Shown here in pieces: positions 1 through 25,243 of a DNA stretch of 25,243 nt. Origin of the DNA: a virus; IMG/VR virus record IMGVR_UViG_3300020459_000063, positions 1-25,243 of that record; one strand, given 5' to 3'. A program made the position numbers and the translations under genes. The notes below the pieces were generated by a model, which did no database searches, was not told where the DNA came from, and was given only the letters and a program-made list of their open reading frames with translations. Positions within the stretch are counted from its first letter, which is position 1; each line of letters starts with the position of its first letter.

Positions 1-1853
1 AATAAACTGTCTTGTACTTTCATTGAGTTTTCAGATACCCAACCATCTTCGTTTATAAAAGTACCATCTGTGGTTACAACTGTACCTGTTGAAAGTGTAC
101 CAGTTGCTTGTTGTAATCTTAATGCAGTAAATGTAGCGCCATTACCACCAGTAATTGTTTCTCCCTCTACAAATGATCCACTATGATTTTTTGCTTTTAC
201 AATTTGTAAAGTAGTATCTATAGAAACTATTTCAGCAGTAACACTACTAGTGCCACCAGTTATTGTTTCTCCTTCAGTTAAACCACCTGAAAGACCATTG
301 TATAAAATATAAGTTGGTAACTTTATTGTTGGTGCAGGACTTGCTTGATAATTATAACCAGACTCAATTACTTTCATTGTTAATGCACGTCCTATTTCAG
401 AACCATATGCTAATAGTTTTGCACCACTACCACCAGATGACGTAACCGTCACACTAGGTAAAGATGTATAGCCATTACCAAACTCAATCATTCTAATATC
501 TGTAATATCTTCGTTACCCGATCCTTCTTCTTGTACAACTTTATTTCCAAAGTATTGGTCATTCTTACCTGTTTCATCTTCTAAAATTAATTGACCTGTA
601 CCTGTACCAGACTCTAATGTAACACCACCATTTACAACTGAAACTTTAGCAGTTGCATTTCCTGAACCAAAGTTTATATTGTCACCAACAGCATAACCAG
701 AACCACCTGTATCTACTAATACTTCTTGTATTGTACCAGGTCCTATTGTACCTATTTTTACACTTGCACCTGAACCACCTGCTGTTATTTCAACAGTATC
801 GTCTTCATTATACAATGCACCATCATTTGTAATTGTTTTTTCATCTATAATTTTTGAAACTGATAATGAAACTAAAACGTCATCATCTGTATTATCTGTA
901 CCTGTAATCGTTTCACCAGCAACAAAAGTACCAGAAACAGAATCATCACCTACAACTAATTCAGTAACTTCTACACCACCTATTAGAAATTTAAATACAT
1001 CTTCTACAATTGCAGTTGCTTCATTTACTGTAGCACTAACGGGATTATTTGCCTGTGTGATTGTTTGACCTATAAGATTTGTAGGTTCTGAAGTACCTAA
1101 TGCTAAACAACGAATTATCTTTTTAGTATCCCATTTACCATCGGACACTCTTAACATTTCGTCTTTAGGATATCTTATTTCAGCGTCTTCATTTAAAAGT
1201 AATTTAAAAAATATTTCACTTGCACGTTTTGTACCTTTTGATTGATATAATGATTTAATGTTTTTTGTAAGATTTCTTTTATCTATACCTTCGTATAATC
1301 TATCAGGTACACTTGTTAAAAATGCGTTTCTAAATTTAGATAAAAAACCTGATATAGTTTTATCCACATCAGCGTAATCTAAAAGTTGTTGAATATTTTG
1401 AACTGGGTTTGCTCTGTATTTACCTATAGTTGCCTCAGCACCTGAAGACGAACCTGTTATTAATTCACCTTCTACAAATTTGTTTTGATGAGCAACAAAC
1501 AAACGACCACCACCATCAACGTCTTCTATTATTACTGTTGTCGTTGCACCAGATGTAGAACCTGTTATTGTTTCACCATTTATAAAATCACCATAACTTG
1601 TATCTTCTAAAAGAACGTTATCGTCACCGTCATCTTTACTTACGTTTGTACCATCAAGTACAATCTTTGCAGCTGTTGTACCTTCTAATACTAAATGATC
1701 TGGATCGCCAATGTTTGTTAATGTGATCTCAGCTGATTCCATCAACTGATAATATGCTTTTACAAAGTCTAAAAATAATGGGTGGTCTTCAAGTACAAAA
1801 TCAGGTACTTGTGAATTTATAAGGTTTGATATTTTATCTTTAAAGTCGGCCAT
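1..1853 (-). CDS. Large baseplate/tail structural protein, gp7 position (partial, C-terminus off window)
   Basis: The frame is open from an ATG at 1853 to the window edge, so at least 617 residues are present and the C-terminus is missing. The N-terminus (residues about 10-40) holds the pattern SQVPDF...PLFLDFVKAYYQL, and residues about 195-235 hold LYQSKGTKRASEIFFKLL followed by RYPKDEMLRVSDG. Both patterns are familiar from large structural proteins of T4-type cyanophages. The rest is dominated by glycine-rich beta repeats of the type F-x-x-G-E-T-I-T-G-x-x-S-G-A at about residues 84-103, 123-141, 308-320, 522-540 and 556-574. The start lies 5 bases after the gp6 stop, the position of gp7 in T4, so a wedge or tail-surface role is inferred. 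I see no clear sequence match to T4 gp7 itself. Confidence 0.75.
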   Translation of the reverse strand, partial: MADFKDKISNLINSQVPDFVLEDHPLFLDFVKAYYQLMESAEITLTNIGDPDHLVLEGTTAAKIVLDGTNVSKDDGDDNVLLEDTSYGDFINGETITGSTSGATTTVIIEDVDGGGRLFVAHQNKFVEGELITGSSSGAEATIGKYRANPVQNIQQLLDYADVDKTISGFLSKFRNAFLTSVPDRLYEGIDKRNLTKNIKSLYQSKGTKRASEIFFKLLLNEDAEIRYPKDEMLRVSDGKWDTKKIIRCLALGTSEPTNLIGQTITQANNPVSATVNEATAIVEDVFKFLIGGVEVTELVVGDDSVSGTFVAGETITGTDNTDDDVLVSLSVSKIIDEKTITNDGALYNEDDTVEITAGGSGASVKIGTIGPGTIQEVLVDTGGSGYAVGDNINFGSGNATAKVSVVNGGVTLESGTGTGQLILEDETGKNDQYFGNKVVQEEGSGNEDITDIRMIEFGNGYTSLPSVTVTSSGGSGAKLLAYGSEIGRALTMKVIESGYNYQASPAPTIKLPTYILYNGLSGGLTEGETITGGTSSVTAEIVSIDTTLQIVKAKNHSGSFVEGETITGGNGATFTALRLQQATGTLSTGTVVTTDGTFINEDGWVSENSMKVQDSL

Positions 1854-1858
1854 TTCAT

Positions 1859-3715
1859 CTAATAACTACTAGTCGTGGTATATCCTATACCAGCGTTTGC
1901 TGAGCCTCCTACTAATGTATCAGCCTCAACTGTAACTGAACTGTTTGCAACATCAATATCTAATACTTGATTTCTAATAGGAACAATATCGTTTGAATTA
2001 GGTTTAACCGTAACTTCTATAACTGTTGAAGCTGCACCTCTTACGTTTTCTATATTAGAAACATTTAAAGAGTTTACTTCAACTTTACCTGTTGAGTATT
2101 CTATTGTACCTTGTGTACTGTTAGCATATGATCTTACAGAACCATCATTTCTATATCTTCTTACATTACCTTGTCCATCATCATCTAAAAACCAAATGTT
2201 TGTAGTGTCGCCATCAATTTTAAATCCTGTTGATTCTAAAATACCACCAGAAGCAGAATTGTGACCTGAATGTGGATTGTATAATGCGTTTGCAAAGTTA
2301 ATTGTATATTTTGTAGAACTGCCTAATGTTGGTACAAAAGACTTTCTCATTTTAATTGTAGTTATGTTTGATAAAATACTTTCATCTGTTTCATCAATCA
2401 ATCCTGTTAATTTAGAATATCTAAAAATAGTATCAAATGATTGTAAAGTATTTGCGTTGTAATCTGTTATTGTTGTAACAACGTTTGATTTAATTGTGTC
2501 AGCAGTTTTAGGTGTTGTTGCCTCATTAAACTTAACGTTAGATGTAATTAATATATCTGTTGTTTCAGGATCAATGATAACTGGTGTAACTGAAGCAACT
2601 GAATATTTTTTTAAATCTTTTACTATCTTTTCTTTTGTAGCGTCTGTAAGATTAGAACCACTTGTTGGCAAAATAGAAAGATAAACTCTACCATAGAATG
2701 GCGTTTCAGCGTCTTCACCACCCCAAGCACTAACTGATTGTGTGTTAGCATAAAGTTGTTTTACTTTTGATTTGTAATCTTCTATTGTAACTGCTCTGTC
2801 TTGTGACGCATAAAAATTAGGTGCATTGAATTTTATACTTTGTAAACTTTCAGGTTCAGCACCACCTTGTGCTGATGAGTTAACAGTTGTAGTTACGTCT
2901 GTAAATCCAGAAATAGAACCTGATAGTGTAAATGCAGTTGCACCGTTAGCTTCTGTTTTGTTTGTAACAACATAACTAATACTAATTATGTTACCATCTT
3001 CTAATGATTTACCAATTACACCATCACCAAAGTATATTTCAAATTGACCGTCTTCAGCCTCTTGGCAAAAATAAACTTTTGATGTACTATCTAATTCTGT
3101 TATTGAACTTGCTTTAGTGTATGTGTTTTGTGTTACATCTGAAGCACTATTTTGCACTACAACTTTTATTGTAGTCGTATCTGCTCTGTCACTAGGTATT
3201 AAAAATCTTTGATCTATATCTTGGCTGTCATATGTGTAAGCATAGGTAACATATGTACCTTCGTAAACATTTAAACTTTGTGCTGTGTAAATACCATCAA
3301 TTGGTTGTACAACTTTATCTGATACTGAAACAAACGTGTAAGTTAAACCATCTATTGATGAAGTAAATTTTGTACCTGCAGGAATTGTAATTGAAGCACC
3401 TGTACCATCGTTGATTACTAATTTCAAATCAGCGATTGGTGCTCTAGCAGAGTTAGGTGTGTAACCTACTAATTTAGCCAATGACGCAACACTTGATCTT
3501 AACTGTGCTGTGTCCATAAACATTTCGTTTGCTACGAAGTTTGCATTGTAAGCCAAGTAGTGTGTATTGTAAGCAAGTAGGTCAAGCAATATTGCCATTG
3601 AACTACCTTCAAAGTCGTAATCTTTAAATTCGTTTTGATTTGCTAAAAATCTTTTGAGTGAACCTTTTATATTCTCAAAATCTAATTCTGAAATTTCTAA
3701 TTTGTGTTGTGCCAT
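1859..3715 (-). CDS. gp6: Baseplate wedge protein gp6 (J-like)
   Basis: This 618-residue protein matches the T4 gp6 family (T4 gp6 is 660 residues), which forms the dimeric ring that joins the wedges around the hub. The N-terminus (about 10-70) has the typical FLANQNEFKDYDFEGS and LLAYNTHYLAYNANFVANEMF patterns. The middle (about 285-460) contains the baseplate-J-like region with APNFYASQDRAVTIEDYKS and the following alternating beta/alpha segment. The C-terminal part is beta-rich. It starts 1 base after the gp25 stop, and gp25-gp6 adjacency is a strong context marker. The T4 order 25/6/next wedge gene is kept. I am confident of the family. Confidence 0.93.
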   Translation of the reverse strand: MAQHKLEISELDFENIKGSLKRFLANQNEFKDYDFEGSSMAILLDLLAYNTHYLAYNANFVANEMFMDTAQLRSSVASLAKLVGYTPNSARAPIADLKLVINDGTGASITIPAGTKFTSSIDGLTYTFVSVSDKVVQPIDGIYTAQSLNVYEGTYVTYAYTYDSQDIDQRFLIPSDRADTTTIKVVVQNSASDVTQNTYTKASSITELDSTSKVYFCQEAEDGQFEIYFGDGVIGKSLEDGNIISISYVVTNKTEANGATAFTLSGSISGFTDVTTTVNSSAQGGAEPESLQSIKFNAPNFYASQDRAVTIEDYKSKVKQLYANTQSVSAWGGEDAETPFYGRVYLSILPTSGSNLTDATKEKIVKDLKKYSVASVTPVIIDPETTDILITSNVKFNEATTPKTADTIKSNVVTTITDYNANTLQSFDTIFRYSKLTGLIDETDESILSNITTIKMRKSFVPTLGSSTKYTINFANALYNPHSGHNSASGGILESTGFKIDGDTTNIWFLDDDGQGNVRRYRNDGSVRSYANSTQGTIEYSTGKVEVNSLNVSNIENVRGAASTVIEVTVKPNSNDIVPIRNQVLDIDVANSSVTVEADTLVGGSANAGIGYTTTSSY

Positions 3716-3716
3716 C

Positions 3717-4148
3717 TTATCTTACTCTTTGTAAAAATGTTGATACTGAAATAGGTGCTTCTGCACCATTAATTAAAACAGAAACCATAATGTCAATGCC
3801 ATTATTGTTTTCGTCTTCCCGAACAACTACATCTTCTACTGAAACTCTAGGTTCGTATTTCTCAATTGCCATTGCGACCCTATCTTTGATGATTACCATC
3901 ATAGGTTCGGTCATGTTCTCAAATAAGAAACCTCTTAAATTACAACCAAAGTCTGAATTAAAAGGTCTTTCATATTTGTTTGTTAAGATTATGTTCTTAA
4001 CTGCTCTTTTAATGGCCTGTACATCAAATAATCTTGCAACATCTTTAGTTGCTGGATTTTTAGTAAAGTTTAAATTTAAATCTTTGTAAATACGATTTGA
4101 TCGTTTACTTTGATTCGTTGTACTTGCGTCATAGTTTGAATAGGCCAT
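3717..4148 (-). CDS. gp25: Baseplate wedge protein gp25
   Basis: The 143-residue product belongs to the gp25/IraD-like family (T4 gp25 is 132 residues), a small wedge subunit that links gp6 and gp53 to the sheath-starting surface. Residues 25-35 (LNLNFTKNPAT), the ALKR-type AIKRAVKNIILT helix, the ERPF segment and the conserved EPR core motif (YEPRV, about residue 103) are all visible. It sits between the PAAR gene (18 bases upstream) and gp6. No good Shine-Dalgarno sequence precedes the ATG. Instead a TATAAATA box ends 5 bases before it, so the gene may be read both by coupling to the upstream gene and from a near-leaderless transcript. Confidence 0.93.
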   Translation of the reverse strand: MAYSNYDASTTNQSKRSNRIYKDLNLNFTKNPATKDVARLFDVQAIKRAVKNIILTNKYERPFNSDFGCNLRGFLFENMTEPMMVIIKDRVAMAIEKYEPRVSVEDVVVREDENNNGIDIMVSVLINGAEAPISVSTFLQRVR

Positions 4149-4153
4149 AACTA

Positions 4154-4161
4154 TATTTATA
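4154..4161 (-). promoter_or_regulatory. T4-late-type TATAAATA box before gp25
   Basis: An exact TATAAATA on the minus strand lies between the PAAR stop and the gp25 ATG at 4148. A T4 late promoter starts about 6 bases downstream of this box, which would place the transcript start at or next to the ATG. Such boxes also occur by chance in DNA this AT-rich, so function is uncertain. Confidence 0.4.
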
Positions 4162-4166
4162 TGACT

Positions 4167-4469
4167 TTACAGACCATTTACTAATACATTTAGAGAAGTG
4201 AGTATCATTGCACCTGAATCAGCACTATCAGTTGTACGACCCCAAGGTATACCACCTATCTTTACGTTTGTTGATCCTTTGTTTAAAAAGGCAACATGTG
4301 ATGAACAAGGTGGTATGATAGGTGGAACTAGGTGTGTTACTGTAGGTGTGCCTTGAACAGCACCATAGATACCGTTTGCCTTTACTGTTCTTACTAAAGA
4401 GGTCGCTAAATTAGTGGTTCCATCGCAAGCGTGTCCTGTAGTTAACAAATCTCCTTCTCTTGCCGCCAT
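4167..4469 (-). CDS. PAAR-domain baseplate spike tip protein (gp5.4-like)
   Basis: This 100-residue protein has the size of T4 gp5.4 (97) and the PAAR pattern: N-terminal GDLLTTGHACDGT, central THLVPPIIPPCSSHVAFLNKGS, then NVKIGGIPWGR and a C-terminal DSGAMI segment. PAAR proteins form a metal-binding cone on the tip of the gp5 needle and help pierce the outer membrane. The histidines and cysteines at about 13, 15, 46, 55 and 58 are candidate metal ligands. It directly abuts the upstream small gene (stop 4470) and precedes gp25. It is unusual that its partner gp5 lies about 9 kb away, beyond two auxiliary islands. Confidence 0.88.
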   Translation of the reverse strand: MAAREGDLLTTGHACDGTTNLATSLVRTVKANGIYGAVQGTPTVTHLVPPIIPPCSSHVAFLNKGSTNVKIGGIPWGRTTDSADSGAMILTSLNVLVNGL

Positions 4470-4733
4470 TTATCCTCTTTGTCTTTGTTCTAACGCAGCT
4501 TTTCTTGCTAATCTTCTTTGTTCAATAATAATTGATTGACGAATCTTCCGTCCTACTGGTATTTTTACCGAATCTACGATTTTTTTGCCTTTTTTACTAA
4601 TATATTCAACTCCAATGATTTTATCCTTGAAATCCCCTTGTACGGACATAGTGGCTTTCTTCAAACTCATGGCTTCCTTCTCTTTTTCGTCACCTGATTC
4701 GTTCCAAAACTTAAAAATTCTCATTTTTTTCAT
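4470..4733 (-). CDS. Small basic protein of unknown function in the wedge operon
   Basis: I do not recognise a function. The 87-residue product is highly charged: an N-terminal acidic/basic helix (SGDEKEKEAMSLKK), a central beta segment (IIGVEYISKKGKKIVDSVKI) and a basic C-terminal helix rich in R, K and Q. The frame is open up to 4886, but the ATG at 4733 is the better start: it has GAGGAAATT just upstream and lies 30 bases after an exact TATAAATA late-type box, whereas the longer form would run through that box and through the divergent promoter region. It ends exactly where the PAAR gene begins and is probably expressed with it. Confidence 0.7.
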   Translation of the reverse strand: MKKMRIFKFWNESGDEKEKEAMSLKKATMSVQGDFKDKIIGVEYISKKGKKIVDSVKIPVGRKIRQSIIIEQRRLARKAALEQRQRG

Positions 4734-4762
4734 AATTTCCTCATATTTTGCGTTTTTTCTAC

Positions 4763-4770
4763 TATTTATA
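4763..4770 (-). promoter_or_regulatory. T4-late-type promoter box for the PAAR/gp25/gp6 operon
   Basis: An exact TATAAATA on the minus strand followed by GTAG. The expected start point near 4757 leaves a leader of about 25 bases before the ATG at 4733, which carries a good ribosome site. It lies in a divergent gap opposite the plus-strand sigma-70-like promoter, which suits a boundary between late and early transcription. Confidence 0.65.
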
Positions 4771-4823
4771 AGGGTTTTAAGAGAACAAAACGAGAACATA
4801 TGCCATTTTTTTCCATTTTTTGC

Positions 4824-4855
4824 TTGATTTTTTAGTAAAAATACGGTATTATAAT
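4824..4855 (+). promoter_or_regulatory. Sigma-70-like promoter for the first auxiliary island
   Basis: A perfect -10 TATAAT at 4850-4855 is preceded by TTGATT at 4824-4829, a long spacer of 20 bases. The predicted start point near 4862 lies after the ATG at 4861, which rules out that codon as the start and favours the ATG at 4888. The perfect -10 carries most of the weight of this call. Confidence 0.55.
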
Positions 4856-4887
4856 AGTATATGAAAACAACAAAGGAAAAAAACACT

Positions 4888-5064
4888 ATGAATACAATAT
4901 TTTCTCTAACTACTATACTTTCGGCAATACTTGCCGTTGGTTTTATTGAAGATTGTGGCGGTCATTGTATGGGAAATGAGAACTGGACAATGTTTGCTGT
5001 AATGTTTACTTCAACAATCGTATTTGCTGTATTATCAGTAATAACTATGAAGGAGAATCAATAA
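4888..5064 (+). CDS. Small membrane protein, two predicted transmembrane segments
   Basis: Unknown function. The 58-residue product has a hydrophobic segment at 2-19, a short polar loop with two cysteines and a histidine (DCGGHCMGNE), and a second hydrophobic segment at about 40-54. The ATG at 4888 is chosen because AAAGGA lies 9 bases upstream and because the promoter's start point falls after the in-frame ATG at 4861. It overlaps the next gene by TAATG. The Cys/His loop could bind a metal or form a disulfide, but this is speculation. Confidence 0.65.
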   Translation: MNTIFSLTTILSAILAVGFIEDCGGHCMGNENWTMFAVMFTSTIVFAVLSVITMKENQ

Positions 5065-5318
5065 TGTATTATATTTCAGAATTACATATGATGGATAACG
5101 AAGACGGTATACCTAAACTTGCTGATTATACTGATACTTTCGGTCCTTATAAGACTTTAAAATATGCTAGAAAAGACTTTATCAAAAAAGTTTGTAAAAG
5201 TAAATTCTTAAAACATTGGGATTTTATGATTAGAGGACCTAGAAAAATGAATAGACACGGTTACAAATCAGAATGGTATGTACCAATTAATAAACAATCA
5301 ACTATAGGACATAACTAA
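5064..5318 (+). CDS. Hypothetical protein, 84 residues
   Basis: I do not recognise this protein. It is soluble-looking, begins MYYISELHMMDNE, has a basic middle (YARKDFIKKVCKSKFLKHW) and aromatic residues typical of small phage accessory proteins. The ATG overlaps the stop of the upstream membrane protein (TAATG) and the stop lies 1 base before the serine hydrolase ATG, so the three genes form one transcription unit. No membrane segment or known motif is visible. Confidence 0.65.
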   Translation: MYYISELHMMDNEDGIPKLADYTDTFGPYKTLKYARKDFIKKVCKSKFLKHWDFMIRGPRKMNRHGYKSEWYVPINKQSTIGHN

Positions 5319-5319
5319 T

Positions 5320-6567
5320 ATGTTTAGACTTTGGATAACAATCTTAATATTTTCATTTATATTTTCTGCCGCTGCTGTATTTGCTGAAGAACATGACGTT
5401 TGTAAACATGAACAAAAATATAGTCAGATATGGTACATAAATGGTTGTGATGGTGAAACATTAGAAATCAAAAAAGTAGAACTACCAACATATAACAACA
5501 CATCTAAAAACGAATTACCTGAATGGGCAAATCCAACAGATAAAGTATTGAAATATTATGCTAACAAATATTCTAAAAAACACTCAACAAGAAAAGGTTA
5601 TAAGTTTATAGTTAAGGCAGATGGTGAATACAAAATTTTTGATAAAAATACAACTACAGACAAATTTGTAACTGAACAATTAAATACAACCGCTCTATTA
5701 AGTTATATTGCTTTTGCTGATGGTCAAATTGTAGTAGATCAAAAAACAGAAAAATATAGTAAATATTTTAATGACAAAACTAAATGGACTTCTATGTCAA
5801 TGGGTAAGTCTATTATATCTTATATGACAGGTCATGCTATCTGTAGAGGTCATATATCAGGTATTAACGAAACAATGAATTGGGATATATTTGATAATAC
5901 GTATTATGAAAATGCTAAATTAATTAATGTATTAAACATGGCAAGTGGTAATCCTAAAAACCATAATAGAGATTATAAGAAATGGCCTAACAATAGTACT
6001 ATACAAGGTATTATGAAAAGAGAAATTAAAAATACAACACCAGGTGAAAATGTTTATAATTATAGTAACGTTGATACTAACGTTGTTGCTAGTTACCTAT
6101 TACATAAAATGGGTCACAAAGATTTTAAAAAGTTATTAAATTATTTCTTTAATGAAAAAGTAAACGTACAACATAATGTAAAATTATTTAAACAAGAAAA
6201 CGCTTCAAGTAAAACTGAATCGTTAACTTATGCTTTCTACATAACAAGATATGATTATTTAAGAATTGCTGTTGCAATGTTAGATGATTGGAATAATAAT
6301 ACTTGTGAAGGACAATACTTAAAAGATTTATACGAAAACAAAATAAACAAATTTGATGGACAATATTATGAAGGATCAGGTACAGACGCATTTTCAAACC
6401 CTACTTATTATGCTGGGTTCTTCCATACATATGACAAACCAATATTCGTTATGGACGGTTATGGTGGTCAGACAATTTCAATTGATTTTGAGAACAATAA
6501 AATATATACTACTCATGCCATTCACAGAAACTATGACTGGATGAAATTAGTACACTCTAACTTTTAA
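5320..6567 (+). CDS. Secreted serine hydrolase, class C beta-lactamase/penicillin-binding fold
   Basis: The 415-residue protein starts with a signal peptide (hydrophobic core 4-20, cleavage likely after VFA at about 22), so it should act outside the cytoplasmic membrane. The three signature motifs of the beta-lactamase-related serine hydrolase family are in order: SMGK at 160-163 (nucleophile Ser160, Lys163), YSN at 248-250 and YGG at 381-383. The spacing and the LNMASG segment after the first motif fit class C enzymes, DD-peptidases and related esterases or amide hydrolases. The natural substrate cannot be read from the sequence: peptidoglycan peptides, an ester or a small amide are all possible. 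It ends the first auxiliary operon and overlaps a small minus-strand gene by 21 bases at its 3' end. Confidence 0.82.
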   Translation: MFRLWITILIFSFIFSAAAVFAEEHDVCKHEQKYSQIWYINGCDGETLEIKKVELPTYNNTSKNELPEWANPTDKVLKYYANKYSKKHSTRKGYKFIVKADGEYKIFDKNTTTDKFVTEQLNTTALLSYIAFADGQIVVDQKTEKYSKYFNDKTKWTSMSMGKSIISYMTGHAICRGHISGINETMNWDIFDNTYYENAKLINVLNMASGNPKNHNRDYKKWPNNSTIQGIMKREIKNTTPGENVYNYSNVDTNVVASYLLHKMGHKDFKKLLNYFFNEKVNVQHNVKLFKQENASSKTESLTYAFYITRYDYLRIAVAMLDDWNNNTCEGQYLKDLYENKINKFDGQYYEGSGTDAFSNPTYYAGFFHTYDKPIFVMDGYGGQTISIDFENNKIYTTHAIHRNYDWMKLVHSNF

Positions 6568-6702
6568 TCTTTTACGTTTACGTTTCTTAACAACTTTTGG
6601 TTGTTCTTTCTTTTCAGGCAATATAGCACCTGTCGTAATATAGTGTAATGTTAAAGGACTATTAGGATCGTAATGTTCGTATTCGCTACGTTTTCTTTTC
6701 AC
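6547..6702 (-). CDS. Small basic protein, 51 residues, GTG start
   Basis: An open frame from GTG (6700-6702) to TAA at 6547-6549 encodes a very basic protein (MKRKRSEYEHYDPNSP at the start, RKRKR near the end). No function is recognised; the charge suggests nucleic acid or membrane-surface contact. Support comes from its filling an otherwise empty 150-base gap, from the TATAAATA box just upstream and from protein-like composition. Against it, there is no clear ribosome site and the start is GTG. It overlaps the end of the convergent serine hydrolase gene. Confidence 0.45.
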   Translation of the reverse strand: MKRKRSEYEHYDPNSPLTLHYITTGAILPEKKEQPKVVKKRKRKRLKVRVY

Positions 6703-6714
6703 GGAGTTTATTTT

Positions 6715-6722
6715 TATTTATA
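6715..6722 (-). promoter_or_regulatory. T4-late-type TATAAATA box
   Basis: An exact TATAAATA on the minus strand overlaps the end of the 73-residue gene. The expected start near 6709 lies about 6 bases before the GTG at 6702. It is the only visible dedicated signal for the 51-residue gene. Confidence 0.4.
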
Positions 6723-6939
6723 CTTTTAAAACTCTATGAGCGAACCATTTTAGAAATCTTTTTATATGACCGTTGACGTATTTGTTAAAGAAGTACCTTA
6801 CAAATCTTACAAATATTAATATTGGACTAGACAATACATCAAACGCAATAAGCCCTACATCTACAAATAGATCAATCCAATGATCTACGGTAGACCACTT
6901 CTTAAATTTTTGCCATTTGTTTTTAGTCCATTTAATCAT
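6718..6939 (-). CDS. Small membrane-associated protein, 73 residues
   Basis: Function unknown. The N-terminus is basic and tryptophan-rich (MIKWTKNKWQKFKKW), followed by an amphipathic or hydrophobic stretch (about 20-50, WIDLFVDVGLIAFDVLSSPILIFVRFV) and a basic aromatic tail. It looks like a peripheral or monotopic inner-membrane protein. The ATG overlaps the stop of the 25-residue upstream gene by TAATG, so translation is probably coupled. I recall similar short hydrophobic proteins in marine T4-type phages but cannot name a function. A role in lysis or superinfection control would be guesswork. Confidence 0.65.
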   Translation of the reverse strand: MIKWTKNKWQKFKKWSTVDHWIDLFVDVGLIAFDVLSSPILIFVRFVRYFFNKYVNGHIKRFLKWFAHRVLKV

Positions 6940-7016
6940 TAATAACTGATTGGCCCAACACAGAATGCTAGTCCCAAAAACATAAGAATTAAAATTCCTG
7001 TAAAGTAGTAATTCAT
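6939..7016 (-). CDS. Membrane micropeptide, 25 residues
   Basis: A 25-codon gene fits exactly between two genes: it starts at 7016 with GAGGTAGGT just upstream (overlapping the TAG of the gene before it) and stops at 6939 in a TAATG overlap with the next gene. The product MNYYFTGILILMFLGLAF plus seven residues is a single hydrophobic helix, so an inner-membrane location is likely. The precise fit at both ends and the good ribosome site make chance less likely. The function is unknown. Confidence 0.6.
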   Translation of the reverse strand: MNYYFTGILILMFLGLAFCVGPISY

Positions 7017-7018
7017 AC

Positions 7019-7276
7019 CTACCTCGTTTTTAATAAGTGTTTTAATTTTTCGTACCAATATATACCACCATCTCGTAGTGACTCATTGGCCTCCCTTAAT
7101 GTTTCAAGCTTCTTAACTAAATCTTTTAGTTGTTTCTTATCTAGTGTCTTTTTACGTTCTACAATCTTCTCTAACTTACTTATAACATTGTCAATCTTTA
7201 TACACGTCAAAGGGGGCACTTTAGGCGCCTTCTTTTTTAGAGAGGATATAGTTATCTTTTTAGGCTTCTTTGCCAT
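7019..7276 (-). CDS. Small lysine-rich coiled-coil protein, 85 residues
   Basis: The product begins with a very basic segment (MAKKPKKITISSLKKKAPK), then has a long helix with heptad-like hydrophobic spacing (about 30-68, VISKLEKIVERKKTLDKKQLKDLVKKLETL), then an aromatic GGIYWYEKLKHLL tail. It is probably a helical oligomer; no function is recognised. AGGAGAA precedes the ATG. A TATAAATA box lies about 50 bases upstream, so it heads the leftward mini-operon with the 25- and 73-residue proteins. Confidence 0.65.
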   Translation of the reverse strand: MAKKPKKITISSLKKKAPKVPPLTCIKIDNVISKLEKIVERKKTLDKKQLKDLVKKLETLREANESLRDGGIYWYEKLKHLLKTR

Positions 7277-7287
7277 ACTATTCTCCT

Positions 7288-7316
7288 TTTACAATGTTCG
7301 GTAATTTATATAAGAT
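7288..7316 (+). promoter_or_regulatory. Sigma-70-like promoter for the second auxiliary island
   Basis: TTTACA at 7288-7293, a 17-base spacer and TAAGAT at 7311-7316. The start point would be near 7323, about 25 bases before the ATG at 7348. The spacing is ideal; each hexamer has one or two mismatches. Confidence 0.45.
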
Positions 7317-7327
7317 TATGTTAGTAA

Positions 7328-7335
7328 TATTTATA
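7328..7335 (-). promoter_or_regulatory. T4-late-type promoter box for the minus-strand mini-operon
   Basis: An exact TATAAATA on the minus strand; the start near 7322 leaves a leader of about 45 bases before the ATG at 7276. It lies within the leader of the divergent plus-strand operon, so the two transcripts would overlap. Confidence 0.55.
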
Positions 7336-7347
7336 ATAAATAGGCAT

Positions 7348-8133
7348 ATGAATGATGAAATAAAGAATGCTATTGATGTATGTAAAAAAGCACAGCGTAA
7401 TTATGATTTGAATAAAATGGTTTCAGAAAAAGATTTAGAAACCCTTATCTACGTTGCAGCTAACTCACCATCAAAACAAAACGAAACACACTTTAGTTTA
7501 AGAGTATATACTAATCCTAATATTATAAGAAAAATATATAACCGAACAAAGTTATTTACTTTTCAAACTAATACTAAAACAGATAAAATATTTACAGATA
7601 CTAAAAAGAAGTTTGTAACCGATCATAGATATGCTGTAACAAATTCTCAAATACTAGCACCTGTTGTTTTTGTGTATTGTGATGAAACTAAAAATATAAG
7701 AAGTGGTACACACATTGTTGCTACACAACCAAAGGCAACTAAAATAGCAATAGATACTTTAGAAGAACAAAAGAATACATCAATAGGTATATCATCTGGT
7801 CAATTAGTTATGGCTGCAGCTTTACTAGGATATAAAACTGGTTATTGTAGTGCTTTTGAAAGAGATGTAAAAGGCGATAACGTACAAAAATTATTAAAAC
7901 TAGATTCAGAACCTAAACTACTTGTGGGTGTAGGATATCCTCATCCAGATATGACTAGATTAGAACATCCTGAAGTATTTAATAAAGACATAAGTATCAA
8001 AGAAGGTAAACATGGTGATGAAGATAAGAGATGGACTTTTCCATCAATGCTAACTGAAGACCTATATAAAACTCAACACTATGGGTTTGAAAAAGTTGAA
8101 GTATATATTAATGACAAAAGACACAAAAGATAA
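7348..8133 (+). CDS. Nitroreductase-like flavoprotein
   Basis: The 261-residue product resembles the FMN-dependent nitroreductase family. Visible features are an early LETLIYVAANSPSKQNETHF segment (about 31-49; this region normally contacts FMN), and a later SSGQLVMAAALLGYKTGYCSAF segment (about 155-178), the dimer-interface helix with the usual GL..G pattern, followed by LLVGVGYP (about 215). The family catalyses NAD(P)H-dependent flavin reductions or dehydrogenations; the substrate here is unknown. The ATG at 7348 is preferred over upstream starts because those lie before the promoter's start point. It overlaps the next gene (a radical SAM protein) by 23 bases, suggesting a joint pathway. 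Confidence 0.72.
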   Translation: MNDEIKNAIDVCKKAQRNYDLNKMVSEKDLETLIYVAANSPSKQNETHFSLRVYTNPNIIRKIYNRTKLFTFQTNTKTDKIFTDTKKKFVTDHRYAVTNSQILAPVVFVYCDETKNIRSGTHIVATQPKATKIAIDTLEEQKNTSIGISSGQLVMAAALLGYKTGYCSAFERDVKGDNVQKLLKLDSEPKLLVGVGYPHPDMTRLEHPEVFNKDISIKEGKHGDEDKRWTFPSMLTEDLYKTQHYGFEKVEVYINDKRHKR

Positions 8134-9532
8134 ATCACATTTAACAAAGGGTGGACCAGGCGACAAATACCTAGGTGACGGTAAGGTAGATACTAGCCAA
8201 TGGTTTACTCACTCTCATATGTTACCTTGGAAAGGTGGTGAATTTGAAAAGAAAGTTAAAGATCAAAAGATGTTTTTCTGTAGTGCTCCTTTTCAAATGT
8301 TATACACTAATACTAGAGGTAGATATGCACCATGCTCGTGGGCAGAATTAAACAATGAACATTTAGCACCTAGAATACATGACGTTAGCGTAAAAGATTG
8401 GTTTGAGAATAATGAAAACTTAAACAAGTTAAGAGCTGAGATGTTAGATGAAAATTCAGATTTAAAACTTGCAAACGAATGGTGTAGAACTTGTATAAAA
8501 CAAGAAAAAGAATACGGTAGATCAAGGCGACAGGCTTCACTTAAAATACAAACTAATGACTCTCTTATATGGCCTGAATTAAAAAAATCTATAAGAAGAT
8601 ACCAACAAGATATGAAAGGTCATATTAAAGATAGATGTTTTGAAGTACAGATAAAAGTATATGGTAATAAATGTAACCTTGATTGTTTTATGTGTCACCC
8701 TTTTGATTCTACAAAAAGATTAGAAACAATGCGTCACAAAGAACTAGATGGTCAAACTATATTTTCACCACACGTACAAGAATATGCTAGATCAAAAAGA
8801 TCGTTTGATTTAGATAAAGATAGTTTAGAAACAATATCAGATCAAATAGTAGATATAGCACCTTACATCTATGCAATGAAACTAATAGGTGGTGAACCAT
8901 TAGTTATGAAACCATATTATAAGTTACTTGAAAAATTAGTAGAAAAGGCACCAGATGATTGTCAGAAAATGCTTTTAAAATTTCAAACCAATATGCAAAC
9001 TATGAATATGGATAAAATGCAAGTTACAGATTATATTGATAAGTTTGGTACATTTGAGTTTACCGTGTCACTTGATAGTGTTGGAATATACAATAATTAT
9101 ATTAGAAGAAGATCAAATTGGGATGAGATTGTAAACAATATTAAAACCGTTAGACAATACCCTAATGTAAAAATAAATATTAATGGTGCAATATCTTTTT
9201 TAAGTGTGCTTAGATTTTATGAGTTACCTGAATGGTATGATAATAATATAAATTTGTTTAAGGGCTTTGATAGAGAAAGTATGATTAACTGGTCTAACAT
9301 AAGAAGTCCTGCAAAATTAGCTGCAAACGTATTACCTGATAAACTCAAACAAGAACTGATACCTAAATATGAGAAGTGGCCAGATATACAACAAGTATTA
9401 CGTGAAGACAATAATGGTTTAGATTATAAAGAAACTATTAATTATTTGTTGACTATAGATAAACGTTATAAAGGAACTAAATGGGAGTACAACTTATTTG
9501 ATGTATTTCCTGAACTAAAGGAGTATTACTAG
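8111..9532 (+). CDS. Radical SAM protein with N-terminal cysteine (SPASM/twitch-like) module
   Basis: A CX3CX2C motif at Cys188, Cys192 and Cys195 (KCNLDCFMC), which binds the SAM-cleaving [4Fe-4S] cluster, places this 473-residue protein in the radical SAM superfamily. MKLIGGEPLVMKPYY at about 255-270 fits the GGEP SAM-binding motif. Before the core lies a cysteine module (FFCSAPF, then GRYAPCSWAE, then EWCRTCIKQ, about residues 55-145), like an auxiliary Fe-S SPASM/twitch domain but at the N-terminus. The start at 8111 lies inside the end of the nitroreductase gene; an earlier in-frame start exists at 8081. Its substrate is unknown; this family includes peptide- and sugar-modifying enzymes. 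Confidence 0.82.
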   Translation: MTKDTKDKSHLTKGGPGDKYLGDGKVDTSQWFTHSHMLPWKGGEFEKKVKDQKMFFCSAPFQMLYTNTRGRYAPCSWAELNNEHLAPRIHDVSVKDWFENNENLNKLRAEMLDENSDLKLANEWCRTCIKQEKEYGRSRRQASLKIQTNDSLIWPELKKSIRRYQQDMKGHIKDRCFEVQIKVYGNKCNLDCFMCHPFDSTKRLETMRHKELDGQTIFSPHVQEYARSKRSFDLDKDSLETISDQIVDIAPYIYAMKLIGGEPLVMKPYYKLLEKLVEKAPDDCQKMLLKFQTNMQTMNMDKMQVTDYIDKFGTFEFTVSLDSVGIYNNYIRRRSNWDEIVNNIKTVRQYPNVKININGAISFLSVLRFYELPEWYDNNINLFKGFDRESMINWSNIRSPAKLAANVLPDKLKQELIPKYEKWPDIQQVLREDNNGLDYKETINYLLTIDKRYKGTKWEYNLFDVFPELKEYY

Positions 9533-9533
9533 C

Positions 9534-9562
9534 TTGACTTTGTGTTAAGTTTGTGTTACAAT
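9534..9562 (+). promoter_or_regulatory. Strong sigma-70-like promoter
   Basis: TTGACT at 9534-9539, a 17-base spacer and TACAAT at 9557-9562, each hexamer one base from consensus. It begins 2 bases after the stop of the radical SAM gene at 9532. The start point about 7 bases downstream coincides with the ATG of the lipoprotein gene at 9569. Confidence 0.7.
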
Positions 9563-9568
9563 ATAAAG

Positions 9569-9703
9569 ATGAAAATTATACTTATATCTTTGATACTGTT
9601 TCTAACAGCATGTTCAACTACAGGTAAACCTATCAAAGAACATAGATGGATTGTATCTGCTGCTAAACAAGTTATATCTCCTGGTTTTGGTTGGGGGAAA
9701 TAA
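9569..9703 (+). CDS. Small lipoprotein, 44 residues
   Basis: ATG at 9569 to TAA at 9701-9703. The product starts MKIILISLILFLTACSTTG: a short basic N-terminus, hydrophobic core and a lipobox LTAC with Cys15 as the lipidation site, leaving a mature peptide of about 30 residues (ending SPGFGWGK). No ribosome site is visible, and the predicted transcript start coincides with the ATG, so it may be translated from a leaderless mRNA. The stop overlaps the next ATG (TAATG). Small phage lipoproteins include outer spanins and exclusion proteins; this one is unassigned. Confidence 0.62.
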   Translation: MKIILISLILFLTACSTTGKPIKEHRWIVSAAKQVISPGFGWGK

Positions 9704-10026
9704 TGGATCCTAAAGATTTAAAAATTAAACCTAGGTGTCTAACATATCAACCTAAAAGTTATCATAAACCAGCTGCATATACAGCAGACGGTTATATGTT
9801 GCCTTGTTGTTGGTTAGATGATCCTAAAAATGACCATAGTGTAGCGGAAGTATTTCATTTAAAAGATGAACACCTTGCACTAAAAAATGTTGACAAGTTA
9901 GAAGACATATTTGGGTCTAAAGAGTGGGAACACTTCTTTGATTCACTACTAAATAATCCAAGTTGTGCTCCAAAACAATGCCAATACAAGTGTGGTAATT
10001 TGGAAAAAGATACTTATAAAAAATGA
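9703..10026 (+). CDS. Free-standing SPASM-like Fe-S protein
   Basis: The 107-residue product has cysteines spaced like a SPASM auxiliary-cluster domain: Cys12, then GYMLPCCW (Cys35-Cys36), then Cys88, Cys93 and Cys97. GxxxPCC is the typical SPASM entry. No radical SAM core is present, but the next gene, overlapping by ATGA, encodes one without a cysteine-rich tail, so the two probably form one enzyme. The ATG at 9703 is used rather than the in-frame TTG at 9691 because of the TAATG overlap and the purine-rich GGGGGAAA just upstream. It resembles the N-terminal module of the 8111 protein in order and spacing. Confidence 0.68.
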   Translation: MDPKDLKIKPRCLTYQPKSYHKPAAYTADGYMLPCCWLDDPKNDHSVAEVFHLKDEHLALKNVDKLEDIFGSKEWEHFFDSLLNNPSCAPKQCQYKCGNLEKDTYKK

Positions 10027-10781
10027 GCCATTTAACAGACTTTTATATTCAAAATCAAAAACTATCCTCACCTAATATGGATCTATCACATAGATGTATA
10101 TTACGTTGCCCACAATGTTTACGACAAAAGGTAGAAGGTCTACCTAGAATAGCAAGATCATTTGATATAGGTAAAAATGAGTTTAGAAAAATATTAAACT
10201 ATTACGAAAATCAAATTACTTTCTGTGGTCAAATATCCGACCCAATATATCATCCTGACTTTCTTGCATTTTTAGAAATGATGGACGGTCTAGGTAAAGG
10301 TTTAAGAGTTGCAACTAATGGTACTAATACAAAAGGTATGGATACGAAATGGTGGGAAAAAGCATATAGTTATGGTCTAGGAGAAAATTGTTGGTACTTT
10401 GGTGTTGATGGTTTAGATGAGAAATCAGAATTGTATCGTATAGGTTCTAATTTCAAACAAGTATGGGAAACTATGAAAATGGGAGTACAAGCAGGACACC
10501 CTATCGTATGGCAATTTATTATCTTTGGTTATAATGAACATGAAATAGAACAAGCAAAAGAGATTGCACATAAAGAAGGCATAACATTATTATTAATAAA
10601 AACAAATAGAGGTTTTGATCCTAGAAGTAGAACATTAAGAAAAAACGTACAAGAAGCATACGCTAACTTTAATGTACCTAGTGATAAGAATAGAGTTAAA
10701 AAAATAAAAAGTGAAGAATACTTTAACGTTACACCAGAACTAAAACGTTGGAGACAAGTTAGAGAAGGAGCATTGAAATGA
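10023..10781 (+). CDS. Radical SAM enzyme core
   Basis: The 252-residue protein has the CX3CX2C motif at Cys25, Cys29 and Cys32 (RCILRCPQC) in the usual N-terminal place, followed by the expected barrel pattern: ITFCGQISDPIYHPDF (about 65-80; takes the place of the GGEP motif), LRVATNGT (about 100, strand 3) and WYFGVDG (about 127, strand 4). It lacks a C-terminal auxiliary-cluster domain, which the preceding small SPASM-like protein may supply. It overlaps both neighbours by ATGA, so the three genes 9703, 10023 and 10778 are translationally coupled. The missing glutamate of GGEP is odd and may mean altered SAM contact. Confidence 0.85.
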   Translation: MSHLTDFYIQNQKLSSPNMDLSHRCILRCPQCLRQKVEGLPRIARSFDIGKNEFRKILNYYENQITFCGQISDPIYHPDFLAFLEMMDGLGKGLRVATNGTNTKGMDTKWWEKAYSYGLGENCWYFGVDGLDEKSELYRIGSNFKQVWETMKMGVQAGHPIVWQFIIFGYNEHEIEQAKEIAHKEGITLLLIKTNRGFDPRSRTLRKNVQEAYANFNVPSDKNRVKKIKSEEYFNVTPELKRWRQVREGALK

Positions 10782-11638
10782 ACTTGACATATGGAAATCA
10801 AACAGTTGAATTTTGGACAAATATAAAAGCAGATATAATGAAATCACCACACAAAGCATTAGCATTAAAAGATATTGACTTTGATGATGACTTTTTACCT
10901 AAACAAGTTGTAGTATCATTATCAGGTGGTTGTGATTCATCATCAGCAACATACTTAACATTAAAACACTTTCCACAAATAGAGATATTTCCTTTTATGT
11001 GTAATGACGTAAACGCTCCTAAAGACGCTGACGCAGCTAGAGAAATAGTTGAATACTTACAAAAGAAGTTTCCTAATGGTAAGTTAAATGACATAACAAT
11101 CAAAGACTTTAACGATAGAGAAGTAGGTGGTTGGTGGCCTAAAGCAAAAGAGATGATGAAAGTAAATCAAAAGTTATATGGTAACATGTCTGTAACTGCT
11201 GTTGCAAAGATTTTACAACTAGATAAACTTATACCTGACTTTATGAAAGAGTTTAAAGGTCCTATTAGACTAGATGGTATGACAGCAAACCCACCTGTTA
11301 ATATACGTATGGCATTTGGTGATTATGTAAAAGAAAGATTTCCACAATATACATTTACTGCTAAAGATATTGAAAGAGTACAAGGAGAAACAAGACGTGA
11401 TAGTCCAAATAAACCTAACATAACATATAACGTATATCAACCTTATATAAATGTAAATAAAAGATTTGTTGCTGGTGTATTTAAAGAAGAAGGTCTTATG
11501 AAAGACTTATTCCCTATAACTAGAAGTTGTGTAGGTTCTGGTAAAGAAACTAAAGACTTTACTGCATGGTGTTGGAAGTGTTTCTGGTGCTATGAAAAAG
11601 CGTGGGCGTTTAATCTACCAAATACCCATATGGCTTAA
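10778..11638 (+). CDS. PP-loop ATP pyrophosphatase, QueC-like
   Basis: The 286-residue product has a PP-loop SGGCDSS at 49-55 (VVVSLSGGCDSSSATYL), which binds and activates ATP for adenylation of a substrate, and a C-terminal zinc-type cluster Cys251, Cys265, Cys268, Cys271. This combination, and the acidic stretch between, resemble QueC (7-cyano-7-deazaguanine synthase). However the length is larger than QueC (about 220-230), the cysteine spacing differs and no queD or queE is in the window, so a related amide- or nitrile-forming or tRNA/peptide-modifying ATPase is equally possible. It overlaps the upstream radical SAM gene by ATGA and the downstream convergent gene by 29 bases. Confidence 0.72.
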   Translation: MNLTYGNQTVEFWTNIKADIMKSPHKALALKDIDFDDDFLPKQVVVSLSGGCDSSSATYLTLKHFPQIEIFPFMCNDVNAPKDADAAREIVEYLQKKFPNGKLNDITIKDFNDREVGGWWPKAKEMMKVNQKLYGNMSVTAVAKILQLDKLIPDFMKEFKGPIRLDGMTANPPVNIRMAFGDYVKERFPQYTFTAKDIERVQGETRRDSPNKPNITYNVYQPYINVNKRFVAGVFKEEGLMKDLFPITRSCVGSGKETKDFTAWCWKCFWCYEKAWAFNLPNTHMA

Positions 11639-12419
11639 ACTGACTTTCATACAAAGTCATAAACTTTGCTTTAAACAAAGTAGTATTTTCAAAATAAGGT
11701 AAATACTTTATCTTACTAGGTATAAAAGGACTCTTATAAGTATCTTTTATTTTTTCAGGTACAAACATGTTTAATAAGTCCTCATGTGTACACTCCTCTA
11801 ACCATAAATTATATACGGTTGTATTATACGTTTTATAATACGAAGCAATATGTTCATTAAAAAAGCGTATCTGCATTAAAAAAAATTCTAAATGGCGATC
11901 ATCAAATTTAAACTTAATGTTGTATTCTTGTATTGTTGATTTTAATACATCATCATCTGTTGCTGACATAAAATGCCAAGAGTGATGTTGTCCATCTTCT
12001 TTACCATACTTTCTTAATTGTTCTGCTATAATATTATGAAACGTAAAAGATACAAAGTGTTTCCATATGTTTCTACGTCTTAATAAAGCAATACGATAAC
12101 CATGATAAAAGTCTTTAAACCAATCAAACAAATAAGTGTAATGAGGTTTACTTGGCATATCCACATGCCTATACAATTGAATACTATGAAATATGCTAAA
12201 CATATCTAAACCAAAAGTATCTCTTATATCTTCAAATAACTTAATTTTCTTTAGATAAGATTGGTCATAGGTTTCAGGACTAAAAAACTCTGAGCTTTTT
12301 ATTTCAGGTCCTACCATACCATGTTTACGATAACCTTGTCTTATATAATCCCCAATATAATGGGAACCAGCACGTGGCATAGATATTAATACAGATACAT
12401 CTGCTTTATCGTAAATCAT
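11610..12419 (-). CDS. Sulfotransferase-like protein
   Basis: The N-terminal VLISMPRAGSHYIGDYI (about 10-26) is a PAPS 5'-phosphosulfate-binding loop (P-R-x-G-S), and ALLRRRNIWKHFVSF (about 111-125) fits the 3'-phosphate-binding strand and helix. Both are hallmarks of P-loop sulfotransferases, which move sulfate from PAPS to hydroxyl or amino groups of sugars, lipids or peptides. The 269-residue length suits a single-domain enzyme. The ATG at 12419 has CGGAG 5 bases upstream and is better than the in-frame TTG at 12434. It converges on and overlaps the PP-loop gene by 29 bases. The acceptor is unknown; cell-surface glycan is a guess. Confidence 0.72.
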   Translation of the reverse strand: MIYDKADVSVLISMPRAGSHYIGDYIRQGYRKHGMVGPEIKSSEFFSPETYDQSYLKKIKLFEDIRDTFGLDMFSIFHSIQLYRHVDMPSKPHYTYLFDWFKDFYHGYRIALLRRRNIWKHFVSFTFHNIIAEQLRKYGKEDGQHHSWHFMSATDDDVLKSTIQEYNIKFKFDDRHLEFFLMQIRFFNEHIASYYKTYNTTVYNLWLEECTHEDLLNMFVPEKIKDTYKSPFIPSKIKYLPYFENTTLFKAKFMTLYESQFKPYGYLVD

Positions 12420-12473
12420 AGAAACTCCGCACAAGTTAACATCAAAGTATTCGCACAGTTAAGCGAAAAATTT

Positions 12474-12572
12474 TTAAAGGATATCAAACGTTCCTAGTAT
12501 CATACAAACTATAACATAGCCTATATAACCTAATAACAAATAACCTAGTATCTTTTCCCATATACTAAACAC
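12474..12572 (-). CDS. Membrane micropeptide, 32 residues, GTG start
   Basis: GTG at 12570-12572 overlaps the last codons and TAG of the IscA gene, with GGGGAA about 8 bases upstream, and the frame closes with TAA at 12474. The product starts MFSIWEKILGYLLLGYIG and continues as one uninterrupted hydrophobic helix with a short FDIL end. Protein-like composition and the coupled start support it; GTG and the small size weaken it. It is probably an inner-membrane peptide of unknown role. Confidence 0.5.
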   Translation of the reverse strand: MFSIWEKILGYLLLGYIGYVIVCMILGTFDIL

Positions 12573-12873
12573 TAAACGATTCCCCACAGCCACAACTGCT
12601 TTTACTATTAGGATTAGTTATTTTAAATTCAGACGAAAATGTGTCTTCTACCCAATCAAGCGTAGTACCTAATAAGTAAACCTCCAACTCTAAACTAGCA
12701 ATGAGAATATCACCTAATAGACAATCAGTATCTTCCCTTGTATCAGTAGTTTCCCATTTGTATTCAAAGCCTGCACATCCACCACCCTTAATATCTAATC
12801 TCACATAACGAGTGCCTGCCTTATTTGCTATGTAAGATAATCGTTTGATTGCGTTTTCTGTTAGCTCTAGCAT
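12565..12873 (-). CDS. A-type iron-sulfur carrier, IscA/HesB family
   Basis: The 102-residue product has the three conserved cysteines of the family: Cys33 in GGGCAGFEY and the C-terminal CGCG motif (Cys95, Cys97), in a protein of the usual length (about 105). The IDGFxDxxF-like core is represented by VRLDIKGGG and LEVYLLGTTLDWVEDTF. A-type carriers take up iron or Fe-S clusters and pass them to target enzymes. Its neighbours are a mini-lipoprotein upstream and the gp5 gene beyond; three cluster-binding proteins are encoded 2-5 kb away on the other strand. IscA-type genes occur in marine T4-type phages, with unclear use. Confidence 0.88.
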   Translation of the reverse strand: MLELTENAIKRLSYIANKAGTRYVRLDIKGGGCAGFEYKWETTDTREDTDCLLGDILIASLELEVYLLGTTLDWVEDTFSSEFKITNPNSKSSCGCGESFSV

Positions 12874-12917
12874 TCTTTTCTGGGACTCAACATGACTATG
12901 TATAAGTTTATGAATCC

Positions 12918-13040
12918 CTAAAACTCCTTCTCTATACTTATTGTTGCTTTATCTATGTCATCTATGTGTGCCGACACTTTGACACAGCCACTTAATATAA
13001 CGAAAATTAGCACGCAAAAAATTCCTATATAATAAACCAT
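12918..13040 (-). CDS. Mini-lipoprotein, 40 residues
   Basis: ATG at 13038-13040 to TAG at 12918-12920. A hydrophobic N-terminus (MVYYIGIFCVLIFVILSGC) ends in a lipobox LSGC with Cys19, leaving a mature peptide of about 22 residues (KVSAHIDDIDKATISIEKEF follows). AAGGGAG lies about 9 bases upstream. The size and layout resemble small phage outer-membrane lipoproteins such as outer spanins, but no inner-spanin partner is visible. It lies between gp5 and IscA on the same strand and is likely co-transcribed with them. Confidence 0.6.
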   Translation of the reverse strand: MVYYIGIFCVLIFVILSGCVKVSAHIDDIDKATISIEKEF

Positions 13041-13105
13041 AAAAGCCGCTCCCTTATATCTCTATGTTACTTACTACTTTTATAGATTAGAAAGCCCAGC
13101 CAGTT

Positions 13106-14191
13106 TTAGTTATGGTCAATTGGGTCACCATACGTATGATATTCTTTCTGAGCTGTACGTGTGGTTGTACTTTGTGAATCTTCTACTATCTTACCTGCAA
13201 GTATATTGAGCGTACCACCTGCTCTTATATTCATATTGTTATTAGCAAACATATTAATATCACCATCTAAAGCGGCCATATTGATATTACCTTGACTGAC
13301 TTGTATATTCACATTAGCACCACCACCTACTTGTATATCGTAGTTGTTATCTGCTTGGCCATCTGCGTTTATTATTATCTTATGACGGCCGTTAATTGTT
13401 AGGTCAGAGGACCCTTTGATAAAGACCTTATTGTCTTTCTCGGTTATCGTATGAGTTGAATCTTTGTTTACTTCGTTCTTTGTACCCTCGGCCGTGATTT
13501 CTGTTTCAGTACCACTATGGTGATATAAGAGGATTCTCTCTTTGTCAGGCGTGTCATCAAACTCTAATATGTGGCCTGATTCGCTTTCATATACGTGGTT
13601 AAAAGGATACTCGGCCGCATATGTATTTTCAGGTAGGGACCATGTATCACCCTCGGACTGATCTATACTGACTAGGCCATCCTTAATCTCTATCATATTG
13701 GCACTAGGAATATTCAGATATGTATTACGAGTTACCTTACGGTCTGTCAGCGTAAGGTGCTCATTGTCTGTGTCATTCTGCGCTAGTCTGTTCACATCAT
13801 TTTCTGCGTGACGTGGGTAAGTGCCATTAGGGTCGCTGAACCCAAGGCCCTCTGCTAAATTCTGTGCGCCTGTAGTAGTGGGTCTGCCTGGCAAACTCCC
13901 CATAATTACTGCGTCTTGTTTCGTATCTGCGTCCCTAAAGAAGCCAACCACCCACGAGCCTTCAACAAGGCCAAGGGGAGTTTGCCCAATGCCAGATGTG
14001 CCACTGGCAGTAATTGGCAACATTGGATGTGCCCAAGGTAAATCGGCAGTAGGTAAGGCCTCTTTATCTTCCGTGTGATAACCTAGACATCTTACTCTAA
14101 CTCGGCCTAATTTAAGCGGGTCTTTACGATCCTCAACGACACCTGTAAACCAGATGAAGCCATCTCTGCCCATAAAATCTGTAGTACTCAT
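13106..14191 (-). CDS. gp5: Baseplate hub needle protein gp5-like, without lysozyme domain
   Basis: The 361-residue protein has an N-terminal OB-fold (about 10-100: VVEDRKDPLKLGRVRVRCLG, then LPWAHPMLPITASGTSGIG, WVVGFFRD, AVIMGSLPG) and a C-terminal beta-helix (about 210-345) with short INxxA and NINM repeats that form the trimeric needle. T4 gp5 is 575 residues because a lysozyme domain is inserted between them; here about 50-60 polar residues replace it, so no muramidase activity is expected from this protein. It follows gp27 with a 350-base gap. The first third looks clearly richer in G and C than neighbouring genes. Confidence 0.9.
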   Translation of the reverse strand: MSTTDFMGRDGFIWFTGVVEDRKDPLKLGRVRVRCLGYHTEDKEALPTADLPWAHPMLPITASGTSGIGQTPLGLVEGSWVVGFFRDADTKQDAVIMGSLPGRPTTTGAQNLAEGLGFSDPNGTYPRHAENDVNRLAQNDTDNEHLTLTDRKVTRNTYLNIPSANMIEIKDGLVSIDQSEGDTWSLPENTYAAEYPFNHVYESESGHILEFDDTPDKERILLYHHSGTETEITAEGTKNEVNKDSTHTITEKDNKVFIKGSSDLTINGRHKIIINADGQADNNYDIQVGGGANVNIQVSQGNINMAALDGDINMFANNNMNIRAGGTLNILAGKIVEDSQSTTTRTAQKEYHTYGDPIDHN

Positions 14192-14236
14192 TTATTTTTT
14201 CCCATAAATGACCGTATTTAAAGCGGTCACCTCCTT
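14188..14236 (-). promoter_or_regulatory. gp5 leader: distant Shine-Dalgarno, hairpin and mini-ORF
   Basis: On the minus strand a strong AAGGAGG (14236-14230) is followed at once by TGACCG, a 9-base loop and CGGTCA (14229-14209), then by a five-codon frame ATG GGA AAA AAT AAA TGA (14205-14188) whose stop overlaps the gp5 ATG as ATGA. The strong ribosome site is 38 bases from gp5 unless the hairpin folds out. A hairpin that brings a distant site near the start is known for T4 gene 38. Confidence 0.45.
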
Positions 14237-14255
14237 ATATTTATCCGTATTTAAA
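14212..14255 (-). repeat. Direct repeat TTTAAATACGG, two copies
   Basis: The 11-base unit occurs at 14245-14255 and 14212-14222 on the minus strand, 33 bases apart, on both sides of the strong Shine-Dalgarno sequence. Each copy is one base from the late-promoter pattern TATAAATAC, and a third near-match (GATAAATA) lies between them. Confidence 0.5.
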
Positions 14256-14436
14256 CAATCTGCGTAGGCGCCGCGGTGCGAAGCACTAATCTATGGCCAT
14301 GTCTTAATGTCCATGAGTACCAGTTGATTTTATTACATTCTTTCTTCATATAACCCTTTGAATAGTCTTTTTTCATAGGTAATAGAGGTTCTTTTCTCAT
14401 TAATTGCTCTGGTTTCTTTGTTGTTCTATGTATCAT
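14251..14436 (-). CDS. Possible small basic protein, 61 residues
   Basis: This frame fills much of the 353-base gap between gp27 and gp5. The product is basic (MIHRTTKKPEQLMRKEP at the start) with a WYSWTLRHGHRLVLR segment and no recognised motif. AAGG lies only 1 base from the ATG, so the ribosome site is poor, and the last third is unusually GC-rich and contains a GTGC-TTC-GCAC hairpin. It may be a real small gene or a chance frame over a regulatory region. The remaining 14437-14544 shows only two tiny frames and nothing I can name. Confidence 0.35.
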   Translation of the reverse strand: MIHRTTKKPEQLMRKEPLLPMKKDYSKGYMKKECNKINWYSWTLRHGHRLVLRTAAPTQIV

Positions 14437-14544
14437 ACCTTATTTTCTCTTACATTGTTTGTATTATTATATAGGTTGACCTCTCATGTGGCCATACCCT
14501 TTAGCAAAAATTTTTTTCTAAACTCGCAATAAACTTTGAGCATA

Positions 14545-16536
14545 CTAGAAGAATCCTTTAAAAAAGCTCTTAGCACTAGATAAGTTCTTCTTAAAGGCAA
14601 CCATACTAGATTGTACAAAGCTATTGATATTTCCTTGCATAGAGCCTCTCATTGATGGTGGTATGTTGTTTACGTTACTGAGGTTTATGCCTCCTAATGC
14701 TAGTTTAGCCTTTTCTGCGATTTTCTCAACTACTGTCTTTCTTTGTAGTATTGTGTTATTGATCTTCGCAAGGTGTTCGTTCATCAAAACTCTATTGGAA
14801 GTACTGTTTAGGACGTTATTTACCGCCTTATTAGCGGCATCCTTGATATTCATGTCTGTACTATTCAAATCTACGCCTAACTTCTTAGCAATGTCATTTA
14901 CGTTGCTTATCTGCGGACTAGGTATCTTGCCGTCTAATTTGTTCTTAATAGGCGTTAACGTTGATATATCTACGCCTGACCCTATTACATCTATAGGTTG
15001 TGATCTGAAATGTGCATTTGCCTTAAACGTATCAGCGTTCGGTAAATCATTGGCAAATACGTTTCTAACCACAGTCATGGCTGTAGTGTGTTTCTGATCT
15101 ATCATATCAATTTGATGGTGTAATTTAGATATTAGATAACGACCTGTAAGGAATGGGTCTACCACGTCTTCTCTCATAACCTTATTGTCTGTTGTCATCT
15201 CACTAGCGTTATATGATGGCACTTCACACCATACTAGGTCACCTACGTTGTATGTAAAGTTACCAGGTACGTCTATGTTCATTGAGAAGTAATCCCTTGT
15301 TGCTTCTGATAAATTCTGTTTGCCTGTCATTCTAGGATCTGATTCCATACCCTCACTATTAAAAATGTGATTTGATTTAGTAGCAGGTACAACAAACACA
15401 CGAGCAAAATAATCATCCATATACTTACGATTGTCAGCACTTGACGCCTTGGTCAGTTTACTAGCATGTAGTCTATTGATCTGGTGTTTATTTGTTGAAC
15501 CATATGATTTGTCATCTACCGTATAGTCATCATCAAATTCAGCAGGCCCAGGTGGCATGATACCTTGATATACTGCACCAGCACCTGTCGGTGCGTCTAT
15601 GTGTAATGCTTGTTCATAATAGTTTGTATATGTCAATTTGCTCTTTATAAATTTCTTATCTATTAGATCATGTGCATAGGTCACACTACCGAACATGCCT
15701 CGTCTTGTATTTCTTAATGTGTTATATGAGTCGTTAAATGAAAATGAATATGGTTTAGTTATAGGCGACTCTGACTCTACGTCTGGTGTACTAAAGTTAG
15801 GATTAAACGCTGACAATAGGTCTATAAAGGCAACAAATGGTCTGTTACGTGTGTTGTCACCACTTTCTCTATACAATGACTCTAAACATCTAAAATGAAA
15901 ACCTCTATTGTTTTCATAGAACATATAATCAGGTGTTTTGTAATTGACTGGCTCCGATATAAACGTCATGTGCCTTACACCTTCAGCAGGTCTGCAATTA
16001 GGAAACGTGTATTTGTACACGCCTTTTGTAGGGTCAATGAATAGGTCTTTTTTAGAGTTGAGCAAGGACTTGTCTGATTTGACCATCTTGTCAACCATTT
16101 CTGCATATGAGCCTGTAAATGATTTTGATACACGTAATCGCTCATTTCTTATTGATTCGATTGATGTAAAGAATAAGGCAACAGCCTGTGTGTTTTGTGT
16201 TGATCTTACTGATCGTTTTTCATACACTTGAAATCTGTGGTTTGTAGCGTTCATTTCTTCATCACCACCTGCGTCTATAGGTGTTCTAAATTTAAACTCT
16301 AAAAACTCGTTACCTATGATAGGCAACTTATTAACTGCACCTACGCTGTCTATAAACATGAGGTTGCCTGATAAAAATGCTGAATCTAAATCTTGGTAGA
16401 CGTTGACTACGGCTGTCATACCTGATATTTCTAACTGCGAACCACCGTAACTGTAAAGTATTATCTCACCTGCTCTGAAATCGCCAGGAAATCTGTTGTT
16501 CAGGTCATCATATTTGGGAGCTGCCTTATCGGCCAT
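14545..16536 (-). CDS. gp27: Baseplate hub protein, gp27-like, with long C-terminal extension
   Basis: The 663-residue protein occupies the gp27 position and shows the hub layout of T4-type marine phages: an N-terminal tube-like domain (AGEIILYSYGGSQLEISGMTA..., about 20-120) and a second beta-rich part up to about 480 (VPGNFTYNVGDLVWCEVPSY, YLISKLHHQIDM). T4 gp27 has 391 residues; here about 180 extra C-terminal residues are mostly helical and polar. gp27 trimers join the tube end to gp5. It starts 1 base after the gp53 stop and carries AGGAGG just upstream. The assignment rests on position and general layout more than on strict identity. Confidence 0.78.
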   Translation of the reverse strand: MADKAAPKYDDLNNRFPGDFRAGEIILYSYGGSQLEISGMTAVVNVYQDLDSAFLSGNLMFIDSVGAVNKLPIIGNEFLEFKFRTPIDAGGDEEMNATNHRFQVYEKRSVRSTQNTQAVALFFTSIESIRNERLRVSKSFTGSYAEMVDKMVKSDKSLLNSKKDLFIDPTKGVYKYTFPNCRPAEGVRHMTFISEPVNYKTPDYMFYENNRGFHFRCLESLYRESGDNTRNRPFVAFIDLLSAFNPNFSTPDVESESPITKPYSFSFNDSYNTLRNTRRGMFGSVTYAHDLIDKKFIKSKLTYTNYYEQALHIDAPTGAGAVYQGIMPPGPAEFDDDYTVDDKSYGSTNKHQINRLHASKLTKASSADNRKYMDDYFARVFVVPATKSNHIFNSEGMESDPRMTGKQNLSEATRDYFSMNIDVPGNFTYNVGDLVWCEVPSYNASEMTTDNKVMREDVVDPFLTGRYLISKLHHQIDMIDQKHTTAMTVVRNVFANDLPNADTFKANAHFRSQPIDVIGSGVDISTLTPIKNKLDGKIPSPQISNVNDIAKKLGVDLNSTDMNIKDAANKAVNNVLNSTSNRVLMNEHLAKINNTILQRKTVVEKIAEKAKLALGGINLSNVNNIPPSMRGSMQGNINSFVQSSMVAFKKNLSSAKSFFKGFF

Positions 16537-16537
16537 C

Positions 16538-17068
16538 TTATCCTCCTATCAAGGTTTTAAATTCTTGTGTAATCAGTTCTAAAAATTCTGGTTTGATTAA
16601 TTTGATCCTTGCCTTTTTATTTTGTATTCGTAATTCATACTCGTAATTAGAAACAGACGTAGCACCTGACACGGTGCTGTTTACCTCTATCATATGTGAG
16701 TCGTCAAATGAAGATGTTGAACCAGAAGACTGAGCAACTTCGTAATGATGTATGCCATTAGGTGCATTGTACTTATCATTTACATATTGCTCAAACTGTG
16801 CTTGAGGTAAAGGCCAATCATAAAATCTATCTTTGACTTTGTTGAATAATAATATTATCCAGTAATATCGTTGATCGCCATAAAACTGCTCTGATACTGA
16901 CTCTGGTGTGTCTTCACCACCTATGTCATACAGGTCAAATAGAGCAGCCGTTTCACTTAATCCTTCTTTAATCTGTACACGTCTTAATAGGTTTGTGACT
17001 AACTTGTAATCACCTTTGCCTACTGCGTCATAGTAAATTTTAGGAAAGTTTTCAAAATATGATGGCAT
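16538..17068 (-). CDS. gp53: Baseplate wedge protein gp53
   Basis: The 176-residue product (T4 gp53 is 196) shows the family pattern: N-terminal YFENFPKIYYD, then the signature PESVSEQFYGDQRYYWIILLFN (about 55-77; T4 has the analogous P-E-E-L-A-x-x-x-Y-G-x-x-x-L-Y-W-V-L-L), and KVKDRFYDWPL. gp53 clamps the wedge heads and is needed for hexagonal dome assembly. Its ATG overlaps the gp48 stop by TAATG and its stop is 1 base from gp27. Placing a wedge gene between gp48 and gp27 differs from T4 but is common in marine relatives. Confidence 0.92.
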   Translation of the reverse strand: MPSYFENFPKIYYDAVGKGDYKLVTNLLRRVQIKEGLSETAALFDLYDIGGEDTPESVSEQFYGDQRYYWIILLFNKVKDRFYDWPLPQAQFEQYVNDKYNAPNGIHHYEVAQSSGSTSSFDDSHMIEVNSTVSGATSVSNYEYELRIQNKKARIKLIKPEFLELITQEFKTLIGG

Positions 17069-18177
17069 TATAATCCTTTCGTATCTCTAGTTGACGGTGC
17101 GTTGCTAGCTGATAACCTTAATTCGTTGTAACGTTTTCTTTCCATTAGTTCTAGTTCTCTAAAACTTAATGTTGCGTCTATTGATACAGGATCACCACTA
17201 GGGTGTGTACTAAATTTGTCTGAGCCATAGTCTATATCAACACCTGTACAAGCACACAATCCTATTTGATCTATGTATGGGTTGATTGCTGTACCTTTCA
17301 TAAATCTAATTACAAATTCATGTGGCACCTTGTAAGCTGCAATACTACTACCGTCACCGTATCTTTCAGGCAACATAGCGTCTTTGATAGCATGTAATAT
17401 CTTATTAACCACATCTGATTCCTCTTTACTACGTGGTGTAAATTTAAATGTAAAACTAAAATTTCTGTAATCTATACCATTGAATATCATCTCCTGCATG
17501 GCTGCTGGGGCAATACCTGTTCTACGTTGCAATGCAGCCTGTGTACCTGACAATAGACCACCAGAGGCAAATGCACCTACACCTGATACAGCCTTACCTA
17601 ATTGTGCTGTAATTGATCCTAAATCTGACCCAAAGAATTTACCACTATTAACTGCGTCTTTTAGTTTTGCCATTGCACCTGTTATCATACCGACCTCTTC
17701 AGCACCATAGTCGGCCTGCATATTGAATTTTAATGTTTGTGGCATGTATATTGCAATTGTATTTTTTATATTTCTAGCAGAACCTTTACCTGTAGGTATA
17801 CCAAACCCTATGTTAGAAGAGCCTTCACCAAAAAATCTATTTGCATTGTACACGACCTTGTTAAGGTTGTCTGCTCTTTTTGTTAAGTATTGATTACCTA
17901 CACCTTTACTTGAACCACTACCACCTTCTTCCGTTACACGTTCTATAATATCAAATAACATGTAATGCTCTTGGTCTTCATGGTTTATAGGGTACACAAA
18001 AAAGTTATTGCTCATTGAGTGTCTTGTTGATGTGTAATCAGCGTTACCAGGATTGTAATTTATAACACCTGCTTTACTTGCTATCGTTCTAAATGATGGT
18101 ATATTACGACCTTGTAAAACGTTGCCTTTGTTCTTCAGGCCGTTGATTAGTGTTGTTAGTGCTTTAAATGCTTTCAT
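17068..18177 (-). CDS. gp48: Baseplate tail tube cap protein gp48
   Basis: The 369-residue protein (T4 gp48 is 364) contains the strong family block FRNFSFTFKFTPRSKEESDVVNKI (about 238-262, written here in part), the MLPERY and PHEFVIRFMKG segments and a C-terminal CTGVDIDYGSD...VSIDATLSFRELELMERK block (about 310-350). gp48 binds the hub and, with gp54, starts polymerisation of the tail tube. An alanine/glycine-rich helix at 170-215 is less conserved. The gene lies 11 bases after the tape measure stop; a near-match AATAAATA box precedes it. Confidence in the family is high. Confidence 0.92.
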   Translation of the reverse strand: MKAFKALTTLINGLKNKGNVLQGRNIPSFRTIASKAGVINYNPGNADYTSTRHSMSNNFFVYPINHEDQEHYMLFDIIERVTEEGGSGSSKGVGNQYLTKRADNLNKVVYNANRFFGEGSSNIGFGIPTGKGSARNIKNTIAIYMPQTLKFNMQADYGAEEVGMITGAMAKLKDAVNSGKFFGSDLGSITAQLGKAVSGVGAFASGGLLSGTQAALQRRTGIAPAAMQEMIFNGIDYRNFSFTFKFTPRSKEESDVVNKILHAIKDAMLPERYGDGSSIAAYKVPHEFVIRFMKGTAINPYIDQIGLCACTGVDIDYGSDKFSTHPSGDPVSIDATLSFRELELMERKRYNELRLSASNAPSTRDTKGL

Positions 18178-18188
18178 ATTAATATTTA

Positions 18189-19868
18189 TTAAGGTATCAT
18201 CACAGATTGATCTTTAACTGTACTATCTGGATTTGATGTTCCTATGTTTGTTGAACCGTATTCTGTTTTGTTTGTTGTATTAGATGAGCTGTTATTAATA
18301 TTATTAATTGTAGTACCAGCCTCACCATTACCTATTGTTAATTTCTCTATTTTATCTGCCTTTAATTCTTCTACATTGTCAAGTTTCTTTTGATCGTTCT
18401 TTACAAGGCCTAAATCATCATGTTGGTCAGCAACTGATGGTGTGTCACTATCGCCTGCAAGAAACTTAGCAGTCTTTTTCTTATCTACTAAACCAAATGT
18501 TAAACCAGATAAGAACCCAGCAAAACCTGATGAAGCTTTATCTCTTAATGTTATTTCTTCGCCTTCTTCTTTGTCAAGTAAATCACCTGCTTGTGCAACA
18601 CCCTTAGCAGCGTCAAATATACCCATAACAGCAGCAAGAGGTAAGAATACACGACCTGCAACTCTAGCAGCACCACCTGCTACTTTACCTGCTATCTTAG
18701 CACCTTTTTTAACATTGTTTTTTACGAGTGTGCTTGTTTTTACTTTTGTCTTTTTTGCGTCTTTTTTATCTGTTGTTGTTACTGCTTTCGTGCCTGTACC
18801 AGTACCAAGTACCTTTGGTTTTGCACCCACAGGTCCTTTAGGTGCCTTTGGTGGTAGACCTAACATACTTCTCATTGAGCCTGCAAGTGTACTACCTAAT
18901 CCTGTGATTGAAGATGTAATTATGCCACCTAGACCTGATAAGGCAGCAAGAGGTAACAATGCACTACCTATGCCCTCAAAGAAACCTTTATCATCTTCTT
19001 TTTTACCATCTAATAATTCGTTTGTAAGTTTTGATTCTTCGTAAATCTTTTCTAATAAATTTGATGATGTATCAAATTGTTTATCTGATTCTCTTTCTTG
19101 TTCAGTTGCCTCTTCACTATCTGCAAGACCACTATCGGCAGTATCAGGCATAAGATTCATACCTAACGACCCAGCAGTTGCGTCTTTTGCTATATCTTCT
19201 CTACCACCTTTTGTACCTGCAGCTGCACCTGTTGATGTACTACCGCCTCCTTTTAAAGCACCTTTTGTTTCTTTTCTACGTAATTGTCTTTTAGCAGATA
19301 TACCTCTTTGCTCTGCTCTTTCTTCAGACTCAATTGCTCTTTCTATTCTCTTGCCTATGATAGGTACATTTGTAAGACCTATTCGTTTAGCAAGTTTAAG
19401 TGGTTTTAATTCTTTTTTAAAATCTCTAAATGATAATGATAATTTAGTTGATAACCCTAATACTTTTTTTAATTCAGCATTTGTTTTACCTACAGTTGCT
19501 TGAATATATGCAAGTTCTTCCTCTGAAATAATACCTTTTTTAAATAGACCTTCATACTCTTTGATTGTTTTTTCTGTAGTTTGTTGTTGAGTTTTTGCGT
19601 CATCAAAATCCATGCCTTTCAAAGAGTCAAGTTCAACAACAGAATAATCTATTACAAAGTTGACTATCTCTTGTCGTATTTCTGCGTCATTAAGCTTTGC
19701 CTGACTCGTATAACCAGCAGACCTCTCTAATTGAGATTGGTACTCCTGTAACGAGTCAGATATAGCAAACTTAGGATCAGATTCATCTTCTTTTTGTCTT
19801 TTTAGAATTGACTTAAAGTTTTCTGCTGACGCCTTTTTAAAGACTTTGGATTCTGCTGTTGTTGCCAT
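18189..19868 (-). CDS. gp29: Tail tape measure protein, gp29-like
   Basis: The 559-residue protein is close in length to T4 gp29 (590), the tape measure that sets tail length and plugs the hub. It is helix-rich and charged at the N-terminus (about 1-200), has long Gly/Ala/Lys low-complexity stretches (about 200-225, 340-400), hydrophobic segments (about 300-335, 400-425) like those of tape measures that enter membranes, and a polar Asn/Ser/Thr tail. Family assignment rests on composition, length and position: it follows the gp26/frameshift chaperone pair and a small membrane protein, and precedes gp48. It starts in a TAATG overlap. Confidence 0.82.
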   Translation of the reverse strand: MATTAESKVFKKASAENFKSILKRQKEDESDPKFAISDSLQEYQSQLERSAGYTSQAKLNDAEIRQEIVNFVIDYSVVELDSLKGMDFDDAKTQQQTTEKTIKEYEGLFKKGIISEEELAYIQATVGKTNAELKKVLGLSTKLSLSFRDFKKELKPLKLAKRIGLTNVPIIGKRIERAIESEERAEQRGISAKRQLRRKETKGALKGGGSTSTGAAAGTKGGREDIAKDATAGSLGMNLMPDTADSGLADSEEATEQERESDKQFDTSSNLLEKIYEESKLTNELLDGKKEDDKGFFEGIGSALLPLAALSGLGGIITSSITGLGSTLAGSMRSMLGLPPKAPKGPVGAKPKVLGTGTGTKAVTTTDKKDAKKTKVKTSTLVKNNVKKGAKIAGKVAGGAARVAGRVFLPLAAVMGIFDAAKGVAQAGDLLDKEEGEEITLRDKASSGFAGFLSGLTFGLVDKKKTAKFLAGDSDTPSVADQHDDLGLVKNDQKKLDNVEELKADKIEKLTIGNGEAGTTINNINNSSSNTTNKTEYGSTNIGTSNPDSTVKDQSVMIP

Positions 19869-20167
19869 TATTCTTTATTCTTAACTTTTGATGGTTTACC
19901 ATTTACGTATATTGCAAACCAACCTGCACCAGCCCCTACAACTACTGACACTAACCCTGCCTGTGCGTTGTTAGGATTTTCTAGTGCCATAAACCAATTG
20001 ATTACATCTAAAAATGCCCAACCATAAGCAAGCATTAATAGTCTTGGTACTAGTCTCCAGTTAGACATCAATTCAGGTATCTCTACCTCAATAAAATGCC
20101 ATAGTGATTTAACACCGTGTTTGAAACCTGCCCAGCCTGTGCTAAGCATATTTTTTAAAAAGTTCAT
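19868..20167 (-). CDS. Small membrane protein between tail chaperone and tape measure
   Basis: The 99-residue protein has an amphipathic N-terminus (MNFLKNMLSTGWAGFKHGVKSLW) and two hydrophobic segments, RLLMLAYGWAFLDVINWFMAL (about 42-62, in part) and AGLVSVVVGAGAGWFAIYVNG (about 69-88), with a lysine-rich end. It looks like an inner-membrane protein and could be a holin; similar proteins with the LVSVVVGAGAGWF segment are common in marine phages, usually unnamed. Its ATG lies 1 base after the stop of the frameshift extension and its stop overlaps the tape measure ATG. Confidence 0.7.
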   Translation of the reverse strand: MNFLKNMLSTGWAGFKHGVKSLWHFIEVEIPELMSNWRLVPRLLMLAYGWAFLDVINWFMALENPNNAQAGLVSVVVGAGAGWFAIYVNGKPSKVKNKE

Positions 20168-20168
20168 A

Positions 20169-20366
20169 TTATCTCCCTCTTTGTTTTTCTCTTATTTTCT
20201 CGTTTTCTTCTCGTATATGCTGTAACAATAAGTCAACATATATTTCCCTCTCCCATGGTAACATTCCTTCAAGGTCACCTAATGAGTATTTATGGTATTG
20301 CATTAAAGCAAAGTTTGTCCTATAAAAACTCTCTAGGCTTTCATGTAAGAGGGTAACTGAAAAAAA
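20169..20366 (-). CDS. -1 frameshift extension of gp26 (tail chaperone C-terminal part)
   Basis: The frame is open from the slippery run at 20366 to TAA at 20169-20171 and overlaps the last eight codons plus stop of gp26. Joined to gp26 it would give 293 residues (230 from gp26, 63 new). Read alone from ATG 20303 it gives 44 residues, starting MQYHKYSLGDLEGMLPWERE and continuing IYVDLLLQHIREENE. This acidic/aromatic helix resembles the extra domain of phage tail chaperones that bind the tape measure. The ATG at 20303 has only a poor ribosome site, and the frame is closed by TGA directly before the slippery site, so fusion is favoured. Confidence 0.72.
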   Translation of the reverse strand, partial: FFSVTLLHESLESFYRTNFALMQYHKYSLGDLEGMLPWEREIYVDLLLQHIREENEKIREKQRGR

Positions 20367-21049
20367 TCAGACGCTCCTTGTAATAACATTTCATGCTCTA
20401 CACCAGATTTAGGGTTCTTGTATTTGATTGTATGACTTATGATAGGCAACGTTTCAAAAAAGTCTTTTAACTTTTTAAATTGTGGCATAGTCAAGTTGTC
20501 AACAAACTGCTCAAGTTCTTTTGGTTCAAGGTCTTGTGTTTCAAACACCTCATCACCATTGTAAATCTGAGCAATACAATCTCTCATCAAATTAACTGTA
20601 AGGTCAATTATAGTCTTCTTATCTGACACTTCAATTATAGTAGGCACTTTCATTATCACACCGTAATCTTTTGAAAAAGGTATATGTGTGTTCACCTTTT
20701 TACTAAAGTCTGGCTTTACACTCTCAATATTAAAATCATAATCTACAATTTGTGTTTCATCATCTGGACATTTTAGTTTAAGTTGTACAGTTTCACCTAT
20801 TGACTTTGATCTTATGTTCAACCATAACCATTCAAAATCGTAAACTGGTAACTTCGTAACGTCAATACCATCTGTCAATACACAAGTTTGAACAGTTTTG
20901 ATTAGTGTATCAACCATCTCCCGTTCTACATTGTTCTCTACAGACATCAATAAAATCTTTTCTTCTTTTACTAAAAATGGTCTGTACTTTACCTTTGCAC
21001 CGTTTGACAACATCAAGTCATGCTCAGGCGTCTTCATAAAATTAAGCAT
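20333..21049 (-). CDS. gp26: gp26-type baseplate hub assembly protein / tape measure chaperone
   Basis: This 238-residue protein (T4 gp26 is 208) belongs to the T4 gp26 family: N-terminal KTPEHDLMLSNGAKVKYRPF, FLVKEEKILLMS (about 25-37), the central DFEWLWLNIRSKSIGE (about 70-85) and the C-terminal LEQFVDNLTMPQFKKLKDFF (about 188-207, in part). gp26 is not kept in the mature particle but helps build the hub and tape measure complex. AAAGGAG precedes the ATG by 6 bases. The tail of the gene carries an AAGGAG, a T_TTT_TTT slippery run and an open -1 frame, so it may also yield a longer fusion. Confidence 0.88.
   Translation of the reverse strand: MLNFMKTPEHDLMLSNGAKVKYRPFLVKEEKILLMSVENNVEREMVDTLIKTVQTCVLTDGIDVTKLPVYDFEWLWLNIRSKSIGETVQLKLKCPDDETQIVDYDFNIESVKPDFSKKVNTHIPFSKDYGVIMKVPTIIEVSDKKTIIDLTVNLMRDCIAQIYNGDEVFETQDLEPKELEQFVDNLTMPQFKKLKDFFETLPIISHTIKYKNPKSGVEHEMLLQGASDFFQLPSYMKA
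20360..20379 (-). promoter_or_regulatory. Predicted -1 programmed frameshift signal
   Basis: In gp26 codon phase the minus strand reads GGA GCG TCT GAT TTT TTT CAG: the heptamer T_TTT_TTT (20366-20360) is in the exact X_XXY_YYZ phase. AAGGAG (20379-20374) lies 7 bases upstream, like the internal Shine-Dalgarno stimulator of dnaX. In the -1 frame TGA lies immediately before the heptamer and the frame is open for 63 codons after it. A downstream CTCT/AGAG stem is weak. Confidence 0.75.
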
Positions 21050-21060
21050 TATTTACTCCT

Positions 21061-22161
21061 TTAATATAATATATCACGTATAATTTTAGGGTCTGGTAGA
21101 CCTTTCGGGAACACACGCCCTCCCGTTACTCGCCCAATAGGCAAATTCCTTCTTAGCTTTTCATAGACCTGTCTACCTGCTCTACCTATCTCGTTACCTA
21201 TACCAAATGGTAAGTTATCTAAAAAGTTAGTTTGTAGTGCTGTAGTGTTTGATCTATATTCTAATCTATTCTTTTTGTGTCTTCTATTTTCTACATCCAT
21301 ACCTTGTCTTAAATAGTTCCATGCTGATGTAGCATAGTTTCTGTATGTAAATGTTACACTTGTTTTTACTATTTGATTTTGAGCGTCATATGACAATGGT
21401 GTAGAAGCAATAGTTTTAGGCCATACTTCGTACATCTGTACCTGATATGATGTGAAACCAGATGAGTCACCTAAACTTTTACGTATTGTTTCCCTATCTT
21501 TTACTGCGTCACCTGATGGCTCAAAGTTAGCAAGGGCTGCTGTAAATGATTTATGTAATGGTGTAATCGTTATCATACATGGTGTAGCATAGTCATCATA
21601 ATAACCTACATTGTGAGTAATAGGATCTACGATAGAGTTTTGCCATGCCTCAAAATATAATCGTTCATCATAGTTAACACTTGTATAAAATTCTAATGTG
21701 ACCTCTTCAAAGCTAACGTTCTTTGCTATCGCTCTTTTAGGGCCGTAGTATGTTTCATTTACATCATCTGTAATTGTTTTACCTGGTAATGAAACGTTAG
21801 AACAGAATAGGTCCATTCTTAATTGTAAATTCTCTTTTATTGCACCTGCTAGTCTACCACTTTTGTTTAATCTTGCTGCTGCTTTTTTACCACCTGTAGG
21901 GTCAGAATAAACATAGTCACGTGGTAATGCTTTACTTTGTGGTCCGTCAATCGTACATAAAAACTGCGTAGGTCTAGCCAACCCACCAGCCTGTGTTAGA
22001 CCTGATCTAAATTCATTGAATACAGAATTGTAATTAGATGATACGTTGTTGTATGAGAATCTTCTATTTGTTTCTGTTGTACTGAATTGTGGTTTACTAG
22101 GTGGTATACCTAATCGTATATCCATGTCACCTATTCTTTTACCTATACTAATTAATGACAT
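21061..22161 (-). CDS. gp54: Baseplate tail tube initiator protein gp54
   Basis: The 366-residue product (T4 gp54 is 320) has the diagnostic C-terminal block ASTPLSYDAQNQIVKTSVTFTYR (about 254-276, given in part; T4 has LSYDGDNQITTFDVTFAYR) and the VTLEFYTSVNYDERLYFEAWQNSIVDP block (about 175-202, in part), where T4 has the analogous AMQDWVNSVQDP. gp54 sits on gp48 and starts the tube. A longer, basic C-terminal tail follows (about 290-366). The ATG overlaps the upstream stop by TAATG, and gp26 begins 11 bases downstream. Confidence 0.92.
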   Translation of the reverse strand: MSLISIGKRIGDMDIRLGIPPSKPQFSTTETNRRFSYNNVSSNYNSVFNEFRSGLTQAGGLARPTQFLCTIDGPQSKALPRDYVYSDPTGGKKAAARLNKSGRLAGAIKENLQLRMDLFCSNVSLPGKTITDDVNETYYGPKRAIAKNVSFEEVTLEFYTSVNYDERLYFEAWQNSIVDPITHNVGYYDDYATPCMITITPLHKSFTAALANFEPSGDAVKDRETIRKSLGDSSGFTSYQVQMYEVWPKTIASTPLSYDAQNQIVKTSVTFTYRNYATSAWNYLRQGMDVENRRHKKNRLEYRSNTTALQTNFLDNLPFGIGNEIGRAGRQVYEKLRRNLPIGRVTGGRVFPKGLPDPKIIRDILY

Positions 22162-22715
22162 TAAATAAATCTCCTACTATCTGCATAAACTTGTCCTACA
22201 GACGCCTTTTTAAATCTTTGTACAGGTAGATAAATTGCTGTTGCAGCCTCATCAGCATTTATTCTTAAAAAACCTGTCTGTACATATGCGTACAAATATT
22301 TCTTTATTGTTGGTTTTACTATTTTAACGTTCTTTACATCATCATAGGCAACTTCAAATCTTGTATTCTTATCAAATCTTCTATCAGACGCTGTTGCCTG
22401 CATACGTTCTAATAGTTTAAATCTCAATAGAGGTGGTAGATAGTGAAAGTTCATACCCATAAACCCACCTGATATTGGTTCTAATGGCAACACTAATGGG
22501 AACACGTCATAATAAGGTAGAGTTTTTCTTAATTTAGGATTGTACCCAAACAAGTTCAATCTACCTACGCTAGGACGACCATTTAGTTTGTTTTGTCTAA
22601 ACAATTGTCTAGCAGTTGTACCACTCGCTATCTTATTTACTTGCGTTCTATACCAAGTAGCAGATTTCTGAGCGTCTCCTGCTCTTTGTTTGATTGTATC
22701 AAATACACTTGCCAT
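22161..22715 (-). CDS. Conserved T4-type phage protein, 184 residues, function unassigned
   Basis: The sequence has a helical polar N-terminus (1-55) and a conserved-looking core: NPKLRKTLPYYDVFPLVLPLEP (about 59-80, in part), GGFMGMNFHYLPPLLRFKLL, then FEVAYDDVKN and KPTIKKYLYAYVQTGFLRI, ending in LPVQRFKKASVGQVYADSRRFI. I recall the LPYYD-FPL / GFxGxNFHYLP pattern from many T4-like phages, where the protein is uncharacterised. Its position at the head of the hub operon suggests a structural or assembly role. It overlaps gp54 by TAATG. Confidence 0.75.
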   Translation of the reverse strand: MASVFDTIKQRAGDAQKSATWYRTQVNKIASGTTARQLFRQNKLNGRPSVGRLNLFGYNPKLRKTLPYYDVFPLVLPLEPISGGFMGMNFHYLPPLLRFKLLERMQATASDRRFDKNTRFEVAYDDVKNVKIVKPTIKKYLYAYVQTGFLRINADEAATAIYLPVQRFKKASVGQVYADSRRFI

Positions 22716-22747
22716 ACTACTATTTATGTTGATAATAAATAGATTCT
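22716..22747. promoter_or_regulatory. Divergent start region between gp4 and the hub operon
   Basis: The 32-base gap has late-box-like sequences in both directions, CATAAATAG on the minus strand and AATAAATAG on the plus strand, each within about 15 bases of a start codon and each one base off TATAAATA. Neither start has a clear Shine-Dalgarno sequence. The two boxes may drive near-leaderless transcripts, but AT-rich chance matches are likely in such a gap. Confidence 0.3.
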
Positions 22748-23209
22748 ATGAAGAAGTTGAAGAATCCAGATAAACGCCCTTATTCAGGTATATACAAACC
22801 ACTCAACCCACAGAAATATAAAGGCAATGTAAACAACATTATTTATAGGTCTAGTTGGGAGAAACGTTTTATGATATATTGTGATAAAACTAGGGCTGTT
22901 GTGGAATGGGGTAGTGAAGAAATAGCAATATATTATCGTTCAGTTGACAATAGGCCACATAGATACTATCCTGACTTCTATATGAAAGTTAGACAATCAA
23001 ACGGCACGTTTAAGAAGTTCATTGTAGAGATTAAACCTAAAGCACAAACACGTAAACCTAAAAAACCTTTACGTGAAACTCGTACTTATAAAAATGCGTT
23101 GGTTACTTATGAGAGAAATAGAAGAAAGTGGTCAACGGCGTATGCTTGGTGTATTAAACGAAACATGAAATTTCTGATACTAACCGAAGATCATCTTAAA
23201 ACGTTTTAA
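22748..23209 (+). CDS. gp4: Head completion nuclease gp4 (gp50)
   Basis: The 153-residue protein matches T4 gp4 (150) throughout: KYKGNVNNIIYRSSWEKRF (Glu38), VEWGSEEIAIYY, RYYPDFYMK (Asp76), FIVEIKPK (Glu94, Lys96) and the C-terminal FLILTEDHL. These are the E-D-ExK residues of a TnsA-like PD-(D/E)XK nuclease fold. gp4 completes DNA-filled heads before tail joining. It is the only T4-core gene on the plus strand here, lies divergent from the hub operon and overlaps the convergent ApaLI-like gene by 14 bases at the 3' ends. Confidence 0.93.
   Translation: MKKLKNPDKRPYSGIYKPLNPQKYKGNVNNIIYRSSWEKRFMIYCDKTRAVVEWGSEEIAIYYRSVDNRPHRYYPDFYMKVRQSNGTFKKFIVEIKPKAQTRKPKKPLRETRTYKNALVTYERNRRKWSTAYAWCIKRNMKFLILTEDHLKTF
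22840..22847 (-). promoter_or_regulatory. T4-late-type TATAAATA box inside gp4, antisense
   Basis: An exact TATAAATA on the minus strand within the gp4 coding region; a start near 22834 would leave a leader of about 120 bases before the ATG at 22715. It is a possible promoter of the hub operon, but one match within a coding region could be chance. Confidence 0.35.
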
Positions 23210-23831
23210 AATCTTTTAATATTTGTAGTAAATCTATATCGGCCATTCGGTTGACGTATTCAAATGCTTTATCTTGTGTATAAGTTTGACCATACTTGTC
23301 GTAATAGTTTATAATCTGATTTTGAGCATTCAATGAGCGATCTAATTCTGGCATAAAAAATGTTAGTCTAATAGGTGTGTATCCCTTTTCAACTAATAAA
23401 TCTACTTTTCTATATTCTTTATTCTTATGGTCGCCGTCTGTGCCTGCATCCCGCCATTTGATTTCATATGCTAGTTTCTTATCGTGGTTTAGAACATCAA
23501 TCTCAAATCTATTAGGGTGTTGACCAGGGTTGTCAATGTATTCACTTTGACCACCTTCAACATCTTGTATAATAAATTTAACTGCTGTATCAAATATTCT
23601 TCCTGCGTTTGTGCTTAATATTCTTGCTCTATTGTGATACTTCTCCATCAATTCTATCTCTTTCTTATCGTAAAAGAGCTCATAAATTAAATGATGTTTG
23701 TTTGTAAAGCCATTCATTCTATCTTGTGTATCATTAATATTAGTCATAATCTTATTATGATAGCCAGAAATGATTTTATGAATATTGCTTTTGAAGTAGT
23801 CTTTAGGTCTATCTATTTTGATTGGTAACAT
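23196..23831 (-). CDS. ApaLI-like restriction endonuclease family protein
   Basis: The 211-residue protein carries a PD-(D/E)XK core at about 108-128: NRFEIDVLNH (Glu110/Asp112), then LAYEIKWRDA with Glu123 and Lys125, followed by DGDHKNKEYRKV. Together with the RILSTNAGRIFDTA segment (about 71-83) this fits the ApaLI-like type II endonuclease family as I remember it; ApaLI itself cuts GTGCAC. No methyltransferase gene lies in the window. It follows gp32 after a strong hairpin and has no clear ribosome site at the ATG used, so the true start may be internal (for example Met30). A replication or packaging nuclease is the alternative. Confidence 0.68.
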   Translation of the reverse strand: MLPIKIDRPKDYFKSNIHKIISGYHNKIMTNINDTQDRMNGFTNKHHLIYELFYDKKEIELMEKYHNRARILSTNAGRIFDTAVKFIIQDVEGGQSEYIDNPGQHPNRFEIDVLNHDKKLAYEIKWRDAGTDGDHKNKEYRKVDLLVEKGYTPIRLTFFMPELDRSLNAQNQIINYYDKYGQTYTQDKAFEYVNRMADIDLLQILKDFKTF

Positions 23832-23847
23832 ATTAGAGAAGTATTAT

Positions 23848-23867
23848 GGGTGGCCCGAAGGCCACCC
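23848..23867 (-). terminator. Hairpin with cUUCGg loop after gp32
   Basis: A perfect 8-base-pair GC-rich stem (GGGTGGCC / GGCCACCC) closed by a TTCG loop when read on the minus strand, starting 26 bases after the gp32 stop. This loop type is typical of T4 terminators. The following ATAATACTTC is a poor U-run, so termination may be partial and the hairpin may instead stabilise the gp32 mRNA 3' end. Confidence 0.7.
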
Positions 23868-23892
23868 TATTTGAGAAAGTGAGAGAGATAGA

Positions 23893-24792
23893 TTATGAAT
23901 CGTCTTCAGCTAGTTTACTAAAGTACGAAAGGTCATCGCTTTCGTTAGACGATTCAACTTTCTCTACCGAGTTGTTAGAAGACGTTGGTATGTCGTTACT
24001 GACAGGTGGGAGGTCAATATCTTCTACAGACTCGGTACTTCTTTGTCCAGTAAGGGTCTTATTCAGTTTCTCTTTGAGTTCGTCATAAGACTTGAAGTTA
24101 CTTGGATCAATGAAGGGCTTGAGAGCGTATTGAGATTGCCAAATCTTGTTAATCTCATCATCAGTATCCTTTAATTTACTGACTGGCTCAAATTCTGATT
24201 TATCATAATTCCAGTAGCCGTCTACCTTTCTGATTTTTAGTTTAAAGTTTGCACCTTCCCAAAAATCAAATGGGTTTACAGCCTTTTCATCTTCAAATGC
24301 TGGGTTCATTGCTTCAGTAATCTTATCAAAGATTTTCTTACCGAATTTAAACAAGAACACTTTGCCTTCATTCTCTGGATGTTTAGGATCAGATACTACA
24401 AAGATATTAGAATAGTAAGATAACTTTCTTTTTCTCTTTCTAGCAATTTCTTTATCGGCTTCTATGCCTGTATTCCACAACCTTGTGTTTTCTTCACTAA
24501 CAGGATCCTTTTTGTTTAGTGTAGTTAAAGAGTTTTCAATATACCATTGACCACCTGGTCCTTGAAACGCATGGTTCCAGACTCTCTGCCAAGGCATATC
24601 TTCGCCTTCTACAGCAGGTAAGAATCTTAATACTGCGTAACCATTGCCAGACTTATCTAGTTCAGGTTTCCATAACCTGTCGTCTTGGTACTTGTTTTTC
24701 TTTTCGGGTTGTTCTATTGTGTTTTCTAACTTCTTCGTTAGTACGTCAAAATTTGACTTTGACTTTTTTAGGGCTTCTAATGCACTTGACAT
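23893..24792 (-). CDS. gp32: Single-stranded DNA-binding protein gp32
   Basis: The 299-residue protein (T4 gp32 is 301) shows the core pattern LWKPELDKSGNGYAVLRFLP (about 40-59), YYSNIFVVSDPKHPENEGKVF (about 125-145), KFGKKIFDKI and DFWEGANFKLKIRKVDGYWNYDKSEF (about 173-200, in part), plus a basic N-terminus (LKKSKSN) for cooperative binding and an acidic C-terminus (ends DLSYFSKLAEDDS) for partner binding. It coats ssDNA in replication, recombination and repair. Unlike T4 gp32 it has no cysteine, so the zinc site is absent. AAGGAG lies before the ATG and a late-type box about 60 bases upstream. Confidence 0.95.
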   Translation of the reverse strand: MSSALEALKKSKSNFDVLTKKLENTIEQPEKKNKYQDDRLWKPELDKSGNGYAVLRFLPAVEGEDMPWQRVWNHAFQGPGGQWYIENSLTTLNKKDPVSEENTRLWNTGIEADKEIARKRKRKLSYYSNIFVVSDPKHPENEGKVFLFKFGKKIFDKITEAMNPAFEDEKAVNPFDFWEGANFKLKIRKVDGYWNYDKSEFEPVSKLKDTDDEINKIWQSQYALKPFIDPSNFKSYDELKEKLNKTLTGQRSTESVEDIDLPPVSNDIPTSSNNSVEKVESSNESDDLSYFSKLAEDDS

Positions 24793-24850
24793 TGTATTTT
24801 CTCCTTGTATATATTGTTGTACGTATTTGTATTAATGTAAGTATTACTAT

Positions 24851-24858
24851 TATTTATA
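24851..24858 (-). promoter_or_regulatory. T4-late-type promoter box for gp32
   Basis: An exact TATAAATA on the minus strand followed by ATAG; a start near 24845 would give a leader of about 53 bases that contains AAGGAGA before the ATG. The rest of the gap 24793-24890 shows nothing else I can name. Confidence 0.55.
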
Positions 24859-24890
24859 CTGGCAACATACTCAACCATTATAATATTGTA

Positions 24891-25243
24891 TCACCATTTA
24901 CTGATATTGTCAAGCAGCTGTGCTTGAGTAATATATGTTAAATTCTTCTCGTTTCCTAGTAGTTTTTGATTAGTTGTATTGTCATCATCTGCCTTGTTTA
25001 CCTTATAAAATGACACTTTAGGGTTGTCTTTCAATACTCGTAACCACTCTGCTTCCCATACACCTGTAGGTTGGGGTTCATAATGTGCTGATGAGTAGTT
25101 TTTAGTGCCTTTGTACATATTATTAAACAACTTTGTATCTGATCTTAAATCCATACCTATCATATACACCTCATCTAGTTCACTATATTTACATGCAACA
25201 TGGCCTGCTGTAGCACCAGCATGATAACCTGGGTCTTCCCATT
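24891..25243 (-). CDS. Unknown Rossmann-like protein (partial, N-terminus off window)
   Basis: The frame is open from the right window edge to TGA at 24891, so only the C-terminal 116 or so residues are seen. The segment begins WEDPGYHAGATAGHVACKY, then LDEVYMIGMDLRSD and LFNNMYKGTKNY. The G-x-T/A-A...C pattern followed by a hydrophobic strand ending in IGxDL recalls the MptE/DUF115-like Rossmann proteins often found near LPS or motility genes, and similar proteins occur in T4-type marine phages. The function is not known. It precedes gp32 on the same strand, separated by 98 bases with a promoter. Confidence 0.65.
   Translation of the reverse strand, partial: WEDPGYHAGATAGHVACKYSELDEVYMIGMDLRSDTKLFNNMYKGTKNYSSAHYEPQPTGVWEAEWLRVLKDNPKVSFYKVNKADDDNTTNQKLLGNEKNLTYITQAQLLDNISKW

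Follow-up and report, generated by a model that had tools for sequence, protein, structure and literature searches.

The window is a 25,243-nucleotide stretch of viral DNA (IMG/VR record IMGVR_UViG_3300020459_000063) from a marine, pelagimyophage-like phage of the T4 type, related to the SAR11-infecting phages. It carries an optional module of radical SAM, flavin and ATP-activating genes at a variable site inside the baseplate gene region. The likeliest role of this cassette is to make or modify an unusual sugar at the surface of the cell or virion, and sugar or glycan chemistry is, judging from gene content and context, the best supported of the options for it. The cassette is a variant of the known pelagimyophage surface-modification islands. 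SAR11 phages rank with the most abundant viruses of the ocean, and the cassette may bear on their competition at the cell surface.

Layout, selection and insertion site of the cassette

Six tightly packed plus-strand genes, named A to F, occupy positions 7348-11638 (Table 1), and all six reading frames are open, confirming the gene set that an earlier, sequence-only reading had described. The longest reading frame of B begins at 8081, but relatives back the ATG at 8111, which gives a 23-base overlap with A; that of C begins at 9542, with a likely start at 9569. C and D overlap by 1 base, while D and E, as well as E and F, overlap by 4 bases. The one gap was said to hold a promoter, and a TTGACT-17-TACAAT site does lie between B and C, but the region is not enriched in such promoter-like motifs over shuffled sequence (31 observed against 34.5 expected). 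Promoter and terminator scans of the region were uninformative, as was a scan for the T4 late promoter TATAAATA (6 matches vs 5.1 expected by chance); an Rfam search returned no match, and defence-system models gave only very weak matches on the seven window genes scanned. The cassette genes are under purifying selection, with dN/dS of 0.2-0.4 for A, B and F and of 0.08-0.15 for D and E, the pair under the strongest constraint.

Table 1. Genes of the cassette and its borders in the window
Gene	Assignment	Position	Strand	Remarks
Left border	Conserved gene bordering the variable site	7019..7276	-	85 aa
A	Nitroreductase-family flavoprotein	7348..8133	+	261 aa; PF00881
B	Twitch-domain radical SAM protein	8111..9532	+	473 aa; NF033640
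C	Small lipoprotein, optional	9569..9703	+	44 aa; LTAC lipobox
D	Stand-alone SPASM-like Fe-S domain (predicted)	9703..10026	+	107 aa
E	Radical SAM core without its own auxiliary domain	10023..10781	+	252 aa; CxxxCxxC
F	PP-loop ATPase/ligase (predicted)	10778..11638	+	286 aa; QueC-like Cys site
G	Neighbour in convergent orientation; sulfotransferase likeness from visual reading only	11610..12434	-	no Pfam/PDB profile match
H	A-type Fe-S carrier (IscA/SufA/ErpA-like)	12565..12873	-	TIGR00049, 84.1 bits

Among 53 viral loci (loci in general are given here by L numbers), the stretch between the left border gene and H, which forms the right border, was empty, partial or filled. H lies directly beside the left border gene in the empty sites (L129, L132, L136 and L144-L150), and such cassette-free phages retain the same baseplate genes. 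H itself is a possible Fe-S supplier. G often adjoins the cassette, stands without D-E-F at L114 and L115, and accompanies B and A at L131; the sulfotransferase once proposed next door found no backing in Pfam or among solved structures. The empty sites in many relatives, the lone G, the B+A+G arrangement and the variation of A and B would all fit loose cargo, that is, unrelated auxiliary genes collected in an insertion hot spot and each acting alone. Independent occurrence in relatives, which the sequence-only reading had held to count against a joint function, is indeed seen in part, as A and B occur without D-E-F, and D-E without F. However, all close relatives with the full region have D, E and F in the same order, A and B being less constant, and this D-E-F order holds from near-identical F proteins down to those only ~50% identical. 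In addition, natural fusions join F with E, with B, or with a small domain linked to DegT aminotransferases. These fusions largely refute loose cargo for D-E-F, and A and C may still be such genes; as an account of the cassette we give loose cargo little credence.

A probable split radical SAM/SPASM enzyme and its inconstant partners

Both E and B carry a CxxxCxxC cluster motif and match PF04055 above its cut-off of 29.5 bits (E: CILRCPQC, 33.0 bits, 8.6e-8; B: CNLDCFMC, 44.8 bits). E is 84-96% identical in relatives. D matches SPASM (PF13186) at 17.3 bits, under the cut-off of 21.5, and conserves KPxC, PCC and C-x3-C motifs in 17 sequences. Of 72 D genes, 60 have a same-strand E gene no more than 450 bases away, with both gene orders seen, and E-D or D-E pairs without F occur in Hyphomicrobiales and Desulfobacterales MAGs. 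In Desulfobacterota-type genomes the two form one chain, such as L178, where residues 11-190 match the E profile at 119 bits and residues 256-333 the D profile at 16 bits, and Pfam assigns radical SAM and SPASM domains to these fused forms. An E homologue at L049, considered as a fused D at the motif level only (2.4 bits), was dropped in favour of L178. Because of the adjacency, the conserved cysteines and the fused homologues, we infer that D and E make up one two-subunit enzyme; they look like a split radical SAM/SPASM enzyme, in which E would make the 5'-deoxyadenosyl radical and D would supply the auxiliary Fe-S cluster or clusters.

The same combination of a radical SAM core with an auxiliary cluster domain is known from BtrN, NeoN and SpeY, which oxidise or epimerise aminocyclitols; after a BtrN-type step, a sugar aminotransferase acts next. 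Unlike these enzymes, D-E has its auxiliary domain encoded as a separate gene ahead of the core gene, and it matches none of them at the level of sequence family. The split pair would offer a direct test case for a SPASM domain working as a separate subunit. Searches with tblastn found no D in isolate phages, no close relative of any cassette enzyme has been characterised, and the only plausible match of E among solved structures is tetraether lipid synthase (26.8 bits).

A is a nitroreductase-family protein (PF00881, 1.3e-10, 42.2 bits vs cut-off 23.5) and the usual partner of the core, lying behind F in L036 and L052, while L039/L040-type loci have diverged nitroreductases in its place. B is a member of NF033640 (N_Twi_rSAM; 278.1 bits, 1.2e-82, curated cut-off 170) and is missing from L014, L015, L017-L020, L050 and L051. 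Both would serve as optional redox steps, A as a flavin oxidoreductase and B as a second radical SAM enzyme. Their inconstancy counts against the sugar model. C, with a weak lipobox match (PF08139), is kept in some relatives, lies between D and E in L017-L020, and has no space in L005 and L008-L012. It is the sole small ORF within the window cassette and is missing in many relatives keeping D-E-F; on this presence pattern it was rejected as a precursor, which leaves the suggestion of a ribosomally made, modified peptide weak.

A virus-centred PP-loop family

F matches PF02540 (25.4 bits) and PF06508 (22.5 bits) barely above their cut-offs and over the nucleotide-binding part only, as well as the "QueC-like" phrog_1550. 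The SGGxDS phosphate loop is present in 30 of 31 F sequences, including that of the window. Four cysteines, C251-x13-C265-x2-C268-x2-C271, are invariant in all 31 and form a QueC-like site, although the exact C(x)8CxxCxxC of the canonical QueC zinc motif occurs in only one sequence and the variant C(x)6-20CxxCxxC in every one. The AlphaFold2 model built on the 31-sequence alignment has a pLDDT of 92.2; it replaced an earlier model from 12 close sequences, with a pLDDT of 68 and vague fold matches. Its fold matches are MesJ/TilS (Z 14.2), Cap9 (11.8), QueC (11.7) and QatC (10.7), and its neighbours also include LarE and TtuA/NcsA (Z ~12 for LarE and NcsA). By predicted fold and phosphate loop, F is placed in the PP-loop ATPase superfamily, and the modelled fold, with Z values this close, does not separate QueC-like from TilS/LarE-like chemistry.

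Like F, the QueC, Cap9 and QatC proteins (PF06508) share the SGGxDS loop and a C-terminal C-xn-CxxCxxC metal site (Z 10.7-11.8), but there are clear differences. F scores 19 bits against TIGR00364 (cut-off 150) and only a weak 15.3-bit QueC match in PADLOC. It has a 40-residue N-terminal extension and conserved motifs of its own (GMxxNPP, ERR, K228 and E273/W276). Its partners are radical SAM genes, whereas those of QueC, Cap9 and QatC are queD/queE, CD-NTase or qatB; PADLOC detected no CD-NTase among the seven window genes scanned. The sequence-only reading had raised a 7-deazaguanine-type nucleobase change. Here F would be a QueC and E a QueE, acting on phage DNA or tRNA, and the PF06508 and phrog_1550 matches, the metal-site layout and the fold match to QueC speak for it. 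Against it, the QueC substrate motifs YxQxHxxE, VPxRN and YPDC, defined in PMC13329287, each occur in none of the 31 F sequences, and no QueE model matched E up to an E-value of 0.1, E having canonical CxxxCxxC spacing and not the modified cluster motif of QueE. Moreover, PTPS/QueD, FolE and TGT were absent from six large phage records (98-171 kb, which may be fragments) in which the controls were positive. This reading is thus highly improbable.

The Cap9 and QatC likeness raises a different prospect, in which E-D and F act on a structural protein of the phage (tail fibre or baseplate) or on a protein of the host, with F attaching a small group to a peptide. Peptides are more often the substrate of radical SAM/SPASM enzymes, and most known SPASM enzymes modify them. 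The cassette sits among baseplate genes, and the alignment of F to Cap9 and QatC extends across the metal site. Cap9 has been shown to attach a deazaguanine to the N-terminus of a protein, and the same activity is proposed for QatC (PMC13279940; PMC13329287), providing precedents for such a ligation. The Cap9 motifs Y/FxQ(x)5E and YxDC are found in 2 and 0 of the 31 F sequences, and the QatC motif C(x)19CGxCxxRR in none. There is, however, no conserved small precursor, C being absent from so many relatives; the fused E-D bacterial homologues lie among glycan genes rather than beside peptides, and cassette-free phages have the same baseplate genes. We consider protein or peptide modification unlikely.

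A further option is that the cassette produces a small redox cofactor or changes a membrane lipid. LarE, which transfers sulfur to a cofactor, and TtuA/NcsA are near F in structure, tetraether lipid synthase, a radical SAM enzyme, is the only plausible solved-structure match of E, and an A-type Fe-S carrier gene lies at the site border. The four cysteines of F, however, fit the QueC metal-site spacing and not the three-cysteine motif of LarE, and the larger annotated cassettes hold sugar genes without linked lipid or cofactor genes, leaving this an improbable alternative. WbpG and other N-acetyl sugar amidotransferases share a PP-loop with F and act in surface-sugar pathways, and they may be analogues in role; membership was rejected, as the WbpG cysteine motif occurs in none of the 31 F sequences.

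In our sampling, members of the F family occur on viral contigs and, beyond these, only on a single virus-like contig of a MAG (L158, from a Rhodobacteraceae bin). A motif-pattern scan of ~85,000 species found none in cellular genomes, a scan that was not exhaustive, as the presence of F in L158 shows; profile searches of 681 further genomes, with a positive control, and tblastn against isolate phages found none either. F is joined to E in L074, L075 and L081 (458 aa; F at 11-240, E at 266-445), to B in L072 and L073, and, in L079, to the small domain that elsewhere is fused to or lies beside DegT aminotransferases. Because of these natural fusions, the B, E and F genes probably belong to one pathway, which supports the earlier proposal of cooperating radical, flavin and ATP-activating enzymes in a possibly undescribed route. 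The joining of radical SAM enzymes to a virus-centred family of ligases suggests chemistry elaborated by phages and not simply derived from hosts.

Glycan context and proposed function

All six large phage records encode DegT. The close relatives G001 and G002 have a second cassette beside their tail-fibre genes, with an E-D paralogue pair, DegT, a NodU-type carbamoyltransferase, a nitroreductase, a methyltransferase, an epimerase and radical SAM genes; linked sugar genes were thus found in the same phage for the large records and for G001 and G002. The gene clusters around the fused bacterial E-D homologues encode GSCFA proteins together with several glycosyltransferases. Of the options in the sequence-only reading, the surface-sugar change is the best supported, the deazaguanine option being unsupported and the peptide option weak. 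Against the sugar reading, gene context is indirect evidence, and the window cassette itself contains neither a glycosyltransferase nor a sugar aminotransferase.

In the proposed model, the substrate would most likely be a sugar or sugar-linked intermediate, which E-D would oxidise or epimerise. F, through its PP-loop site and QueC-like metal site, may then use ATP to activate a carboxylate (or amide) of that substrate or of the product and attach an amine or ammonia, amidating or otherwise ligating it; the fold and motifs are observed in the model and alignment, and the reaction is our proposal. The DegT aminotransferase, carbamoyltransferase, methyltransferase, epimerase and glycosyltransferase-like genes of the tail-fibre cassette may provide the remaining route. 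Placed on the envelope of the host or on the virion, the product would alter phage recognition. Taken whole, with D+E as the enzyme, F as the ligase, A and B as optional redox steps, a sugar substrate and surface decoration, the model stands at about even chances. A more tentative, rather doubtful proposition is that D-E-F constitutes an undescribed, virus-centred step in which a split radical SAM/SPASM oxidoreductase works together with a virus-specific QueC-like ligase. Marine T4-like phages would in this way produce a new amidated or conjugated sugar (or a link between sugar and protein) and use it to alter phage recognition at the surface.

According to the available text of PMC7029224, pelagimyophage host-recognition clusters combine glycosyltransferases with radical SAM cassettes, and their presumed effect is a change of the host O-chains; that text makes no mention of D-E-F as a unit. 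Compared with these clusters and with the metabolic cassette of Pelagibacter phage Mosig EXVC030M (MT647606, 61-71 kb), the window cassette occupies another site, the baseplate region, and lacks the aminotransferase, carbamoyltransferase and glycosyltransferases, while Mosig is without F. The Mosig cassette is similar in kind to the second cassette of G001 and G002, and it shares with the window the E-D pair (E 33% identical), nitroreductases, radical SAM genes and a place in a variable island of a T4-like SAR11 phage.

The D-E-F unit and its cargo site

The nearest relatives of a baseplate gene in the 25,243-base viral record are those of Pelagibacter phage Mosig (60.5%), Pelagibacter phage HTVC008M (55.5%), and Methylophilales phage Melnitz (52.8%), which points to a pelagimyophage-like T4-type source phage. 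Flanked by baseplate genes, six genes encode a nitroreductase (A), a twitch radical SAM protein (B), a small lipoprotein (C), a SPASM-like protein (D), a radical SAM core (E), and a PP-loop ATPase (F), in the position and order and with the overlaps that the sequence-only reading had described. Surface-modification islands of pelagimyophages are already known, whereas the D-E-F unit sits at a second, baseplate-side site. In the openly accessible literature, few papers of which were seen in full, we found no description of this unit, in which a putative split radical SAM/SPASM pair is joined by a virus-centred PP-loop ligase.

D, E, and F are collinear in all close-relative contigs spanning the region, even at ~50% F identity, and E and D are 80-96% identical among close relatives, extra D copies excepted. 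D is tandemly duplicated in loci L017-L020 and L050; the first copy has diverged (~58-67% identical to the window D) and the second is 81-88% identical. A is placed behind F in L036/L052 and is replaced by other nitroreductases in L039 and L040, B is absent from L014, L015, L017-L020, L050, and L051, and the presence of C is variable. Among 71 viral loci with F, several being the same population from different samples, D/E lies within 6.5 kb in 51 and B in 48; neither is near F in only six, mostly contig ends.

The site is bordered by an 85-aa gene and H. It is empty in many relatives (e.g., L129, L132, L136, and L144-L150), while L114/L115 carry G alone there and L131 has just B, A, and G; it is therefore a cargo site, with D-E-F the tightest unit found there. 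H, encoded among the baseplate genes, is kept also in phages without the radical SAM cassette. The serine hydrolase, with a weak solved-structure match (8rlj, E 0.004), adjoins the site in most relatives and is fast-evolving (36-90% identity), as is G (25-66%). G carries PRAGSHY near its N-terminus; the "sulfotransferase next door" holds as a likeness by eye to P-loop sulfotransferases, with no support in profile searches.

Coordinates of the features discussed
Feature	Record	Position	Strand
Baseplate gene	window	1859-3715	-
Exported serine hydrolase, class C beta-lactamase-related kind	window	5320-6567	+
85-aa gene	window	7019-7276	
Cassette A-F	window	7348-11638	+
G, neighbour of the cassette	window	11610-12434	-
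H, A-type Fe-S carrier (IscA/SufA/ErpA-like)	window	12565-12873	-
~100-residue domain	L079 fusion protein (354 aa)	residues 252-348	
~100-residue domain	L092	3537-3845	
~100-residue domain	L192	9672-9992	
B12-binding radical SAM protein	L192	14536-16386	

D and E as a putative split enzyme

For 60 of the 72 D genes, an E gene lies no more than 450 bases away on the same strand, in both gene orders. The pair also occurs by itself in Hyphomicrobiales and Desulfobacterales MAGs, in which F was not found, and its homologue is a single chain in genomes of a Desulfobacterota-type class. In L178, the E profile aligns to 11-190 of this chain and the D profile to 256-333, and Pfam assigns radical SAM and SPASM to the fused forms. 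The D cysteines (KPxC, PCC, and C-x3-C) are conserved across 17 diverse aligned members. From the adjacency, stand-alone pairs, one-chain homologues, and conserved cysteines, we infer that D is a putative split-off SPASM subunit of E, for which cluster binding and contact with E are proposed. Neither sugar genes nor phage genes are seen linked to the stand-alone E-D or D-E pairs in the bacterial MAG loci L157, L159, L160, and L161.

Natural fusions also tie the cassette genes together. F is fused to E in L074/L075/L081 (F part 11-240, 299.6 bits; E part 266-445, 252.4 bits), to B in L072/L073, and to a domain of about 100 residues in L079. This domain, which may serve for docking or as a carrier, is found by itself, attached to F, and attached to DegT aminotransferases; in L057-L061, L092, and Mosig it either adjoins such an aminotransferase or shares a chain with it.

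The PP-loop ATPase and the candidate products

A confident structure model built from 31 diverse F sequences (pLDDT 92.2, pTM 0.91) matches MesJ/TilS (Z 14.2), LarE and NcsA (~12), Cap9 (11.8), QueC (11.7), and QatC (10.7), which identifies F as a PP-loop ATPase, with Z values too close to pick a family. The Cap9, QueC, and QatC alignments extend through the metal site, and the invariant cysteines C251, C265, C268, and C271 have the QueC-type CxxCxxC spacing. The QueC motifs YxQxHxxE, VPxRN, and YPDC, whose key residues matter by mutation (PMC13329287), occur in none of the 31 sequences, and the cysteine motifs of QatC and WbpG are likewise missing. Conservation particular to F comprises SGGxDS (one variant), K144, NPP 171-173, E204, K228, E273, and W276. 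F was seen in viral contigs and, beyond these, in a single virus-like MAG contig; a profile search across 681 further bacterial genomes gave no hit.

A 7-deazaguanine product, offered by the sequence-only reading, would suit the cysteine spacing of F, but QueD/PTPS, FolE, and TGT were absent from six large phage records of 98-171 kb (Mosig, which lacks F, and five that have it), control genomes being positive, and E matched no QueE model, all of which argues against it. Against a RiPP, the second option, stands that no small ORF conserved alongside D-E-F was found. The remaining option, a surface sugar, fares better. In G001 and G002, large contigs from close relatives, a second cassette adjoins the tail-fibre genes. 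It pairs paralogues of E and D and encodes a DegT aminotransferase and a NodU-type carbamoyltransferase; among its remaining genes are those for another radical SAM protein, a nitroreductase, a methyltransferase, and an NAD-dependent epimerase. The DegT match recurs in G003, and Mosig has a similar cassette. More distant loci hold F together with DegT, carbamoyltransferase, and glycosyltransferase-like genes, and fused bacterial E-D homologues lie in a conserved cluster with GSCFA proteins, several glycosyltransferases, a phosphatase, and an ABC transporter. An earlier study (PMC7029224) describes pelagimyophage host-recognition clusters with glycosyltransferases and radical SAM cassettes, and proposes a host O-chain change against co-infection. 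Taken together, these contexts favor a sugar or glycan substrate through guilt by association, at roughly an even chance. In locus L192, from a close relative, the B12-binding radical SAM protein (PF02310 and PF04055) adjoins the tail-fibre sugar cassette.

Follow-up and report, generated by a model that had tools for sequence, protein, structure and literature searches.

The tail-assembly chaperones of T4-like phages were reportedly identified by Vladimirov, Gautam and Davidson in 2022, in Virology (doi 10.1016/j.virol.2021.11.003). In phage lambda, a short chaperone form coats the tape measure and an extension of it recruits tube subunits (PMC5009743); in 2016 the G-T frameshifting that underlies this pair was called conserved 'except T4' (PMC5009743). 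The hub assembly chaperones listed for T4 include gp26 and gp51, the latter being required yet not part of the final particle (PMC3004832). A puzzle attached to gp51 in 2010, when Sullivan et al. noted that the protein has about 20% of its usual length in cyanophages and is missing in Aeh1, the cyanophage and marine vibriophage versions seemingly lacking their first ~200 residues; the passages of that paper on the subject offer no explanation for the short or missing gp51 (PMC3037559). According to the PRFect paper, in a passage crediting Vladimirov 2022, the short gene of some T4-like phages is accompanied by a long, fused one (PMC10885494), and the Adele paper refers to that study for poly-T signals of frameshifting in the chaperone genes of T4-like phages (PMC12846349). 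Since the two-gene solution of T4 and the poly-T shift sites are both given in these citing passages, the principle is already published, and a frameshifted T4-like chaperone is not new in kind.

Here we describe an unannotated further example in a viral sequence from IMG/VR (record IMGVR_UViG_3300020459_000063, positions 1 to 25,243; the whole stretch of 25,243 nucleotides is hereafter called the window). We propose that a -1 programmed frameshift almost certainly makes a short and a long tail-assembly chaperone from this one gene. What is added to the published principle is the breadth of the comparison (245 of 246 gene pairs), a statistical test, a duplication confined to a single clade, a relic of the site in T4 gp26, the case of Aeh1 and a set of Ackermannviridae-like variants, some of which may be in the 2022 paper as well.

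Anatomy and identity of the gp26 locus

The window gp26 gene (21049..20333, minus strand) starts with an ATG closely preceded by the ribosome site AAAGGAG and encodes a short form of 238 residues. Its 3' end reads GGA GCG TCT GAT TTT TTT CAG TTA CCC TCT TAC ATG AAA GCC TAG, corresponding to the C-terminal residues LLQGASDFFQLPSYMKA before the stop, and the codons GAT TTT TTT set the heptamer T_TTT_TTT (20366..20360, minus strand) in slippery phase. A minus-strand AAGGAG (20374..20379) ends 7 nt before the heptamer, and a TGA (20369..20367), abutting the heptamer on its upstream side, closes the -1 frame. Beyond that point the -1 frame is open for 63 codons plus a TAA (20169..20360, minus strand, with the stop itself at 20171..20169), leaving 1 base between this stop and the ATG of the next gene at 20167. 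Normal reading passes through another 24 nt of coding sequence behind the heptamer and ends at the TAG at 20333..20335, giving 238 residues, while slippage gives 230 + 63 = 293 residues, the extension being part of the long form only. The first start codon within the extension is an ATG at 20303, 57 nt in, whose nearest ribosome-site candidate is an AGGA about 14 nt away. All of this agrees with the preliminary description, which had listed the in-phase heptamer, the AAGGAG, the closing TGA, the 63 open codons, the 293-residue product and the poor ribosome site of the ATG at 20303.

The mechanism that we infer for the cell, with the frequency of slippage and the binding partners of the products, is as follows. 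Most ribosomes would read gp26 through to its own stop and produce the 238-residue form, and a minority would slip back one base on U_UUU_UUU, enter the gp51-type extension and produce the 293-residue form. If the two forms act like lambda gpG and gpGT, binding of the tape-measure protein would fall to the short form and recruitment of tail-tube subunits to the extension, and both chaperone forms would leave before the tail is completed.

The window gp26 matches PF12322 (T4_baseplate) with an E-value of 5.1e-53 and also PHROG 150, annotated 'baseplate hub'; a profile comparison of the short form with T4-type gp51 gave 97.7%. The extension alone matches PHROG 634, the gp51 family annotated 'baseplate hub assembly catalyst', with an E-value of 1.7e-27, and its homologues are found in 568 public phage records, mostly from cyanophages. 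On these matches the short form can be regarded as a homologue of T4 gp26 and the extension as a homologue of the gp51 C-terminus, and both the short and the long form are predicted products of the window locus. The preliminary description had seen in the extension a hidden helix of tail-chaperone type; the open extension does exist, but it belongs to an already known family. Every annotated frameshift-type record that was examined has gp51 either as a separate CDS or missing, and the joined product is annotated in none. Aeromonas phage Aeh1 also carries an unannotated gp51 extension, located behind GAT TTT TTC (L259, 3217-3384).

The gene order in the window is gp4, gp2, gp54, gp26/51, a 99-aa ORF, a 559-aa ORF and gp48. 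The 559-aa ORF (18189-19868, minus strand) directly precedes gp48, the place taken by gene 29, the tape measure, in T4, and relatives have an ORF of 501-657 aa there. No sequence relation between this ORF and T4 gp29 was detectable, and it gives a short, weak match to a Cr30 ORF annotated as a tape measure; by its position it is a candidate tape measure. The chaperone had been placed just before the tape measure, which fits by position, but the 99-aa ORF (20167..19868, minus strand) intervenes. This small ORF matches PHROG 10198, to which PHROG assigns no function, and its hydrophobic stretches suggest a membrane protein. Elsewhere in the window, on the strand opposite the tail genes, a Radical SAM-like protein (8081-9532, plus strand; PHROG 14086) and a QueC-like protein (10778-11638, plus strand; PHROG 1550) are encoded, suggesting 7-deazaguanine or queuosine chemistry.

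Conservation of the proposed slip site

The window is AT-rich (34% GC) and contains ATTTTTTTC 4 times, against about 1 expected by chance. Such a run is not rare and a single site proves little, so the case rests on comparison. To this end 258 loci were gathered from IMG/VR scans and GenBank phages, and an automatic test found adjacent gp26 and gp51 reading frames in 246 sequences, the window included. Single-sequence scans of IMG/VR with the nt-1 extension as query returned two near-copies, and the same kind of scan with the DLP6 extension gave no match.

The extension lies in the -1 frame in all 246 adjacent pairs, and an in-phase T_TTT_TTN stands at the junction in 245 of them, which bears out the expectation that heptamer and downstream frame would be conserved in relatives. 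Of these 245 loci, 200 have their 0-frame stop 0-3 nt behind the heptamer and 40, like the window, have it after 24 nt. In the one remaining pair (L200, 1275-2078), gp26 is without its last ~35 residues, the slip site among them, and the -1 extension is intact; it looks like a broken or misassembled copy.

For a statistical test, the adjacent-pair set was reduced to 60 representatives at 70% protein identity, and 10 named phages from distant lineages were added (Aeh1, Cronobacter S13, YB07, RL2RES, Desulfovibrio 7757, Xanthomonas X1, Cr30, XG4, Melnitz and avDM6). All 70 representatives have the canonical site. The codon preceding the slip pair is GAT, AGT, AAT, TCT, GCT, TTT or CGT, that is, it varies among six amino acids and always ends in T. 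Given the amino acids and the codon use of each locus, the joint probability of the site is ~1e-29, which is an order-of-magnitude figure because the representatives are treated as independent. Other Phe-Phe pairs of the same loci are slippery in 84 of 292 cases, and in the GC-rich DLP6 the chance of the single site is 0.017.

This conservation also disposes of the idea of one gene split by a sequencing error or a pseudogene mutation in the homopolymer run, which we consider practically impossible: such runs do attract errors and T4 gp51 joins the two parts in one frame, but the same frame relation recurs in 245 contigs and again across many finished phage genomes, refuting it, and the 0-frame stop often stands directly behind the heptamer.

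Candidate stimulators of slippage are less distinct. Shine-Dalgarno-like motifs stand 8-10 nt upstream of the heptamer in most relatives, and across the family their mean match is 4.21, compared with 3.99 +- 0.07 under synonymous resampling. Conserved amino acids account for most of the motif, the synonymous excess being small, and we therefore dropped the internal Shine-Dalgarno as a strongly selected element; the AAGGAG of the window may be a weak stimulator. A strong pseudoknot or stem downstream of the site was not found in the window RNA, the folding of which is unremarkable, and downstream folding across the family is slightly stronger than in control stretches, a weak signal.

Selection on the extension and the question of a separate gp51

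In the close group of the window, the first 18 extension codons give a pN/pS of 0.16 when read in the -1 frame, against 3.2 when read in that of gp26 and 2.1 in the remaining frame. Constraint on the downstream frame, as had been anticipated, is thus found in codons that precede any possible start codon in the window. Selection appears to act on the protein encoded by the -1 frame of the extension, which in the window contains no start codon ahead of 20303.

These observations bear on two readings in which gp51 is started independently. In the first, both routes operate: the frameshift makes the long form and, where an ATG lies about 9 nt into the extension, reinitiation yields a small free gp51 besides. 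Many cyanophages do have such an in-frame ATG, near the gp26 stop, and conserve the heptamer as well, and the ATG is probably why gp51 is annotated there as a gene. The ATG is absent, however, in about half of the representatives, and the scheme is inapplicable to the window, where the first ATG comes only 57 nt in and has no good ribosome site. We regard a second, reinitiated product as unlikely, though worth keeping in mind for the cyanophages.

The second reading dispenses with slippage altogether. Here gp51 would be a separate gene with its own start, the ATG at 20303 or, in many cyanophages, the ATG near the gp26 stop, reached by reinitiation, and the T-run would be incidental. Database annotation follows this reading in several phages, P-SSM2 and DLP6 among them, in which the gp51 ATG comes just after the gp26 stop, and an ATG matching the position of 20303 is kept in 40 of the 60 representatives. 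Yet the residue at that position is not Met in 16 of the 60, and no ATG, GTG or TTG occurs between the -1 stop and extension codon 12 in 29 of the 60 representatives (94 of the 245 loci). The protein-level constraint in the -1 frame covers the ~18-19 codons upstream of 20303, the first start in the window, and the invariant in-phase heptamer would be left unexplained. A separate gene is accordingly rejected for the window, on the constraint before 20303 and the missing starts in relatives, and we consider it very improbable in general; the comparison bears out the earlier argument against a gene starting at this ATG, which had been based on its lack of a good ribosome site. Nor did a search among relatives without the slippery run find any with a short separate extension gene and its own ribosome site, an arrangement that had been named as evidence against frameshifting. 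Those relatives have either gp51 as a full-length paralogue of gp26, as in T4, or, in three Ackermannviridae-like phages, a -1 extension behind a non-canonical junction.

Frameshifting thus remains the preferred reading, and it would account for the puzzle of 2010: the 'missing' part of gp51 would be gp26, joined to it by the frameshift, and Aeh1, from which gp51 seemed absent, has the extension.

Phages without the slippery run

The two T4 proteins, gp26 (E 5e-63) and gp51 (E 4e-52), both belong to PF12322, and gp51 covers the full PHROG 150 profile plus the PHROG 634 extension in one frame. Because T4-type gp51 carries both parts as one continuous protein, the joined product exists in nature. 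An AlphaFold2 model of a T4-type long form has a mean pLDDT of 87.5 and presents the extension as three added helices. The end of T4 gp26, GLKEFFELL, is still recognisable as the motif of the frameshift type, but its codons are GAG TTC TTT and so the slippery run is gone. Short and long genes occur together in 16 T4-type loci (T4, Aeromonas 50AhydR13PP and 31, phiP4-3, a Krischvirus, RB43 and the loci L249-L258). In RB43 (L260, 2501-3794) the gp51-type long gene and the gp26-type short gene stand in tandem on the same strand; in T4 they are on opposite strands.

T4 and its close relatives, as their gene content indicates, reach the short-plus-long pair with two paralogues, gp26 as the short one and gp51 as the full-length one. 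In a maximum-likelihood tree every T4-type copy, short or long, falls in one clade (100/99) that includes no frameshift type, consistent with a single duplication. That the T4 state is the derived one is inferred from how much more widely the frameshift type is spread, and not from the tree, whose root these data do not fix.

Three Ackermannviridae-like phages, Klebsiella 0507-KN2-1 (L266), Vibrio D503 (L268) and Vibrio Kuja (L270), form one clade (99/100) and keep a -1 extension that directly adjoins the end of gp26 and carries PWH, a motif resembling the PWE of the others. The homology of these extensions is weak (best E 0.0066). Their junction codons are GAG ATT TTC, TCA CTT TTC and AAC CTT TTT, respectively, giving the non-canonical heptamers G_ATT_TTC, A_CTT_TTC and C_CTT_TTT. 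Either a different slip signal or another mechanism may be at work in them; if the former is true, these junctions would represent a new kind of slip signal for tail chaperones.

Taken together, we somewhat favour a history in which the single frameshifted gene is widespread in T4-type myophages, the T4 lineage replaced it once by duplication, giving a short 26 and a hard-wired long 51 and losing the slippery run, and a third, Ackermannviridae-like lineage keeps the -1 extension behind a non-canonical junction.

Comparison with known systems

No relatives with solved structures were found by sequence. The predicted model of the window gp26 has a mean pLDDT of 86.2, and among the PDB matches listed for it the highest probability, 0.57, goes to the HK97 tail-assembly chaperone 2OB9, with a non-significant E-value of 1.9, a TM-score of 0.52 by target length and 3.7 A over 94 columns at 10% identity. 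The window protein differs from 2OB9 in being twice as long, and the structure search with the T4-type gp51 model did not match 2OB9.

The -1 frameshift cassette of E. coli dnaX has a Shine-Dalgarno-like motif ahead of an X_XXX_XXY heptamer, with a slip run of A. Many relatives of the window likewise have such a motif ~8-10 nt before an X_XXX_XXY heptamer. Unlike dnaX, the slip run of the window is U, no clear downstream stem is seen there, and the motif of the family is only weakly in excess over amino-acid constraint.

As in lambda, a tail gene located ahead of the tape-measure position would give a short product and, at a low level, a -1 extended one (PMC5009743), and the G/GT arrangement suggested at the outset gains support from the conserved in-phase heptamer and from an open -1 frame under protein-level selection. 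Lambda differs in being a siphophage, and the window has a 99-aa gene between the chaperone and the presumed tape measure.

The short form (PF12322) and the long form (PF12322 with the extension added) of the window have homologues in T4 gp26 and gp51, but T4 uses two genes without a slippery run and the window one gene with a -1 slip. The preliminary description had raised the possibility that T4-type tail assembly shares the two-product chaperone logic, and this is supported, except that T4 gp26 is not a lone product, its paralogue gp51 being the long form. T4, the named exception to G-T frameshifting (PMC5009743), in this way reaches the same short-plus-long pair via two genes.
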